Below are positions 1 to 64,000 of a stretch of 64,000 nucleotides of DNA, in pieces; the first letter of the stretch is position 1, and each line of letters starts with the position of its first letter. The translations under genes and the position numbers were made by a program. The notes below the pieces were generated by a model. It saw nothing but the letters and a program-made list of their open reading frames with translations. It was not told the origin of the DNA and ran no database searches. Origin of the DNA: a virus. Location: positions 124,001-188,000 of IMG/VR virus record IMGVR_UViG_3300032308_002010, one strand, 5' to 3'.

Positions 1-2966
1 GATTGTTTTGTTTTGCACGTCTTTGCGCCGCTTGCGATATCCGTGCAAAGACCTTTGCACGGATCACACTCTTTATTGAAGTCAACCTCGACACACGCAT
101 CTTCGCCGGCGCAGTTTTTATCGCAGCATGTTTTTGTTGCGCACTTTGCCGACTCGCATGTGGCGTTGTCAACCCAGCTGTGCGTAACATTCGGCGCCTG
201 CCCGAGAGCCTGACATTCTTGTTTTGTTTTTTGTATGCACTCGGCCGCGGTTGTTTTAGTGCCGTCTGTGGTGACTTTACAGCAGACGCCACATTTTTCA
301 TCGCTGCCGCACGGGCCAGCCCAGCCGGCTTTTTTGGGTATTTTTGTTCCGTCGCTTTTTGTGCATTCTTCGCAATTGTAATTATTGTCGCCGCAACACT
401 CGGCTTTTGTTTTGCACGTAATTTCACCGGGATTGCCGGCAGCGTCATATGCCGTACATAACCCAGCGCATTCGTCGCAGTCTTTGTTGAAATCAACGTC
501 AATGCAGGCGTTCTTCCCTGTGCACTCGTCTACATCACAGCACTTCTTTGTTGCACATCGCGCGTTTTCACAATTTGTAAACGGTTTCCACGTCCAAAAC
601 ACATTTGCGTTTACATTGCCGGCTTCGTTAGCGCACTGATCTTGATCTAACTCTTTGCACTCAACTTTGATAGTTTTGCCGTTGGTATCCGTTGTCACGC
701 CGCAACAGACGCCGCATTTCTTAGCATCAGCACACGAGGCGTCCCACGCGAATTTTGCGTGATCGCCGGGGTTGCACGGTTCACACTTTTTACCGTCGGC
801 GCCGCAGCAATCGTCTTTTGTCTTGCATTTAACGTCTGTTTCATTTCCGTCTTCGTCGTATTCAGTACACAGACCTTTGCATTCGTCGCATTCTTCGTCG
901 TAGTCGACGTCGATACACTGAGACTTGCCGCATGACGTTTCTTTGCAGCATTTTTTAGCTCGGCATATGACCGAGTCGCATGTTTCGTATTGATGCCATG
1001 TCCCAGTTTTGTTTGGATCTTCATTTATTTCGGCGCATTCTTTGTACGTAATTTCTTGGCACGAGGAATCTACAATTTCTCCATCTTCATAAGTAAGTTC
1101 GCAACATACACCGCATTTTTCGTTTTCGTCGCCAATGTTTGTGCAGATAGGCGACCAGCTGTGTGTCTTACAATCTGCCGGGCCGTTACATTTTTGTCCG
1201 TCGTCGCCGCAGCATGAAGTTTTTGTCGCGCACGATTCCTCGTCTGTTTCAAGCTCAACACACCGCCCTTCGCACTCATCGCAGTCGTCTTCGAAGTCGA
1301 CTGTTTTGCAACCTATTTTACCGGTCTCTTCGCAAATGACCCCGCAGCATTGTTTTGTCGCGCATTTTGTACTTTCGCACGTTTCGAATGCACGCCAACT
1401 TGCCACAATGTTGTCGCCGTTATCTTGAGCTTCGCATTCTGTTTTTGTGGTATCGGATTGGCATTCAGTATCCTCTACACCTGTCCCATCTTCTTTTAAA
1501 GTGATGATGCAACATACACCACATTTTTCTGGGTCAGCGCACGCAGAATTCCAAGAAAACTCTGCAGTGTTTCCTTCTTTGCACGGATCGCCTACACATT
1601 TTGTTCCGTCTTCTCCGCAGCAATCTGACTTTGTTGCGCACCGTTTTTCATTGTCTGCGTTTTTAACACAAAATCCGCGGCATTTATCCTCGCAGTTGTC
1701 TTTGCTAACTTTAACGCAAACAACCTGTTTTGATTCTTCGCATTCAACCTCACGACAACAATTTACGCCATCGCAAACAGAACAGGTCTCGAACGGAAAC
1801 CACGAGCCTTTGCTTTTGCCCATCGGGGTTTTTAAATCTTCACATTCGTCTCGTGTCTTCGGACCTTCGTCGCACTCTTTGCCTATTTCTTTGGTTTCAT
1901 CTTCGTTGTAAACGGTTACGCAGCAAATTCCGCACTCGTCTGGGTTACTTCCGCAGTTGGTTTCTTCCCACAAAAATTTTGCGCCTTCTGGGCACAAAAT
2001 ATTGATACATTTTTCTTCGCCTTCTCCGCAGCAATCTTGTTTTGTTTTACAGCTAGACTGTGGGCATTTGTGATTAACGTCTTGACCTTTTGGCGGACGG
2101 CTAAAAGACAAGTCAGTGCATACGCCAATGCACGGATCACACGTCGCTTTATCGCCGTGCCGGCAGACGGCCCGCGTTTCGTCGCCTAACTCGGCTTCGT
2201 AGCAACAAACAGGATTGCAAATATCTTCGTTGTCTGTATTAGCGTGCCATACGCCGCCGACACCTGCGCCAACCCCAACCGCCGCCTCGCACGTTTCTTT
2301 GGTAATAGGGTCGCCATTTGCGTCTTCTTTCCACGCGCGACCGTTGCGACAGCAAATTCCACAATTAGTGCAGCTAATCGCCTCCCATGCTTGCGGAATT
2401 GTGTGTTTGGGTTCTTCGCCTTCTTCGCCGTTTTTGCAATGCGCAATGCAGCGTGAATTGTCGTCGAGGCAGCACTGCGTTAGTGTGGCGCAATTTACGT
2501 CACGATCATCAATTATTTCTTCGCCGTTTTCGTCATAGGCAAATGTTGTGCACTTACCGGCACAGCGATCGCAATCTTCCGGTTCTGGATAACAACGAAC
2601 TTGCTGACAATCTTTTACTTTTTTGCAGCAAGGTTTATCGCCGCAACAGCATTTGTCGGGGTCTTGCTGCGGCGAACGAGATAAACCGCCGCCAACTTTG
2701 ACAAGCTTTCCGTTTTGAACAATGAATACTGGGTCGCTGTCTTCGCAGTCGGAGCAGCACTCGGCAACGCGCCCGTAAGGCACATTTATCTTGTTGCCGT
2801 TTTTTGGCAGCGTAATTTCTTTATTTCTCGTGCAGTCGGCGGCGCTAATTTTGTTGACGTCATTTTCGCCGGCTTTGAGAATAGGTACGCACGCATTCCC
2901 GCCTTTAACGGGAAATCCCTCGTTGTCGTAGAGGTAGATGCAACAGACTTGTGAGTCGGCGGGCAT
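1..2966 (-). CDS. Giant cysteine-rich repeat protein, probable virion surface protein (partial, runs off left edge)
   Basis: Reading the minus strand from an ATG at 2966, six bases after the stop of the upstream collagen-like gene, the frame stays open for at least 988 codons to the window edge, so the C-terminus is missing. The protein is extremely rich in cysteine, often as CC pairs. After roughly 200 N-terminal residues it consists of repeats: a CG[VI]CC motif recurs at about 2346-2363, 1921-1938, 1509-1526, 1101-1118, 702-719 and 280-297, a period of 399-425 bases (133-142 residues). Within a repeat I see further conserved pieces such as CATK, CKTKxDCCGxDG and ECDECxGxC, and Trp residues at fixed places. 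No signal peptide or membrane segment is visible. Acidic residues are common. The cysteines suggest many disulfides or metal sites. Position at the end of the fibre gene series suggests a virion surface protein. I do not recognise the family. Confidence 0.88.
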   Translation of the reverse strand, partial: MPADSQVCCIYLYDNEGFPVKGGNACVPILKAGENDVNKISAADCTRNKEITLPKNGNKINVPYGRVAECCSDCEDSDPVFIVQNGKLVKVGGGLSRSPQQDPDKCCCGDKPCCKKVKDCQQVRCYPEPEDCDRCAGKCTTFAYDENGEEIIDDRDVNCATLTQCCLDDNSRCIAHCKNGEEGEEPKHTIPQAWEAISCTNCGICCRNGRAWKEDANGDPITKETCEAAVGVGAGVGGVWHANTDNEDICNPVCCYEAELGDETRAVCRHGDKATCDPCIGVCTDLSFSRPPKGQDVNHKCPQSSCKTKQDCCGEGEEKCINILCPEGAKFLWEETNCGSNPDECGICCVTVYNEDETKEIGKECDEGPKTRDECEDLKTPMGKSKGSWFPFETCSVCDGVNCCREVECEESKQVVCVKVSKDNCEDKCRGFCVKNADNEKRCATKSDCCGEDGTKCVGDPCKEGNTAEFSWNSACADPEKCGVCCIITLKEDGTGVEDTECQSDTTKTECEAQDNGDNIVASWRAFETCESTKCATKQCCGVICEETGKIGCKTVDFEDDCDECEGRCVELETDEESCATKTSCCGDDGQKCNGPADCKTHSWSPICTNIGDENEKCGVCCELTYEDGEIVDSSCQEITYKECAEINEDPNKTGTWHQYETCDSVICRAKKCCKETSCGKSQCIDVDYDEECDECKGLCTEYDEDGNETDVKCKTKDDCCGADGKKCEPCNPGDHAKFAWDASCADAKKCGVCCGVTTDTNGKTIKVECKELDQDQCANEAGNVNANVFWTWKPFTNCENARCATKKCCDVDECTGKNACIDVDFNKDCDECAGLCTAYDAAGNPGEITCKTKAECCGDNNYNCEECTKSDGTKIPKKAGWAGPCGSDEKCGVCCKVTTDGTKTTAAECIQKTKQECQALGQAPNVTHSWVDNATCESAKCATKTCCDKNCAGEDACVEVDFNKECDPCKGLCTDIASGAKTCKTKQ

Positions 2967-2972
2967 GATAGC

Positions 2973-5303
2973 TTAGATATAAAAGCCCGTAATAATCACT
3001 GTCGCGGAATAGTTATCATAACGTGTACCGGGATCTGTTACCCGCAACACAACGTTTTTAATTCCGCTAACAGTATTTGTGAGCGCGGCTGCCGAGTAAA
3101 GACACAATACGCCGCCGGGTGTGTTTAAACTTGAATTGATTGCAACAGGCGTTGGCATAAGGTTTTGATTGTCTGTTGCGTTATAGACAACAATTGTTGG
3201 CCCGGTTAGAGAAGATCCGCCAAGCGTAGTTTGCGCTGTTTCACACAAAACAAACACAGATGTCAGCACAAATGTACCGCCGGCTGTAGTAAATAATAGC
3301 GCGTCTGCGGTGGCGTTTCCTGATGTTTGTAACGCTACGTTTGATAGTTTCTTAGTGACGAGTGCGCTTAGTGTCGCGCTATACGCTTGTACGTCGGCGC
3401 CAATAACTAATTGCGGCCCTGTCGCTCCGCGTGGGCCTGTCGAACCGGTTGAGCCGGTGGGGCCAGCTATTCCTTGTACGCCTGTCGCGCCGCGTGGGCC
3501 TGTTGCGCCTGTTTGCCCGCGCAGCCCTGTAGCGCCTGTAGGTCCGTTGATACCAATATCACCAGTTGAGCCAACGGGACCAGTAGCGCCAACGTCACCA
3601 GCGGGTCCGGTTGCGCCCGTAGGGCCGATCGGCCCGGTTGAGCCCTGCGGACCAGTTACGCCCATAAGCCCCGAAATACCAGATACGCCAGTTGCGCCCG
3701 CGGGCCCACTAGGACCTGTCGGGCCGGACGCGCCAATAACGCCGGTGGGGCCTATTACACCTGTCGCGCCCGTTGCCCCAGCCGCGCCCGTCGCGCCCGT
3801 TAAACCACTTAAACCAGTTGCACCAAGTGCGCCTGTGACTCCTTGGGTTCCGGTTGGACCTGTAACGCCAGTCGATCCGCTGGGTCCAGTAGCGCCCCCC
3901 GGCCCGATTAAAACACCGATGTTGCGCCATGTTGTACCGGTCCAATATAACCCTGTACCGGTTGTCGCATTTAAGGGCAGCTCTAAAGACGTAAGAGCCC
4001 CGGAACCAACAATCCAAATGTCGCCAATTTGCGGTGTTCCTGTTGGCGGCCATACATCAGACGTGCCGCGCATAACAACGCCAACACCTGTCGCGCCTGT
4101 CGCGCCCCGCGGACCTGTTGCGCCGGATAAACCAGTTTCGCCGGTCTGCCCTATTGCGCCGGAAACGCCTGTAGCGCCTGTAGCGCCATTAGGCCCCGTT
4201 GCGCCGTTAACGCCCGTAGCGCCCTGTGATCCAGTTAATCCGGTCGCGCCTGTCGGGCCGGCTACGCCAGTGGCGCCTGCGGGACCTGTTATGCCTGTCT
4301 GACCTGTTGAACCTGTTGCGCCTGTTGGGCCAGCTATACCTGTCGCGCCAGTAACTCCGGCACTACCTGTTGTTCCGGGAATGCCTTGCGCCCCGGTAGC
4401 GCCAGTTGCACCGATATCTCCATTTAAACCAGCAACGCCAGTTGCGCCGGCGACACCAGTGGCACCGACCGGGCCGATTGAGCCCGTGGGACCAGCTGGT
4501 CCGGCGGCGCCTGAAACACCTGCAGGCCCTGTCGCGCCGATGACGCCTGTGGGACCAGCTATACCTGTCGGCCCTGTGGCGCCTTGAATACCCTGCAAAC
4601 CAGCAGGCCCAGAAATACCCTGTAAGCCCTGCGGACCTTGTTGACCGGCAGAACCTTGTAAACCCTGTGGACCGGCAACGCCTGTTGCGCCGGTTGCTCC
4701 TGCTGTACCTGCCGCCCCTGTAGCGCCGTTAATACCCGTGGCGCCTACTGGCCCGGCAATTCCGGTTGCGCCCGTAGCGCCAGACACGCCCGCCGGCCCC
4801 ACACCACCTATTAAACCAGTTGGACCTGCGATACCGGTGGCGCCAGCAAAGCCGCGCGGGCCGGTCGGGCCCGCCGCACCAGCGGCACCTGTAGCGCCCG
4901 TAACACCCCGTACTCCACTCGAACCGGTCGCGCCCGTTACACCGGGCATACCTGACGCGCCAGTAGCGCCTGTGACGCCAGATAAACCAGTTGGACCTGT
5001 AGCGCCAGCTAATCCTGTTTGACCAGTTAAACCGGTCGCGCCACTTGTACCGTGAGATCCCTGCAAACCAGTTGCGCCGGTTTCGCCACGCGGACCTGTT
5101 ACGCCAGTCGCGCCACGAGAACCAGTCGGGCCCATAGCGCCGACAACGCCAGTAGCGCCCCGCGGCCCTGTCGCGCCTGTTGCGCCAAGCGGGCCCTCTG
5201 TTACGCGTAAAGTTGGAAGGGCCGCACCATTTACTTTTTTTTCGACGCTCGACGTTTCTGAATTTTGATTGCCGTCGAAGTTAGTTGGGCGCGTGTCGGT
5301 CAT
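2973..5303 (-). CDS. Collagen-like fibre protein with interrupted Gly-X-Y domain
   Basis: 776 residues. A short polar N-terminus (about 1-35) leads into a long Gly-X-Y domain dominated by GATGPTG-type triplets (about 36-410). A globular island of about 70 residues (WPP then GDIW motif) interrupts it, a second Gly-X-Y stretch runs to about 645, and a beta-rich C-terminal region of about 125 residues without collagen repeats follows. In phages and bacteria such proteins form trimeric triple-helical fibres, the C-terminal knob serving as trimerisation or adhesion domain. No signal peptide is seen, as expected for a phage structural protein. The Thr/Ala/Pro-rich triplets offer many O-glycosylation sites. 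The gene is directly followed by the cysteine-rich giant and preceded by a 159-base leader without a gene. Confidence 0.93.
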
Positions 5304-5462
5304 TGTGCTATACCCGCAGACAGAATGCCTGCCCTATAAAATAGCATAATTCACGCGGCCGGCCTAAACGCTGCCGCGACGAGTTTAAATTCTAAATAAA
5401 TACGTGCGCGGCGTTATTGCGCAGTTTACTGGGCAGCGCTAAAGACACCACACGACGCTCTT
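5304..5462 (-). promoter_or_regulatory. Gene-free leader upstream of the collagen-like gene, possible extended -10 promoter
   Basis: About 159 bases without a credible gene. On the minus strand it is AT-rich in the half nearest the collagen gene and contains an extended -10-like string TGCTATTTT about 35 bases before the start codon. No matching -35 is evident. A late promoter is plausible but unproven. Confidence 0.3.
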
Positions 5463-5630
5463 TTAGTTTTCGCGCCGGGTAGTGGCTAGTTCCGCAATTT
5501 TAGCTTGCACTTCTTCCGGCGAGCCGTCAAAAGTTTCAAATATTGTCCAAGTGATCATGTCAGGGTGTACGTCGTCAATAACTGAAATTACTTCGCCGGT
5601 CGCGGAATTGTAAACAAGTCTTTGCATCAT
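5463..5630 (-). CDS. Small hypothetical protein, 55 aa
   Basis: Short frame starting with a double ATG at 5630 and ending with TAA at 5463-5465. The start overlaps the stop of the preceding fibre gene by four bases (ATGA), a typical translational coupling in this genome. The product begins MMQRLVYNSATGEV and is acidic with a basic C-terminus. It resembles the small accessory proteins that often follow tail-fibre genes (chaperones or tail assembly proteins), but I cannot assign a family. Coding status rests on the coupling and on a protein-like composition. Confidence 0.7.
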   Translation of the reverse strand: MMQRLVYNSATGEVISVIDDVHPDMITWTIFETFDGSPEEVQAKIAELATTRREN

Positions 5631-7570
5631 AGATTCACCGATACCGTCACGCCACGAGTGACAAGTGTCTTTAAAGAGTTATTTGCTTTGAGAATAGTCG
5701 CGGTGCCGGTGCCGGCGGCTGTTTGCGATGTGATTGTATATGTAAACTGATTCGCGTTGACCACAGTGATGATCGCAATTCTGTTTGCGTTGGTCGCGGT
5801 TTGAACATTGGCTATACGCAGCACGTCACCTGTTACATATCCGTGATTTGTCATATTGACCGTGCAGGTTGTTCCAGAACAGGAGAGGTTGGGAAGCGTT
5901 GGCGAAGTTTGTAGCGTCACGTTGGTGGTAGAACCACTGGGCGGCGAATTGCCGTGAATCACGACAGCAACCTGACCAGCCACGTAGTTCGTGCCGCCGT
6001 TGGTGATTGTAAACGAAGATACAGCGTTACCGGTGAGGATTGCTGCAGCGCCAGCATTAGTTCCTGAACTCGCCCCGTTCAGTCGTATGATTGTGACGGT
6101 TGGAGCGCTAGTGTATCGCTGTCCGCCGTTGGTGACTGTGATTCCCGTGATCACACCACCAGACACAGTAGCGGTTGCCGTCGCCCCCCAGCCGTTAGAA
6201 GTGTTTGATAAGTTTACATTTCTTCCTGTTCCGTAAGTCATCGTGCCGTTTGTGCCGTCAAGCGCCGCGAGTTTGTCTAAAATGTGATTGACGGCTGTTT
6301 GTGTTAGCGCGGTATTTGTAGCAGAAATGTCACCAATTGCTTTTAAATTGCCGACCGTAAAATTTTGCAAACCATTGGGAAGCGTTATGTTATTGCTGAG
6401 GTGTTCCAGCGCTGGCAAATTTAGTGTCTGCAGCGCACTGGTAATGTTTATGCTTGACGCACTTTTAAGTGCTGGGGCCGACAGGGCGTTCATGTACGAG
6501 CCAGCGACTTGAATGCCGTTTCCTCCGACATACGTCAGCACAGGGAGCGACAGCGAACTGTAAGACGTCAAGCTCGACGTGCTGATCCCGCCCTGCGCCC
6601 ACTCTAACGCAGGAAACGATAGTGCGCCGCTTTGCAAAGTTGACGTACTAATTGTGCTTATTGTAAAACCTACCTGCCCTAGCGCGCGGAGAACTGGGAG
6701 ACTGATTGAACCAAGCCCCATAGGAAAAGCACCGTAACTTAAATTAATGCCACCGGCATATATCAACGCCGGACAAGATACGGCGGTGCCGACGGTATTA
6801 GTGTTGTAGTTAGGCAATAAAGACAGCGTGCCGACAACGCCCTCCAAATCCCCAAAGGTCAAGCTTGCGGTGGAGTTTGCGGCGGTTTGCACACTAAGCG
6901 CAGACACCCATTTCCCAGTGTAGGCTACCGCGCCGGAAGACAGCAGTAAAGTTAGCGGCTGCGAAAACGCATAAAAAATTTCTGGCATCGCGCCGGTTGC
7001 GGTGATTTGTAACGCGGATGTGGCCGCGGCGGGGGACGCACCGAGCGTTGTTAACATAGCCGCTGCTGTAGTGTCGTCCAGCAGGTTTCGCGCGGCGGCA
7101 GTACATGTAATTTCTTCAACTACGCCAGCGCCAGCAGTAGACCGCCCCAGCAACCTATCTGTAGCCGACACATTTTGCATCTTGGCGTACGTAACACCGG
7201 CGTCGGCAATATCGGCCGTCACAACAGCGCCCGCATTAATCGTCCACGTTTCGCCCGCAGCAGAAACGGTGATGTCGCCTTTGTTGCCGTTTGTTACGTT
7301 ACCGGAACCATAGGCAAGTGAGTTCCACGCAGTCGTGCCGTCACCGATCTTCCAGCGGCGAGTGTCTGTTTCGTATGCAACCTCACCTGCCGCTAGCACA
7401 GGATTTGTAACGGCAATATTGGCGGCTGTATCGCGCCTATTTTGAATTGTCGGCAGCGGTGACGACGAAGACGCAATAACGCCGCAGTTGATGACAAGCG
7501 CGTTGTTAATTTTTGCCGTCGTAATCGCAGCGTCGGCGATGCCGTCTGATTGTATGCGTTGTCGTGTCAT
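5627..7570 (-). CDS. Tail-fibre protein with leucine-rich-repeat-like domain
   Basis: 647 residues. The N-terminal part contains the phage-fibre motif GEVAYETDTRRWKIGDGTTAW, seen near the N-terminus of many tail fibres and of Mtd-type proteins, preceded by repeats of the ITTAKI type. Residues about 230-430 form irregular repeats with LSLPVL, LSFPAL, LNLPAL spaced 20-30 residues apart, resembling BspA-type leucine-rich repeats, a ligand-binding solenoid. Two copies of an Ig-like or beta repeat with TVTNGGxxYTSAP / TITNGGTNYVAG follow. The gene therefore probably encodes a receptor-recognition fibre. It lies next to the divergently transcribed glycosyltransferases and overlaps the next small gene by four bases. 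Confidence 0.85.
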   Translation of the reverse strand: MTRQRIQSDGIADAAITTAKINNALVINCGVIASSSSPLPTIQNRRDTAANIAVTNPVLAAGEVAYETDTRRWKIGDGTTAWNSLAYGSGNVTNGNKGDITVSAAGETWTINAGAVVTADIADAGVTYAKMQNVSATDRLLGRSTAGAGVVEEITCTAAARNLLDDTTAAAMLTTLGASPAAATSALQITATGAMPEIFYAFSQPLTLLLSSGAVAYTGKWVSALSVQTAANSTASLTFGDLEGVVGTLSLLPNYNTNTVGTAVSCPALIYAGGINLSYGAFPMGLGSISLPVLRALGQVGFTISTISTSTLQSGALSFPALEWAQGGISTSSLTSYSSLSLPVLTYVGGNGIQVAGSYMNALSAPALKSASSINITSALQTLNLPALEHLSNNITLPNGLQNFTVGNLKAIGDISATNTALTQTAVNHILDKLAALDGTNGTMTYGTGRNVNLSNTSNGWGATATATVSGGVITGITVTNGGQRYTSAPTVTIIRLNGASSGTNAGAAAILTGNAVSSFTITNGGTNYVAGQVAVVIHGNSPPSGSTTNVTLQTSPTLPNLSCSGTTCTVNMTNHGYVTGDVLRIANVQTATNANRIAIITVVNANQFTYTITSQTAAGTGTATILKANNSLKTLVTRGVTVSVNL

Positions 7571-7576
7571 GCAAGT

Positions 7577-7604
7577 ATTTTACCTATTAAGCGGCGTATC
7601 GCAA
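7577..7604 (-). promoter_or_regulatory. Possible sigma70-type promoter for the LRR fibre gene
   Basis: Minus-strand TTGCGA (7599-7604), 16-base spacer, TAAAAT (7577-7582). The start codon at 7570 is only seven bases beyond the -10, so the transcript would be nearly leaderless, which weakens the call. The intergenic region 7571-7719 also holds a perfect 10-base palindrome GGCGTACGCC at 7656-7665 between the two divergent genes. I see no clear plus-strand promoter for the transferases. Confidence 0.35.
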
Positions 7605-7719
7605 CACGGTATTTTAGTGGCAAAACAAGTAAACATCGAGCCCAAAGGCTGTAGCGGCGTACGCCAAAATAACGTATCATTTCTCGGGCTGTTTTACGCT
7701 AACAAATCGGAGAGGTGTG

Positions 7720-8616
7720 ATGCTAAACAACAAGCTCGTCTACTACGGCTATGACCACCCGCAAATAAACCCTATGGTTGAGGCGCTGTGCGCGCAATTA
7801 GGGCTTGAATTTCATTTTGAAGAGATCGTGCGTATATCCGCGCCAGATGAGCCGCAAGAACCAACGCGCCGAAGCCCGTACCGCGTATTTTTGAAAACTT
7901 CTAGTTGCGCCAACATGGTCTGTATGTGGAACGGCATGCACCGTTACGGGCCGCTATTAACAGACCTGTGCAACGCCAAAGCCATACCGAAATTTTACAT
8001 TGAATACGGATTATTCCCACACCGCGAAAACATCTTTGTCGACCCCGTAGGTTCGTGCGGGCGCTCTATTTTGAATAATGATTTGTCTTGGGTTACGCCG
8101 GCAGATATGACCGCGCTGCAAAACAAGCGTGAAGAAATGCAAGGTTGGTATGAAGTCAGCGACGATGACTACATTATGGTTCCGCTGCAAAATGAAAGCG
8201 ACCCGCAAGTTCTGTATTACACAAAATACAAAACAATGCACGAATTTGTATCAGACGTGGTCGCTATGTACCCCAACAATAGAATTGTCGTTAAAGAGCA
8301 CCCAACAGAAGAAGCATCATTTCAGCAGGAGTGGATGCGAAATAACCCAGACTCGTCAATTGAGTTTGTGGCGGGACCAGTAGATTTTTTACGTGTTGCC
8401 GCGAAAGCTTCTGTTGTTGTTGGACTCACGTCGACCACGCTGTACGAGGCTGGCGTACTTGGCAAGACTGTCGTAGCGCTTGGAAATCACCCGCTAGCCG
8501 GAGCCGACGAAACAGATAAAGAAAAAATTCTTGCTGGCGCGCTGGCGTTGAACGTCAATATGGAAACTGGAAACATAAAGTCTGTATTAGATCGCTTCGG
8601 CATACAGCCGTTATGA
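7720..8616 (+). CDS. KpsC/KpsS-like (capsule polysaccharide synthesis type) glycosyltransferase, first copy
   Basis: 298 residues from ATG 7720 with a good Shine-Dalgarno (GGAGAGG). Features of the capsule-biosynthesis transferase superfamily (KpsC/KpsS/LpsZ, PF05159-like): a CMWNG motif near the start, YIEYGLFP, the central IMVPLQNESDPQV block, IVVKEHPTEE and a C-terminal SVVVGLTSTTLYEAGVLGK sugar-nucleotide-binding-like segment. Known members transfer Kdo to lipid or polysaccharide acceptors, but relatives use other sugars. This is one of only two genes on the plus strand and lies inside a fibre gene array, so the acceptor may be a phage fibre or the host envelope. It is clearly paralogous to the next gene and coupled to it by an ATGA overlap. 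Confidence 0.8.
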   Translation: MLNNKLVYYGYDHPQINPMVEALCAQLGLEFHFEEIVRISAPDEPQEPTRRSPYRVFLKTSSCANMVCMWNGMHRYGPLLTDLCNAKAIPKFYIEYGLFPHRENIFVDPVGSCGRSILNNDLSWVTPADMTALQNKREEMQGWYEVSDDDYIMVPLQNESDPQVLYYTKYKTMHEFVSDVVAMYPNNRIVVKEHPTEEASFQQEWMRNNPDSSIEFVAGPVDFLRVAAKASVVVGLTSTTLYEAGVLGKTVVALGNHPLAGADETDKEKILAGALALNVNMETGNIKSVLDRFGIQPL

Positions 8617-9491
8617 CGAACAAAAAACTTTTTCACTACGGCGGCAACAGTATTTCCCGCAAAGCGTTTGAAGAAGCGCTTTTAAGAAAATTGGCTGACG
8701 ATTACGGCTTAGAGTTAGAAATAGTTTGGCCTGCGTGCCCACATGTCGCTTTTGTAGAAGCGGCTAAGACAGCCAAATACGCAAATTTAATTACTCTGTG
8801 GAACGGGTCTTTGTGTTGCGGGCCATTGTTCACCCGTCTATGCAAAGCAAAAAAAATTCCACACTGTTATCTAGAGTGGGGAATGCTGCCGCAAGAGACA
8901 CACATCTTTTTTGACCCGCGCGGGTTTGCAGGCGATTCGATCATGAACTATGACGTGTCGTGGGTAGGGCAGGAAGATTTAGATAACTTGGCGCGCAAAC
9001 GACAAGAATTGCAAAGCTGGTATCCGCGTAAAGACGAGGGCTACATACTTGTACCCCTGCAAAAAGAAAACGATACGCAGATTTTGTATCACACGCCATA
9101 TTTATCTATGAACGAATTTGTTGAAGATGTGATTCGCCGCTACCCAAAAAACAAAATTATGGTCAAGCCGCACCCGAAAGACGACAACGTGCAGCTTTTT
9201 ATGTCGCGCTGGCGGGCTGAAAAAAGAATTGAAATTGTGCCGGCACCAGCAGATTTTTTACGTTTGGCGGCAAAAGCAACACTGGTTGTCGGCCTAACTT
9301 CTACAACGCTATACGAGGCGGGCGTATTAGGCGTACCAGTCGTATCATTAGCGCGGCACCCAATGTCAATCCACAGCCCACACGACAAAGAACGCGTGCT
9401 TGCCGCGGCTGTTGCGCTTAACTTAGATAGTAAAACCGGCGATTTAAAGCCGCTGCTAGACCGCTTTGGTATAGTGCCTCGCGCCTATTGA
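8613..9491 (+). CDS. KpsC/KpsS-like glycosyltransferase, second copy
   Basis: 292 residues, ATG overlapping the previous stop. It aligns with the first copy over its whole length (LWNGSLCCGPLF, CYLEWGMLP, ILVPLQKENDTQI, IMVKPHPKDD, LVVGLTSTTLYEAGVLG), so the pair arose by tandem duplication. The two copies differ at many positions, suggesting different sugars or acceptors rather than a recent duplicate. The stop codon overlaps by seven bases the stop of the convergent fibre gene on the other strand, leaving no room for an intergenic terminator. Confidence 0.8.
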   Translation: MTNKKLFHYGGNSISRKAFEEALLRKLADDYGLELEIVWPACPHVAFVEAAKTAKYANLITLWNGSLCCGPLFTRLCKAKKIPHCYLEWGMLPQETHIFFDPRGFAGDSIMNYDVSWVGQEDLDNLARKRQELQSWYPRKDEGYILVPLQKENDTQILYHTPYLSMNEFVEDVIRRYPKNKIMVKPHPKDDNVQLFMSRWRAEKRIEIVPAPADFLRLAAKATLVVGLTSTTLYEAGVLGVPVVSLARHPMSIHSPHDKERVLAAAVALNLDSKTGDLKPLLDRFGIVPRAY

Positions 9492-10798
9492 CCGCCAATT
9501 ATTGGCACACATTTGTAGTAGCGGCCGTCGGCTGCCAGTGTGCAACCCGTGTACGGCGCCTGACACTCCTGAATCATTGAACTAGCACATCTAAAAATGC
9601 AGGTAAGTCTAGAGTTTGTGGAATTATAGGTAAAAACAGAGCGCGCGTTGCCGTTCCCGTCGTATAAAAACACACTCTCAGAATATGTTTGCACGGTCGA
9701 TCCGTTTAAAATTTGGTACCATTCACCGACAAACGGGAGGCCAGAAAACGAGTATACAGTGATATTTGTTGGCGTAAATACTGTAGAAAAACTTGCCGGC
9801 CCGACGGAGGCGCCAGTAATAAAATAAGCTATTGGGGGCGTGTTCAAACGCAATACCCCGCCCGTGATAGATGTTGAACCGGTGTAAGACACCGCACCAG
9901 AAAATATTTGCGTGTTTGTACCTTGCTTCACGATGCTGAGGGCGCCACTGATAAAGCCGCCGTAGTCGTGTTCGTACGTCCCGTCGCCGCCAAGTGTGAG
10001 TGTCGCGGCAGTCGAGCTAAGCACTCTGCCGCGAGCAGGCGGCGCGCCGTATTCCAAATCTTGCCCGCCGGTCAACGAATGCACTGATTGGTTGTATCCG
10101 TTTAGATCAAATACCGAGTCCGACGGGTCCCAATCTGTGAGAAAGCCAAAAACAAATGTGTTGTTAAAAACGTTGGCGGCGTTTGCCCGAATTTTGCAAC
10201 CGTAGAAGTCCAAATTTGAACCCGGTTGATCCGGGTTCATCGTCATTGTGTTCGTGCCGCCAAAACCAAAAACGGATAAATTGTTGTTGTCAGCCGACGA
10301 GATAAAAATAGAGGTTGGCGCGCCGCTTAGCGCTGAATTGATATTACACGTTCCTCTCAAATCCACTGTGCTGATAGAGCAGGCGGACGAATCAAAATTT
10401 ATCTGTCCGCCGGTAATCGTGCGGGTAAATGATGGCGCGCCCGTCGTATAATTGACGCCGCCCGCGAAACTCAGCGAACCTACATTAACGGTACCTGAAA
10501 CGTTTATGGTGATATCTGCTGCAGAGCCGCTAAAATACGCATCAACATAGCGGCCAGAAGTCGCGCTTTTGCTGTTTGTCCACGCGCGATAAACGCCGGC
10601 AGCATTTAACGTTGGTGAACTAATTCCAGAATAACTCGCTGCATCTATTTCGCCGGTCCACCAGTTTTGGCCAGCGCTTGCAGACCACGTACCGCCACTT
10701 GTAGTAAACGGCGGCGGCCCGGCGTCGGAATCCCAACTCAGCGTTGTTACGTCAGCCGGTTTTCTAGTAGCTGCGATGCTGTTGCCGTGAAAACTCAT
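9485..10798 (-). CDS. Fibre protein with autotransporter-type beta-strand repeat and Cys-rich tail
   Basis: 437 residues, mostly Gly/Ser/Thr/Asn-rich and predicted beta. Near residues 290-330 the segment GALSIVKQGTNTQIFSGAV followed by YTGSTSITGGVLRLN matches the autotransporter-associated beta-strand repeat (TIGR02601 type), normally found in secreted bacterial passenger domains; the rest could be a beta-helix. The last 40 residues contain six cysteines (including CIFRC and TGC), echoing the cysteine-rich giant downstream. I infer a tail-spike or fibre adhesin. Start ATG is preceded by a GGGTG sequence. It converges on the plus-strand transferase genes. Confidence 0.75.
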   Translation of the reverse strand: MSFHGNSIAATRKPADVTTLSWDSDAGPPPFTTSGGTWSASAGQNWWTGEIDAASYSGISSPTLNAAGVYRAWTNSKSATSGRYVDAYFSGSAADITINVSGTVNVGSLSFAGGVNYTTGAPSFTRTITGGQINFDSSACSISTVDLRGTCNINSALSGAPTSIFISSADNNNLSVFGFGGTNTMTMNPDQPGSNLDFYGCKIRANAANVFNNTFVFGFLTDWDPSDSVFDLNGYNQSVHSLTGGQDLEYGAPPARGRVLSSTAATLTLGGDGTYEHDYGGFISGALSIVKQGTNTQIFSGAVSYTGSTSITGGVLRLNTPPIAYFITGASVGPASFSTVFTPTNITVYSFSGLPFVGEWYQILNGSTVQTYSESVFLYDGNGNARSVFTYNSTNSRLTCIFRCASSMIQECQAPYTGCTLAADGRYYKCVPIIGGQ

Positions 10799-10816
10799 AC
10801 TGCACCCGGCAAATAT

Positions 10817-11698
10817 TTAGTTGGTTTTAGCGCCGATGTAGTGGCCCTCTACAATAGACGACCCAACTGCGCGCAACAAAAACAGATGGGTCCCAATCGC
10901 GAGCGGGGCGGCAGGCGGCTGGTTAAACCAGTCAGTCACAATAGTCCACGTTACAGTAGTCGCAGTGGATACTGTGATTCGCAAAACTACGTCGGCTGTA
11001 ATGCTTGTCGTCGGCCATCCGGTGCCTTTTGTAAACGTAGTCGCCGCACCGCTAAGTGTAAGTGTTTGAAAAATACGATCGGAGCCAAAGTTAATCGCGT
11101 TGGAGCCTGAAATAGTCCCGAGCGCGAACACCGCATTGTTTATCGTACTGACGCCAGATGGTCCTGTCGGACCTAATGGGCCGGTTGCGCCAACAGGCCC
11201 GGTTGCACCACCGGGGCTGCCCGCGACGCCAGTGGGTCCAAGTGGCCCCGTCGGTCCGGTTACGCCAGTAGCACCCAGCGGGCCGGTTGCGCCAACAGGC
11301 CCGGTTGCACCACCTGCGCTGCCAGTTATGTGTACGCCAAAAAAAGTATCCGTGCTTGCCGGGGCAACACTAAATGTAATTTGCGCGCCAGATACTGTGT
11401 AACTAACGCCCGGTTCCTGAATCACGCCGTTCAAAGATATTAATAAACTGTTGGCGTTTTTCGGCGTGACTGCGGTTGAGTTACTTGTCAGATTAAACGT
11501 CGTCGTGCTGCCGTTAAACGTAGGCGCGTCAAGTTTCGCGTTTAAGCTGGATTTGATCGTCAGCGGTTCGATGTCTCCCGCTGCGTTTTTGTAGTACAGA
11601 AGGCCGTCGGCGTAATTGATCGCTAATTCGCCGTGGTTTAGCGTCGGCGGCGCAGCACTTGCAGTGCCGCTTTTTTTTATCAGAATAGTGTTTGGCAT
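10817..11698 (-). CDS. Short collagen-like fibre protein
   Basis: 293 residues. The N-terminus ([20 protein letters not shown]...[16 protein letters not shown]) matches that of the 1266-residue fibre and is a common phage-fibre attachment module. A middle beta domain ([26 protein letters not shown] is typical of phage fibre inserts) is followed by a short Gly-X-Y stretch of about 55 residues and a C-terminal domain of about 100 residues. A small fibre or whisker is the likely role. Confidence 0.88.
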
Positions 11699-11731
11699 TT
11701 TAGTGCTGAGCGCTACGGGTAGAGGGCAGAT

Positions 11732-11760
11732 ATTATGCCCGCAGCCGACAAAACACGCAA
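11732..11760 (-). promoter_or_regulatory. Probable sigma70-type promoter
   Basis: Minus strand TTGCGT (11755-11760), 17-base spacer, CATAAT (11732-11737), starting directly after the stop codon of the upstream gene and about 34 bases before the collagen-like start at 11698. A GGGCA/TGCCC inverted repeat overlaps the -10. The -35 resembles the one proposed at 7599-7604. Confidence 0.5.
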
Positions 11761-11761
11761 A

Positions 11762-12130
11762 TCATTCGGCCGCACTGACGTTGAATTGCGTATGCGGCTG
11801 CCATTTGAGCGTTGATTCTTTTTCGGGCGTGTTCGGGTCGTCGCCGATGTAGCGCCCATTTGAGCCGCGGGGCTGGTCATAAATCCACTCGCTTTCGTCC
11901 GGGGCGAGCCAGACGTCAAAACGCGCGGGGTTTTGCGGCGCGACTTCAGCCCATTGGTCAAATGGATCGATTATTGGACTAGACAATGTAACGCTATGCG
12001 GTTGCGTCGGGTCAAAGTCTGGCACAAGATTGTCGGCAATATCTTGTATAACCTGCGCAAGCGCCGCGTTTGTATTGCTAGCCGTTATGCGCTTGTAAAA
12101 AACGCCCTGTACTGTTACGTCAAATTTCAT
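11762..12130 (-). CDS. Hypothetical protein in fibre locus, 122 aa
   Basis: Begins MKFDVTVQGVFYKRITASN. The first half looks like a small alpha/beta domain for a signal such as periodicity in virion proteins, the second half is rich in Pro, Asn and aromatic residues. No family recognised. It sits eight bases downstream of the 1266-residue fibre gene, so it may be a fibre assembly or accessory protein. Confidence 0.75.
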   Translation of the reverse strand: MKFDVTVQGVFYKRITASNTNAALAQVIQDIADNLVPDFDPTQPHSVTLSSPIIDPFDQWAEVAPQNPARFDVWLAPDESEWIYDQPRGSNGRYIGDDPNTPEKESTLKWQPHTQFNVSAAE

Positions 12131-12138
12131 AGCGACAC

Positions 12139-15100
12139 CTAGAAGCTACCGCCGTCGATTACGCAATCAGCGACCGCGTTGCACAATTCATTGGCGGCGA
12201 ATTTAGCCGCTGTTAACGTACCGTCTGCAACCTTGGCGTTTGTCACCGCGCTGTCGGCAATGCCGGCCGTGGCAATTGTGCCGAAACCGAGCGTCGTACC
12301 GGACAGGCGCAAAACTTGGCCATCAGCAGTAGCTGCGATATCAGCGGGGACGCCGGAACTATTGGCGCTGCGGCCAATAACAGACGTCGCAGAACTATTT
12401 CGCAACTTTGCGTTCGTAACTGCCCCGTCGGCAAGCTTAGCGGTTGTTATTTCGCCGTCGGCTACGCCGGCCGATGCAATGGAGCTATCAACGTACGCCT
12501 TGGTTGCCGCGTCTGTATTGTTTGTCGGCGTTGCGAGGCTGGTGATGCGTTTTGACGCTACGTCGACTGTTCCCGTGCCGTTGGGCACAAGATTGACGTT
12601 CGTGTCCGTCCCGCCGGCAGTAAATGTGAGCGCGCCAGTACCGGTAATAGACCCGTTATTTGTACCCGTACCGCCGTTTGCCACAGCGATCGTCGTGCCG
12701 TTCCAAACGCCCGCTGTAATCGTGCCGACACTTGTCAGGCTCGAACTTGTAACTCCCGAACCAAGAGCAGTGGCTGAAAGAACAGACGTGCCAGCAACGC
12801 GATAAACTTTGCCGGTGGCGACGTCGAAGTCTTCGCTGCTCGTCCAAGCGTTTGTTGCGCTGATCCAGTTGAGAGTCTTGTCTGTCGTGCCTTTCAGCGT
12901 GATGCCACCGCCGTCGGCTGAGACGTCAGACGCACCCGCAATGTTAAATGTGGTTGCACCAGCAGTTGCCGCCGAAGGCGTCGTGATCGTGAGGGAATTA
13001 TTCGTCGAGCTTGCGACAATACTGGCGATTACAGAACCCGCAGGTATCCCGGTGCCAGTTACGGCTTGCCCGACAACTACACCCGCAAGTTGTGCTATTC
13101 CGAATCCAAGGGCTATCACAGCAGTAGTGGAATTTGTTACAGATATGGTTCCCGTGTAGGGTCCAGACGCGACAACGCTTCCAAGTTCGATATTTTTATC
13201 GTCAACAGTGACCGTTCGCGTATTTAACGTGGTTGTCGTTCCGTTTACTGTTAAATCACCAGCAACAACTAAATTTCCAGAAACATTGGCTGTAGAGAGG
13301 TTGGTTGTGCCGTTGAGGTTGTTTGTATAGCCCGACGCGCCAAGATTAATAACTGCGGAACCGCCATTCATATTTCCTGTGGCAATATTAACTGTTCTTA
13401 AACCACCAAAGACGCCGCCGTTCGCTAAATTCAACGTCGTCGCCGCGCCAAACGCATTCACGGTCGTGGCTGTGGTGTTGAATACATTAAACGACGTGCT
13501 ATCTGTTGTGACGCTCGTCGTGAACTGCGGGCTGGTTGAGAAGACAACTGTGTTAGAACCCGTCTCGTCTGTCAGCGCCGCCGCAAGGTTTGCACTGCTG
13601 GGCGTGGCCAAGAACGTCGCGACGCCAGTTCCGAGGCCAGACACGTCAGTCGCAATAGCAACCTGCGCGCTACCCGAAGTTACGCGGCCATAGGCGTCCG
13701 TCGTAACCTTGGCGTACGTACCCGCGGTGCCTACTGTGGCAAGGTTAACCGAGTCTGCCGTGACAGACAGCGCGCCGTTGCCTGTTGAAACAACGTCGAG
13801 CGTGGCGCCTGTTTTCGTAAGACCAGCGCCGGCGACAATGTTTGTGTTTGCCGCCGCATACGTGTAAAAGTCGCCGTACGTAACATTCGTGGTGCCGACG
13901 GTGATGCTGCCGGTATTCGTGTTGACGAACGTTTTGCGGGCGTTCACCTGCCCGTCTAGCACATAAACATTTGCGCCTAAAAGTTCGGCGCCTGTGTCGG
14001 AGTCGATGGCGCGGTTAAGAAAGCCATTGCCACCCCTAACATAAATACCGTTTTGGGTTGCATTCGTTTGATTCTTTAAAAGAACGCGATCTCCAGTTTT
14101 AAGCGAAACTTGGTCAATATAACCGGGAGCGGGGGATAAGGAGACGTTTTCCGTACTCGCGGCTGTTACAGCGTCTTTAGTTGTAGTAGATAAGCCAAAC
14201 GTGGAAATGATGGCGGTATTGATGTCGTCCGCCAGCGCGAGATTGCCTGTTTTATGCGGCAAGAAAAGTTTGTAATCACCCGAGGCCCAAGTTGTTTGCG
14301 CGTAACTGTTTGTAATAAGCCACGTGCAGTCGTTGTCGGCGTCATAATTGTTATCAACAGCAAAATTGATTTGCGCGTACTGACTATTTGGGTTACGGAT
14401 ACTCAGAAAAATGTCAGGGTTCTGTGTGCTTGCATCGAAAAAAGCGCGCATCGTGTTGAAAATATAAGAGTCGCCTTGGACGTCACTCGGGTCGCTGCTA
14501 TTGGGAGAGAAGGTTGCTCCGCCTGTCGCGCTTAACGTGCCACCGAACGTGCCGGTGCCACTCGCCGTGATGTTGCCGAGGCCGTCAACAAAGAATTTTT
14601 CGTCGGCCGCGCCCAAGGTGCCATACGCCGTGACGTTGCCTTCCGTCACGACGTTGCCGACGTTGTCAACAGCGAAAAAACCGGCCGCCGCGCTCAGATC
14701 GCCGAACGTGCCGGAGCCAGCAGTCGTAACGTTGCCGCTGCCGCCGTCAACAGTGAACTTGCCAACCGCCGCGCTCAGGCCGGAGCCGAACGAGCCGCTG
14801 GCCGCCGATAGCGAGCCAGCCGTCGTGACGTTGGCGCCGCTGTCGACATTAAAATAATTTTCACCGCTGCCACCAGCACTGATGGTGTTGGCAGAGATGT
14901 AGCCGCTCGCCGTGACGTTGCCGCCCGCAGAGACGTTGCCGCCCGCAGAGACGTTGGCCATCGTCTCAAGGCCGGTGCTTGCGTAGAGTGTGCTGCCTAC
15001 GTTGACGGCGCCGCTGCTGTTAACAGTGAACGCGCCGCCCGCAGTGCTCAGGGTGCCGGTCGTCGAGACGTTGCCGCTGGTGTCAACGATGAAGGCGCCG

Positions 15101-15939
15101 CTCGCCGCGCTTAGGATGCCGAGCGTGGCGATGCCACTCGCCGCGATGTTGCCGCTGGCGTCAACGGCGAAGTTGCCGTCCGCCGCGCTCAGGGTGCCTT
15201 CCGTTGCAACGTTGCCGTCTTCGTCGATAGCGCAGTCAGACACAGCCAAACTGCCTGCAATAATCGCGCCGTTAGTTCCGTAAATAACCGCTTTGCCGTT
15301 AACGATCGTGTTCGCCACGGAACCGTCGAGCAGGTTGAGTTCGTCGGCGGTGGACGTGACGTCTGTTCCGTTAAGTCGCAGCGACCCGAGGTAGCCAGCG
15401 GTTGCTTCAATACGAGCAGCGCCGCTAATTATGCCTACGTTGTTTAAAGATAAGTCGCCGAGGTCGCTGACAACGAAATAACCGTCGGCAATGTTCAGCG
15501 ACTTTGCTTTGACCTCGCCCGCCGAACCGTAAATCACCGCCTTGCCATTAACGACAGTATTCGCGACAGAGCCGTCCACAAGGTTGAGTTCTGCTGCGCT
15601 GGACGTGACACCCGTGCCGCCAATCTGGAATGTGCCGACTAAATTTGTCGTGCCGTTAAACGTGTTCGTAAACCCAGCCGACCACGTATTGCTGGCGCCG
15701 AGTTTGGCGTAACTCGACAGGTCGGCGCTGGCAATGGCGCTGTCTACATAGCTCTTGGTCGCAAACGTGCCATCACCGCCGATAGCAATAACGCTAGTGG
15801 CTACGCCAGAACCGTTATTGCCTTTGCCGTAATACAGCGTGTTATTGACTTCATTGAAGGCTAATTCGGCGTTGGCGAGCGTGCTAGGCGCTCCGGTGGC
15901 TCCTGAGCCGCGCCGTTTGATGCGCAGTGTATTCGGCAT
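12139..15939 (-). CDS. Very long repeat-rich tail fibre, 1266 aa
   Basis: Begins with the MPNTLRIKRRGSG...ELAFNEVNNTLYYG attachment module shared with the 293-residue fibre. Two near-identical segments around residues 108-136 and 190-218 carry ELNLxDGSVANTxVNGKAVIYG. Between about 215 and 480 there are some eight degenerate repeats of about 25 residues of the form LSAAxGxFxVDxSGNVxxxG, typical of intertwined beta fibres. The C-terminal 100 residues contain the EITTAKLADGAVTNAKL type phage repeats and end in DGGSF. Composition is Ala/Gly/Ser/Thr/Asn with few charged residues. Most likely the main long tail fibre. Two 18-base units (about 14920-14955) are tandemly repeated and encode VSAGGN twice. 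Confidence 0.9.
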   Translation of the reverse strand: MPNTLRIKRRGSGATGAPSTLANAELAFNEVNNTLYYGKGNNGSGVATSVIAIGGDGTFATKSYVDSAIASADLSSYAKLGASNTWSAGFTNTFNGTTNLVGTFQIGGTGVTSSAAELNLVDGSVANTVVNGKAVIYGSAGEVKAKSLNIADGYFVVSDLGDLSLNNVGIISGAARIEATAGYLGSLRLNGTDVTSTADELNLLDGSVANTIVNGKAVIYGTNGAIIAGSLAVSDCAIDEDGNVATEGTLSAADGNFAVDASGNIAASGIATLGILSAASGAFIVDTSGNVSTTGTLSTAGGAFTVNSSGAVNVGSTLYASTGLETMANVSAGGNVSAGGNVTASGYISANTISAGGSGENYFNVDSGANVTTAGSLSAASGSFGSGLSAAVGKFTVDGGSGNVTTAGSGTFGDLSAAAGFFAVDNVGNVVTEGNVTAYGTLGAADEKFFVDGLGNITASGTGTFGGTLSATGGATFSPNSSDPSDVQGDSYIFNTMRAFFDASTQNPDIFLSIRNPNSQYAQINFAVDNNYDADNDCTWLITNSYAQTTWASGDYKLFLPHKTGNLALADDINTAIISTFGLSTTTKDAVTAASTENVSLSPAPGYIDQVSLKTGDRVLLKNQTNATQNGIYVRGGNGFLNRAIDSDTGAELLGANVYVLDGQVNARKTFVNTNTGSITVGTTNVTYGDFYTYAAANTNIVAGAGLTKTGATLDVVSTGNGALSVTADSVNLATVGTAGTYAKVTTDAYGRVTSGSAQVAIATDVSGLGTGVATFLATPSSANLAAALTDETGSNTVVFSTSPQFTTSVTTDSTSFNVFNTTATTVNAFGAATTLNLANGGVFGGLRTVNIATGNMNGGSAVINLGASGYTNNLNGTTNLSTANVSGNLVVAGDLTVNGTTTTLNTRTVTVDDKNIELGSVVASGPYTGTISVTNSTTAVIALGFGIAQLAGVVVGQAVTGTGIPAGSVIASIVASSTNNSLTITTPSAATAGATTFNIAGASDVSADGGGITLKGTTDKTLNWISATNAWTSSEDFDVATGKVYRVAGTSVLSATALGSGVTSSSLTSVGTITAGVWNGTTIAVANGGTGTNNGSITGTGALTFTAGGTDTNVNLVPNGTGTVDVASKRITSLATPTNNTDAATKAYVDSSIASAGVADGEITTAKLADGAVTNAKLRNSSATSVIGRSANSSGVPADIAATADGQVLRLSGTTLGFGTIATAGIADSAVTNAKVADGTLTAAKFAANELCNAVADCVIDGGSF

Positions 15940-15986
15940 TTTTGAACTCCGCGTAGGTATGGCAGTAGGTGCAGTATATCAAATCG

Positions 15987-16250
15987 CTAAAAAGTCCCGC
16001 CATCCAATTGTTCTTCTACCCAGTCAGCATTTGTTAAATTTTCCGTTAGTGTCCAGTTTACGTTTGTATCGAGCGTGCGCACGATCATGCCTATACTGCG
16101 CCGGGCTATAGGAATAGCGTCGCGGGCGGCGATATTGGCCACGGCGCGGTAACCGCCTTTGCCGTATTTCTCGTCATGCGTGGGGTATTCGTCGGTGTCC
16201 GCGAACGGGACAACCGGAGCAATAATATTTGTTCCCGGTATGTTCGTCAT
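15987..16250 (-). CDS. Small phage structural protein, 87 aa
   Basis: Starts at the second ATG-like codon (16250), overlapping the previous stop as TGATG. The core AARDAIPIARRSIGMIVRTLDTNVNWTL and the C-terminal ADWVEEQLDGGTF match a small domain often present in fibres or as a separate protein in large phages. It shares the DGG-x-F ending with the 1266-residue fibre just downstream. Probable fibre-associated structural protein. Confidence 0.75.
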   Translation of the reverse strand: MTNIPGTNIIAPVVPFADTDEYPTHDEKYGKGGYRAVANIAARDAIPIARRSIGMIVRTLDTNVNWTLTENLTNADWVEEQLDGGTF

Positions 16251-18442
16251 CACGTCACCTGAACGCTAACACCCGTACCGCTCGTTTTGTTTTCGCTGCG
16301 GTAAATAATGTAGTTAGATGTATACCCGGACGCGTTGGTAAATGATAATGGCGTTTTCACCCAGCCGCTAGTGGGAAGACCGCCCACAAGGAAGGAACTC
16401 GCGTCGCCTAAATCTGCAGACCACGCAAAATAAATGTATTCGTTATTGGGGTCCAATGCGCGGGTCTGCTGCCGAGTTGTTCCGAAATCAGACCCAGACC
16501 GCGGCGAATCAGAGGCAGGTAAACCCAGAATACCCGCGCTGTTTAATGTTCCTGAAGAACTGCAGCCCCAATAGCGTTTATGCCGAGGAGTAAACACAAC
16601 GCTGTTTGACGTATTTACTGTGTTGGCTGGAATGGGCGTGCCAGACAGGTCTCCAAAGTTATCATATTTTTGCGGCCCGGCGGCGTACGTAACGTTACCG
16701 GTAAACGTCGTCGCAGCATTCAAGACAAAACTTTGCGCGAGAGAATCTGCTGTCGGCCCGGGGTCTGTGTTGACTACTGCACCGTTACGCAGGTATTGAA
16801 ACTGTGCAGCTGTACCGCCGTCGTTCTGAGACCATGAAAGATTTACAGAGACGGCAATGCTTTCACCAAACTCGTATGTAGTCGTATTGGGCGTAGCTAT
16901 TGTCAGGACTGGATTCACATACGTCGCGGGTATTCGTTTCTGGAGCATTTTTCTGATGATGCTTGTTAAAGTAGTTCCGGCTGTCACAACGCTGCCATTA
17001 GTGTAATCTCCCTGCTCAACCGCCAACACAGTGATATTTGTATCCAGAACAATGTCGTCAGCCTGTAGAACAACGGGACCTGTTTGCCCGTTTACGCTCA
17101 AAACAAAGTTTGTGGCGTCATTGCCGGCAGGACCTGTTGCTCCAGTAGCGCCACGAATACCTTGAATGCCTTGCGGCCCTGTTGGACCAGTAACGCCTAC
17201 AGGCCCGCGCCACGGCCCAAAATTAACCCACTCGCCAGACGCGCCAGACTCAATCCACGCTACCGCGTCGCCCGGCTGGATATCTAAAGCTACGGGGGCA
17301 GCGGCGGGCACTGTATCTACAGCAATCCACATGTCTCCAAAATTAGGTGCAAAGCTAGGTGGCCAGTTCACTAACTCGCCAAGTATTTTTAACGAGCCGC
17401 CTGTTAACCCGGTGGCACCTATCGGCCCCGTGGCGCCAGTTAAACCGGTAGCGCCTGTAGCGCCCGTTACGCCTGTAGCTCCAGCAACGCCTGTAGCTCC
17501 TGTAACGCCTGTAGCTCCAGCAACGCCTGTAGCTCCTGTAACGCCAACGCCAGTTGCTCCGGTAGCGCCATCTGTGCCAGTTCCGCCGCCACCAGAACCG
17601 GGAGGTCCTTGCGGCCCCTGTGGGCCTTGCGGGCCGACGGGCCCTGTAGCGCCGACCGGCCCAGCAGCGCCTGTTACGCCAACACCGGTCGCGCCCTGTA
17701 AACCAGTGGCGCCCGTGGCGCCGACAGCGCCAGCAACACCAGTAGCGCCCTGTACGCCTGTTGAACCCGGAGCGCCGCTGGCTCCTGTAAATCCTTGCGG
17801 ACCAGTAGCGCCTTGAAAGCCGATGGAACCTTGAGGGCCGGTCGCGCCCGTTACACCAACACTGCCAGTAGGCCCAGTTTGTCCCGCCGGACCTGTAGCG
17901 CCTCTGGGGCCTGTTGCTCCCGGAGATCCACCACCGCCGCCGCCAGAATCTGGCGCGCGCGTGTACATGAAACGCGCGATGATGTCAGCTGAAAAGTATG
18001 GCGGCAGTGTGCCCGCTAAGGCATCAGGAAGCGGATGCAGTATTGGCCACCCATTTTTAACTGCAAAAAGCAAACCTTCCGTATTGGTAGACGGGATTAA
18101 ACCATCACCGTCAGAGTTTTCATTTAGAAAAGCGTTGTATTGCTGCTCATCTTCGAGCGTGCAGTTAATAGACGTGTTTGTTGCCGTTACAAGATCTACG
18201 GCAATAATTTTAAGAATCAAACCGCGGCCACTAGTTACCACGTAATCGCCAAGTTCGATGTCGTGCGCTGTGTAGTAAAAAGCAGTCGGGGAATCCGGGT
18301 AGCCGTGCTGCTGCGGATTGATGTACAGCGTGGCCGTCCAGCGATACGCGTTATTGTTCCAATAACTGGCTGGCAAACGGTCTGGTAATTCGACTACGTT
18401 TGTCAGCTGTATCTGCAGAATTTTTGGCGGGGCGAGAGTCAT
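16250..18442 (-). CDS. Collagen-like fibre protein with N-terminal virion-binding domain
   Basis: 730 residues. Residues 1-165 form a globular domain (probably the virion attachment part). A Gly-rich linker of six glycines then leads into Gly-X-Y repeats (about 175-350). A WPP...FGDMWI island of about 70 residues, similar to the island in the 776-residue collagen protein, is followed by a second short Gly-X-Y stretch and a C-terminal region of about 280 residues, Thr/Asn-rich with immunoglobulin-like beta pattern and a Cys in YWGCSSSG. The Gly-X-Y part contains a perfect 36-base tandem duplication. Probable receptor-binding fibre. Confidence 0.92.
17471..17542. repeat. 36-base perfect tandem duplication inside collagen coding
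   Basis: The units 17471-17506 and 17507-17542 are identical; each is itself two near-identical 18-base halves. The unit encodes four Gly-X-Y triplets, so gain or loss keeps both the reading frame and the collagen phase. Confidence 0.95.
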
Positions 18443-18460
18443 AGCTCAACAACACCCCCG

Positions 18461-19225
18461 TTAAAAGAAACAAACTATTCGCGCAGTTCCGCCGCTATCA
18501 CAAGACACAACTGTGTTGGATATGCGAATTCTAAACGCGCTTGATTTTGTTCCTTCTGTCATCGTTAACTCGTTACTCGCTGTCGGGTAACGGGCGTGCC
18601 ACAAACCCGAAGACGCCGTGTAACCCCAGTACGTGACGTCTTTTACTTGCTTGCCAACAGTGTGCGTAATTGTGACGTCATTAGATGAAATGCTAGAACC
18701 CCACCCAGTCGGCAAATTAGAAATTGTTTGCGGCGCAGATCCGTTAAAAGTGACAGTAAATTCAAACGTATCTGCTGTGCCCGTACCTGCGGGACCGCTC
18801 GGGCCTTGGACACCTGTAGCGCCAGCCGGGCCGGCGATACCTGTAGCGCCCGATACGCCAGTTTGGCCTGTGAGCCCAGTCGCGCCCGTGACGCCCGGCT
18901 GGCCGGTTGAGCCAGCTGGGCCAGTAGCGCCAATAACACTAACTCCGGTAGCGCCTACTGGCCCCGTCACGCCTGTCGGGCCATTTTGTCCCGAAGAACC
19001 AACCGGCCCGACCGGACCGGTTTGCCCGCGCGGCCCTGTGGCGCCTTGCGGGCCCGTAGCTCCCGGACCACCTCCACCGCCTCCGCCGCCAAGAGATAGC
19101 AGCGCACCAATTGTTGTACGTTTTGTACTAAGAGCGTTAGGGTTAGCAGTGTCAACAATAGGAATTAAATCTGCGGTTGCCGGAGTTGTTTTTTCGGGCA
19201 ACGCAGAAATTCTTTTATTCGACAT
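18461..19225 (-). CDS. Collagen-like fibre protein, 254 aa
   Basis: The start at 19225 ([14 protein letters not shown]) is favoured because AGGTG lies seven bases upstream and because this N-terminus ([21 protein letters not shown]) is a widespread phage-fibre attachment motif. A run of nine glycines precedes about 80 residues of Gly-X-Y repeats, and a C-terminal beta domain of about 105 residues follows with two cysteines. Likely short fibre or decoration. It is followed 18 bases later by the 730-residue collagen gene. Confidence 0.9.
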
Positions 19226-19238
19226 AGCCGGCACCTAA

Positions 19239-19538
19239 TCAGTAGAGTTCGTCATCTTCCTCATGCCGCGGGCGGTGCTTACGAGTTTTAGTTGGCTTTA
19301 CACCTTCAATGTCGTCTGCAGCGCGTACCAACCATTTAGCTAGTTTGCGCGCGTCGCCCGGCGATAAAAGCGGCAGTTGAGAGCCAAAAACATCGACAAC
19401 AATTCCTGCTTCGGCGTGATTTTCGGCGGCCCACTCACCGGCTTGAAAACTGACAGTGGGTGAGTCAGCCGGTAATTTAGTCGCGGTTATATTGCTAAAT
19501 TCTATGTGATCGGGCTTATTAACAACAACTGTAGCCAC
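19239..19538 (-). CDS. Hypothetical protein, 99 aa
   Basis: GTG start at 19538, with AGGAGG-type Shine-Dalgarno that overlaps the stop of the upstream gene. The product has a compact beta-rich core (VSFQAGEWAAENHAEAGIVV) and a segment DARKLAKWLVRAADDIEG seen in small phage and plasmid proteins, then a charged tail rich in Arg, His, Glu and Asp. Function unknown. Confidence 0.75.
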   Translation of the reverse strand: MATVVVNKPDHIEFSNITATKLPADSPTVSFQAGEWAAENHAEAGIVVDVFGSQLPLLSPGDARKLAKWLVRAADDIEGVKPTKTRKHRPRHEEDDELY

Positions 19539-19543
19539 TTAAA

Positions 19544-19816
19544 TTATTCCTCCTGACAATCATCAATAATTACGGGCGTTAACGTACCTACCCGCAAAGC
19601 GACAAATTTTCCGGCGTAATATTCCTCCGCGTCTTCGCGCGAAAAGCCGTCAGAAAGAAGTTTGTCATAAATTTTTGTCCGACTGTACACGGCGACAGGC
19701 CCGTCGTTTGCGATATAACCAAGCCCGATTAACGCGCAATCCATGTTGTCAAACAGCACAGCTTCTGGGTTTAAATCCGCCAGCTGCGCCAGTATTTGAG
19801 AAGTTTGTGTGTTCAT
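19544..19816 (-). CDS. Conserved phage protein, 90 aa
   Basis: Resembles a small protein common in large phages with a pattern of D-C-A-L-I-G, VAVYSRTKIYDKLL, EDAEEYYAGKFV and TPVIIDD. I know the pattern as conserved but of unknown function. ATG overlaps the stop of the upstream gene by four bases. Confidence 0.75.
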   Translation of the reverse strand: MNTQTSQILAQLADLNPEAVLFDNMDCALIGLGYIANDGPVAVYSRTKIYDKLLSDGFSREDAEEYYAGKFVALRVGTLTPVIIDDCQEE

Positions 19817-20310
19817 TGTTTTGTTCCGGCGTGGAGATCTTCTAGAAATAAGATAGCAATATCGCTTGCACGACGGTAGCCCTCGCGAACACCTTTTTGA
19901 TATTCAGGGTGCCCGGGCGGTGTATTTTTTTCGGTCATATCGGCGATGGTGGCAAGGGCGGCCACAAAGCGATTGTGCAATCTGCGATATTCTGGCGAGT
20001 TTAAAACAATCGACGTTTCAATCGCGGCAGTTGGCGCTGAAACGTCTGAAACCACCTGCGGTTTCAACCCCATTTTTTGTAAAACACGTGTAGCTCGGGC
20101 TAGCGAATCAAAGTCACGAAACGTTTGCGCTGTACGCGGCACATACTTTTGCGCAAGTTGATGCAACGTTAGACATAGATACGCTAACTCATCGCCAGCT
20201 GTTTTTTGTTTAGACTCGCGCCGTGCAGCTGTTTCTCGCGTTTCGCGAATAAATTTTTCGCGATTAGATTTTTTTTGCGTAACTTCTGAGGGCAAAACTA
20301 ACAACTCCAT
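19813..20310 (-). CDS. Hypothetical protein, 165 aa
   Basis: Helical and basic in the first 40 residues (KKSNREKFIRETRETAARRESKQK), then a mixed domain ending in DIAILFLEDLHAGTKQ. AAAGGA precedes the ATG. Sits between thymidylate kinase and the small genes in one compact operon. No family recognised. Confidence 0.75.
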   Translation of the reverse strand: MELLVLPSEVTQKKSNREKFIRETRETAARRESKQKTAGDELAYLCLTLHQLAQKYVPRTAQTFRDFDSLARATRVLQKMGLKPQVVSDVSAPTAAIETSIVLNSPEYRRLHNRFVAALATIADMTEKNTPPGHPEYQKGVREGYRRASDIAILFLEDLHAGTKQ

Positions 20311-20320
20311 TTGCGTCCTT

Positions 20321-20944
20321 TCATGTGTGTAAAACAGGTTTACGCAGACCAGCGGAAATCAGGCGATAAATTTTTTCGTGGGTATCGTCAACGGGTGACT
20401 CGGCGTTAATGTGGTGCACAATACCGGCATGCGCGCGATGCTCAGCGTGGTGCGCATAAGCAGCGCGCATTCTATTCTGATCTTCTAGGCAGAGTCTTTC
20501 GTACCTGTCTGACGGCCCATTTGGTCGCCGCTCACGAACGCGTTCCGGCGCGATATCCATAAGAAAAAGAACGTCGGGGCAGACGTACGACGTTTCCCGA
20601 AAAATGTTAACAATCAGATCAGTCGATATGTTATTTATTTCGCCCTGATACACGAGCGTGGACAGCAGCCAACGATCGCATATGACGACGTGGCCCTGTG
20701 CGATTAACGAACGAATGTGCGCTGACAGTTCGGCGCGCGCGGCTGAGAACAAGAGCATTTGCGCCGTAGCAGAAATTGGCGCGTCGTTGTGCAGAAGAAT
20801 CTGCCGAATTGCAGTTCCAATACTCGTCGTTCCCGGATCTGCCACCAAGGTCGCAGATACACCTTCTTTTTGAAGCCGCTGCAACAGCATGCGCGCCTGC
20901 GTTGTTTTGCCGGCGCCGTCGATTCCTTCGAAACAAACGAACAC
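20321..20944 (-). CDS. tmk: Thymidylate kinase (dTMP kinase)
   Basis: 207 residues, normal length for the family, GTG start with AAAGGA. Phosphorylates dTMP to dTDP for DNA synthesis. Visible motifs: P-loop GIDGAGKTT at residues 7-15, DPGTT corresponding to the family's EPGGT, the CDRW motif (DR[WY] in the family) and a LID segment with RRPNGPSDRYE. It is the only nucleotide kinase seen in the window and supports phage nucleotide supply, although it lies among structural genes rather than with replication genes. Confidence 0.95.
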   Translation of the reverse strand: MFVCFEGIDGAGKTTQARMLLQRLQKEGVSATLVADPGTTSIGTAIRQILLHNDAPISATAQMLLFSAARAELSAHIRSLIAQGHVVICDRWLLSTLVYQGEINNISTDLIVNIFRETSYVCPDVLFLMDIAPERVRERRPNGPSDRYERLCLEDQNRMRAAYAHHAEHRAHAGIVHHINAESPVDDTHEKIYRLISAGLRKPVLHT

Positions 20945-20958
20945 TGGGTTCCTTTCTT

Positions 20959-21273
20959 TTAACGACCTGTAATTTGAAAGCTAGGAGAGTCGCCGCCAAC
21001 TGGTTTTGAAATTTTGCTTTGACTGCCCGTAATACTTACATCGCCGGGCAGTTGAATTAACACTTCTTCAGCTGGTTCAAACAAAATCAGTTCACGCCCG
21101 TCGGAAAAACGAAGCGATAAACCATTCTGTGTATGACCGACACCAACAATGTTATTTGTAGCTAACCACGTAGCGGCGTAGTCACAAAAAGCTTTTAATT
21201 CGGTACTGACGAGTTCTGGTTTTTTTGCTGTGAAATCGTCAAGAATGTTATTCAACACTTCGCTTACGGGCAT
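20959..21273 (-). CDS. Hypothetical protein, 104 aa
   Basis: ATG with a strong AGGAGG site. N-terminal helical part (VLNNILDDFTAK), then a beta segment with GLSLRFSDGRELILFEP. Overlaps the upstream HD-domain gene by 26 bases. No recognised family. Confidence 0.75.
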   Translation of the reverse strand: MPVSEVLNNILDDFTAKKPELVSTELKAFCDYAATWLATNNIVGVGHTQNGLSLRFSDGRELILFEPAEEVLIQLPGDVSITGSQSKISKPVGGDSPSFQITGR

Positions 21274-22003
21274 ATCGAACCTCCTTTTTTTTCTTTGTCG
21301 GCGCGGGTGTTTCTGTTTCTACCTGTTTGGCGCGTATCCCGGTTGTATGTTGTGCGACGAGTTTGTCAAGTTTAGCTTTTTGCCGGCACTCTTTTATTGT
21401 GCGACTGACATCACCCAGAAGATTTCGGGCGGCGTGCGAAAACAGCCTAAGCACGTAAAAACGCTCTGCGGCACGTAAAGCCAAAAGGTCGCCGTCTAGT
21501 TGCGTAAGTATTTTTTTAGCTTTTGGGATCGCCGCTGTGCCGTTTTCACTGACAAGAGTAAGCAAGTCTTTGGCAGTACAAATAATGTCAGAAAGAACAA
21601 TGATCTGTGCACCGACGGGGCTACCACTCACACGGCCACGAAACTCCATATCACGTTTTGTTTCAACCATGCGAAAATCTCGACTAATATCGGCAACCAT
21701 AGCGGCCACCTGTACCGTAGAGATTTCAGCAATGTTTTCAAACGCGCAGGCGCTGACATTTAAAACATCGTGCAGCAGTGCACCCTGAATAATTGACAGA
21801 ATGCTGTCTTTTGTGTCGTCCGGCAAATAGTCCGCACGAACATCTTGATAAAGTTTGTGCGCTATTGTTTCTGCTTGTCTAGCTACTTGTTTGCTGTGCT
21901 CGACAAGACTGATACCGGCGTTTGTGCGTAAATCTCTATATTGCTGTGCGGCAAATAACAATACGTGACGCAACGGCACATTTGGCGTATCTGATTTTTT
22001 CAT
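21248..22003 (-). CDS. HD-domain protein of the SpoT/MESH1 (ppGpp hydrolase) type
   Basis: Start at 22003 chosen because GGAG lies five bases upstream; an upstream alternative overlaps the preceding gene. 251 residues. The first 150 resemble the HD phosphohydrolase fold of RelA/SpoT and MESH1: EHSKQVARQA with His36, GALLHDV with His-Asp at 78-79, a VAAMVADISRDF region where the family has its threonine-rich segment, and AQIIVLSDIICTAKDL matching the VKLADRLHN motif with its metal-binding Asp. The tail is lysine-rich. Such enzymes remove pyrophosphate from (p)ppGpp. Activity on the alarmone is inferred; other HD nucleotidases remain possible. Confidence 0.65.
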   Translation of the reverse strand: MKKSDTPNVPLRHVLLFAAQQYRDLRTNAGISLVEHSKQVARQAETIAHKLYQDVRADYLPDDTKDSILSIIQGALLHDVLNVSACAFENIAEISTVQVAAMVADISRDFRMVETKRDMEFRGRVSGSPVGAQIIVLSDIICTAKDLLTLVSENGTAAIPKAKKILTQLDGDLLALRAAERFYVLRLFSHAARNLLGDVSRTIKECRQKAKLDKLVAQHTTGIRAKQVETETPAPTKKKKEVRYARKRSVE

Positions 22004-22020
22004 GGCATCTCCATATGCCG

Positions 22021-23064
22021 TCACACAAGTTTGAGCAGCGTTTGCCAGCCTAACTCAAATGATTTGCGACGCGTAGCTAAGTTGTAATTTACTCGGCGGT
22101 TAAGGTTATCAATGTGGACGGGTTCAGCAATAAGTGTCTGCAGCACCGTAATTAAACGTTCGTAATCTGGGGCGGCGTGAGGGACACCGTTTTCGTCGTA
22201 GTCTATCTGCGTTTTAACAAGCACGCCATTCGCATCCTGATACACAAAGTCAGTCTGCGGCGACAACGCAAAAGACAGTACCGGCGTGCCGCAATTGATA
22301 GACATCAGGCTGCAAAACCCGTAGTTATCGCACTCTGCCGGAAACAGTGTGATATCATGTGCCGTGTACATCGCCGGGCGTTTTGCAAGCGGTGTGTTAC
22401 GGATAATTTTTACGCGCCCGTTTGTTTTACGCCCCAACGTCTGAAAGAATTTGGCTACAGACGGCGCAAAACGGCACGAAGTAATTGCAACGTTAAGCTG
22501 CGCGTCCGGCATACGTTCAAGCAAATAACCCAGCAAACCCAAAAACTGGCTGTGGGCGCAACGGGCATTCCGATCAAACCACGGTAAAAATATCTTTACC
22601 TGACGCCCATTAACCGGTTTTGTTTTTTTTGTAGCCGGTAACCCAACGTCAAACGGTATGTACGTTACGTTCTTAAACTTGTAGACCTTTAAAAAAAGCT
22701 CGCGCGCTTCTGCGTTCATTGCGATAACGTGATCGGCACGCTGCATTACTTTGCGAAACGGCCGCATTAGTTCTTGCCACATCGGCACGACTATCGATCG
22801 CACGTTAATCCGGCGAGTAAAATTTAGCGTGTCAAGCTTGGGCGGTTGCGTGTAAATAATTGTGTGGCACGTTTTGGCCCAGTGCGTGAACGGCCATTTC
22901 TTTTTATGCAATACAGCGCGATCATGGTGTGTGCACAGTTTAGCCGGCGGCGCGTCTGAATAAATGCTGCACTCTACGCCATGCGTGCGTAAAAAATCAG
23001 CTAGCCGCACAGCAAAGTACGCTTCGTCGCAGTGTGCGTAATGTGTGTAGATGCCAATACGCAT
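22021..23064 (-). CDS. GT-B fold glycosyltransferase (GT4-like)
   Basis: 347 residues starting MRIGIYTHYAHCDEAYFAVR, a typical GT-B N-terminal strand-loop-helix. The C-terminal half has IKIFLPWFDRNARC, VAITSCRF, the DITLFPAECDNYGFCSLMSINCGTPVLSF segment (the family's E-x7-E region with a small-residue and Gly pattern) and NGVLVKTQIDY. Retaining GT4 enzymes use nucleotide sugars. It lies directly after the portal-like gene, so a virion protein may be the acceptor, but host surface modification is equally possible. Confidence 0.8.
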   Translation of the reverse strand: MRIGIYTHYAHCDEAYFAVRLADFLRTHGVECSIYSDAPPAKLCTHHDRAVLHKKKWPFTHWAKTCHTIIYTQPPKLDTLNFTRRINVRSIVVPMWQELMRPFRKVMQRADHVIAMNAEARELFLKVYKFKNVTYIPFDVGLPATKKTKPVNGRQVKIFLPWFDRNARCAHSQFLGLLGYLLERMPDAQLNVAITSCRFAPSVAKFFQTLGRKTNGRVKIIRNTPLAKRPAMYTAHDITLFPAECDNYGFCSLMSINCGTPVLSFALSPQTDFVYQDANGVLVKTQIDYDENGVPHAAPDYERLITVLQTLIAEPVHIDNLNRRVNYNLATRRKSFELGWQTLLKLV

Positions 23065-23070
23065 AGATGC

Positions 23071-24990
23071 TTATGCAGGAGCGCCTTGGCCAAACTGCTG
23101 CGCCATAACCATTGCACCGCCCTGAGAACGGGCTTGCTGTCGAATGTCGTCTATGATGCTGGTCACAAGCGCGTGCATAGTTGAGTCGGAACGCTTGAGT
23201 TTAATTAGCTCAGAATCTTTCACAGATTCAGGCATAGATAACAACTGATTTGCGATAAGCTGCGCTTGTTGCTGCAGCTCTTCTGGCGTCCTCGGCACGT
23301 TTGGCGAGTTCTGCCGTTGCATAAGAAACTGATCGACGGGGCTGGGCGCTTGACCCGGCATACCGCCAGCCGGAACTGGAGCCGGCGCGCCGCCTCCTTG
23401 CGGCATACCCGTAGCGCCGGCACCCGTGTTGCCGACACCTGACATCATGTCTGGCGCCTGACTCATGTCCTTCATCTGCTGCGCTTGTTGCATCTCGGCC
23501 TGCATGCGCTCTTGCTCTTCCGCGTAAATCTTTTCTTCTTCGAGCATCTGTTTGATCTCGTCGCGATAGTCCAAACCAACGCTCGACAAGCCGGTGCTCT
23601 TGCTGATCTGCTGACCCTGCATGAGCTGAAGCTTGGCCATTTGGCGGTTGAGATCGTCGGCGTGCGTGACGCGCATTAGTTTCGCGCTGACGGGTTCCCA
23701 CGACATTACGCGAGAAATAGAAGACGTCAACTCATTCAGGAACAAGTTCATGTTGTGCGGGAGGTGACTCCAGTTCGCCTCAAAAAGGCGCAAAGCAGCC
23801 GGTGCAGCTTGGAGCGTTAGCGTGCCGTTAAATAACTCAACGGGCATGCCAATGCACTTTAACAATGTCTCTAACCCCTGATCTAACAACTCGCGCGGCG
23901 CCAATTGAGAAGCGTCGCCGCCAAGCGCCTGATACTGCACCGGAAACGGAAGAATGTTCCAGCGCGCCGGGTCGGTTCGCCGGGCCCGGATCATCGAGTT
24001 TACGCGAGCCGTAAAGCTAGACAGGTTAATTGTATGAACAGGGTCAGATGATTGTGAATCGCCGCCGCGAGGCATCGGCGTGATAACGCGAAACGGAATA
24101 ACATAGTCGAGCGCTACGGCTTCGTTGTAGCGCTTGAGAATCTGGTAGTACCACGCCTCACGAAAATTCGACAGTACGCGCGAAATTCCCCATCCGCGAT
24201 TACGCATACCAGACAGCGCGTCTTCCTTGAGATGAAAAATCACGCCCTTATCAAACATCAAGTTTTGGCCGTTTTTGATTGCCTGAATAACTTCCCAGCT
24301 TGCGCGCTCAAGATGGTGAAGATGGCCTTGCTTGATCAGCGTGCGATAGTCTTCAGGAATCTTCCACACATACGAACATTCGCCTGTGTACGGATCCCAC
24401 AAGATATCAATTTCGTGGGGGCTCCAGCGCTTGACTGTAATATGACTTGTGTCGCCGCTGCGCCGGTCTACGTGCTTCCACGGGCCAACGTATTTACAGT
24501 GTGGGCAGCTTGCGTGAAACTGAAAGTTCTGCCACGAGAAAGCGCACTGGTCTGAGTTGACTACCCGGTCGAGCGGCATTTCTAATCCGCATTTTGGGCA
24601 GAACAAATACCGTCGAAACGGTACGAGCAGGCTGGTAAAAGAGTTGCCGTAGGTCATGTAGTCCATACCTACAGAGTGCAACACGTTTTTTATGCTAAGC
24701 GTATCAGCTAAAAACGTTTCGTATTTTTCTTTCTCCTCACGACCAGTCTTGTTTTCACCGACGTCCTGAATTTCAACGTCTGTAATAAAGTAAGACACAA
24801 CGCGATCAATGGCCTGCCTATAAGGGCCGTTCGCGTTCATGATGTATTCCGTCCAACGTAGCGCCGTCTGGATGCTCTCAGGCATCGACAGGCTAGCTAC
24901 ATCGCAAAACGGGTCGGGGAAGCGCTCGTCGGCCTGTACGCCGCGGCCGAGCGAGTTGTACCCCATAGAAGCAGATGGTTGCAGCGACAC
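23071..24990 (-). CDS. Portal-like protein with zinc-ribbon insertion
   Basis: 639 residues from GTG 24990 (GAGG upstream). The N-terminal part (SMPESIQTALRWTEYIMNANGPYRQAIDRVVSYFITDVEI, DYMTYGNSF) and the central HLKEDALSGMRNRGWGISRVLSNFREAWYYQILKR follow the phage portal pattern, where twelve subunits form the DNA entry vertex of the capsid. Between them lies an insertion with CPKCG and CPHC pairs, a zinc ribbon. The C-terminus is Gln/Met/Gly/Pro-rich and low in complexity, likely disordered. Terminase and capsid genes, expected beside a portal gene, are not seen nearby. Confidence 0.8.
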   Translation of the reverse strand: MSLQPSASMGYNSLGRGVQADERFPDPFCDVASLSMPESIQTALRWTEYIMNANGPYRQAIDRVVSYFITDVEIQDVGENKTGREEKEKYETFLADTLSIKNVLHSVGMDYMTYGNSFTSLLVPFRRYLFCPKCGLEMPLDRVVNSDQCAFSWQNFQFHASCPHCKYVGPWKHVDRRSGDTSHITVKRWSPHEIDILWDPYTGECSYVWKIPEDYRTLIKQGHLHHLERASWEVIQAIKNGQNLMFDKGVIFHLKEDALSGMRNRGWGISRVLSNFREAWYYQILKRYNEAVALDYVIPFRVITPMPRGGDSQSSDPVHTINLSSFTARVNSMIRARRTDPARWNILPFPVQYQALGGDASQLAPRELLDQGLETLLKCIGMPVELFNGTLTLQAAPAALRLFEANWSHLPHNMNLFLNELTSSISRVMSWEPVSAKLMRVTHADDLNRQMAKLQLMQGQQISKSTGLSSVGLDYRDEIKQMLEEEKIYAEEQERMQAEMQQAQQMKDMSQAPDMMSGVGNTGAGATGMPQGGGAPAPVPAGGMPGQAPSPVDQFLMQRQNSPNVPRTPEELQQQAQLIANQLLSMPESVKDSELIKLKRSDSTMHALVTSIIDDIRQQARSQGGAMVMAQQFGQGAPA

Positions 24991-25002
24991 AGGCGCCTCG
25001 TG

Positions 25003-25152
25003 CTATTTGGTCGTTGTTTGCACAGTGTCCGCAACGCGTTTGCGAAAATCACTATCAAGCGCCTGAACCTGCGCTTTCTTTTCTGTGGGCTGCTGGGCGT
25101 CTTCGTGTTCTGGGGGCGTGACGCCGGCCTTTATAACTCCACATTTTTCCAT
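25003..25152 (-). CDS. Small hypothetical protein, 49 aa
   Basis: Frame from ATG 25152 to TAG 25003-25005, filling the 165-base gap between the portal-like gene and its upstream neighbour. It starts three bases after the upstream stop. The product (MEKCGVIKAGVTPPEHEDAQ then a basic helix) is hydrophilic. Coding is inferred from position and codon flow only. Confidence 0.6.
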   Translation of the reverse strand: MEKCGVIKAGVTPPEHEDAQQPTEKKAQVQALDSDFRKRVADTVQTTTK

Positions 25153-25155
25153 GGT

Positions 25156-26070
25156 TTAAATCTCGTCGTAATTTGCACGAAGGGCGCGCTCAACGAGTAA
25201 AACACAGTACTCGCGGTTATCATAAACATACTGAAATCCCGTCGTATGGACAAGGTACAAACGGCGATCGTCGTTAATTTGTACGGCCCAAGGACGCTGG
25301 TAGGGATCGTTTGACGGCGGAAACCAGCGCGCTGCGTTTTGCTCAAAACGTAGGTCGTAAATCAACACGATAAAACCGTTCTCTTCTGCGCTATCAGGAG
25401 AAACCTGCGCTACAGATACAATTACGTCGTGGAAAAATGCCGGAACTGTGCCGATCCCCTCTTTTTCGAAATACAGCAGTTTCTGCGGCGGGCCGGCTTT
25501 ATGAGTTGTCGCTGCGGCGGTCGGCACAGGATTGTTGGACTGCTTTTTTAGCCCGAACGCCGCCATCGGACTGTAGCTGCGGTCAATTTTTTCAAGCGGC
25601 GGCAGGACCGGCTGGGGATCCATTGCCGCCACTAAATTTGCCTCTAACTGCTCTTCACTGTCATCGGCTGCTTGGGTTATTTGAGACACGACCTTTTTTG
25701 TGCGCACAACAGGTACGCGCTGCACGCCAGCTTTTTCCATTTTTGCCAATTCTTCAAATACCATTGCAGCGCGCTCCCTGATTGAATTGATATCATTGCC
25801 GGAAATGGCCGCCTTCGCCGCGGCCAGAGCTTGATCAACAGCTGGACCAGTCATTTGGTCTAGTGTTAGCCCGCCAACATTTGAACCGTTTGGATCAATC
25901 ACATTAATTTTGATTTTTGTGCGGTCGTGCGGATTGAAGTTAACTGGGACGCCGCCCGGAGTAGACGGCGCGACAATTACACCTTTAAGCCCTTTGTTAC
26001 CGCGCATGACATCGAGCATGGTGCGGCCGTTTTCCATTCGCTCGCTGGCTGGGTCTCGGTAGTCGGACAT
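25156..26070 (-). CDS. Hypothetical protein upstream of portal, 304 aa
   Basis: ATG preceded by GGAG. Residues 1-160 are Pro/Gly-rich then helical (AAAKAAISGNDINSIRERAAMVFEELAKM). The C-terminal 90 residues are a beta-rich globular domain with VIVSVAQV, FIVLIYDLRFEQNAARWFPP and LYLVHTTGFQYVYDNREYCVLLVERA. No family recognised. Position directly after a terminator and before the portal-like gene suggests it opens the structural operon. Confidence 0.8.
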   Translation of the reverse strand: MSDYRDPASERMENGRTMLDVMRGNKGLKGVIVAPSTPGGVPVNFNPHDRTKIKINVIDPNGSNVGGLTLDQMTGPAVDQALAAAKAAISGNDINSIRERAAMVFEELAKMEKAGVQRVPVVRTKKVVSQITQAADDSEEQLEANLVAAMDPQPVLPPLEKIDRSYSPMAAFGLKKQSNNPVPTAAATTHKAGPPQKLLYFEKEGIGTVPAFFHDVIVSVAQVSPDSAEENGFIVLIYDLRFEQNAARWFPPSNDPYQRPWAVQINDDRRLYLVHTTGFQYVYDNREYCVLLVERALRANYDEI

Positions 26071-26086
26071 AGAAGCTCCAATAGCT

Positions 26087-26130
26087 AAAAAAAGGGGGCA
26101 ACGAACGGCCGAAGCCTAGACGTTGCCCCC
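26087..26130 (-). terminator. Rho-independent terminator
   Basis: On the minus strand GGGGGCAACG (26121-26130) pairs perfectly with CGTTGCCCCC (26094-26103), loop 17 bases, followed by seven T (26087-26093). The stop codon of the 95-residue gene lies in the loop. A textbook intrinsic terminator, the strongest in the structural half. Confidence 0.93.
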
Positions 26131-26403
26131 AAAAGATTCTGAACTCAACTCAGGGCACACTGAATACAACTGCGTTTTCGGGATATGGAAATACAGCCGA
26201 CCCAGCGGAACCCCTCCTCCGCAAACCAGCCTAACATGCTCTTCTGTAGGCAACACTTCTGCAAGTATTTTGCCTGAGAGAAGCTGCGCTACCACCAAAC
26301 CCATGGCGCTATCGTCCGGGAAGAACGGTAACGTACTCGGCGTGGCGTCGATGTTTAACAACCACGTTAACGCCGAATCTTCGGGTTTGACGAAATAACG
26401 CAT
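26116..26403 (-). CDS. Hypothetical protein, 95 aa, last gene before terminator
   Basis: Start MRYFVKPEDSALTWLLNI at 26403 lies eight bases after the stop of the 411-residue gene; an in-frame start further upstream would overlap that gene. No family recognised. Its stop is inside the terminator hairpin, so it ends this transcription unit. Confidence 0.7.
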   Translation of the reverse strand: MRYFVKPEDSALTWLLNIDATPSTLPFFPDDSAMGLVVAQLLSGKILAEVLPTEEHVRLVCGGGVPLGRLYFHIPKTQLYSVCPELSSESFGGNV

Positions 26404-26411
26404 GTTAGTAA

Positions 26412-27647
26412 TTACGCACCAGCGATACGCGTACGAACACTCTCTGCGCATTCAACTGATACTGCGGAAACCTTTTCCGAAAAAGAGTTGTAATTCTTCT
26501 TCGGAACAAACTCTACCGGCGCGAGCAATTCACCGCGATACGGAAATGGCGTGTTCTGCCATTCCGCCGCCCAGTTCACCTGAATAGCGCTGAGGCGACT
26601 CAACACTAAAGGTTTAGCCGGATTCATCGCGGCTGTAAATAGCTCCTCGTCGGTTGCCTCTCTCTGCGCCCGCTTCGGGGCATTAAACCGCAAATAATTT
26701 GCGGCCTCAGACGGCATCTGTTCAATAGCCGTCTTGACATCAATCGTTACAGCCAGCGGCTGATCAGGCGACAACAGCGCATCACACATTTCGCTTTCGG
26801 TGGGCTTAATATCGCCTACCTCGGCGTACATTCCGCGCAGAATGTCGTCCAAAATCCACTGGGGCATTCCCTCGGCCGTGTCCAGCCCATGCCGAGCCAG
26901 AATCTTACCGGCTGGGTTTGGCAGCGATACAGTCATATCACTAACCGAACCAAAGGGATTTCGATCCATATCGCCTAGAACAGGCGAGAAATCTTCAATC
27001 GCAGCGTCATGCTTGATCGCCTTGGTGACATCCTTAGCCGACTCCTCGGTGAGCGCAGCAACGTTGATATACGCTTTGTTGCTGAATTCCCGAATCATGC
27101 TGTCGCGCAGCCTGCGCCGGTAAGTCTCCACCAACTCCGCCGGAGCGTTCTGTACGGCCAGCGCGGTCAACTTATCCTCGTCGATCCGCATGTGGTCGCG
27201 TACAGGAACATACACCGTCGGCCAACGGCAGGGCTCGAACGCTACCGTCTCGCCCCGTTTATCGGCATACCCGTAGTTGCAGATGTTATGAAGCATGTCG
27301 CAGCCGCGCTTTGCATTAAGGCGGTGCTTCTGCTTATTCATACTCAACTGCGACCCGAAACCCCTAGACGAAATTGGGGCGCGAAAGTCCCATTTGCCAA
27401 GAGTTTCCAGCCATACGTTGCCCGACCTGTCTGCAAGCGCCATCGCCGCGGACAGGTTGAGGCCGGCATGCTCCGTTACTTCAAGCACTAACGCTGACGG
27501 TCGAACGTTATCGCCGAATCGCCGCGAGGGCGAATCGAATTTTTTACCTTCACCGGCTAGCCAGCTTACCGCTACGAATTCTTCGCAACGTGCCGCCACC
27601 CGATCGAAGGCCGCGATAATTTTCTCCTGTGTCTTTGCGATATCCAC
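26412..27647 (-). CDS. Hypothetical protein, 411 aa, in its own transcription unit
   Basis: GTG start with an excellent Shine-Dalgarno (AAAGGAG, then TAGGTA). The product is soluble, of mixed alpha/beta composition, no membrane segments, no recognised motif; segments such as AGLNLSAAMALADRSGNVWLE and PFGSVSDMTVSLPNPAGKIL are unremarkable. It is followed by one small gene and a strong terminator, and preceded by a likely promoter, an arrangement often used for a highly expressed virion protein. I considered the major capsid protein but have no motif to support it. Confidence 0.8.
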   Translation of the reverse strand: MDIAKTQEKIIAAFDRVAARCEEFVAVSWLAGEGKKFDSPSRRFGDNVRPSALVLEVTEHAGLNLSAAMALADRSGNVWLETLGKWDFRAPISSRGFGSQLSMNKQKHRLNAKRGCDMLHNICNYGYADKRGETVAFEPCRWPTVYVPVRDHMRIDEDKLTALAVQNAPAELVETYRRRLRDSMIREFSNKAYINVAALTEESAKDVTKAIKHDAAIEDFSPVLGDMDRNPFGSVSDMTVSLPNPAGKILARHGLDTAEGMPQWILDDILRGMYAEVGDIKPTESEMCDALLSPDQPLAVTIDVKTAIEQMPSEAANYLRFNAPKRAQREATDEELFTAAMNPAKPLVLSRLSAIQVNWAAEWQNTPFPYRGELLAPVEFVPKKNYNSFSEKVSAVSVECAESVRTRIAGA

Positions 27648-27927
27648 TACCTACTCCTTTATTCAAGTTACCGTCCTTGTCGGATTCAAAGTGTTTCGAC
27701 GAATATAGGGCCCAATCATTCGGCGTCACGACAATTTCTTCATAGTCTCCACTTGAAGTCTTGTCATAAAACTGAACGACCGTCCGAGTTACATCGAGAA
27801 CTTCCTGTCTGCGAACAGGTCGTCCTTTGAACCGTACAACGTTACGCAAAACCCACAAGATCCCCCTTACAGCAATAAAGCTGCGGCTTTTAGTGCGGGC
27901 CGCGTTTAACAACAAAACGCGGTACAA
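27550..27927 (-). CDS. Doubtful small protein overlapping the next gene
   Basis: An open frame of 125 codons with TTG start, overlapping the 411-residue gene by 98 bases. The middle part (VLDVTRTVVQFYDKTSSGDYEEIVVTPNDWALY, cut here into the pieces VVQFYDKTSSGDYEE and VVTPNDWALYSSKHF) looks protein-like, but the ends do not, and no start has a proper ribosome site. If it is not coding, 27648-27959 is a 312-base noncoding region. Confidence 0.3.
   Translation of the reverse strand: MYRVLLLNAARTKSRSFIAVRGILWVLRNVVRFKGRPVRRQEVLDVTRTVVQFYDKTSSGDYEEIVVTPNDWALYSSKHFESDKDGNLNKGVGSGYRKDTGENYRGLRSGGGTLRRIRSGKLASR
27702..27729 (-). promoter_or_regulatory. Possible promoter for the 411-residue gene
   Basis: Minus strand GTGACG (27724-27729), 16-base spacer, TATATT (27702-27707), about 55 bases before the GTG start at 27647. 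The -10 is good, the -35 only moderate. Confidence 0.4.
27900..27922. other. Hairpin in the 27.6-27.96 kb intergenic region
   Basis: CCGCGTTT and AAACGCGG form a perfect 8-base stem with a 7-base loop, 38 bases after the stop of the upstream gene. There is no T run on either side, so a terminator is unlikely; an operator or mRNA structure is possible. Confidence 0.5.
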
Positions 27928-27959
27928 TAAATATGCCAGCTTATGCTGAAAAATTTAGT

Positions 27960-28412
27960 TCAGCTGTCGGGGTCTGGGAGCACACTGTCAAAGACGTTTA
28001 AAGAGCCGTCGTCTTCGTCAGAAAAGAAGTCGCCGGAGTTGACCGACGATTTTGGCGCTGATGGTGTTTTAATTTCAGGCGGCGATTCAAGATGTACAGG
28101 GTCAACGCCAAGGTAGCCGGTCTCGTCTGGCTCTAGGCTGTCCGCAGAGATATCAAAAAGCGGCATGTTGCCCCACGGCGTCAATAGGTGGCGAAAAGGC
28201 GGTTTAGATATGTTTAAACGCACGCCGGCAAAACTAAACACACTCACGTCGCGGTTGACCAGCTCTTTCAACCGAGCAGATAATTTTTCTAGCGTGTCAA
28301 ACTCCTCGACACGGAAATCGCCTTCTGGGCTAAGAATAACAGCGTAATAATGGTCGGGAGACTTGGTTTCGTCTGGTGTTATTTTTACTTCTGGATTCTG
28401 TGTGTCTTCCAT
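27960..28412 (-). CDS. Acidic hypothetical protein, 150 aa
   Basis: Begins MEDTQNPEVKITPDETKS. The middle has a small beta domain (YAVILSPEGDFRVEEFDTLEKL); the C-terminal 50 residues are rich in Asp, Ser and Pro and end DSVLPDPDS. ATG overlaps nothing but lies one base after the upstream gene. No family recognised. Confidence 0.75.
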   Translation of the reverse strand: MEDTQNPEVKITPDETKSPDHYYAVILSPEGDFRVEEFDTLEKLSARLKELVNRDVSVFSFAGVRLNISKPPFRHLLTPWGNMPLFDISADSLEPDETGYLGVDPVHLESPPEIKTPSAPKSSVNSGDFFSDEDDGSLNVFDSVLPDPDS

Positions 28413-28413
28413 G

Positions 28414-29055
28414 TCAGTCTTTCGTGTCTAGCGGGTCAACGCCGTTAAATCCACTCATAGCCCCGGCGCGATATACGGCACGCGGCAACATGTGCAATTG
28501 GTTAGTGCTTAGCTGCCGAACAACTGCTGGCGCATTCGGCTGTTCGTCTACGTATAAGACGAACTTGTTTGACATGATTCCGACAACGTGTATTTCAAGA
28601 ACCTGCCCTGTTTTTGATGTCGGGTCTGGGGTGGTAACGGCGTGCAAAAATGAGTTTGCAAACCACTGCGCTTTTGGATTGGAATACGCGATACCGCCTA
28701 AGAATTCAAAACACTCTTCTTGCCGCCGATAATCGATGGCGTAAATGCGCTTATCCCAGTTCACGACACGTTGCCGACCGGGAGCAGGCATAACTCCAAA
28801 GCCGCTAAAAAAACGCTCGTGGTCGCGCGCTAGGTCAACCGCGAAGGGCCGCATGTCACTAGACGCCGCAGGAAATCGCGCGTCGAACTCAATGACAGGG
28901 TCTCGATCAAAACCACCGCGCGTAAACAGCAGCGCCGGCGTAAACAACACAAGCGGGTTATCGCGCTGATTGAATGCGTCTGCGCAAGAAAGGTGGGCTA
29001 ACGCGTCTGCGCCAGTTATTGAATCAACTTTTACAAACGTGTCCGGCTGATCCAT
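28414..29055 (-). CDS. Hypothetical protein, 213 aa
   Basis: Soluble mixed protein; segments FFSGFGVMPAPGRQRVVNWDKRIYAIDYRR, here only noted as an Arg/aromatic-rich core, and VLEIHVVGIMSNKFVLYVDE suggest a folded beta domain. One base before the 150-residue gene, so co-transcribed. No family recognised. Confidence 0.75.
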   Translation of the reverse strand: MDQPDTFVKVDSITGADALAHLSCADAFNQRDNPLVLFTPALLFTRGGFDRDPVIEFDARFPAASSDMRPFAVDLARDHERFFSGFGVMPAPGRQRVVNWDKRIYAIDYRRQEECFEFLGGIAYSNPKAQWFANSFLHAVTTPDPTSKTGQVLEIHVVGIMSNKFVLYVDEQPNAPAVVRQLSTNQLHMLPRAVYRAGAMSGFNGVDPLDTKD

Positions 29056-29064
29056 ACCACATCA

Positions 29065-29703
29065 TTATTTTTTAGCGTGGGTAAGCCCGGCGTTTGTTGT
29101 CTGAATAAGCAGCAGCAACACAAACGCGGCGTCTACGACGTTGTCTATTCCGGTTGACTTATATTTAACTGCGTCAAACGCGGCGCCCAGTGATTTATTT
29201 GCCGCTGCAATCATGTCTTCTTTGCTAGATTTGCCGTTACCAGTTGCAAACTTTTTGATGGTACTGATAGCAAAACCGCTGGAGATAAGATCTGCCTCTT
29301 CCGCCCACGTGGCAACAGTGACTTTCATACCGCCAAGCACTTCAGAGGCTGTAGCAACGCGAGACAGCACAGCCGGAATACCAAACTTTTTATTGACGAA
29401 AAACTCTCTGGGCGGCGTGTATTTTACATCCTCGTAGCCGATGACGTCAGGAGCAACGGTGTTTAAAAACGCGCGAAGCCTGACAAAACGAGCCGCGCCA
29501 GATTCAAGGCCCTGCACTGACAAATCCCACTGAAACAGCTGCAGCTTTTCTTGCAGCATTTTCTTGCCGGGAATAAAGTCGTAAACAGCGACGCCGCAGT
29601 TGCTACCTAAATCAAGCCCAAGGAACCGAATTGCGTCAACCGGCTTTTTATCCAGCTTGGCCCCAAATTGCTTGGGGTCTTTGTACATCCTGTACTTGGG
29701 CAC
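29065..29703 (-). CDS. RuvC-like Holliday-junction resolvase / RNase H-fold nuclease
   Basis: GTG start at 29703 chosen for its AGGAG site; the longer frame overlaps the upstream gene. 212 residues. FLGLDLGSNCGVAVYDF is the first beta strand with the catalytic Asp of the RuvC family, VIGYEDVKY supplies the second acidic strand, and DNVVDAAFVLLLL near the C-terminus matches the DxxDA[LI] helix. Such enzymes resolve branched DNA before packaging. It fits with the recombination functions in this genome. Confidence 0.8.
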   Translation of the reverse strand: MPKYRMYKDPKQFGAKLDKKPVDAIRFLGLDLGSNCGVAVYDFIPGKKMLQEKLQLFQWDLSVQGLESGAARFVRLRAFLNTVAPDVIGYEDVKYTPPREFFVNKKFGIPAVLSRVATASEVLGGMKVTVATWAEEADLISSGFAISTIKKFATGNGKSSKEDMIAAANKSLGAAFDAVKYKSTGIDNVVDAAFVLLLLIQTTNAGLTHAKK

Positions 29704-29716
29704 GCAACGCTCCTGA

Positions 29717-30391
29717 CTATTTTGGACCGGGGTAGTCGGTTTCTTTAGACGACCAAGCAACAAACCGCTGCCACAGTGACGGCTTAGTTTGTTTAGCTGT
29801 CGCAAGTGCCGTAGAACACTCGCTGAGTTTTGCCTGCGTGTCTTGCAGCTCCTTATACACCACGTTGAGCCGGGTCTGCAATACGTCGTTCATCATTTTC
29901 AAATGCTCGGCCATAAAATTCGCATTATACGTGGGCGCGCCGTTTCGCGCCGCGAACTCAATAACCGCAGACGCAAAGCGAGCCATGTTACCGGCGACCG
30001 GGGACTCCTCGCCAATAACAGATACCTCGCGCACGCCTTTAAACCAAGCCGCGCAAAAAACCTCGCCGATAGCCGCAAACAAAGCTAAACGCACCGGATA
30101 TCTAAACGCAAAAAACTCACGACGATTCAAAGCTTGCTCAAAACTACTGACAGGATCTGCGCCATTGACAAAGTCTCGCTGTGCGGCCGCTAACGCTTCA
30201 GCGATTTTGACAATCTCATCCTGAGAGATGTTGTGTTCTTCGTACCAATTTGCAGCGTCACCGGTACGCGCAGCTGGATCAAGATTTTCGATTGCGCGAA
30301 CCATAAGCGTAGGCGTGATGTACGCATAATCGCGCTCAGGGTTGTAAAGCGGGCCGTTGTCTCCCTTTTGTCGGTAACCGATGCTACCCAT
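29717..30391 (-). CDS. Hypothetical protein, 224 aa
   Basis: Residues about 95-180 carry two hydrophobic stretches (RLALFAAIGEVFCAAWF, MARFASAVIEFAA) that may be buried helices rather than membrane spans. The C-terminal third is a coiled-coil-like region (LKMMNDVLQTRLNVVYKEL). AAAGGA precedes the ATG. No family recognised. Confidence 0.75.
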   Translation of the reverse strand: MGSIGYRQKGDNGPLYNPERDYAYITPTLMVRAIENLDPAARTGDAANWYEEHNISQDEIVKIAEALAAAQRDFVNGADPVSSFEQALNRREFFAFRYPVRLALFAAIGEVFCAAWFKGVREVSVIGEESPVAGNMARFASAVIEFAARNGAPTYNANFMAEHLKMMNDVLQTRLNVVYKELQDTQAKLSECSTALATAKQTKPSLWQRFVAWSSKETDYPGPK

Positions 30392-30403
30392 AGCCGTCCT
30401 TTC

Positions 30404-31255
30404 TTAGCTGGCAGATTCAATGTGACGCGACGCATTGTTTTTGCATCGAACACACAAAAACCCATTATCACTGGGATCAAAAAACGCGTCTGTTTGACAG
30501 GCGTCACAATACCGCGTTACGTATGTGCGCCGATGCGTAGCAAACATGCAGTCGTCGGCGCCCAGCCAACAATGTACGCAAGAATGTTCGTAGCCATCTG
30601 GGCACGGCCGGGCGCGTGTGCGTACCTCTATCAGTCCGCGATTGTCTCGAAACATACTGCTGCTGACACTAACCGTAGAAAACGACGGCTGCTCGCGGCT
30701 GCGTTCTGCGTCGATATGTGCGAAGAACAGCAGGTTCAAAAAGTGCATAGCCGTGGTATACGGATATGCACCCCACGGCGCAGAAAACCCAAGCGTTTGC
30801 GAGATAGCCCGGCAGCTGTTTTGCGAGAAAAATTGCGTAAAAGACATAGGACACGGAGAACCACCAACTGCGCGGCAAGTCAGAATATAGCCAGAAGTTG
30901 TTTTCCGCTTGTACGGCCTGACACCCTCTACGCATACCGGCACTAGCTCGTCTTCTAGTTGCCGCGTCCACGGCAAAACAGGCGCGCCGTCCTTTAGTTT
31001 TTCAATGTTGCCAGCCAAGCGCCACGCCAACGTGTGTGCTGCACTCCGCGTTAACGTGGTGCCGGCCAACGCACGAATTGAATCAAAAACTGCCGCGCTC
31101 ACTACTGAGTTTGGCAGTTCGTTTAAAACGTCACGGCAAATGTCGCGAAGAGTTTCACCGCCAACCATTGCGTCTATGTAAGGACGCAGCGCGCGGTCGG
31201 CGAGTCGATCGCGGTATTGACGTAGCCGCGTATAACTAAACGGTGGGCGTTTCAT
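30404..31255 (-). CDS. Zinc-finger hypothetical protein, 283 aa
   Basis: Start at ATG 31255 (GAGG upstream); overlaps the previous gene by 20 bases. The N-terminal half is helical. The C-terminal 75 residues contain CxxC-type pairs (CVHC, CDAC, CVRC) likely binding two zinc ions. Could bind DNA or RNA or stabilise a virion protein. Family not recognised. Confidence 0.75.
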   Translation of the reverse strand: MKRPPFSYTRLRQYRDRLADRALRPYIDAMVGGETLRDICRDVLNELPNSVVSAAVFDSIRALAGTTLTRSAAHTLAWRLAGNIEKLKDGAPVLPWTRQLEDELVPVCVEGVRPYKRKTTSGYILTCRAVGGSPCPMSFTQFFSQNSCRAISQTLGFSAPWGAYPYTTAMHFLNLLFFAHIDAERSREQPSFSTVSVSSSMFRDNRGLIEVRTRARPCPDGYEHSCVHCWLGADDCMFATHRRTYVTRYCDACQTDAFFDPSDNGFLCVRCKNNASRHIESAS

Positions 31256-31886
31256 CACTGCCTCGCAACGTAACAGACGCCGCTGTCGAAGCTGTTTGAG
31301 CGGCAGTCGTAACTGTTACGGGCGCAGAAGAGTCGTCCACTGGACGGGCCACAATTTTGCGATCTGGATTGCTGGCCTCCCACTGCTGCCGTGCTTTACC
31401 GCACGTCTCTTCCGCAGACGTAGCCGTTTCTTTAACCGCAGCGGCTTCCTGCTCAAGCGCCAAAATGATCGTGCCCAGCTCGCTAGACAAGAGATTTGAG
31501 ATATCGCCAACGCACACAACATTTTTAACGTGCGCAACAATCGGGTCAGACTCCTTGCCCGCCTTCACAGACCGAAAGCTAATAGCAATGTCCTCAATTT
31601 TGAGCGTGTCAGGAAGCGGGTCGGAGAGAGATTTCCCGTTTAGTTCGGCGCCAATGATCCGAAGAGCGCTAAAACGGGAATACAGATCTTCCATCCGCGA
31701 GGCCGCATCTTTGATCAGCTCAGACGGATTTACCTTAATTGTTTGCTGCGGTGACGCGGCAGCAGCCTGTAAAGCTTTGGCCAGCGCAGAGGCGTCCATT
31801 TTGATCGGCACTGACACGTTGGTAATACCGCACGTGTTAGGCGCTTCAGATTTTGGAGCATCAATAATCGTCGTTTTCTTTGCCAT
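31236..31886 (-). CDS. Hypothetical protein, 216 aa
   Basis: AAGGA before the ATG. Ala/Lys-rich N-terminus, a helical region (SALAKALQAAAASPQQTIKV), a beta part (IEDIAISFRS, AHVKNVVCVGDISNLL) and a low-complexity Thr/Ala tail. No family recognised. Confidence 0.75.
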   Translation of the reverse strand: MAKKTTIIDAPKSEAPNTCGITNVSVPIKMDASALAKALQAAAASPQQTIKVNPSELIKDAASRMEDLYSRFSALRIIGAELNGKSLSDPLPDTLKIEDIAISFRSVKAGKESDPIVAHVKNVVCVGDISNLLSSELGTIILALEQEAAAVKETATSAEETCGKARQQWEASNPDRKIVARPVDDSSAPVTVTTAAQTASTAASVTLRGSDETPTV

Positions 31887-31896
31887 TTTTTTATCC

Positions 31897-32301
31897 TTAA
31901 AGGAGTTTTACAGCGAAACCAAACCAGTAGCGTAGACCGGCGTGCGCGCCTGTGTCGGCATCATACAGCAGCTCAACCGGGTTGCCAGTCGCCACGTAGA
32001 AATGCTCGACGGGTCCGGGTAAGTAGCCGGCGCAACTCAAACCAAGCTGCAGCATAAAAGCCATTGCAAGGTCGGCCGACGGGTTTAAATCATACGGAAA
32101 AAGCGGAATGCGTAAATACTCGTCGTGCTCGGAAAAAGCCCATGTCGGGGAGTCTCCCGGATTATATTGGGCGTCTAAAACACGCCAACGCGAGCTGCCG
32201 AGTTTTTCAACAGATTGAATAAACGCCGGCGCAAACGGCGTACCTTCCGGCCACCCGTCACGAGTTTTTTTCATATCTAAACGGGCAACGGAAACTTTCA
32301 T
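31897..32301 (-). CDS. Hypothetical protein, 134 aa
   Basis: Begins MKVSVARLDMKKTRDGWPEG, a compact mixed domain rich in aromatics and Pro (YNPGDSPTWAFSEHDEYLRIPLFPYDL). ATG overlaps the stop of the glycosyltransferase gene by four bases, so the two are translationally coupled. No family recognised. Confidence 0.75.
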   Translation of the reverse strand: MKVSVARLDMKKTRDGWPEGTPFAPAFIQSVEKLGSSRWRVLDAQYNPGDSPTWAFSEHDEYLRIPLFPYDLNPSADLAMAFMLQLGLSCAGYLPGPVEHFYVATGNPVELLYDADTGAHAGLRYWFGFAVKLL

Positions 32302-32996
32302 GTCATCATCGTCCTTGGCGCCGCGGCTTCAACACCAGAATCATTGACATTAATTTTCACGCCTTCACGAAAATGACAAAATCGAATGTCTTGGTGTTTA
32401 AACGCTGCACCAAGCACACGATCGCCATATTTTTGTTGAAAATCAACCGGCGGAAAATTGAGTTGATACAGCAACTCTGTTTTAATCGCCCACCACCCGC
32501 CGATAACATACGGCAGATAAGTCTTTTCGTATTCCGGGTTAAACCACGACTGCTGTTGCAGCCACAATAGTTGCTCATCGGGAAGTCTGGCGCGCTCTAC
32601 GGATCCAACAAGATTGCAGCCGTTTACATTGTTTATTACACGCGCAAACCAATTGTGTACGGTGTCAGTCGGCTCCAGATAAGAGTCATGATCAAACCAC
32701 ATCGTAATCGGCGCGGTAATGGGCGGCTCATAGAACATACGCCGCATCATAGGATACTTCATCAGATTTTCAGTACTGTGAAAAATCGTTGCCGAATGGA
32801 AGTGATCAGCAATTTGTTGAATTAAAAATTGTGTCGTGTCTGGCCCCACAGCGTTGCAGCCAAAACGAAAAGATACGTTTTGGTTGGCCAACTCGCGCAT
32901 CGGCTCGTTGAGCACGCGCTGCGCCAGTTTAAAATGTTTGTCTTCGTTGCCGTAGAACAGCACACAGATACAAACAGATGCGGCTCCATCCGCCAT
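32298..32996 (-). CDS. GT-A fold glycosyltransferase (family 2-like)
   Basis: Start at the internal ATG 32996 (MADGAASVC), which has GGAG six bases upstream; a start 12 bases earlier has no such site. 232 residues. VCICVLFYGNEDKHFKLAQR is the nucleotide-sugar-binding first strand, ITMWFDHDSYL carries the DxD metal motif, and YVIGGWWAIKTELL plus GDRVLGAAFKHQ match the acceptor and catalytic region of family 2 enzymes. Target unknown: DNA, virion protein or host surface. No base-modifying enzyme is visible in the window, so protein or surface is more likely. Confidence 0.75.
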   Translation of the reverse strand: MADGAASVCICVLFYGNEDKHFKLAQRVLNEPMRELANQNVSFRFGCNAVGPDTTQFLIQQIADHFHSATIFHSTENLMKYPMMRRMFYEPPITAPITMWFDHDSYLEPTDTVHNWFARVINNVNGCNLVGSVERARLPDEQLLWLQQQSWFNPEYEKTYLPYVIGGWWAIKTELLYQLNFPPVDFQQKYGDRVLGAAFKHQDIRFCHFREGVKINVNDSGVEAAAPRTMMT

Positions 32997-33021
32997 ACAC
33001 GACTCCATTCAACTAAGTAAA

Positions 33022-33570
33022 CTACAACCGTGCCGACGCCATTGACGCACGCGCCACAGCAACCGGCATGACCACCGGCGGTACTCGTGATCGGCCAAGA
33101 AGCTTCAATACCCGCATCACGTTATGCGAATCGGGTTCGATATTCTTCTTAGCATCTTTGACCATCTTATCGATCAGTTCAAGAAACGTCGTGCGTTCTT
33201 TCACAGACGCAAAATTGAATCTAACCGAAAACTGAGTTACTGTCTTGCCGGCGTGCTCGTCTGCAACGTCGCACCTATCCCACGCTGATTTTTCGTCGCC
33301 GCGGGTATAGACACAGGCAATTCGACCCAGAAAGTCATAGACCACAATTACAGCCGACTTATCGACATCGCCGACTAACGAGAAGGCATGCGGAAACTGG
33401 GTTGCCGGAATAAAAGGCAACTTTTCCACCGTCTGATCGTTAAATTCGAGGCGCTGTAGCTGCAGCGGAAATGTGCGATGTCCGCGTGCGTTATCAGTGA
33501 TATAGAACTCGGCCTCCAGCGCGCCGACGCCGGGCTCAATCACAACTGGAACATTACGTACAGAAAACAT
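33022..33570 (-). CDS. Hypothetical protein, 182 aa
   Basis: Strong AGGAGG site before the ATG. Beta-rich N-terminal 120 residues (SAVIVVYDFLGRIACVYTRG) and a helical C-terminus with a basic end. No family recognised. Confidence 0.75.
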   Translation of the reverse strand: MFSVRNVPVVIEPGVGALEAEFYITDNARGHRTFPLQLQRLEFNDQTVEKLPFIPATQFPHAFSLVGDVDKSAVIVVYDFLGRIACVYTRGDEKSAWDRCDVADEHAGKTVTQFSVRFNFASVKERTTFLELIDKMVKDAKKNIEPDSHNVMRVLKLLGRSRVPPVVMPVAVARASMASARL

Positions 33571-33578
33571 AAAACCTC

Positions 33579-34466
33579 CTAACGCGTCATATTGGACCGG
33601 CGACGCGGCGAGGCTTCCTGCTCTTCCGTATCGTCATCAATCTCTTCACGCTTGTTCAGCTCTTCCCGAACCTTAGCGCACATCGCGCGGTGATCCGCCA
33701 CGATGTCAGACAGTTTCTCAAAGTTTTCAATGATCTCAGCAAAGTAGCCTTGAACAGTTGCATCAAACTTTGACGGCGCAGCATTTACGATGTCGTCGTA
33801 AATGTTGTCGCGCTTTTCGCTAAGCCATAGCGAATCAGAACGAGAAATCCAGCGCCGCTGGTGCTGCAGCAGATCATGCAACTGCTGCTTGAGCCCCTTG
33901 GGAGACTGGTGAGTGCGGCCGCTCGTCTTTTGCTTGCCGCGCATCTCCTGCAACTCAGTCGCCAACGTGCGGGCCGTGTAAGCCTCCTCAGCGCACTTCT
34001 CCTCGACAGCAGAGCGCTGCTGATCATCGGGAATCTGCGTGAGAAGCTGTACGTGCGATGTCGTCAGCCGCCACCGCGGACGGTCCGGGCAGCGCAGACT
34101 GAGCAGCCGAATGATCTCAGCCTCGCTCGGATACTTCTCAAAGAAGTTTACGGCACCACGCATCTGTTCGATGGTATAGACCGGCGCAAAAATTGACATG
34201 AGCAGCGAAGCTCCGTCAATGTGCTGCGTCTGCTGTTCCGCCGTTAGATAGCGTTCTGGATCTCCTTTTACCTCCGAAATAAGCTTTCCGATCCGCCAGT
34301 ATGCCCGCAGGCTAGCTTCCTGCGCGTCACTGAACAGACCGTCAATTTCGGAAACGACGTCCTGCAACTCAGGCGTCAAATTCTCCGTTGCTACTAAGAG
34401 CGGCGAATTACGCGACTCGACCATATCAGCCTGAATCATCGCCGCCGCCTTAGACTTCCTACCCAT
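33579..34466 (-). CDS. DUF1016_N-like protein, 295 aa
   Basis: The segment ASLRAYWRIGKLISEVKGD, followed by YTIEQMRGAVNFFEKYP, WRLTTSHVQLL and AYTARTLATELQEMRG, follows the helical N-terminal domain of DUF1016 (YhcG) proteins, including the tryptophan-gly-his spacing. The nuclease half of that family is absent; instead there is a helical, basic C-terminus (RRRSNMTR). A DNA- or protein-binding role is inferred. Confidence 0.55.
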   Translation of the reverse strand: MGRKSKAAAMIQADMVESRNSPLLVATENLTPELQDVVSEIDGLFSDAQEASLRAYWRIGKLISEVKGDPERYLTAEQQTQHIDGASLLMSIFAPVYTIEQMRGAVNFFEKYPSEAEIIRLLSLRCPDRPRWRLTTSHVQLLTQIPDDQQRSAVEEKCAEEAYTARTLATELQEMRGKQKTSGRTHQSPKGLKQQLHDLLQHQRRWISRSDSLWLSEKRDNIYDDIVNAAPSKFDATVQGYFAEIIENFEKLSDIVADHRAMCAKVREELNKREEIDDDTEEQEASPRRRSNMTR

Positions 34467-34493
34467 TGAATCTCTCCCTATAAGTGAGGTTAA

Positions 34494-35648
34494 CTATTTT
34501 CGCTTTCTGCCTTTCGGGGCAGGAAGCAGCAATTCAAGCGCGGTTGTTTGCAATAGATCGCGCAGGGTGTGGTAATGCCCGCGCGAACACCGCAACATAG
34601 AACAAAACAAGTCATAGGCAGTACGTTGCCTAAGCACTTCTTTTGTGTAGACGTCAATGGCGTCGCGCGGCTCGATGTCCGCACCGACCATTGCCGTATT
34701 TCGAATAATCTGTTTGGCGTCTTCTCTTGTGATCTTGAACTTCATCAGGTACGAAGTCCATTTGTCGTTCGCTGCGTCCATAGTTGTCTTGTCAGGAGAA
34801 AACTCCAGAGACAAACCCATAAGCGCTGAGACGCGATTTGCTACGGCGGTCATATCAACGCTGCGCTCGGCAACCGCTGACGCCAAAATCGACACGCGAC
34901 CAACAAGATCAGCGCCCGTGTGATTTAGCCGCCCGCCCTTGCCGGCAGGAGACAGCGCCGCGCCAAACTTTGTGTACAAGCACGTAGACGCGCGGATAGC
35001 GTTGCCAGTGTCTTCCCGGTTTGAGAAATACCACCCCGCCGCAAACGTGTGCCGCGGATCTGTATAAATATCTGTACGCCGTGATTTGGGGTCTATGAAA
35101 TACAGCCGCAACTCTCGCCCCAGCAGCTCCGCCCGAAAAAACTCGGCCTGCGGTTGCTTGTCGTATAGCTCGTTGCTGACGGTTTCCATAAACAAACTGT
35201 TATCCAGCATGCGGTGATCGAGACCCAAAAAGCCCTCGACAGACCGCTCGCGATGGTTCACAAGCAGAGTACGCTCGCGCAACGCATCAAACCTAACACG
35301 CAGCGTAGCGTTGTAAATACTGACTGCCGCGGCAATGTCAGTAGCCCGCGTTGTTGTGCGCACCTGACGGACGTTCTCGCCAGACAGCTCGTTAAACAGC
35401 TGCGCTAGCCCGACGGACAAAACAGACGACAACGCCCGAAAACCGATAGCGTTAAACCGGTAGCCGTTTTCTACGATGCTGCCGTCGGGTCCCATAATTA
35501 ACTGGGACTCCTCGACGACCGGGACAGACTCCGTACTCGCGGATCGCATCTCCAGAAATTTTCGGCACTCTTCTAGCTGGCTTGCCGAAAACGAGAACGC
35601 CGGCACGGGCGCAAATACACTGCGCACAGTTGTAGTTGCCGACAACAT
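34494..35648 (-). CDS. DUF932-like phage protein, 384 aa
   Basis: GGAGG before the ATG. The central region (NGYRFNAIGFRALSSVL, GWYFSNREDTGNAIRASTCLYTKFGAALSP, LNHTGADLVGRV) parallels DUF932, a family common on phages and plasmids, often near replication genes, with the S/N-x-E-x-G and conserved His-x-Gly pattern. Function of the family is unknown. The C-terminus is basic. It sits upstream of the DUF1016-like gene in the same operon. Confidence 0.5.
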   Translation of the reverse strand: MLSATTTVRSVFAPVPAFSFSASQLEECRKFLEMRSASTESVPVVEESQLIMGPDGSIVENGYRFNAIGFRALSSVLSVGLAQLFNELSGENVRQVRTTTRATDIAAAVSIYNATLRVRFDALRERTLLVNHRERSVEGFLGLDHRMLDNSLFMETVSNELYDKQPQAEFFRAELLGRELRLYFIDPKSRRTDIYTDPRHTFAAGWYFSNREDTGNAIRASTCLYTKFGAALSPAGKGGRLNHTGADLVGRVSILASAVAERSVDMTAVANRVSALMGLSLEFSPDKTTMDAANDKWTSYLMKFKITREDAKQIIRNTAMVGADIEPRDAIDVYTKEVLRQRTAYDLFCSMLRCSRGHYHTLRDLLQTTALELLLPAPKGRKRK

Positions 35649-35666
35649 CCGGGCCTCCGTGCCGAA

Positions 35667-36227
35667 CTAATCGTAATACCAGTCTGCGCCTATGGCATTA
35701 AAAAGCGTCGCAGTGTGCTCGACTGTAAACATATTCTTGACAGTTGGCGGAAAACTGCAGACCCACTGGACTCGCGGAATTCCGGTGTCGTCGGTTATGT
35801 GGTTGTGCGCACATAGCATCGTTCGCACCACGGGAAAACACATAATGAACCGACGTTCTGTGTTTATTTCCAACCGGTGCAGGTTTTTGGCCACCGCAGC
35901 GAGTAACCTGTTTTTACCGTCTTTCGGAATTTTGAACAGATCAGCCATCGTCAGTTCGTGCAGCCGCGGGATGCGCCGCCCGCACAAGACACCCGGGAAA
36001 CGATGAAACTCCGAGTTAAACCAACTAAAGTTCAACTTGTCGTGGCCGGTCATGTCCCGGCACTCGTTCGCCATCTTGCCCCAACCAGATATCTTAATAC
36101 CGCACTCTTTGAAGACGCGCTTGATAATACGTTCTTCAAACGCAAGTTGCCGCTGAAAGCGAATAGCCTCAGCGCCTTGACTGTCCTGATTGAACAGCTC
36201 GTTAAAAAAGTTGTCGCGCGGATCCAT
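35667..36227 (-). CDS. Hypothetical protein, 186 aa
   Basis: Start MDPRDNFFNELF at 36227, one base after the stop of the DUF551-like gene; a longer frame upstream overlaps that gene and is less likely. Helical N-terminal half, then a segment with MCFPVVRTMLCAHNHIT. No family recognised. Confidence 0.75.
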   Translation of the reverse strand: MDPRDNFFNELFNQDSQGAEAIRFQRQLAFEERIIKRVFKECGIKISGWGKMANECRDMTGHDKLNFSWFNSEFHRFPGVLCGRRIPRLHELTMADLFKIPKDGKNRLLAAVAKNLHRLEINTERRFIMCFPVVRTMLCAHNHITDDTGIPRVQWVCSFPPTVKNMFTVEHTATLFNAIGADWYYD

Positions 36228-36228
36228 A

Positions 36229-36438
36229 TTAGGACGCCGGATTGTTATCAAAATAGCTGGCGATCGACTCCGGCGGCGGGAGTGGCATCCACAGCAGAAG
36301 ATCTTTATCCGCCGCCAGCTCCCCACCCGTCACCATGAACTGGCTCTGCGTGATCGGGTCAGCGGCGAGCACTTTTTCTTCGCGGCCGGGGAGCCTTTCG
36401 TTTACGTGCGTCCACCTTCCGAACTTTGGTTCCTTCAT
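36229..36438 (-). CDS. DUF551-like protein, 69 aa
   Basis: Pattern RWTHVNERLPGREEKVLAA ... LLLWMPLPPPES is the signature of DUF551 (W-x-V-x-ERLP ... W-x-PLP-x-PP), a small domain frequent in phages and prophages with no known activity. AGGTG precedes the ATG. Overlaps the end of the next upstream gene by 80 bases. Confidence 0.8.
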   Translation of the reverse strand: MKEPKFGRWTHVNERLPGREEKVLAADPITQSQFMVTGGELAADKDLLLWMPLPPPESIASYFDNNPAS

Positions 36439-36610
36439 GAAGCACCTTTTCTACGTCTTTGAGTAATCCTTCGGCGTTAATGATTTTGTCGCACGCTAAT
36501 TCACCCGCTGGTACACATTGATGCGTTTCCAGCACGTCTCGCACCACCCAAGCCATCCAGTCTACTTCTTCTCGCGTAAACGAGATCGAGATACTGACCG
36601 GCTTGAGCAT
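36359..36610 (-). CDS. Hypothetical protein, 83 aa
   Basis: The start at 36610 (MLKPVSISISFTREEVDWMA) is chosen because it lies just after the upstream stop; longer in-frame starts lack ribosome sites. A short helical domain with a strongly basic C-terminus (RKVDARKRKAPRPRRKSARR), possibly nucleic-acid binding. Overlaps the DUF551-like gene by 80 bases. Confidence 0.65.
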   Translation of the reverse strand: MLKPVSISISFTREEVDWMAWVVRDVLETHQCVPAGELACDKIINAEGLLKDVEKVLHEGTKVRKVDARKRKAPRPRRKSARR

Positions 36611-36614
36611 TTCT

Positions 36615-36983
36615 TTAGCTGTCTTCTTCGTCTTCTTCGTCATATTTGTCCGCATTGTGTTCTTCGTCATACTCGTCAACGGCTTCCATAAATTCATTGA
36701 AGCTTATGCCCGGCGAGTTAACGCATTCCATAAATTGATAAATAAACCGGCTCTCTCCCGTCTCTTTGTCGATGCGCTCCGTTAGCCGGTAGTGCATCAT
36801 GTCGCCGGTTTCGTGGTCGTAGCCGCTGATGATCGTGTCCGCTTCTGGAACCGGTACCGGCAACTTTGAACCGTCTACGGGGCCGCCAAAACACTCAGCC
36901 AGTTGAAACAGGCCATTTTGCATGCCCATAAGTTCATGCTCAATAACGCCGTCGTCTTCGTTTTCTTCTTCTGATTCGTCCAT
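36615..36983 (-). CDS. Very acidic hypothetical protein, 122 aa
   Basis: Both ends are runs of Asp and Glu, with a short folded middle (AECFGGPVDGSKLPVPVPEAD, HYRLTERIDKETGESRFIYQF). ATG overlaps the recombinase stop by one base (TAATG), indicating coupling. Acidic proteins next to RecA/UvsX can be mediators or DNA mimics, but this is only a thought from position. Confidence 0.75.
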   Translation of the reverse strand: MDESEEENEDDGVIEHELMGMQNGLFQLAECFGGPVDGSKLPVPVPEADTIISGYDHETGDMMHYRLTERIDKETGESRFIYQFMECVNSPGISFNEFMEAVDEYDEEHNADKYDEEDEEDS

Positions 36984-38353
36984 TAGTCCACCTGTCCAAG
37001 AGGATCTAAATCCGCTCCGACAACTTCGCCGACCGTGCTTGACGCTGCCATAAGCTCAGGCACGTCGGTCATCTGATTATTCTTTAACTCTTCCATCACC
37101 TGCTCGCGATACTTACGCGCCGGGTCGCAGATGGTGTAGTCGTTCACACCGAGTAAGCCGTGCAGCATGCCGAGGACTTTAGGGTTGTCTTCAAGCATGA
37201 TGGACGCCTCAACTTCTGATACAGCGTCTTGTTTGGAAATACCAAGCGCCTTAGAAAATACCAGCGGTGTTTCAGCGTTCTTGGTGCCGTGCTTGTATTC
37301 CAGATCGCAGACCTGCTTGAGCAGGCCCGGCAGTTTGGGGTCCATACCCGGAACCGGCTTACCGTCGCCCGACTGTAGCTCCATGAGCAACCGGATAGAC
37401 GCAGTGTGCCAATCCCAGAAATGGAACTGCTGGTTTTTGAACGTTTCGTTACCGTTCTTGTCAACGGCCGGGACGATCTCGTTGTACCAGAGCAGGTTAA
37501 CAACAATCTTTCGCCCGGGAGCGCCGAGATTGTTCTTGGTAGCTGTAATACGAATCGACGAGCCCTCGTAACGCGGCGGGATGTTCTTCTGCGACGCCTT
37601 CGACATGTCGAGAATCAACGTCGGATAGTAATCCAAACTAGCGCCGCCCGGAGCGTACTTCTTGGGCGGACCGAACCCCATAGAGTTAATTTCTTCCTTG
37701 AGGTGGTTTGTCGCAATAAGTGCGATCGGGTAATGCCGCAACGTGGGCACCAGCGCCGTCCGCATGAAGTCAGACAGGTTGCGAGCGAGATACGGGTGGC
37801 CGGCAGCAGCGTGACCTTCGTCTGCAACCTTTTCGACGCGACGATCGACCTCAACAGCCGAGATGGAGTCGATGCCGATACAGATAGGAATAACCCGGTC
37901 TGGGGCGTTAGCCGCGTCAACCTGCTTGTGGATCGCCTGACAGAACTCCATGTAATGCTTTTGCCATTCTTCCACGCTCGCCGCCGTCTTGATACGGGTC
38001 CGCGAGATGTACTGCTGGTTGTGGCTAAACAACCCCGACATCATCGTCGGCGATCCCTTGTTCTCAGTGTCGATCATGATGGCGCCACCGCCATACATGT
38101 GAAACCAGCGCATGATCTCGATGAGCAGAGCGGACTTACCAGCGCTAAACTCGCCGCGTAGTTGCGTGAAGCGCGATAGCGGGAAAATGTTAGCCTGCAG
38201 CAGATAGCGCGCTGCAAGCGTAGGGAGCGGCAAGCCGATCAGCGGATCTTGATCTTCCGCGGTCGCCTTGAGCACTTCCGTAATAACCGGATGCTCGCCA
38301 TTGCGGGCGAACACATCAACTTCGTCGTGATCTTCTTTACGTTTCCTACCCAT
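36983..38353 (-). CDS. RecA/UvsX-family recombinase
   Basis: Start MGRKRKEDHDEVD at 38353 with GAAGG; a much longer frame would begin in the upstream gene. 456 residues. Walker A GEFSAGKSA at about 67-75, followed by AIMIDTENKGSP (the conserved Glu-containing strand), Walker B ICIGIDSISAVE and a C-terminal ATP-binding region with LIATNHLKEEINSMGF, matching strand-exchange proteins of phages. It pairs homologous DNA for recombination-dependent replication and repair, and stands next to the probable single-strand-binding protein and polymerase. Confidence 0.9.
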   Translation of the reverse strand: MGRKRKEDHDEVDVFARNGEHPVITEVLKATAEDQDPLIGLPLPTLAARYLLQANIFPLSRFTQLRGEFSAGKSALLIEIMRWFHMYGGGAIMIDTENKGSPTMMSGLFSHNQQYISRTRIKTAASVEEWQKHYMEFCQAIHKQVDAANAPDRVIPICIGIDSISAVEVDRRVEKVADEGHAAAGHPYLARNLSDFMRTALVPTLRHYPIALIATNHLKEEINSMGFGPPKKYAPGGASLDYYPTLILDMSKASQKNIPPRYEGSSIRITATKNNLGAPGRKIVVNLLWYNEIVPAVDKNGNETFKNQQFHFWDWHTASIRLLMELQSGDGKPVPGMDPKLPGLLKQVCDLEYKHGTKNAETPLVFSKALGISKQDAVSEVEASIMLEDNPKVLGMLHGLLGVNDYTICDPARKYREQVMEELKNNQMTDVPELMAASSTVGEVVGADLDPLGQVD

Positions 38354-38438
38354 AAATTCCCTTCTGATATGAAAAAGCCTCAGCTCCGGCACGCACGCAC
38401 CCAGAGAACAACGTGGTGCCGGAGCTGACGCGAGAAGA

Positions 38439-39809
38439 TTACTTCTGCGATGCGCGAGCACGAGCCCGCGCCAGAATGTCCGCAGAGTCCCGCTTCGCGG
38501 GGCCAGCCTGCGCCATGGACGGCGGAGCTGGCGGGGCGGGCGGGGCAGAGGCAAAGATATCAGCAACGCTGGCATCTACCTCCGGCGAAACTTCAGCCTC
38601 CGGCTGCGGGTCCCACGGAGCCACAGGATCGGGCTGCGGGGACGGGCGGCGGGCAGGGGCTGTCGCGCGAGGGGCTGGCGCCGGCGGGGCTTCCAAGTCC
38701 TCTACCGACGTCTCTACGCCCTGAAACGTTGACGTCCCCTTCGGCAGCGCCCGGAGGTACTGCGGGAAGTCACGCCAAGCGAAATCAAGCGCTTCACGCG
38801 GGAACACAGGAGCCAGCATCTCGGCTTGCTCTTCGTATGACGGCAGTCGCAGAAAGTCTTCCCACGTGCCGGCTTCCGCGATGACACGGTCGGCGTACGG
38901 CTCAAGAGAAATCTCCTGACCATTAAATGTGTCATGGAGAATGCCGAAGTGCGTGTAGTCACTACGCGAGTGCGGGTAACCAACAATGTACTTTGCGTTA
39001 GCCGAGCCACGAGCAAACTTCGGGCACTGAAACGTCGTCGGGCCTTCCAAACCTGTCGCAATCAAATTAGCGCCGCCGCTTTTGAACGCTTCAGGCAGAA
39101 TTGTAAACAACTTCGCAGCCCCAAGAGACAACATGTCGCCGCTCAGGTACTCGCCGGTGCTTTCGTCGCGGACGTTGAGCGCCGCATGCAAAGCTTCGGC
39201 TGCGCTGGTCTTCAAGCCGATGATGCGCGCATTGCGCTTGTTATCATCAGAAAAAGCGCCTAGCTGAATCTTACCGTGTTCATCAACATAAACGGCGGTC
39301 GCCGAAATAAACAGAGTCTTTTCGGGTTTCTTAAGCGACCCGATATGCGAACTACGCACAAACTCTTTCGACAGTAGCTCCGCAAACAAGCGACCCAGCG
39401 TCGGATGCGGATTATCTTTAGAGCTGTCGTAAGCCACCTTGCGCAGAACGTGCAGCGGGCTTTCGTACAGGTTCAGCTCGGGGTTACCGTCGTGAACGAT
39501 GAAACAGATACCCGGGTTACCAACCCAATGCGCACAGGTTAGCAGCCGGCTCCAGTCACCCATGGCGACGTTGTCGTGCCCCTCTCGGAAGCTGGCAAAC
39601 GTTTCACCATTTTTTCCCTCCTCGTAGATGGGAAGCAGCCGAAGGCACATGCCGTTTCCGAGGAGTTCACCGCCGGCCGCAATCAGAACGTTATTCTGCT
39701 TGCCGTAGGCGTAACGACTCTTGCTGTTAGAGCCGCCCGTACCGATGTTGTTGGCCTTACGGTACTCAGGATCAATTGCCGCAAAATTAGCCGCGTTATA
39801 GCGTGGCAT
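38439..39809 (-). CDS. Probable single-stranded-DNA-binding protein, 456 aa
   Basis: Good AAAGG site. The N-terminal 340 residues form a folded domain with many aromatic residues (DWSRLLTCAHWVGN, FREGHDNVAMGDW). The C-terminal 100 residues are Pro/Ala-rich with scattered acidic residues and look disordered, as in SSB-like proteins. I have no sequence motif for an OB fold. The call rests on its place between the DNA polymerase and RecA/UvsX and behind a dedicated promoter; it could be a different replication protein. Confidence 0.5.
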   Translation of the reverse strand: MPRYNAANFAAIDPEYRKANNIGTGGSNSKSRYAYGKQNNVLIAAGGELLGNGMCLRLLPIYEEGKNGETFASFREGHDNVAMGDWSRLLTCAHWVGNPGICFIVHDGNPELNLYESPLHVLRKVAYDSSKDNPHPTLGRLFAELLSKEFVRSSHIGSLKKPEKTLFISATAVYVDEHGKIQLGAFSDDNKRNARIIGLKTSAAEALHAALNVRDESTGEYLSGDMLSLGAAKLFTILPEAFKSGGANLIATGLEGPTTFQCPKFARGSANAKYIVGYPHSRSDYTHFGILHDTFNGQEISLEPYADRVIAEAGTWEDFLRLPSYEEQAEMLAPVFPREALDFAWRDFPQYLRALPKGTSTFQGVETSVEDLEAPPAPAPRATAPARRPSPQPDPVAPWDPQPEAEVSPEVDASVADIFASAPPAPPAPPSMAQAGPAKRDSADILARARARASQK

Positions 39810-39853
39810 ACAAACCTTTCTATGTAATTGAGGGCCCTATTGCCCTTTGTGGA

Positions 39854-39874
39854 TGTCTGCCACTATAGCAGACA
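39854..39874. promoter_or_regulatory. Inverted repeat overlapping the -10 (possible operator)
   Basis: TGTCTGC and GCAGACA form perfect 7-base arms with a 7-base spacer that contains most of the -10 hexamer of the promoter below. Such a dyad over a -10 is typical of repressor control; the HTH protein encoded at 57-58 kb is a candidate binder but nothing links them directly. Confidence 0.6.
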
Positions 39875-39889
39875 AAACCAGTCTGTCTA
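39862..39889 (-). promoter_or_regulatory. Sigma70-type promoter for the SSB-like / recombinase operon
   Basis: Minus strand TAGACA (39884-39889), 16-base spacer, TATAGT (39862-39867), each matching five of six consensus bases, about 53 bases before the ATG at 39809. Confidence 0.72.
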
Positions 39890-39892
39890 GAC

Positions 39893-42800
39893 CTACTCGT
39901 CACAAAACCAATCGACGCCTAAACCCCTAGATTTTGAGGGTTTTAGGTTCTCTCCCCAGTGGAAAAACACGTCCCGACTCATACCAAAGTGGTACGGTTT
40001 CGCCACGTCGATTTTGGCGCCGTCTAGCCTGTGCGGCCAGAAAGGCACGCCGTCAATCATGCACGCTGGAATGACTTCTTTGTACAGGCGCTCAGCGTGC
40101 TCCAACGGCACAATTAACACAATCGCGTCGTGAATTTGCAGCGCGATTTTGTAATCAATATCTGAGTGCTCTTCACGATACTTGTAGAAGTTGTAAAGCG
40201 CAATCGACACCGCGTCAGCTACTCCGCCTTGAATCGGAAAGTTCTGCGCCTGTCGCTCCTGCTCGCCGCGCACGGCCCTATCTTTCGTTGGCATGAACCG
40301 ACGAAAGCGCCCATACGGACCGACCAGCCAGCCCGGGTCTTGTGACCGCATACGGCATTCAGCAAGAAAAGTTTTGGTGCCGGGATAAGACTGGAAGTAC
40401 GCGTCGATCATCGCTTGGCACTGATCAGCCGTAACGTCGTGACCTTCTTCTTTGCACTGACGCGCAAGAGCTTCTGCGCCGCGGCCGTACGGAATACCGA
40501 AATTCACGTTTTTGGCTGCGACACGAAGACCCTTTACGCCGGCATCAGCCATACCCTGCTTGGTTGGCACAACACCGCTCAAACGAAAAGTTTTTACTGC
40601 TTGCTGGCTGTGTATGTCGTAGTGGTCCGGGTGATCCTCTGGAAGAAGATTACGCCGAACATGCTCGATCATATTTTTATCTTGACTCAGCCACGCGAGG
40701 ACCGCCAGTTCCGCACCAGTGAGGTCCGTTTCGATGCCGACGCAGCCCTTGGGTACACGTAAGATTGATCGGACAGGGTGCTGATACTTGTCTTTGCCGA
40801 GGATGCGCTTGTAGTCGTCTTCCCGCCGCGAACTAAGGTTTTGCAGGGGAGGTCGGCTACTGCTTGCCCGGCCAGTTTCCTTGGTTTGGAACATGTGCGT
40901 GCGCACCTTACCGTCCGCGTGCACGCATCCAACCAAACCCTTTTCATATGTGTAATTACCGTTCTCATCGAGTTCGTATTCTCCGTCTTCTGTTTCCGCG
41001 GGCTTGCGCAACACCGACTGCAAAACCTGACTAATGAATTTATAATCACGGATTTTAGCCGCCGTTGAGTTAATGTGCCCAAGGATACCAAGACTTTCTT
41101 TATCTGTACTAGGCGTAGCTGTCTCTTGGTTAACGCCACGGTATGACAACTCGTTCCACAGGACAGGGCGCTTGCCTGTTGTTTTTACAGGCCGTAGATC
41201 CAGCGTCTGCGCTTCGTCAGGAATCGGCGGAGAATTCGTATACCTGTCTGCGTAGTCACGGCCGAAGAGCGCAATTGCCAACTGCGGCTGCGACTTTGGG
41301 TTAAACGCCGGCCACAGCAACTCCTCGCGGATTTCTGCCAGCAGCTGCTCTTGCGTGTTCATAAACAGCGTCGTCAGCTCGTCCGCACGGTTGCGGTCGA
41401 TTTCAAGGCCGGTCATTTCCATTTCTAGAAACGCCAGCGAAGCGTTATGCGCAGTCCAGTACGGCAACCAACAGTCATGCCCTGTGCTGGACCGGGCGAT
41501 AATGCCGTCTTTGCCGTTGGTGCCATAAAATCTCATCAAGATGCGCCGAGTTACATCAACGTCATAGGACGCATACGGATGGAGAATGTGCGCCGGGCAT
41601 TCACCGTAACCGCCGACTTCGCTGGCTTTCAATTTGTTATCAGAACGGTACTTTTTCTTCCAGTGATCAAGCGGCTCCCAGTAAGTTGGGGCGGCAGTAA
41701 ATCGCATGGAACACTCGTCGAGGCCGTATCGGGCGCACTCGTTGACGGCGTGGTACATGAGACTTGTATCCCAGCCGCCGCGGGTGCGGTCGTCGGGGTC
41801 TTCGGCGGGAGCGTACTCCGGGCGTACATCCACGCCAAAATCAAAAAGCCATGGCAAGTCAGCACGGAAGAAGTGCCCACCCACGCGGACATGCCGCTCG
41901 GGCGTGCTTTTGAGCAACCGCGTAAGTTGCCGGCGCGCGGCGTCCAGATTGGGCTGAAACGCTTCTGCGCCGCCCTGATGCCGCAGAACAATAGTGCGCG
42001 CCCACTTGTCTTTATTTGATATCTGAACAGTGCGCAAATACGCGCCGTCTTCTGTCGGATAGTCTCCGTGCCACTCACAGTCGATGGCGATGATGTTAGC
42101 GTTTGGATCTGGGTCGTTAACCATGTCGTCAACAATTTCAGCCAACGCGGCTTCTGTATACACGTCAGCATGGTCAACAGCTTCCTCGTCTAAAATTTCA
42201 TCGTGAATCAGGGCTTTAAATCGACGGATCTGTCCAACAAAATCTTCAGTTACTTCGGGCTTGCGAACAACAAACGCCGGGTGCATAACCGACAACGCTT
42301 TTATCGTCCGCGGATTGCCCTCCGAGTCCAAAGACGAAACGTCGAGGATCCGCCCGGCTAAACCTGTGACAGCGCCAGTTGTGCGCATCACAGCTTTTGT
42401 CGCCTCATTCCCGAGACACAAAATGAACTCAGGCTGAACGATGCGAATTTCTTGCTCCAGCAAAATTGCGCAGTTCTTGATCCACGCCGCAGGAACAGCC
42501 GTAATTTCCATCGGCGGCGCAAACTTACACGCAAACGTGACGTACCAGTCTTCGTACGCTTCCGGGCTAATACCGCACTCTTCAAAGATATCAGCCAGCA
42601 TGTTCATCGCCGGACCGGCGGTTGCGTTCAAGCTTTCCATTTCGTAGTAGCCGGGGAGCTTCCCGACGACCATAACTTTGGTTTTGTGCCACGGCCCGTA
42701 TGTTTCCACTGCCTCCAGCCGTTTTCCCCAGCGATGGCCGGGAAGAAACGGGACAGTGATAGGTTCTTTAGACGACTTATGCGAAATCGGCAGATGAAAG

Positions 42801-43054
42801 TCTGGCCGATACAACGCGTTGCGATAAAGATTAGTTAGGTGCGTACCGACGGGCACGGCATTCTTTTTCTTAGCCGTCGCTTCATCAATCTCGTCGCCGA
42901 GTGCTACAGCGTGCGCAATAAAATCTGGGCCGGCTGGCGGCATACCCGGTTCCGTAAGCGGAATGAGCGGGTATGCCGCAGCCGTAAAACCTTCTGTGTT
43001 CGAGTCATACAGCGTCTGCGTCAGACGATGCGTGAGCGAAATACCCTGCGTCAT
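39893..43054 (-). CDS. Family A DNA polymerase fused to N-terminal uracil-DNA-glycosylase-like domain
   Basis: 1053 residues. Residues about 120-285 resemble family 4 (UDGa-type) glycosylases: VVGKLPGYYE with the catalytic-position Glu138 and NATAGPA, YVTFACKFAPP, ILCLGNEATKAV and VMHPAFVVR. Then a proofreading exonuclease: DCEW with the Asp/Glu pair at 325-327, HFFRADLPWL and YASYDVD. The polymerase half has motif A (DLTGAEL, Asp777), motif B (KNVNFGIPYG, about 847-856) and motif C LQIHDAIVLI at 972-981, where the family's usual Glu after His-Asp is Ala. No 5' nuclease domain. Likely the replicative polymerase, operating with the TOPRIM primase and DnaB-like helicase just upstream. GAGGTG precedes the ATG. 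Confidence 0.95.
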   Translation of the reverse strand: MTQGISLTHRLTQTLYDSNTEGFTAAAYPLIPLTEPGMPPAGPDFIAHAVALGDEIDEATAKKKNAVPVGTHLTNLYRNALYRPDFHLPISHKSSKEPITVPFLPGHRWGKRLEAVETYGPWHKTKVMVVGKLPGYYEMESLNATAGPAMNMLADIFEECGISPEAYEDWYVTFACKFAPPMEITAVPAAWIKNCAILLEQEIRIVQPEFILCLGNEATKAVMRTTGAVTGLAGRILDVSSLDSEGNPRTIKALSVMHPAFVVRKPEVTEDFVGQIRRFKALIHDEILDEEAVDHADVYTEAALAEIVDDMVNDPDPNANIIAIDCEWHGDYPTEDGAYLRTVQISNKDKWARTIVLRHQGGAEAFQPNLDAARRQLTRLLKSTPERHVRVGGHFFRADLPWLFDFGVDVRPEYAPAEDPDDRTRGGWDTSLMYHAVNECARYGLDECSMRFTAAPTYWEPLDHWKKKYRSDNKLKASEVGGYGECPAHILHPYASYDVDVTRRILMRFYGTNGKDGIIARSSTGHDCWLPYWTAHNASLAFLEMEMTGLEIDRNRADELTTLFMNTQEQLLAEIREELLWPAFNPKSQPQLAIALFGRDYADRYTNSPPIPDEAQTLDLRPVKTTGKRPVLWNELSYRGVNQETATPSTDKESLGILGHINSTAAKIRDYKFISQVLQSVLRKPAETEDGEYELDENGNYTYEKGLVGCVHADGKVRTHMFQTKETGRASSSRPPLQNLSSRREDDYKRILGKDKYQHPVRSILRVPKGCVGIETDLTGAELAVLAWLSQDKNMIEHVRRNLLPEDHPDHYDIHSQQAVKTFRLSGVVPTKQGMADAGVKGLRVAAKNVNFGIPYGRGAEALARQCKEEGHDVTADQCQAMIDAYFQSYPGTKTFLAECRMRSQDPGWLVGPYGRFRRFMPTKDRAVRGEQERQAQNFPIQGGVADAVSIALYNFYKYREEHSDIDYKIALQIHDAIVLIVPLEHAERLYKEVIPACMIDGVPFWPHRLDGAKIDVAKPYHFGMSRDVFFHWGENLKPSKSRGLGVDWFCDE

Positions 43055-43060
43055 AACACC

Positions 43061-44131
43061 TCACAACAAAAACGAAAGATCAGCCGCGACGTCAACCGCG
43101 TCAGCGGCAGATGACAACATCTCAAACAATTCGGGCCGAGCGTAGTCGGCCGGGTCGCGGTCGTCCGGGAGAATGACCGGAACCACATTAACGTTTCTCT
43201 GGCAAAGAGCCGTAACAACATGCTCAAGCTCAGTTTGCGCGTCGTGATCAAGAATTACAAACACAGGCTTGTTTGCCCACGTTGTTGCGATCGTGTTGCA
43301 CTGCCACGCAGATAACGTCTTACCAAAAATGCAGACACCTGCAACCCCTAAGCGCCACACGCTGGGCACGCCCTCGACAACAACGGCAACGGGCTGCTCA
43401 GCCGCGTTGTCGTAGTTGTAGAGCACCTGACTCTTGCGCATGCCGTTGTAGTACTTGACAGTGTTTTTGCCCTCTCCGACTACGCGGCCCTGCCAGCCAA
43501 CAAGTTGCCCGTGAAAATGTACAGGAATGTAAATACGCCCGTGCATAATCCGGTGCTTGTCCAGCCGCGGATTTACACACACGCCAATCTTAAACATCTC
43601 GGCCAGTTCACGAATATCTGTGAACCCGCGCGACGCTAAGTACTCAACAGCCGGATGATAATCAGGCAACGAGTCAATAGGCAGAATCTCTCCGGGCGGT
43701 TCAATCGTTTCGTGCGCAGTGTCTAACGGCACTGAACGAATCGGTGTCCGCATCATGAATCGTCGGCCGGCGCCAAATACCATGTCCTCAAACTGCTCTA
43801 ACCGGCCGGCTTTATCGAGACAGTTTTCGTTATAACACACGACCAAATGCGTGTTTGCCCGACGACCGTTGCGAATGTCTGCTCCGTACCGATGATTTAC
43901 CCACAGACGATTTCGCTGGTCGCGACAAAATGGACAACACACGCAGTAATACTCACCCCAACTACCACGATAAGTAGACTTACCGCGGCGGAGTGGATCA
44001 TCAAATTGTTCGACCTGCGCGGGCACACCTTCGTTTGCGATATTTACGTCGCCGAACTTGTGCGCGAGCAGGCCATACAGTACGGGATTCAGGGGATTTG
44101 AACTTGGCGCTTTTGAAACCGCCATTTTCAT
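43061..44131 (-). CDS. TOPRIM DNA primase with zinc-binding N-terminus
   Basis: Start at ATG 44131 (AGGAG five bases upstream). 356 residues. A zinc-binding region (YCVCCPFC, later VVCYNENC) is followed by a linker, and the TOPRIM domain shows VVVEGVPSVWRLG (catalytic Glu) and VFVILDHDAQTELEH (DxD). Makes RNA primers on the lagging strand. In T7 primase and helicase are one protein; here they are two adjacent genes, the helicase stop lying 12 bases upstream. Confidence 0.88.
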   Translation of the reverse strand: MKMAVSKAPSSNPLNPVLYGLLAHKFGDVNIANEGVPAQVEQFDDPLRRGKSTYRGSWGEYYCVCCPFCRDQRNRLWVNHRYGADIRNGRRANTHLVVCYNENCLDKAGRLEQFEDMVFGAGRRFMMRTPIRSVPLDTAHETIEPPGEILPIDSLPDYHPAVEYLASRGFTDIRELAEMFKIGVCVNPRLDKHRIMHGRIYIPVHFHGQLVGWQGRVVGEGKNTVKYYNGMRKSQVLYNYDNAAEQPVAVVVEGVPSVWRLGVAGVCIFGKTLSAWQCNTIATTWANKPVFVILDHDAQTELEHVVTALCQRNVNVVPVILPDDRDPADYARPELFEMLSSAADAVDVAADLSFLL

Positions 44132-44142
44132 ACTGACTCCTC

Positions 44143-45819
44143 TCACGACATCATGTCTTCTGCAAATGTGTCTACAGGCATAATACGACGCGCCGTAGAG
44201 CGTGGGCGGGTAAGCGCTGCCGCTTCTTCTGGCGTAACGGGCGCAATGTCGCCGCGCTGAATGATTCGCTTAGCCGCTTCAGACGCAGTGTACTCGTCAT
44301 TCACAAGCCGAATCTCTGCAACCCTATCGTCAATCTTGATTAAACCCTTGAGATTATCCGCGCGAAGATACCGCAACTTAGACCAATAAATCGTCGATAC
44401 GTGGCACGCCTCGTCACGTGCGTTAACGCAAAGGCACGCATGAAGGTTCTCCGCGAATGACTTTGAACCAGACGCGTCAGCATGCGAGACGTATCGATAC
44501 GCTGGAATATTCTTGACCTCACCTTGTGCCAGCTGATGTGCCAGCATGATAACCGCACCTGTAGGCACAGCAATCCGCGCGCGCAACTGGTCAACAGCGT
44601 TTTTAATCGGCCGCGCCAGCGACTCTGCGTACTTCGTCTTGGCATTTGCGTTCATTTCACGCTCCACCATGACGCCGCAATAGTCAACGGCAACAAAACC
44701 AATTTCCATTCCACGTTCACGCGCCAGTTGCTCAAGCGCGATAACAATCTCCGCCACACCCCCCGCGCCGCGGTTGCCTGTCTTTTCGTTTTGCGAAAAG
44801 TCCAGATACATAAAGTTATTGTTGAACCACGAACTGGCGGCGACCCAGCGTTCACGCTCGCCAAACATTACTTCGCCGTTTCTGTTTACAGGCAACTCGC
44901 GATCGTAGTCTTTGAGATTTTCGGCTGTAGACAGTTCCGCCCAGAAGTCGCGGCCGACTGCAAATAACGAGCGATCGATCTGCGCTGCGGCAGACCAGAA
45001 TGTCGGATTCATCTTTTCGGCAGGATCTTCGTAGCCGATAAACACGGACAGCTTATTGGGCGAGTTGGCAGCGAACTGCTGCGCCATGCGAACAGCAGTA
45101 ACTGCCAAAAGTGTTGTCTTACCGCCGCCATATGGCCCTAAGACGCCAATAATGTCACCAGCCCGAAAGCCCTGCAGATACTCGTCGATAAACGGTAGCG
45201 TAGTAGGAACAGCAACCGGCGGTAGCGCTATGGGCTGCCCAATTTCGGGCATCATGGCCGCGTTCTCGAAGCTCTTGCCCAGCGCGTCGACCGACTGGGC
45301 TTTTCTTGTCCACTGCGCTAACTGCGATTCTAAATTGTCTGGCGCGCCACCAAACGTATTTAATACAGCCTGCGCCTCGCCTTTAATCATCCGCTCTCGA
45401 ATAAACCGACGAACAATATCTTCGATATACGACTTTTCGGCGCGGGCTTCGACTTCCGCAAGCGGAGTGACATTAAAAGACTCGTTGACAAAACTGACCA
45501 GCGCTTCAATAGCGTTGTTGTTTAAAGCAATAGCCGCCGTCCCCGCGGCAGCGCTATCGCGCCACGCAAGCAGCCGTGTAGTGATCATGTCGGCTGTAAG
45601 CGCGCCAAACTGCTCGTTCAACTCTTTCATCGCCGCAAACAAGTAGTAAAACGGCAGCTCGTCAATCGATTGTCCGAAATGGCTATTTGCCAGACCGACA
45701 CGCAACGAATCACGCAGCAGCGCTGGATACCGTAAAAGACCCGAAATCATTGTGCCGATTTCAGGCGCCGTTACCGCGTCAACTGTTTTTGACTTTTCAT
45801 CCATGAATTCACCCGGCAT
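44143..45819 (-). CDS. DnaB-like replicative helicase
   Basis: Start MPGEFMDEKS at 45819 because GGAG precedes it by seven bases. 558 residues. N-terminal helical domain to about 180, then a RecA-type ATPase: Walker A GPYGGGKTT at 228-236, Walker B FVAVDYCGVMVE and IMLAHQLAQGEVK (motif H3). Hexameric 5'-3' helicase. Its start overlaps the stop of the upstream gene by 11 bases. Confidence 0.88.
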   Translation of the reverse strand: MPGEFMDEKSKTVDAVTAPEIGTMISGLLRYPALLRDSLRVGLANSHFGQSIDELPFYYLFAAMKELNEQFGALTADMITTRLLAWRDSAAAGTAAIALNNNAIEALVSFVNESFNVTPLAEVEARAEKSYIEDIVRRFIRERMIKGEAQAVLNTFGGAPDNLESQLAQWTRKAQSVDALGKSFENAAMMPEIGQPIALPPVAVPTTLPFIDEYLQGFRAGDIIGVLGPYGGGKTTLLAVTAVRMAQQFAANSPNKLSVFIGYEDPAEKMNPTFWSAAAQIDRSLFAVGRDFWAELSTAENLKDYDRELPVNRNGEVMFGERERWVAASSWFNNNFMYLDFSQNEKTGNRGAGGVAEIVIALEQLARERGMEIGFVAVDYCGVMVEREMNANAKTKYAESLARPIKNAVDQLRARIAVPTGAVIMLAHQLAQGEVKNIPAYRYVSHADASGSKSFAENLHACLCVNARDEACHVSTIYWSKLRYLRADNLKGLIKIDDRVAEIRLVNDEYTASEAAKRIIQRGDIAPVTPEEAAALTRPRSTARRIMPVDTFAEDMMS

Positions 45820-46579
45820 CGTAATTTCTCCAATGCTGCCGTATCTCGACAACGCCTTGTTTAATCTCGTTCTTTACCCACCATTGATATTCCGGGTGCG
45901 CCGCCATGACAGCGTCATATGAACGTTGCTGGGCTTCGTAATCCAGCGCGGCTTTCCACAGATAACGTTCCACCGCTTTATCGCAGTTACGGCGAGCCGC
46001 GAACGCATTTCGAAAAAAAGGTGTTGCTGTGACGTAACTCTCGTCGCAGAGTACATATAGTTCCTGCGCGGTCTCAGGCATTTTGTATATCGCAGTTGTC
46101 GACATACGTAGATGCAGTGTCTCTGCCGCCACGTGAAAACGATCTTTAATTATCCGCGGCATATGCGCCATGTAATCGCGGTAAATCTCGGCTGATTTGG
46201 CGCTGTATAAAACAGACGGGCGCATTTCCGTTAAACGTTGATGCCCCGTCGCAATGCGTTCTGTGGCAAGCGCCGAGAAATGCGCATACACCCAGCCACC
46301 AAGATCGGCGCCGGCGTGCTCTGCGGCGCGTAGAATTTTGCCCCAGACCGGCGTGTGTTTTACGCCAAAGTTATCTTTACCGCCATCCCACGCAGGTCTA
46401 CGTTTCAGATGGGGCGGCGCTTCCCAGTCAGCAACGCGCTCGTTTAGATAGATATATTGGTACCGAATATACGCAAGCTTTTGCGCTGCTGTGAGCGTTT
46501 GGTACCAATCGACCGACAAAATAGCTGAATCAATCTCCGCTGTCGGGTTCGCGGTTTCTCCAAGAACGCTGTGCGTCAT
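45809..46579 (-). CDS. Hypothetical protein between helicases, 256 aa
   Basis: Start MTHSVLGETANPTA at 46579 with GGGAG upstream; overlaps the SF2 helicase end by 50 bases. Helical, rich in Trp, Tyr and Ala (QKLAYIRYQYIYLNER, VWGKILRAAEHAGADLG). Its position directly before the DnaB-like gene makes a helicase loader possible, but I see no loader motif. Confidence 0.7.
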   Translation of the reverse strand: MTHSVLGETANPTAEIDSAILSVDWYQTLTAAQKLAYIRYQYIYLNERVADWEAPPHLKRRPAWDGGKDNFGVKHTPVWGKILRAAEHAGADLGGWVYAHFSALATERIATGHQRLTEMRPSVLYSAKSAEIYRDYMAHMPRIIKDRFHVAAETLHLRMSTTAIYKMPETAQELYVLCDESYVTATPFFRNAFAARRNCDKAVERYLWKAALDYEAQQRSYDAVMAAHPEYQWWVKNEIKQGVVEIRQHWRNYDAG

Positions 46580-48068
46580 GCCAATTCTGCTCCCATCCGA
46601 GGAGTTTATAGCTGTTTCGTCTGCCCAGACTCTTCCGGTAGAAGGTCGGGTCAAACGTGTCCATGCAATCCAATACTTCGCCAAAATCTTTTCGCGTGCC
46701 GTCAGGCGCCGTGTAGATACGACTTACACGACCCGGACCCTGCACGTCCACAATATCGCTATCCCGGTCATCAGCGCGGACAAGAACGTTTAATTGTTCA
46801 AAGTCAACGCCGGTGGCCCATACGTCCGTGGCGATTACGCGCTTGAGTTGTCCAGACTCGAACTGTGAACGCATATCGCATTTTTGTATGTCTGTAAGCG
46901 GTTTGTATTCGGCGGGCAGAAGGCCCTTTTTCCGATACCCCGCGCAGTCATACGGCGACATGTTTCCATATACGAGACTGAAATCAGGCAATTGCGCGCC
47001 GAGATGAACAGCATGTTCAATCGTCTCTACGAGGATCAAAATCTGGTGCGATTCAGGATATCCCCGCACGGCTTCGGCGATGATACGATTCCGCTCGTGG
47101 TTTGTCCAGATGCCGTATCGCTTACGCGCCACGCGGTTGCTGTAGCGCTCTGCCGGGTTTGACCGCAGCCGCATGGGCAACCAGTTCACGCGCACAGGAA
47201 CCACCAACCCAAGCTCGACGGCTTGCTGGTATGTCAGCTCAAACACCATAGGACCGAACATCGGCTCAAGCACGGCATGAGCGTTATCCATCCGCGCATA
47301 TGGCGTCGCGCTCAAACCAAAATTACGGCTTGTACGATACCGAGCAGCCAACGCTGTCGAGAAGTTCAGCGTAGCGAGCTGGTGAACCTCGTCAGCAAAC
47401 AAAAAATCTGCGTCGCCGTCGGAGTGCGCCAAGCTGCCGGCCGTAATCACCGTTACGCGTTCCCACTGTTTCCACCCGTCGCCAACGCGGCCTACCTTCG
47501 GCAAAAGCCGTTTTAGGCTGCGCACAATGCGGTCGGCCACGTCTACTGACTTTGTGACGACGTGAATCTTGGCCGTCGGAAACAGGAGCGCGGCGGCACC
47601 AATCAAGGTTGTCTTACCGAAGCCGGTGACAGCTTTGATAATTCCACACGGTACTCGGGAAATTGTGCGTAAACATTCTTCCTGTCGAGCGCGAAACGTA
47701 ATCCGGCCGGCGAGGTTTTCCCACTGCGGCGTAAAACAGTCTGGACGCTTTCTTTGACCAGATCTGTCAACGAGAAGTGTGGGACAACCAAGTTTCTTAA
47801 GCCGGTTGACCATGCGAGCTAAATAACCGCTAAGCACAATTACATGCCCGTGCTCGACCCGGTGCAGCTTGTATTCTTTCGTTTGAAAGAACATTCGCTG
47901 CCCGGTAATCGGATCTCGGCGCGCGCCACCGTGAACCTGTTCGACGTGGGAGTACCGTAAGTCGTGCGTGAGCCGCTTAATCAGTTCGTCGTTCAGCGGG
48001 GCGTTGTCTGCGCCAGTAAGCGTTAAAACGTTTCCAACGCGTGTAATAGTTACAGGTTGGGCAATCAT
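46530..48068 (-). CDS. SF2 DNA helicase (UvsW/RadD-like)
   Basis: Start MIAQPVTITRVG at 48068, one base after the preceding stop. 512 residues. Walker A VTGFGKTT, motif II ADEVHQL (DExH-type), motif III GLSATPYAR, and in the second RecA domain motif IV QILILVETIEHA, motif V RVIATDVWATGVDF and motif VI QGPGRVSRIY. Phage enzymes of this type move branches and process forks. It fits the recombination set. Confidence 0.85.
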   Translation of the reverse strand: MIAQPVTITRVGNVLTLTGADNAPLNDELIKRLTHDLRYSHVEQVHGGARRDPITGQRMFFQTKEYKLHRVEHGHVIVLSGYLARMVNRLKKLGCPTLLVDRSGQRKRPDCFTPQWENLAGRITFRARQEECLRTISRVPCGIIKAVTGFGKTTLIGAAALLFPTAKIHVVTKSVDVADRIVRSLKRLLPKVGRVGDGWKQWERVTVITAGSLAHSDGDADFLFADEVHQLATLNFSTALAARYRTSRNFGLSATPYARMDNAHAVLEPMFGPMVFELTYQQAVELGLVVPVRVNWLPMRLRSNPAERYSNRVARKRYGIWTNHERNRIIAEAVRGYPESHQILILVETIEHAVHLGAQLPDFSLVYGNMSPYDCAGYRKKGLLPAEYKPLTDIQKCDMRSQFESGQLKRVIATDVWATGVDFEQLNVLVRADDRDSDIVDVQGPGRVSRIYTAPDGTRKDFGEVLDCMDTFDPTFYRKSLGRRNSYKLLGWEQNWHDAQRSWRNREPDSGD

Positions 48069-48069
48069 A

Positions 48070-48567
48070 CTAACCGTCGCTTCCCGGGCCAGAGATTGGC
48101 TCAACGGAAAGGACTTCAAATGTCCCATATTTTTCCTGCGCGTTGTTGAACGGAGAGAATCCCCGATATTTTCCAACTAAAGTGAGTAGGTGCACAAAAT
48201 CTCCCAACGAAATCTCCTCTGGAAGCACCGCCGACAATATCACAATGTCGCCGGGGCGAAAAGCCTCGTGCAGCGCATAGTGGCTGCGCATCTGATTATC
48301 GGCCTGCGGCGTCAAAATCGTTCGGCGCCAGTCGTTTCTGGGCTCGCCCATGACGATAGGACACCAATCAATTTTTTTGACGTCGCTGTGGTGCCGATTG
48401 GCTATCTTGGCCGCATACCGCATGCACGCCAACCACGCAGACGGCAGAAACATGACGCGCTGACTAGGGTCGCGGTCAAAGCAGAAAATGACTTGGCCAT
48501 GGCGCCGCTTTTTTGCTGCGCCGAGGCAAACACGGTTGAACCGGATTTTGATAGTTATTTCTTGCAT
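48070..48567 (-). CDS. Conserved phage-like hypothetical protein, 165 aa
   Basis: Basic N-terminus (IRFNRVCLGAAKKRRHG), then FLPSAWLACMRYAAKIAN, KIDWCPIV and a C-terminal motif VGKYRGFSPFNNAQEKYGTFEVL, a pattern I have a vague memory of from phage hypotheticals. No function assigned. Lies between the helicase and the 311-residue gene. Confidence 0.75.
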   Translation of the reverse strand: MQEITIKIRFNRVCLGAAKKRRHGQVIFCFDRDPSQRVMFLPSAWLACMRYAAKIANRHHSDVKKIDWCPIVMGEPRNDWRRTILTPQADNQMRSHYALHEAFRPGDIVILSAVLPEEISLGDFVHLLTLVGKYRGFSPFNNAQEKYGTFEVLSVEPISGPGSDG

Positions 48568-48577
48568 GTCATTGCTG

Positions 48578-49513
48578 CTATTTCTTGCTCATGTGTTCAG
48601 CGTATGCTGCGCGCTCCGCCGGCGTTTTGAAAAACAAGTTGGGCGTAAACAAACCGTCTTTTGCGCCGCGGCGGTTTTCTAGGCCATCGAGCCAGTTGTA
48701 GCGAAGATAGCGCACAAACGCCTGAGACGCGCGCAGGTCTCCCTTTGTGCCGCCGCGAACGGCTTTATGAATGCGGTACAAAAAGTTAGCCGGATCTTGC
48801 AAATCCACTTCGACCGGATCGACGGTTTTCCACGCGCGCAAAACATTCGCACAGCGCAGTTCGCGGCTTTTATGTAACAACCGCTTTGGCGTCGACACGT
48901 GCTCTTGCACTTGCGGAGTTAAGCCTAAAAACAACTCAAGCTTTGCTGCGCGATCTGGCGCTTTTCTATCAACATACCAACGCGGATCAACAATAATAGC
49001 CAGCAATTGCGCGGCTACCTCCTCGTCCAGTGTCGGTATAAACTCCAGCGATTTGTGCGCGGGGTGCATACGAAAATAGGCTTTAGCGGCGTCGTCAAAC
49101 ACAAAATTTGTACGCTGCATCCGACCGAGAATAGCGTATGTTGGATAATCGTGCACTGATAGTTTGTGCCAACCGCCGGCGGCGGGCGCGACGTCTACCC
49201 CGCGCATCCGACAAAGCACAATCTGCGGATCGTCAATATCGTCGGCTGTGTGCAGGATGTTTGGCCCGGCCACTTCCACAAGATTTATTTCGTTCTTGTA
49301 GTGCCGCAAATACAGCGCCGAGATAAGCTCAGCGTTTTGCGGCAACCCCAGCACGCGAACCTGCAAGCCCATACCGTTCAAAACCGGAGAAAGCAAAAAC
49401 GAATCAAGCAACTGATCTGAGTTTGTTGCCGGACCAATGCCGACAGAAAACCAGACCCGCCCATCTGTGTGGGTGTGCAGTTTGATTACGTTTTCGTCAA
49501 CTACGCTGTACAT
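48578..49513 (-). CDS. Hypothetical protein, 311 aa
   Basis: GGAG precedes the ATG. Mixed alpha/beta with LHTHTDGRVWFSVGIG near the start and a basic C-terminal half (LHKSRELRCANVLRAWK, RYLRYNWLDGLENRRG). Overlaps the SbcC-like gene by 17 bases. Possibly a recombination accessory factor by position only. Confidence 0.75.
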   Translation of the reverse strand: MYSVVDENVIKLHTHTDGRVWFSVGIGPATNSDQLLDSFLLSPVLNGMGLQVRVLGLPQNAELISALYLRHYKNEINLVEVAGPNILHTADDIDDPQIVLCRMRGVDVAPAAGGWHKLSVHDYPTYAILGRMQRTNFVFDDAAKAYFRMHPAHKSLEFIPTLDEEVAAQLLAIIVDPRWYVDRKAPDRAAKLELFLGLTPQVQEHVSTPKRLLHKSRELRCANVLRAWKTVDPVEVDLQDPANFLYRIHKAVRGGTKGDLRASQAFVRYLRYNWLDGLENRRGAKDGLFTPNLFFKTPAERAAYAEHMSKK

Positions 49514-51650
49514 GCCGTAACTCCGGGGCTTCTAATTCAATTGCTGATTCAAACAGGTGCGAAAGATTGATTGCGTGCGTAACAAGCAAACACTGCAACC
49601 CTTTCGCCGTTGATAGCTCGCGTAATTTTTCCAGAACCGGCGCTAACGCCTGAATACGCGGCTGATCCAAAGAAGCAGTAGGCTCGTCCAGCGCGAGCAA
49701 GCCGATTTCTTCGGCAAACATGGCGTTGACGGCGACTCGAAACGCAAGTGCCAAGACCGTTTTTTGCCCGACAGATAGTCGTTGAGCGACTTGTCGTCGT
49801 CCGTCGAAGAATTCTGCGATAAATGTGGGTGTTCCATCTGTAGCCACCTTGACAACAAAATTGACGCGAAACACCTGCAGTAGTTCGTTGATCGCCGACT
49901 CTAAGCGCTGAAGATTGCGTTGCGCTACAAGTCGCGGTGCGTTTTTTAGGGCGTCACGGGCTATTTCAGCGACGCCTGACCAGCTCCTTAATTTCTTTGC
50001 GCGTTGCTCCTGCCGTCTAGCCTCCGCAGCCTGCTCGTCAAACCGTTTCTTCTCAAACAAGATTTGCGCACGTTGATCCGCCAGCCCGGTTCTAGTTTTT
50101 AACTGATCTTGCAACTGCTGCAGGCGTGTCTGCGCTAAATGCGCGTCAGCCTGCGTCACCGAAATCTGCGCTAAATCCTCCTCCAACTGCTTTTTACGAG
50201 ACCGAAGCGCGTCAATCGCGCCATTAACCTGCGCGCGTTCTTCGCGGGCTTTTTGCGCTAATGGTTCGATTTCTTTTTTAACGCGCTGAAACTCTTCATA
50301 GTCGACAACCGCCTGCTGTAGTTCGTCTTCGCTGAGATCCGGTGGTTTTACAGCCAGTAAATCTTTTTCAGCCGCATTAAGTTGCTGCTCTTTTGCTTCA
50401 CGCGCTTTCTGTCTTTTTTCCCAATCTTGCCAGACGCCTTCTTTAAACGTCTGCTGATTCGCGGCTTTTTTCCATTCCGCTAAATCTTCTTCCATTTTAA
50501 CAAGATCGGTTTTGTACTGTTCAACCTGCGCCGACAACTGAGAAGACGGCGTATGGCACGTCGGGCACTCGGCAATACCTGCGGCCGAAAACATATCAAT
50601 AAAGCGTTTGGCCTCTTTTATGCGCTGCTCACGCGAATGCTGGTCGCGGCGCATTTCTTCGGCAGTTGGTAGTCCGGGCTTTTCAGGCTGCGGATCTTTC
50701 TCGCGCGCGTCTTCCAGCTGCACACGCGTCGCACGAAAGTTCTCCTTCGCCTTAGCGACGCTCTTGTAGCTAGCCCAGTGACCGAGCGCGACGCGAGCCG
50801 CGGCGTGAGATTCTTCCTGCCCGTTTGATGCTTCCGTCAATGCAAGCAAATCTGCCTCATACTGCGCCGAAGCGTTAACAAGGTCGTCCAGTTTTTGCTG
50901 CTGCTGCTCCAGCTGGTGTTCGAGCTTCGCTAGCTCGCCGGCTCCGCGTTCACGTGCATCCCATTGCTGGGTTGTTGCCTGATCGGCCCGCATAAGCGAC
51001 AAAATGTCGTCGGGGTTGGGCAACTTCGCCATCTGCTCAAAAATCGCCTGCGCCCGTTTGGCGGCGTCACCAGACTGCGCATCTAGCTCGTCGGCTGTTT
51101 GCACTATCTCTGGGATGTTCAACTTCGCCAGCGCTTTGCCGATTGCGTCCTGACATTTATCCGCGCGAGCAGTATTAAACAACCGCTGAAAAAACTTATC
51201 GGTGTCGGTCTGGTTGTCGTCTATAAACGAGAAGATCTCGGTTTGCGAAACGATAATAAACCGACTGATAAACTTGGCGTCGACACCCAACAATTTCTCG
51301 ACGCCGGCGGTTACGCTCTTGTCGCCGCGGCCTATTTCTTTGCCGTCCACGATCAGGGTGGACTGCTCTTTCTCAGGCAGTAGATGCCGCGTCACAACGG
51401 CAATGTGACCGTTATGCTCAAACTCCAGTGTGGCGTACGCCGGTTCACCTTCGCGAGCGTATTGCGAAATGTTGTCGGTCTTTACACCAAAATTAGGATT
51501 CTCGCCAGTGAGCAGCCAGCGAATCGCGCCAAACAAACTGCTCTTGCCCGAACCATTTTCGCCGAGAATCGCTACCAGCCCACGCGTAAACTCACACACT
51601 CGGTATCGGTGGTGTACCCAGTTCTTCACTTCCAGTCGCAAGAGCTGCAT
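49497..51650 (-). CDS. sbcC: SbcC/Rad50-like ATPase (gp46 type)
   Basis: 717 residues. Walker A GENGSGKSS at 30-38, long coiled-coil arms rich in Ala, Glu, Gln and Lys, a central CPTCHTP zinc hook, and near the C-terminus the ABC signature and Walker B region (RLSVGQKTVLALAF, GLLALDEPTASLDQP). With the Mre11-like partner it processes DNA ends for recombination-dependent replication. The start lies 59 bases inside the nuclease gene; a GGGAG site precedes it. Confidence 0.93.
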   Translation of the reverse strand: MQLLRLEVKNWVHHRYRVCEFTRGLVAILGENGSGKSSLFGAIRWLLTGENPNFGVKTDNISQYAREGEPAYATLEFEHNGHIAVVTRHLLPEKEQSTLIVDGKEIGRGDKSVTAGVEKLLGVDAKFISRFIIVSQTEIFSFIDDNQTDTDKFFQRLFNTARADKCQDAIGKALAKLNIPEIVQTADELDAQSGDAAKRAQAIFEQMAKLPNPDDILSLMRADQATTQQWDARERGAGELAKLEHQLEQQQQKLDDLVNASAQYEADLLALTEASNGQEESHAAARVALGHWASYKSVAKAKENFRATRVQLEDAREKDPQPEKPGLPTAEEMRRDQHSREQRIKEAKRFIDMFSAAGIAECPTCHTPSSQLSAQVEQYKTDLVKMEEDLAEWKKAANQQTFKEGVWQDWEKRQKAREAKEQQLNAAEKDLLAVKPPDLSEDELQQAVVDYEEFQRVKKEIEPLAQKAREERAQVNGAIDALRSRKKQLEEDLAQISVTQADAHLAQTRLQQLQDQLKTRTGLADQRAQILFEKKRFDEQAAEARRQEQRAKKLRSWSGVAEIARDALKNAPRLVAQRNLQRLESAINELLQVFRVNFVVKVATDGTPTFIAEFFDGRRQVAQRLSVGQKTVLALAFRVAVNAMFAEEIGLLALDEPTASLDQPRIQALAPVLEKLRELSTAKGLQCLLVTHAINLSHLFESAIELEAPELRHVQRS

Positions 51651-52773
51651 CGTTAGGTTCTCCCGTCATGTATTTTGAAAACTGTACATCAAGCTCTTTA
51701 GTTGCATCGTCAGCTGCCAGCAGCGCCGCAGCCAACTTGTAAGCGTCTGTGCCGTCACCAAGCAGGTCGCCAAGGGCGGACAGCAAATCATTCTTGGCGC
51801 CGTCTCGTGTGCCTGTGCGCTTGTCGGCGTCATACTTGTTGGTCAACGCTTCGCAGAACACGTGCGCCGAATCGCCGACGGCCGTGACCAGCCGGATATA
51901 AGCATCGGGCAGCCGTTTGTCGAACTTGATACGCACGATCGGCTTCATAATTTCTGTCGGATACGCAGCTTGTGTAGCTTCCGAGCAGACGTCGCTAATA
52001 TCGCGAACTAACCACTCTGCGCAAAGATTGTCGAGTAGTTCTTGATCTTCAACGCGATAGTCAAGAAACCTACGCGTCTTCAACGGCATAGGCCGAAACT
52101 CAAAGTTACCAGCGCCGTCACCATAGATAACAAAAAAGAACTTTGACGGATCTTCACCGCAGTCCTGCATGCAGATCGAGCCCGGCGACAGCATTTGAAT
52201 TGGTTGACTTTGAGCGTTCGTTGCCGTCACTGTCTTGGTGACGTGAAAGTCGCCGGCTAACACAGTTTGGACATGGTGCACGTCAAACAGGTCGCACTCG
52301 GTGCGGCCGACGTTGCCCATAAAATCTTTCCATACCTGATGCACGATCAAGACATCAGTATTAGACGGCACTTCTTTAAATGCTGCCTGAATCTCTCCGC
52401 GTGGCAGCCAGTCAAGCCCATATACTTGCGCGCCGCGAATGTTGTACGGCACTTTGTGAATATGTATAGGCCACGGATGTACGCTCAACCACGGAGCGTT
52501 ACGGTCATACTCGTGATTACCCTGAATGTAGAAGACTTCTAATTCTTCGTTCTGCATTTCTGTGAGCCCTTCGCACAGTTTTGCAATCGGGCGGGCGGCG
52601 TTGCTTTTTTTCTCAAGAACATCGCCGCCGAGGATCAGCGGTAGGCGGTTCCGAATGCAGTAATCTATGATCTGCTTAAAACTGTAATACGCGTCACCAT
52701 AGATACCGGGACGCGTTGACCACGCACCGTCTTCGAGGTGCAGGTCGGCGGTAAACACAAAAAGGGGTTTCAC
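51592..52773 (-). CDS. sbcD: SbcD/Mre11-like nuclease (gp47 type)
   Basis: GTG start with AGGAG. 393 residues. Calcineurin-type metallophosphoesterase motifs: TADLHLEDG (10-12 DLH), ILGGDVLE, IQGNHEYD, a His in LIVHQVW and AGDFHVT, all in order. Manganese-dependent exonuclease partner of the Rad50-like protein, in the usual gene order and with a long overlap (59 bases). Confidence 0.92.
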   Translation of the reverse strand: MKPLFVFTADLHLEDGAWSTRPGIYGDAYYSFKQIIDYCIRNRLPLILGGDVLEKKSNAARPIAKLCEGLTEMQNEELEVFYIQGNHEYDRNAPWLSVHPWPIHIHKVPYNIRGAQVYGLDWLPRGEIQAAFKEVPSNTDVLIVHQVWKDFMGNVGRTECDLFDVHHVQTVLAGDFHVTKTVTATNAQSQPIQMLSPGSICMQDCGEDPSKFFFVIYGDGAGNFEFRPMPLKTRRFLDYRVEDQELLDNLCAEWLVRDISDVCSEATQAAYPTEIMKPIVRIKFDKRLPDAYIRLVTAVGDSAHVFCEALTNKYDADKRTGTRDGAKNDLLSALGDLLGDGTDAYKLAAALLAADDATKELDVQFSKYMTGEPNDAALATGSEELGTPPIPSV

Positions 52774-52782
52774 GCGCCGCTC

Positions 52783-53403
52783 CTAGTCTTCGTCATCATC
52801 GTTTTCGTAATCAACGTCTTCATCGTCTTCAAAATATTCTTCCTCGTCGTACGGTTTGGCGTTGTTTTTATTTGCATATGGTAATTGCCAGTAAGGATTG
52901 ACCGGAACATCAGCCATTCCTGAACCGTAGTCAAACGGCTTGAACAATTTCATCAGCGTCGCCATGTACGCCCCGATGATTTTTGGCAGTTTATTTACAT
53001 CGATGGATTGGATGGTGTGCGCCATCTCTTTCCACGACTCTGGTTCGCCGCTGAACCACCCGTCGTCTTTCTTTTTGCCCTTGGGGGTCGTGGTGACCAC
53101 TTTGAAAAAAGACAGGGTGAACAGCTCAGCCAAATCTTCTGTGGTGGGCGCGGGTAGACTGAACGATTTGTGCTTCAGTCTGTGCTTTTTCTGCAGCACC
53201 AACAACTCGCTGTCAAAATCTGCCTGCATATGCTGCAGTTCTTTGGCCATACGCGCCGCCAGCACAATCTCTTTGACGCCAAGATGCGTCGGGTTCATCA
53301 AATCGAGAACCGACCACAGCAGATGGTAGTCGCGCTTCATTGCGGCGACGTACACGCGAATAAACTGCTGTTCAGATTTAGAGATGTTGTTCGGATTGAA
53401 CAT
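52783..53403 (-). CDS. Hypothetical protein with very acidic tail, 206 aa
   Basis: Helical N-terminus (SKSEQQFIRVYVAAMKRDYHLL), a Lys-rich middle with FTLSFFKVVTTTPKGKKK, and a C-terminal run of about 25 mostly Asp and Glu residues. Acidic tails recall DNA mimics or SSB-like tails. Not recognised. Confidence 0.75.
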   Translation of the reverse strand: MFNPNNISKSEQQFIRVYVAAMKRDYHLLWSVLDLMNPTHLGVKEIVLAARMAKELQHMQADFDSELLVLQKKHRLKHKSFSLPAPTTEDLAELFTLSFFKVVTTTPKGKKKDDGWFSGEPESWKEMAHTIQSIDVNKLPKIIGAYMATLMKLFKPFDYGSGMADVPVNPYWQLPYANKNNAKPYDEEEYFEDDEDVDYENDDDED

Positions 53404-53406
53404 GCA

Positions 53407-53625
53407 CTAGCTTTCGCTACCAGCCAACCCCAAAAACGATGTTTCAGGAATTGGCACGTCGTTTAAAAGCTCATTAAACCCGTGCGCTGTCCAATCTATT
53501 CTGTAATGCGGTGTTTTTTTGTCAACACATGCAATTACAGTAACGTTTAAAACAGGCCGTGCGCCGATACGTAAACGTAAAAGCGCGCCAATCTCGTATT
53601 TAAACGTCGGTTTTGGCCCGCGCAA
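53407..53625 (-). CDS. Small hypothetical protein, 72 aa
   Basis: TTG start at 53625 in a stretch without a better codon; GAGACGG lies upstream. Compact basic domain (ALLRLRIGARPVLNVTVIAC). Overlaps the preceding gene by 19 bases. Not recognised. Confidence 0.55.
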   Translation of the reverse strand: MRGPKPTFKYEIGALLRLRIGARPVLNVTVIACVDKKTPHYRIDWTAHGFNELLNDVPIPETSFLGLAGSES

Positions 53626-53821
53626 TTATACCGTCTCTTTCAAGATCTGCGAGCAGCGGTTGAAGTCTGCGCAAAAACGAACAGGTCATGTTTAACCAGC
53701 TCACTAACTCTTCCGGTGAGCGTGTTAAAAATTTCTCTTTCAGTTCTTCTTCCGTAAGATGCTCAACCTCTACATTTTTCCACTCGCCGTCGCGCTCAAC
53801 GCGCACATAAGCACCTGTCAT
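53600..53821 (-). CDS. Small conserved phage protein, 73 aa
   Basis: Start MTGAYVRVERDGEWKNVEVE at 53821 with GGAG; a longer frame lacks a site. EHLTEEELKEKFLTRSPEELVSWL matches a small acidic protein I remember from several phages. Function unknown. Confidence 0.7.
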   Translation of the reverse strand: MTGAYVRVERDGEWKNVEVEHLTEEELKEKFLTRSPEELVSWLNMTCSFLRRLQPLLADLERDGIIARAKTDV

Positions 53822-53858
53822 AAATACTCCGTAGCTAGCGTCAGCCTCCGAACAGCCA

Positions 53859-53887
53859 ATTGTGCAGACGATTTGAAAAACAGTCAA
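53859..53887 (-). promoter_or_regulatory. Possible promoter
   Basis: Minus strand TTGACT (53882-53887), 17-base spacer, CACAAT (53859-53864), 38 bases before the start at 53821. The -10 is weak. Confidence 0.35.
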
Positions 53888-53902
53888 CTACACCCACTTA
53901 AA

Positions 53903-54130
53903 CTAATCAACCGCAGCAGACACGTGCCCGTCAAGATTGAACGCGGCTTTAAAAGTATCAAAAGCCTTATCGACGCGCAGCTTTGTCATTGTCGAAATAC
54001 CAAGCAACGCGTTTGCTACGTCATCCGTATCCATGTCGCGCTCTAAGATTGCCTCCAGCACAAGATCGATGTCGTCGGCAATGCTGTGGAGGTTTGTGAT
54101 ATCCGTCTCAAGTTGAAAGCGATCAGCCAT
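53903..54130 (-). CDS. Small hypothetical protein, 75 aa
   Basis: AAGGAG precedes the ATG. Acidic helical protein (DITNLHSIADDIDLVLEAIL). Follows the tRNA-like repeat. Common type of small phage protein, not recognised. Confidence 0.75.
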   Translation of the reverse strand: MADRFQLETDITNLHSIADDIDLVLEAILERDMDTDDVANALLGISTMTKLRVDKAFDTFKAAFNLDGHVSAAVD

Positions 54131-54154
54131 GAAAAGCTCCTTGTAAAAGTTTAA

Positions 54155-54177
54155 CCAATGCCCGACTAGGCTTCGAA
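54155..54177 (-). repeat. Copy of tRNA-Gln 3' end (direct repeat, right-hand copy)
   Basis: 23 bases identical, apart from one base, to 55278-55300, the T-arm and acceptor end of the tRNA gene. It also holds the last three codons and the TAG stop of the GIY-YIG gene. Confidence 0.9.
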
Positions 54178-55248
54178 TGACGTTGCTGTAACTGTTTCGA
54201 CCTCTGCGCTGTCTTGCAGTTTTTCAATTTCAGCCGCTGTTTCAATGCCCTCGCCGTTTCTGGGCGGGCGCATCAACCAAATGTAATACAGTTCCGCAAA
54301 ATGAATTTCAGTCACGTGCAGGGGCAGCACGCTTACGGCGCAATCAGGGTGTGATTTCTCGTGGCTGCCAAGCCGGTTGCCGACGTTTTTTGATTTGCCC
54401 ACATACGCGCATTTCCCGCTGGCGTCCCACAAAAAATAGATACCAGCTTGATTTGCATAGTTTATTTGCGCCTCGCGCGAAGTCATGACCTCCGTAGGCG
54501 GCGATGGCATCGTCGGCGGTTCGTAACTTGTGCCACGCGGAAAGCGCTTTTGCAACCACTTTTTTGGCTTTTTAATTGCCTTCATTTGCTGACTTAATTT
54601 GCGCAAATCAGCCCGCAGCGAATTCACAATCCCACGTAGTTTAAAATGCTCCTCAATTTGTTCTTCTGTTTCTTTGTCTAATTGATTTTTCTGCTCTTCG
54701 AGTTTTGCGTTTCCATATTCAACCATGTCAAATAAACCGTCAATGTAAGCGCGCGGCACATTCAACACGTTTAAAATGTCGAAAACTGCAGTCATACGAA
54801 AACTTTCGCCGTCCGGTGACTTTTCAACAACTAATTCGTAGCGCTCGCCGCGATCGTACTCGCGCCGCAAAACGCCGTAATAATAACCAAAATGACGGTC
54901 GCCCGGTATTAAATAGCGAAAACGAAGCTGAATTTCACGCGCATTGCCGCCTTTGATTTGAAAACCAATTGGCGCCCAGTCCATATGGCCGTGCCGCTCA
55001 TAAAAATCCAGCGCGACAAGACATAAATGTCGAACAAGATTGTGCTCAACAAAAAACGCAATCTCAGAGCAACATCTGTCTGCTTTTGTAGTGTTTCCGC
55101 AGTTGTTGTAGCGATACGCATTTTCTCGCAAACAGTCTATTTCTTCCTGCCACGTCATTACACGCAAATTTAACGCGTCATTATCTACATCTAGTCTTTT
55201 AAGCCGCAGTTGCTCTAGTAAAAGATCTGATACTTGTTTGTTTTCCAT
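54166..55248 (-). CDS. GIY-YIG family nuclease, likely homing endonuclease
   Basis: Start at ATG 55248 (MENKQVSDLL) rather than a TTG 33 bases earlier at the very end of the tRNA. 360 residues. The C-terminal domain (from about 269) has AGIYFLW, AYVGKSKNVGNRLGSHE with the catalytic Arg, and FAELYYIW with the catalytic Glu, then LMRPPRN. The first 260 residues are a helical, charged domain probably recognising DNA. Flanked by copies of the tRNA 3' end, the gene sits immediately downstream of the tRNA. Confidence 0.85.
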   Translation of the reverse strand: MENKQVSDLLLEQLRLKRLDVDNDALNLRVMTWQEEIDCLRENAYRYNNCGNTTKADRCCSEIAFFVEHNLVRHLCLVALDFYERHGHMDWAPIGFQIKGGNAREIQLRFRYLIPGDRHFGYYYGVLRREYDRGERYELVVEKSPDGESFRMTAVFDILNVLNVPRAYIDGLFDMVEYGNAKLEEQKNQLDKETEEQIEEHFKLRGIVNSLRADLRKLSQQMKAIKKPKKWLQKRFPRGTSYEPPTMPSPPTEVMTSREAQINYANQAGIYFLWDASGKCAYVGKSKNVGNRLGSHEKSHPDCAVSVLPLHVTEIHFAELYYIWLMRPPRNGEGIETAAEIEKLQDSAEVETVTATSFEA

Positions 55249-55277
55249 AACTAAACCTACGGCGTAATGCCAAAAAC

Positions 55278-55300
55278 CCAATGCCCGACTAGGATTCGAA
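55278..55300 (-). repeat. tRNA-Gln 3' end (direct repeat, within the tRNA)
   Basis: Second member of the 23-base near-perfect direct repeat; the pair brackets a unit of about 1.12 kb that contains the GIY-YIG gene. Confidence 0.9.
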
Positions 55301-55351
55301 CCTAGACAAAGAGAACCAAAATCTCTTGTGCTACCGTTACACCATCGGGCA
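55281..55351 (-). tRNA. tRNA-Gln (anticodon TTG)
   Basis: 71 bases. Acceptor stem TGCCCGA/TCGGGCA pairs fully, D-arm with GTGTAACGGTAGC, anticodon stem AGAGA/TCTCT with loop TTTTGGT giving TTG, T-arm with GTTCGAATCC. The 3' CCA is not encoded. Identified by eye. Confidence 0.93.
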
Positions 55352-55521
55352 ACCGCGCATTGAATCCCTTCATTTACGTTCTTCTGGCGCCCACCGTAGG
55401 ACCGTCTTGTTGAGCGTCGCCAGCTCGTGGTTATGACCCACTCACGGTTTGGGTACCGGACCGTCGATGATTGCGACGGCTTTGCGATGGAAACAGGACG
55501 CCGGCCCGCCCTATCGTGTAT
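55352..55521. other. Noncoding region upstream of tRNA-Gln
   Basis: About 170 bases with no credible gene; an octamer GGACCGTC occurs twice (about 55401 and 55456). A short stem with a CAT loop near 55434 was rejected as a tRNA. Probably contains the tRNA promoter but I cannot point to one. Confidence 0.4.
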
Positions 55522-55800
55522 TTACTCTTCTCCTGCTGCCACGTCGTTGAAGCTGACAAACTCGCCGCCGTCGTCGTTAAACAACAAACCCGGCTCTCCG
55601 CCGTCTCTTGCTGCTTCCGCTGCGCGACAAGCGTACTTTTTCAACAGTTTGTAGATTGCTGCGCCACGTTTGTCGCCAAACTTGATACACAGCAACGCCT
55701 CTACCGTCAAATACTCTTCATAGCCTTCTTCGACGTTATCCTCTTCGTACGGATTCTCGTCGTCGATAAACCCGCCAAAGTCAAAGTTTTCGTTGTACAT
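55522..55800 (-). CDS. Acidic hypothetical protein, 92 aa
   Basis: Begins MYNENFDFGGFIDDENPYEED, acidic, with a basic helix in the middle (GDKRGAAIYKLLKKYACR). A weak AAGG site. Not recognised. Confidence 0.7.
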   Translation of the reverse strand: MYNENFDFGGFIDDENPYEEDNVEEGYEEYLTVEALLCIKFGDKRGAAIYKLLKKYACRAAEAARDGGEPGLLFNDDGGEFVSFNDVAAGEE

Positions 55801-55809
55801 GGTGTTGCC

Positions 55810-56955
55810 TTAATAAATTACAGTCAATGAAACAGCGCAATCGGTGAGCGGGAAAAGATACACACCGTGCACGGAAAATTGTCGCGGTCGTTCTAACCGC
55901 ATCACTACACGTCCGTCATATAAAAGCGTGGCCACAATGTATGGCCCGGTTGCCGAAACAGACGCGTCAAGCGTTACAACGTATTCCGTTTCGGGCACAA
56001 TGAACTGCACAGACGCGCCGCGTGGTCCTGTAGCGCCGGTAACGCTAATCCTACTACCCTCTTTTGCGTCGTCAATAACGCGCTCAAGTGACGCCACCAT
56101 ATCTCGTGTGGCGATTGCGTGATGACAGCGTTGCGTAAAAGTGCCTAGATACCCCTGACGCTCAATCTGCTTACGTTGCAGATCCGCAATTACCGCGGCA
56201 ATCTCTAAATGCCGAGCAGCTACGCTCACATAGGCAAGCAGCGCCGGGCAAATAGATGCGTAATCTTCTGCGGTATTTGTACCAGTCACAGCTGATGAAG
56301 ACCGGGGAGTTACGCGTATAAACTCGCCGGTCTCTAAAAAGATGTGATGCGTATTTGTACCGTTGTCGAATGAGATGCCGCGATATGCTGGCCCGAGTTC
56401 GCCGCTGGGTAGCTTGTCGCGAAAGCTGACAAGACTAGCTGACAGCGCAGACGCCATCGTGTCCGTGAATTGCGCCGGAGAGAATACACGTGCCAGCATG
56501 CGCTCGTTGTAAATCTCAGGAGCAGTCGGGTTCACAGTCGGCGGATTTTTTGGTGACTCCGCGACCTCTGCGATCACAGCGTCAAAGATATCTTGAGCCG
56601 AAACATCTACATCAGCCATTCCGTTTTCGATCAGGTCAGAAAACAAAACGAGCGCGGCAGTCACAATAGCCGGCGCCGTCTCTTTAGTCGCGCCATACTG
56701 CACGGCGACAGAAAGGCCGCGATTGAGCGCCGCCTGCGTAATTGAAAACGGTACCGCACCCCAGTTGATGTTGCCAGAGACTTGCGCTAGCTGCCAAAGC
56801 GCTTTAAAGAACGCCGGATCTTTTTTTGGTGTACAAGACTGTCGAAAAAGTTCGAGCGTGCAGGCCAGTAGCCGCAGCTGCCCGAGATCATCTGCCGTAC
56901 GAAATTTACCTAGAAACTCACGAATATGAACCGATGGTTTTTGTGATTTGTCCAC
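55810..56955 (-). CDS. Hypothetical protein with short collagen-like motif, 381 aa
   Basis: GTG start at 56955 with GGAG six bases upstream (a GTG five codons earlier lacks a site). Mostly helical with a central HIFLETGEFIRVTPRSSS segment. Near the C-terminus a single GATGPRGA stretch precedes a beta domain (FIVPETEYVVTL ... VVMRLERPRQFSVHG). Overlaps the HTH-fusion gene by 38 bases. Might be a structural protein; no family recognised. Confidence 0.75.
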   Translation of the reverse strand: MDKSQKPSVHIREFLGKFRTADDLGQLRLLACTLELFRQSCTPKKDPAFFKALWQLAQVSGNINWGAVPFSITQAALNRGLSVAVQYGATKETAPAIVTAALVLFSDLIENGMADVDVSAQDIFDAVIAEVAESPKNPPTVNPTAPEIYNERMLARVFSPAQFTDTMASALSASLVSFRDKLPSGELGPAYRGISFDNGTNTHHIFLETGEFIRVTPRSSSAVTGTNTAEDYASICPALLAYVSVAARHLEIAAVIADLQRKQIERQGYLGTFTQRCHHAIATRDMVASLERVIDDAKEGSRISVTGATGPRGASVQFIVPETEYVVTLDASVSATGPYIVATLLYDGRVVMRLERPRQFSVHGVYLFPLTDCAVSLTVIY

Positions 56956-58126
56956 TGAATACTCCGTCACATGCGTTTAAAAGTGTCATCACGTTTGATT
57001 TAAAAGTGCCTGAAATGTTGTGTGCTGTGCCGTTGTGGCTGTTCACATATGGCGCAAAAGAAGGTTGAACGTGACTATCAATAAGGACAGCGTGAAAATT
57101 AGAGGCGCGCTCGCTGTCGGAAAGCGCGCACCGAGCCTGAATAAACAACTGTAGGCCACGCATAGCGTCGCCTATAAACAACACTACGCCTGTCTGTGTC
57201 TGACATAACCGACGAACCTGCTCGGCAAACACGAGCAAGTCTACGTACGTTGCAGCGCCAAAGGCCGCGCCAATCTCTGCTCCCGGGCCGTCCGGGTAAA
57301 TATGCCCGGCCATTTCACCCAGCTCGACGTGCACTGTTGCTGGAACGCCGAGAACGTACGCCGAGTGAAGCAGGCTCCGCTCTGTTGTCGCACGTGGCGA
57401 GTATGCCCAGCGACCAGCCGCCTCGCCGTAACCAAGCCCCTGATTAGCTGCTAGTCGCGCAACATAATTCAAGTCGTGTGTCAGGCCGCGCTCCGTCGTT
57501 TGAATGTCCGCTACGAGCCCTGCGCCAGTCGTGGCGACAGAGGTGACGTACTGCTTGCGCAGCAACTCAACAGACGCGATACCGGCACCCGATTGAATAG
57601 CCGGCGCTGAAATAAATAGCATTACCGGCTGGCTGTTGCTACGCGCGGTGTGAATAACGCTTGCGGCGTCAACATGAGAAGACGTAATAAAACACGGGTC
57701 ATCTCCAGCCGCTGGTGGCATTGCGTCACACGGCGGTGTCGCCGCTCGAAGGGTGTCAAAGATTGGAAACGAGCTGTTCAGGCGCTGCGGCAGCGAAAGC
57801 GCGCCCGGGTGTGTGACTTCCGCAGTACGCAACATCGGTCCGCTGCCCCACACCAGCCAGTCTGCGTTGACATGCGTGTGACTGAGGATCTGCGCCAAGA
57901 GCGGCGCCGACACTGCGTACTGCCGTTTAAAAATTTTCCCGAGATGCGTTGAGTCAAGCTCAATGGCGCGAGCGAACGCCGGCACATTGTTATCAAAAAG
58001 CGTCGCGCACAGGTACTCCAACCTCTGCAGCCATGGCTGGTCCGCGTGCGCGATCTTGCGCCTGTGCTCTTCGCGCTTCTGCTGCTGCAGCTCGCTGCGG
58101 TGACTGCGCTTTGGTCTTGGCATCAT
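56918..58126 (-). CDS. HTH (repressor-like) domain fused to deoxyhypusine-synthase-like domain
   Basis: 402 residues. Residues about 30-100 resemble a Cro/CI-type HTH (FARAIELDSTHLGKIFKRQYAVSAPLL then ADWLVWGSGPML). From about 150 the sequence matches my recollection of a bacterial family related to deoxyhypusine synthase: VMLFISAPAIQSGAG, KQYVTSVATTGAGLVADI, VPATVHVELGEMAGHIYP, GAEIGAAFGAATYVDLLVF and VLFIGDAMRGLQLF. Those relatives have a NAD-binding Rossmann-like fold and unknown reaction. The fusion suggests a transcriptional regulator sensing a nucleotide or metabolite. I have not seen this combination described. Overlaps the zinc-finger gene by 134 bases. Confidence 0.65.
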   Translation of the reverse strand: MMPRPKRSHRSELQQQKREEHRRKIAHADQPWLQRLEYLCATLFDNNVPAFARAIELDSTHLGKIFKRQYAVSAPLLAQILSHTHVNADWLVWGSGPMLRTAEVTHPGALSLPQRLNSSFPIFDTLRAATPPCDAMPPAAGDDPCFITSSHVDAASVIHTARSNSQPVMLFISAPAIQSGAGIASVELLRKQYVTSVATTGAGLVADIQTTERGLTHDLNYVARLAANQGLGYGEAAGRWAYSPRATTERSLLHSAYVLGVPATVHVELGEMAGHIYPDGPGAEIGAAFGAATYVDLLVFAEQVRRLCQTQTGVVLFIGDAMRGLQLFIQARCALSDSERASNFHAVLIDSHVQPSFAPYVNSHNGTAHNISGTFKSNVMTLLNACDGVFSGQITKTIGSYS

Positions 58127-59114
58127 CACCCTTCCGTTTCTGCTCTTCTATGAGTCTGCGCCCAGACTTACGCATGATACCTGTGCCCGCCATTAAACGC
58201 ATGCCGTGTACCGCGCGCAGATAGGCAGCAACCAGTTCATCGTAGCCGTCCAGCAATTGCATTGGATACTGATTGAACTCGCCAAACAAATAGAAAAACT
58301 CGGTGTCCGGCTGCTCATAACAATCCGAAACTTTGAGCGACTTGATGTACGTCACACGGCTTCCGCGCACACGCACACACGGCAGCTTTGTTTTGGGCGC
58401 GTGCAAGAAAAACTGCCGAGCCTCTATTAGCCAGCCGCTATCTTGCGGAACTACAACTAACCGCCATAACGAGCCCATCGTTTTGCGGCCTAGTTGTTTA
58501 ATTTGCTTGTGGTACGCGTCTCGTTCTCGTTGCAGCTCGCCCCGCAGTAAACGCTCGTACTGCTTCACAACGTCAAGCCCGCAACCGACTCGCGGATCCC
58601 AATCAGGCGCCGCAACAAACCGCGCGGCCACACGGCACGTCACAATAAGTTTGGTGTCTTTGTTATGCCGACCAAGTGCCCGTAACTTGTTCTTGACGCT
58701 GCGATACTGCGCCGAGCTGATACGGGCATAGCAAAACGGACACACGTGCGAACGATTGCACGGGCGAAATACGGCGTCTTTTTTCCAGCGAAAATACATA
58801 TACGTCGGCCGGCAAAACAAACAGCGCTGAAACGATAGCCGAAACTTTTTGAAATCAAAATCAGCAGCATCCGGGTGCGTGAGCTTGCCAATTGGCAGCC
58901 AGAGCGCCCGGATAGCCAGCTCTTTGAGTTTGAGCGCCCAGCGTTGCCGAACTGTATTTGTCCGGCTAATGACGGCGTCGTGCGTCTTGGCGCCAGTCAG
59001 GCCGAGTACAAAATGCTGCGCGAACATATGCGCCGTACGTACGCTGACGCGATTGACGCGCCACGTTTTTAATCTATAGCGACGAACAAATGCCGCAAAG
59101 TCTATAAGCGCCAT
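57993..59114 (-). CDS. Zinc-finger protein, possibly related to rolling-circle Rep proteins
   Basis: 373 residues, TAATG coupling to the upstream gene. A zinc-binding region around 100-130 (CLFCRPT ... CNRSHVCPFCYARI), basic surroundings and a C-terminal part (EFFYLFGEFNQYPMQLL, YLRAVHGMRLMAGTGIM) whose layout recalls Rep proteins of rolling-circle elements, but the HUH pair and active Tyr of that family are not evident. The tail is Ala/Arg-rich. Function unknown. Confidence 0.6.
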   Translation of the reverse strand: MALIDFAAFVRRYRLKTWRVNRVSVRTAHMFAQHFVLGLTGAKTHDAVISRTNTVRQRWALKLKELAIRALWLPIGKLTHPDAADFDFKKFRLSFQRCLFCRPTYMYFRWKKDAVFRPCNRSHVCPFCYARISSAQYRSVKNKLRALGRHNKDTKLIVTCRVAARFVAAPDWDPRVGCGLDVVKQYERLLRGELQRERDAYHKQIKQLGRKTMGSLWRLVVVPQDSGWLIEARQFFLHAPKTKLPCVRVRGSRVTYIKSLKVSDCYEQPDTEFFYLFGEFNQYPMQLLDGYDELVAAYLRAVHGMRLMAGTGIMRKSGRRLIEEQKRKGDDAKTKAQSPQRAAAAEARRAQAQDRARGPAMAAEVGVPVRDAF

Positions 59115-59317
59115 TACAGCGTGTCTTTCACCGGCGGTTTGTCCATATCAAGCAATACGTTACGCACGTTGATGTGCTGCGCAATTTCATGGCGCTGCGT
59201 GCGAACCTCGCGGCGCAGAGATTCAATATGCGCAACAGCTTCGAGCGCGAGTTGCGCACCTTCAGAACGCGGCTGTTGCGCGGCCCACAGCGTTAAACGA
59301 TTTACAATGTCACTCAT
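59114..59317 (-). CDS. Small hypothetical protein, 67 aa
   Basis: Begins MSDIVNRLTLWAAQQPRSEG; helical, with a coiled-coil-like heptad pattern (IESLRREVRTQRHEIAQHI). Start overlaps the preceding membrane peptide by four bases. Not recognised. Confidence 0.75.
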   Translation of the reverse strand: MSDIVNRLTLWAAQQPRSEGAQLALEAVAHIESLRREVRTQRHEIAQHINVRNVLLDMDKPPVKDTL

Positions 59318-59397
59318 CTGTCGTAGCGAAGGAAAAAGTAAATAAACGCAATCGCAATTAGTGTGCCGCAGATTTCAGAAACAATACTGATTGTCAC
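59314..59397 (-). CDS. 27-residue single-pass membrane peptide
   Basis: GTG at 59397 overlaps the stop of the MazG-like gene (GTGA) and its own TGA overlaps the next ATG. GGAG lies upstream. The product MTISIVSEICGTLIAIAF IYFFLRYDR (given in two pieces) is one hydrophobic helix with an Arg/Asp end. Coupled on both sides, so probably translated. Small membrane proteins in this position may affect host or superinfecting phage. Confidence 0.7.
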   Translation of the reverse strand: MTISIVSEICGTLIAIAFIYFFLRYDR

Positions 59398-59702
59398 GCG
59401 GTCTCCTTCACAAAGATACCTTCAGGCGTCAACGTACCTTTGCGGTCTTTAATCTCGTCATAGGCGCTAGCCAGACAGTCTGTAATATTTGCACCGTACA
59501 ACTTGCAGTACAGGATCAGCGTGACCAGTACGTCACCGACACCGTCTTTCACGCCGGGCATGTCACCCTTGAGCGTTGCGTCAGCTAGCTCTCCCAGCTC
59601 CGACATCGTCTTCATCAGCTGCGCCGTTGGGTTGCTGTTGGGGATGATCTTCCGGTCCATCGCCCATTGCGTCACCTTCTCTTCCAGCTCGTGAAACGTC
59701 AT
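59394..59702 (-). CDS. MazG-like nucleotide pyrophosphohydrolase
   Basis: 102 residues. ELGELADATLKGDMPGVKDGVGDVLVTLILYCKL carries the E-x2-E...E-x2-D arrangement of MazG (ExxE and GVGDVLV), so it probably hydrolyses NTPs or dNTPs. Phage MazG proteins may lower ppGpp or remake nucleotide pools. AAGGA precedes the ATG; overlaps the preceding gene by 122 bases. Confidence 0.8.
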   Translation of the reverse strand: MTFHELEEKVTQWAMDRKIIPNSNPTAQLMKTMSELGELADATLKGDMPGVKDGVGDVLVTLILYCKLYGANITDCLASAYDEIKDRKGTLTPEGIFVKETA

Positions 59703-59934
59703 TACTTCGTCCTTGTTGTTTGAGATAATCCATCTGCGCTAACAATAGCTGATCGTGCAGCGAGATGAGTTCTAGTCCATACTCCTGCAGTTTGTGCTTC
59801 AGCCGTTCATACTCCGGCCGAAGAAGATTAAGCAAAGCAAGAACAGTCCGCATTTCCTGCGGAGTCAGCTCGCCCATCGCCAGCCGAATCGATTGCCTGT
59901 TGCCGGCCCAAATAGCTTCAAGGTCATTTGGCAC
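59581..59934 (-). CDS. Hypothetical protein, 117 aa
   Basis: GTG start at 59934 coupled to the upstream stop. Helical N-terminal 75 residues (MRTVLALLNLLRPEYERLK, LISLHDQLLLAQMDYLK); the tail overlaps the MazG gene out of frame, is rich in Gly, Asp, Gln and may be disordered. Not recognised. Confidence 0.6.
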   Translation of the reverse strand: MPNDLEAIWAGNRQSIRLAMGELTPQEMRTVLALLNLLRPEYERLKHKLQEYGLELISLHDQLLLAQMDYLKQQGRSNDVSRAGREGDAMGDGPEDHPQQQPNGAADEDDVGAGRAS

Positions 59935-60160
59935 GAAAATACTCTAACGCTGTTTGAAGATCCGGCTGCTCAATACCCGGAGGCGCAATGTAAGACCGCC
60001 CTACGCGACGGACAACAGAGTCGATCAACTGCGCACGGCGTTTGATCTGCTCAATCTCTGCTTGATTAATTGCTATCTGCTCACGCAGACTCTTCAACTC
60101 GGCCCGCCTCTTCTGTTGCGCTGACAGCCTGCGGGCTTTTTTCTTGGACTTCTTCGCCAC
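59924..60160 (-). CDS. Basic coiled-coil-like protein, 78 aa
   Basis: GTG start at 60160 chosen because AGGAGC lies six bases upstream (a longer frame from 60193 does not have it). Lys/Arg-rich N-terminus (AKKSKKKARRLSAQQKRR), then a helix. Overlaps the SEC-C gene by 80 bases. May bind nucleic acid. Not recognised. Confidence 0.65.
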   Translation of the reverse strand: MAKKSKKKARRLSAQQKRRAELKSLREQIAINQAEIEQIKRRAQLIDSVVRRVGRSYIAPPGIEQPDLQTALEYFRAK

Positions 60161-60596
60161 TGATTTGCTCCTGCATCTTGGCAATTCGAGCACGCACTAG
60201 ATCGATGGCGTGCTCGACACTCTCTACTTCAATAAACGGTAGCTTGGCCTGCAGGTGCTCCCACTTGGTCGGCCCTACGCCAGCTACGTTAATCTCACCG
60301 GCGGCTTGGTCGCTAAACTCGGCCAAGAGCGCGACGGCTGTGGCCGACTCGCGCGACGGAAACACAATGATTTTGTTATCAACGTCTGAGAAAAACTTTA
60401 CGCCCGTGTTATCGCAAATCACATAGCGCACTGCCAACTCGCCCGTGTCGATATAGTTCATGGCCTTTGCAGGCGCGGCATAACTTACACGGTGCTGCGG
60501 CGCGTCCGGGCTGTGGCAAGTTTTAAACTTTTTACCGCTGCCGCAGGGACACCGGTCATTGCGTTTGATAACGCTATCTTTGCGAATTGTGCTCAC
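60081..60596 (-). CDS. SEC-C motif zinc protein, 171 aa
   Basis: GTG start with GGAGG. RNDRCPCGSGKKFKTCH at 12-28 is the SEC-C zinc motif, best known from the C-terminus of SecA and often found alone in phages and plasmids. The rest (residues 60-150) is an alpha/beta domain ending in Glu/Ser-rich sequence. Role unknown, possibly protein binding. Confidence 0.85.
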   Translation of the reverse strand: MSTIRKDSVIKRNDRCPCGSGKKFKTCHSPDAPQHRVSYAAPAKAMNYIDTGELAVRYVICDNTGVKFFSDVDNKIIVFPSRESATAVALLAEFSDQAAGEINVAGVGPTKWEHLQAKLPFIEVESVEHAIDLVRARIAKMQEQISGEEVQEKSPQAVSATEEAGRVEESA

Positions 60597-60882
60597 AAAA
60601 AACCTCCGTGTCTCCGTTAAGCTGGATTAAACGCCGGCCAGCTGTCCCGGGTTGAGCAATTGTCTCTTTTTCTTTTGCTTGTGCAATACGTAGCCAGTTC
60701 AACCGGAACTCTTCAATCGTGACCCCTTCCCGCGGCAGCATCAGGTCGAGCGTCAAGCGAGTCGAGTGTTCGGCCCACCCTTGGCGCATCTCAATACCAA
60801 TAACCTGCGCATTGAACAACAGGGCTATACCTTCCTGCAGCTGCTCTAGCGGGTCGGGGTTCGATTCAAACGGCGCCCTCAT
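60574..60882 (-). CDS. Hypothetical protein, 102 aa
   Basis: Small mixed protein with MRQGWAEHSTRLTLDLMLP and a helical segment. ATG overlaps the preceding stop by four bases; the end overlaps the SEC-C gene. Not recognised. Confidence 0.7.
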   Translation of the reverse strand: MRAPFESNPDPLEQLQEGIALLFNAQVIGIEMRQGWAEHSTRLTLDLMLPREGVTIEEFRLNWLRIAQAKEKETIAQPGTAGRRLIQLNGDTEVFCEHNSQR

Positions 60883-61115
60883 GGTTCGACCGTCACCTGC
60901 GCCGTTGTCATGAGCAGGCCAGCGCGCATAGTCGAAAGACCGTGGATGGTGATACGGTCGCCAACCACGATCGTGTCGCTGTACTGGACGCTGAGTCTGT
61001 CAGGCGCATTCGGATCCGGGTAGATCGTCTTGGGTACTCCTTCCGCAATCACTGTCGGCGGGCTTGGAACTTTGGATGTCTCGCGCGGGATCGTCACTAC
61101 GCCGGGAGTTGTCAT
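60879..61115 (-). CDS. Hypothetical protein, 78 aa
   Basis: GAGGT lies eight bases before the ATG. Predicted beta, with Pro-rich start (SKVPSPPTVIAEGVPKTIYP) and ISVQYSDTIVVGDRITIHG-like hairpins (here ...LSVQYSDTIVVGDRITI). First well supported gene after the 61.3 kb intergenic region. Confidence 0.7.
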   Translation of the reverse strand: MTTPGVVTIPRETSKVPSPPTVIAEGVPKTIYPDPNAPDRLSVQYSDTIVVGDRITIHGLSTMRAGLLMTTAQVTVEP

Positions 61116-61118
61116 GGT

Positions 61119-61310
61119 TTAGACCTCGGTTGAAAAAGACATGGAAACACAGCTTGCCGGGAGGGCCCTGCAGGCTGACGTTGCTAGGAAACGGGCTATC
61201 GTCGTTACGTTCTTTCGAAAACTGATGAACCGTGTGGAATGTGTTGGAGTCGTTGGACATGCTCTTTGCTCTTTGCTCTTTGGCGGTTGGATTATGTTGT
61301 CATAATCCAA
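61119..61310 (-). CDS. Uncertain short frame(s) at the 5' end of this operon
   Basis: Two overlapping frames compete. One (61119-61310, 63 codons, TTG start inside the palindrome) ends exactly before the next ribosome site. The other begins MSNDSNTFHTVHQFSKER at ATG 61260 and contains SLQGPPGK but runs 116 bases into the next gene. I cannot choose; neither has a good ribosome site, and a sequencing frameshift could merge them. Confidence 0.3.
   Translation of the reverse strand: MDYDNIIQPPKSKEQRACPTTPTHSTRFISFRKNVTTIARFLATSACRALPASCVSMSFSTEV
61281..61302. promoter_or_regulatory. Perfect 9-base-arm palindrome, possible operator
   Basis: TGGATTATG and CATAATCCA separated by TTGT. Position ahead of the operand suggests an operator or hairpin in the leader of the downstream genes. 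No promoter clearly overlaps it. Confidence 0.6.
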
Positions 61311-61621
61311 GATTTGCCGCGTGTAGGGGGGTAAATTGAGTCAAAAATTGACCGTAACCTATTGGTGCTATTGAGTTTATAGCAACGCGTTTAAGCATTT
61401 TTTGTCCGCATTGTGTGGACCTAGAGTAAGTCCTTCGGACTTACAAGGCCGGCATTTTTTCAGAAACGCCGGTAATTTTGGATGTCTACTGCATGATCGG
61501 GGGGTTGTTCAATTCACGTTGGGCAAAATAGATAATTTGCCTCAACGTTGGATAGCAAAAAAAGAGATTGCGTAGGGGCGGGGAAATCCCGCCCCTACGC
61601 GTAGAATCTCTTCAACTCGGC
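61303..61621. other. Intergenic region with several hairpins
   Basis: About 300 bases without a convincing gene. Besides the terminator it has GTAAGTCC-TTC-GGACTTAC (61426-61444), GTCCGCA-TTG-TGTGGAC (61404-61420), a CCGGC/GCCGG stem around 61450 and a GTTG-GGCAAA/TTTGCC-TCAAC stem near 61520. Could be an early-gene control region, small RNA or origin. I found no convincing -10/-35 pair. Confidence 0.5.
61557..61610 (-). terminator. Strong rho-independent terminator
   Basis: Minus strand 13-base perfect stem GCGTAGGGGCGGG / CCCGCCCCTACGC (61588-61600 with 61570-61582), loop of five, extended by an AGATT/AATCT outer stem and followed by seven T (61557-61563). It lies just past the stop of the 373-residue ParB-like gene. 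Confidence 0.95.
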
Positions 61622-62743
61622 TCAGCGCTTTTTCTTGCGCTTCAGAATGCTGTTGCGGTCATTCTGGCGGCCGGTGCGGCGGACATTGTCTTCCGTCAGG
61701 TAGACGTCCAGATCTACACCCACAACGGTGGTGATGCTGATCGGCGGGAAGTAGCTGCTCTTGCCGTTTTCATCCCGGGCGTTGTAGTTGCCCTGCATGT
61801 AAACCTCAATTGCAGCAAGGATTTTTACCACGCAGCCGAAGTGCTCGGCGCGCGCCTGACCTACACGCTCGTGCAGCAGCCACTCGGTGTAGCCAATCGG
61901 ATCCCGTTTGCGGCCCTTCTGCATGCCGCAGTTGCCGTCCTGCATCTTTTCAAAGAAAGACAGCGTATTTCTGGCGCCGTACTTCTTGGCTGCCAGCAGA
62001 TAAGCCGTCAGCAGCGGAGACCGGAACAGCATGGTCGTGCCGCGCTTGGCGCCCGGGTTCAACCCGTCAAGCGCCGTCAGCTCTTCCTTGAACGCCGCAA
62101 CGTAATCAATCGCAGTCGCGCGACTGACCGGCGCAAACGTAGCCAGCAGCTCCTGCATCTCGCGAAGCGGGCTCTGCCGGTAGCACGCCAGCATGATCTC
62201 GTACGCGTACGACAGCGGCGTGGGCAGGCCCAGCGACTTCTGCAGCAGCGGCGAGTTCATCGGCACGCCATGATACAGCAGCGCGCCGTGGATCAGGTCC
62301 GCGGACGTGTTGACCGCATCGCGGCTGTCATAGAACAGGCAGAGCTTGCCCGCTTCTTCAGCGTTGCGCACGGGCACAACCGTAACGCACACGCGTTCGG
62401 GGATTACATCGGACAGGCCCTGCCACCAGACCTCGCCGCGGGTGTGAGCCGTGAGCTTCCACCTGTTTCCGCGCGGATCCTCCGCCATGAACACATCTTC
62501 GTGCAGATTCGGCACGAACTTGTGGAGGTGCTTCGCCTTCGGGGCGCGCACGACCTGATCACGCGGCTGCCGCGGGTTAGCTGGCACAGCATGCCACTGC
62601 GCTACGGACATGTAGCGCACTTCCTTCTTTTTGGTTTCAACCTTGGGCGGCTTACGCACCGCCTCAATCTTGATCTTGCGCGCAGCTCGTCGCTGCCGCT
62701 CTTCGTCGCCGGGGTTATCAGCAGCAATCGTCTTGTCTGACAT
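61622..62743 (-). CDS. ParB-like (ParB/sulfiredoxin-fold) protein, 373 aa
   Basis: YMSVAQWHAVPANPRQPRD, then WKLTAHTRGEVWWQGL and VCVTVVPVRNAEEAGKLCLFYDSRDAV follow the ParB N-terminal pattern (A/GHTR motif, DGHTR in relatives) used by phage ParB-like proteins that may act as CTPase, DNase or DNA modification factors. The remaining 200 residues are helical with LFRSPLLTAYLLAAKKYG and a basic C-terminus ending KRKKKR. Ends directly before a strong terminator, so it closes its operon. Confidence 0.6.
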   Translation of the reverse strand: MSDKTIAADNPGDEERQRRAARKIKIEAVRKPPKVETKKKEVRYMSVAQWHAVPANPRQPRDQVVRAPKAKHLHKFVPNLHEDVFMAEDPRGNRWKLTAHTRGEVWWQGLSDVIPERVCVTVVPVRNAEEAGKLCLFYDSRDAVNTSADLIHGALLYHGVPMNSPLLQKSLGLPTPLSYAYEIMLACYRQSPLREMQELLATFAPVSRATAIDYVAAFKEELTALDGLNPGAKRGTTMLFRSPLLTAYLLAAKKYGARNTLSFFEKMQDGNCGMQKGRKRDPIGYTEWLLHERVGQARAEHFGCVVKILAAIEVYMQGNYNARDENGKSSYFPPISITTVVGVDLDVYLTEDNVRRTGRQNDRNSILKRKKKR

Positions 62744-62760
62744 TTTGCTCTTTCTTTTGG

Positions 62761-63096
62761 TTAAGTTGCAGCTACTTCCGGTTCGCTGTTTTTGACTTCT
62801 GCCGGCACTTCAGCTTCCGGCAGCAATTCATACATCCACATTTCCATATCGAGGATCAGGGGATTCTGCACATCTGGGCCGCCGTAGATCAGGCAGCGCA
62901 TGTGCGGGTCTGCCGCCTTGCCGGCGATGTGCTCGTGGACCATAGCCCACGTAATGATATAAAAACGCTCGCCGGGCAGTTTGTCGACAATGCTCTGCGG
63001 CAGGCTGCGGTTGTAGTGCAGCACGTCGCGAGAGATAAAGTTAATTTTGTCGAGCAGTTCTTTATCGATGTACTTGTATTTAATTGGCGCGGACAC
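62761..63096 (-). CDS. Hypothetical protein, 111 aa
   Basis: GTG start with AGGAGA. Folded middle (FYIITWAMVHEHIAGK, RCLIYGGPDVQNPLIL), acidic end. Not recognised. Confidence 0.75.
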   Translation of the reverse strand: MSAPIKYKYIDKELLDKINFISRDVLHYNRSLPQSIVDKLPGERFYIITWAMVHEHIAGKAADPHMRCLIYGGPDVQNPLILDMEMWMYELLPEAEVPAEVKNSEPEVAAT

Positions 63097-63104
63097 TGGG
63101 TCTC

Positions 63105-63377
63105 CTAGCGTTGCCGCGCCTGTTGCGCGTTGTGAAATTTCATAATCGCGTCAGCGGCTTGTGCCGCCTCTCGCTCAGAGTAGCCTTCGAGCTTGACGCG
63201 CTCTTTAGCGTAGCGATATTCGCGCGATGTGGATTCTGCAGCGGGCTCAAACGACTGTGTTGTTGGCGCGTTTGTTCTTGCGCAAGCCGCCGTAATTGCA
63301 ATTATTACGCCCAGTATTGCAGCAATAAAAACAACCTGAAAAAATCCAAACGAATTATTGTTGTTGTCTGTGTTCAT
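63105..63377 (-). CDS. Probable membrane protein or lipoprotein, 90 aa
   Basis: A hydrophobic segment FFQVVFIAAILGVIIAITAAC near residues 12-32 is followed by a charged helical domain. The Cys after ITAA could be a lipobox, or the segment a simple anchor. The remainder is basic and helical. A spanin-like role was considered, with no partner seen. Confidence 0.7.
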   Translation of the reverse strand: MNTDNNNNSFGFFQVVFIAAILGVIIAITAACARTNAPTTQSFEPAAESTSREYRYAKERVKLEGYSEREAAQAADAIMKFHNAQQARQR

Positions 63378-63676
63378 TTGTTCTTTCTAATCATTTCGGT
63401 AATGGCGTCTTTGATTGCGTGCACCGCGTTTGTTAATTCTTGCATGCGCTCGTCGTCGTCAAATACGCCGTCACCTTTTGGGTTAGATTCGTAAACTGTT
63501 TCTCCGCCGCAGTCTGGCACGTCAGCCCGAAAATACCCGTGGCGCAAACGAAGATAGCCAACTTGCTCGTCGTCGCTATTGAACACGTCATATTGCTCTG
63601 GGCAGGCGGCGCATGTACGTTGCAGAAAATATCCGCTGATTTCGTAGTCGTAGTTGTCACGAAGTTGGTGGGACAT
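63374..63676 (-). CDS. Hypothetical protein, 100 aa
   Basis: Contains CAACPEQYDVFNSDDEQVGYLRLRHG, an acidic/aromatic domain often seen in small phage proteins, and a helical C-terminus. Overlaps the next gene by four bases. Not recognised. Confidence 0.75.
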   Translation of the reverse strand: MSHQLRDNYDYEISGYFLQRTCAACPEQYDVFNSDDEQVGYLRLRHGYFRADVPDCGGETVYESNPKGDGVFDDDERMQELTNAVHAIKDAITEMIRKNK

Positions 63677-63914
63677 TGTCTAGCTCTTTGATATTTGGAA
63701 AGTGTTCGTAAAACTGCGCTTGCGTCCAGAATAGCTCCGGCGCAAGTTCGGCGGCTCGTTCCATTTCGCATTCCATGGGGTAATGCCTAAGAACGCGAAG
63801 CGCCCACGCCCGAATATTTTTGGGCACTTTCGGTGTTTTCTTGGGGTCGAGCAGCGCGTACATAAATTCGCGCGCATAGTTCACGGCGCGCAAGCGTTCG
63901 TTAGGCATTGTCAT
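63657..63914 (-). CDS. BPSL0761-family protein, 85 aa
   Basis: MTMPNERLRAVNYAREFM, LDPKKTPKVPKNIRAWALRVLRHYP is the pattern of a small family known as BPSL0761, frequent in phages and prophages of proteobacteria; function unknown. Overlaps the next gene by 20 bases. Confidence 0.8.
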   Translation of the reverse strand: MTMPNERLRAVNYAREFMYALLDPKKTPKVPKNIRAWALRVLRHYPMECEMERAAELAPELFWTQAQFYEHFPNIKELDNVPPTS

Positions 63915-63917
63915 ACA

Positions 63918-64000
63918 TCACTCGCTTTGACTGTCTCTGTATTCGTCAAAATCATAACCAACGGCGTCGCCTAGTTTTTTCATCTCTTCTCGAAAGGCTT
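63918..64000 (-). CDS. C-terminal fragment of a gene cut by the right edge
   Basis: Frame open from the window edge to TGA 63918-63920, encoding ...MKKLGDAVGYDFDEYRDSQSE. Acidic tail. Only 26 codons are visible, so it may be the end of a larger gene, or a small gene starting at its Met. Confidence 0.55.
   Translation of the reverse strand, partial: AFREEMKKLGDAVGYDFDEYRDSQSE

Follow-up and report, generated by a model that had tools for sequence, protein, structure and literature searches.

How a virus that is assembled in the reducing cytoplasm could make a heavily disulfide-bonded part is the question raised by a giant cysteine-rich repeat protein encoded at the left end of the window analysed here, a stretch of 64,000 nucleotides (G000:124001-188000) from the 193,815-bp record G000 of a large, uncultured virus of bacteria. 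The initial annotation had found no stop on the minus strand from an ATG at 2966 to the window edge and had left the full length open. We reproduced this reading and extended it leftwards, where the frame runs 2.3 kb past the edge to a normal stop at G000:121744, giving a gene (G000:121744-126966, minus strand) for a protein of 1,740 residues and ~185 kDa. The window holds its 5' 988 codons (1..2966), while the rest lies at G000:121744-124000. Since 1,740 codons without a stop would arise by chance with a probability of only ~4e-35 given this composition, the frame is not fortuitous. The protein is strongly acidic and contains 241 Cys (13.9%, against a median of 1.1% in the other 106 ORFs of at least 200 residues in the record), 36 CC pairs, 29 CxxC motifs, 17 His and 3 Met.

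Because repetitive sequence is open to mis-assembled copy number, an artefact of assembly or annotation has to be considered, as does gene decay. The frame is intact, and the same gene is present in a second, separately assembled IMG/VR phage, G001 (199,845-bp contig), making an assembly or frameshift artefact unlikely. The G001 protein has 1,738 residues, is 84% identical, can be aligned over its full length and has ten repeats in the same order, and the dN/dS of the repeats between the two phages is 0.063, indicating strong purifying selection. The giant is thus a real gene under selection, and an artefactual or decaying gene is extremely improbable, being already refuted in substance, the exact copy number aside.

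The protein consists of an N-terminal region, a half repeat, ten full repeats and a C-terminal tip, all encoded on the minus strand. The N-terminal region (residues 1-104; 2655..2966) is 90% identical between the two phages and is followed by a half repeat, R0 (residues 105-201; 2364..2654), which lacks the first part of the repeat unit. The full repeats span residues 202-1519, start with CG[VIA]CC, are ~117-143 residues long, contain conserved Trp and in most cases have 20 Cys; each matches the repeat profile with an E-value of 7e-24 to 6e-46, the profile having been built from these same repeats. R1 (residues 202-344; 1935..2363) has 18 Cys, lacking those at unit positions 19, 46 and 61, and there are 20 in each of R2 (residues 345-481; 1524..1934), R3 (residues 482-617; 1116..1523), R4 (residues 618-750; 717..1115) and R5 (residues 751-891; 294..716). 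R6 (residues 892-1022) begins at 1..293; its end, R7-R10 and the tip (residues 1520-1740) are encoded outside the window (G000:121744-124000). The six repeats of 133-142 residues described initially were close to what is found in the window, where those starting with CG[VI]CC measure 143, 137, 136, 133 and 141 residues and the cut one 131; four further repeats lie beyond it. The tip is of unique sequence and is poorer in Cys than the repeats. All 211 of the 211 repeat Cys are kept between G000 and G001, a single pair of sequences, while the tips share only 39% identity with dS saturated, so that this two-sequence comparison has the appearance of a constrained stem with a fast-changing tip. Scans of IMG/VR with the N-terminus and with the tip returned the known relative only, or nothing.

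The pattern of Cys loss bears on the chemistry of the repeats. In both phages the Cys at positions 19 and 46 of R1 are missing together, and the Cys at position 111 of R9 is missing along with that at position 61 of R10. As each is a single co-loss event, they can only suggest that 19 and 46 form a disulfide within the module and that 111 of one bead is bonded to 61 of the next. An even number of Cys (20 in most repeats) together with paired losses is as expected of disulfide pairs. Alternatively, the beads could take up zinc or a different soft metal as they fold in the cytoplasm, giving a metal-stabilised stem or a metal store, which would sidestep the problem of the reducing environment and would be in keeping with the acidic composition, the abundance of CxxC and clusters of CC and CxxC such as CDPCKGLC. 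However, His is scarce, the paired losses fit disulfides, no zinc-family match was obtained in the Pfam search, and beads of 20 Cys in ~130 residues with a conserved Trp and many beta strands are more like extracellular disulfide modules than four-Cys zinc sites. Metal-thiolate beads are the chief competing explanation, but we consider them unlikely.

No known family accounts for the protein. Searches of Pfam, NCBIfam and PHROGs with the giant or its repeat gave nothing, or sub-threshold noise only, and a search of INPHARED gave no usable match, so the well-known phage family that could have explained these repeats was not found in any of the four. No eukaryotic disulfide-rich repeat or zinc domain with a Pfam model scored above the Pfam cut-off, and Pfam detected no Gly-X-Y collagen repeats in the giant itself, the collagen being in the neighbouring gene. 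The PDB sequence search was empty for the whole protein and gave a single match at E=8 for the repeat profile, and a scan of GTDB genomes with that profile gave no confirmed match. AlphaFold, with an alignment of 20 repeats, predicted one repeat to be beta-rich (pLDDT 89.4, pTM 0.70), and this secondary structure recurred in each unit of a less confident model of three tandem repeats (pLDDT 74.6, pTM 0.41). Foldseek comparison of the repeat model with PDB and BFVD gave no significant match; a three-finger fold (Ly6, snake toxin, activin receptor) was suggested by several weak matches, the best with an E-value of 3.7, and was rejected. From these searches the repeat appears to be a new family, most of whose length has no described counterpart.

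The surroundings of the gene give strong context. As the initial annotation had noted, it directly follows a collagen gene, which we find to encode a protein of 776 residues (2973..5303, minus strand) matching PF01391 with an E-value of 9e-79. Only 6 nt without a clear Shine-Dalgarno sequence separate the collagen stop from the giant ATG, which suggests that the two genes are translationally coupled. The collagen-like neighbour also adjoins the giant in G001, with 85% identity. Upstream, at 5627-7570 (minus strand), is a fibre protein with a Major tropism determinant N-terminal domain (Mtd_N, E 6e-14). G000 was placed by its DNA polymerase and baseplate-wedge protein in a lineage of ~200-kb IMG/VR phages, and homology of the latter to phrog_6 suggests a contractile tail. 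Collagen proteins are common throughout the lineage, and among the 38 lineage records searched, many of them fragments, the giant repeat was found only in the one relative and in none of the other 37.

The order collagen gene, slot, thymidine kinase gene recurs in ten loci surveyed from nine or more lineage records (L005, L082-L085, L089, L090 and L093-L095), and the occupant of the slot varies. It is the giant in two loci; three-domain Laminin_G_3 proteins (1,035 and 1,052 residues) accompanied by a gene for 333 or 373 residues, the 333-residue product also being Laminin_G_3, in two; 'FFDGF' proteins of 376-393 residues in three; and a 344-residue protein in the two near-identical phages L082 and L089. 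In the remaining locus the slot is empty. The 1,035-residue protein matches Laminin_G_3 at 1e-57 and also virion-structural PHROG families. The giant therefore shares its genomic slot with concanavalin-like virion proteins of sister phages, although no relation to them in sequence or fold was found. Most relatives also encode, beside thymidine kinase, a protein of 150-215 residues beginning 'MAKLT.INGKLRV...CCC'. Residues 79-114 of the giant, PVFIVQNGKLVKVGGGLSRSPQQDPDKCCCGDKPCC (2625..2732, minus strand), align with these 'NGKL..CCC' proteins at 5.6 bits, a score exceeded by 2 of 500 shuffles (p ~0.005), and this resemblance to their N-terminus is no more than suggestive of homology.

In common with tail fibres and receptor-binding proteins, the giant has a location in the fibre block, a variable tip and a history of swapping between relatives. 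It is very probably a fibre-locus surface protein, and we propose, with a probability of roughly two in three, that it is a virion surface fibre or adhesin with a stem of Cys beads and a variable tip, which is oxidised after lysis. The N-terminus (residues 1 to ~115) would anchor the protein to the particle, with the collagen-like product of the upstream gene as a possible attachment point. The ten and a half Cys-packed beads would make up a long, rigid stem, and the C-terminal tip of 220 residues, which evolves fast and in which no receptor-binding domain is recognisable, would touch the host. Since no signal peptide can be seen by eye, the protein would be synthesised in the reducing cytoplasm with its thiols reduced, and lysis would then expose it to oxygen, allowing roughly ten disulfides to form per bead. 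The virion location, the roles of stem and tip, the disulfide state, the timing of oxidation and receptor binding are all inferred from the gene and its context. Of the two suggestions made initially, a surface structure oxidised after release or one that binds metal, the former would be the better reading, helped by synteny with the lectin-like slot proteins, and the latter is less favoured.

It could be argued that the protein is not part of the virion but is a late product released at lysis, for example as extracellular matrix or a decoy, or that it acts at the host surface. Its place in the particle is a prediction from gene context, and the lineage does encode exported proteins, one thioredoxin-like and one trypsin-like, both with a signal peptide. 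The giant has no such peptide, however, it lies within the fibre block immediately behind the collagen gene, and other occupants of its slot match virion-structural PHROGs, so that a role outside the virion seems quite improbable.

For the proposed oxidised fibre there is a partial parallel in the Agrobacterium phage Milano, whose tail and fibres are crosslinked by disulfides (PMC10811340). The likeness lies in Cys-rich surface and tail parts being disulfide-crosslinked in the virion, as proposed for the giant; the difference is that Milano has scattered Cys in ordinary tail proteins and G000 a dedicated 241-Cys repeat protein. More tentatively, the giant may represent a new disulfide-bonded repeat fold serving as a phage fibre, with ~100 disulfides per chain formed only after lysis, neighbouring beads linked from 111 to the next 61, and the process perhaps tuned by the exported thioredoxin-like protein of the phage. 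This protein (G000:107523-107936, plus strand, outside the window) has a thioredoxin fold, a signal peptide and a WCKYC active site, and its gene lies on the other strand from the late genes. Of 11 lineage records, 9 have a thioredoxin-family match, and phages that lack the giant are among them, so this protein is not specific evidence for the oxidation model. Pfam gave no DsbA match in G000 or G001; a search for Erv1/Alr was silent, as were its controls. Known phage fibres take the form of beta-helices, beta-prisms, coiled coils or collagen; building a stem from beads packed with Cys, at ~240 Cys per chain, would be another way of engineering one.

The initial annotation, correct about the sequence and largely so about its interpretation, considered such proteins rare in phages, which is too strong. 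With a generic consensus of the 'GACC...DGSC' motif as a lead, we obtained 14 IMG/VR loci and 348 genome stretches, of which 79 loci were kept, mostly labelled Phycisphaerae or other Planctomycetota; environmental phage contigs were found with GACC-type proteins of 30-95 Cys. The module, which has six Cys and no established name, follows the pattern GxCC..DGxC..T...C...W...C....C, that is CC, C, C, aromatic, C, C within 35-50 residues. Alignment by hhalign of positions 2-51 of the repeat unit with it scored 21.0 with all six Cys aligned, whereas 100 column shuffles that preserved the Cys reached 12.1 at best; with a larger GACC set the score was 21.8, compared with at most 16.4 in 60 shuffles, and only the last four Cys aligned. 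Single-domain HMM scores for GACC in the giant repeat did not exceed the best shuffles. We rejected the possibility that the repeat is a triplet of GACC modules, as sub-modules 2 and 3 did no better than controls. One six-Cys sub-module per repeat thus aligns with GACC, but the other 14 Cys of the ~130-residue repeat are unmatched, and gene neighbourhood and length differ. Neither the repeat nor the module is described in Pfam or PHROGs (nor the repeat in NCBIfam), even though the module is present in numerous Planctomycetota as well as in environmental phages. Given its presence there, Cys-rich proteins are not as uncommon in phages as was claimed, and two of the phage proteins (L103 and L107) have N-terminal collagen repeats fused to the Cys modules, so the combination of collagen and Cys modules is found fused elsewhere.

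The lineage itself has a second Cys-rich protein, encoded outside the window in the tail/baseplate block (G000:17715-22511, L010:7715-12511, minus strand). It has 1,598 residues and 70 Cys; repeats of ~63 residues, each with 4 Cys, precede a collagen domain of ~400 residues, and the protein is conserved in G001 and G032. Like the giant it has Cys-containing repeats, here in a collagen-bearing tail protein, but its repeats are smaller, its collagen is in the same chain and it is kept in other lineage members.

Some further features of the record deserve mention. The trypsin-like protein (G000:100565-101413, minus strand, outside the window) has a signal peptide and, by eye, the serine protease motifs TAAH and GDSGGG, and is probably an exported phage protease. 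Two paralogous capsule-synthesis or polysialyltransferase-like genes at 7717-9491 (plus strand) lie on the strand opposite to the flanking fibre genes. Finally, a tmRNA with the tag GAYAPALAA is found among several tRNA genes (L005:5912-6256, minus strand, equivalent to G000:113912-114256) and might help to find the host.
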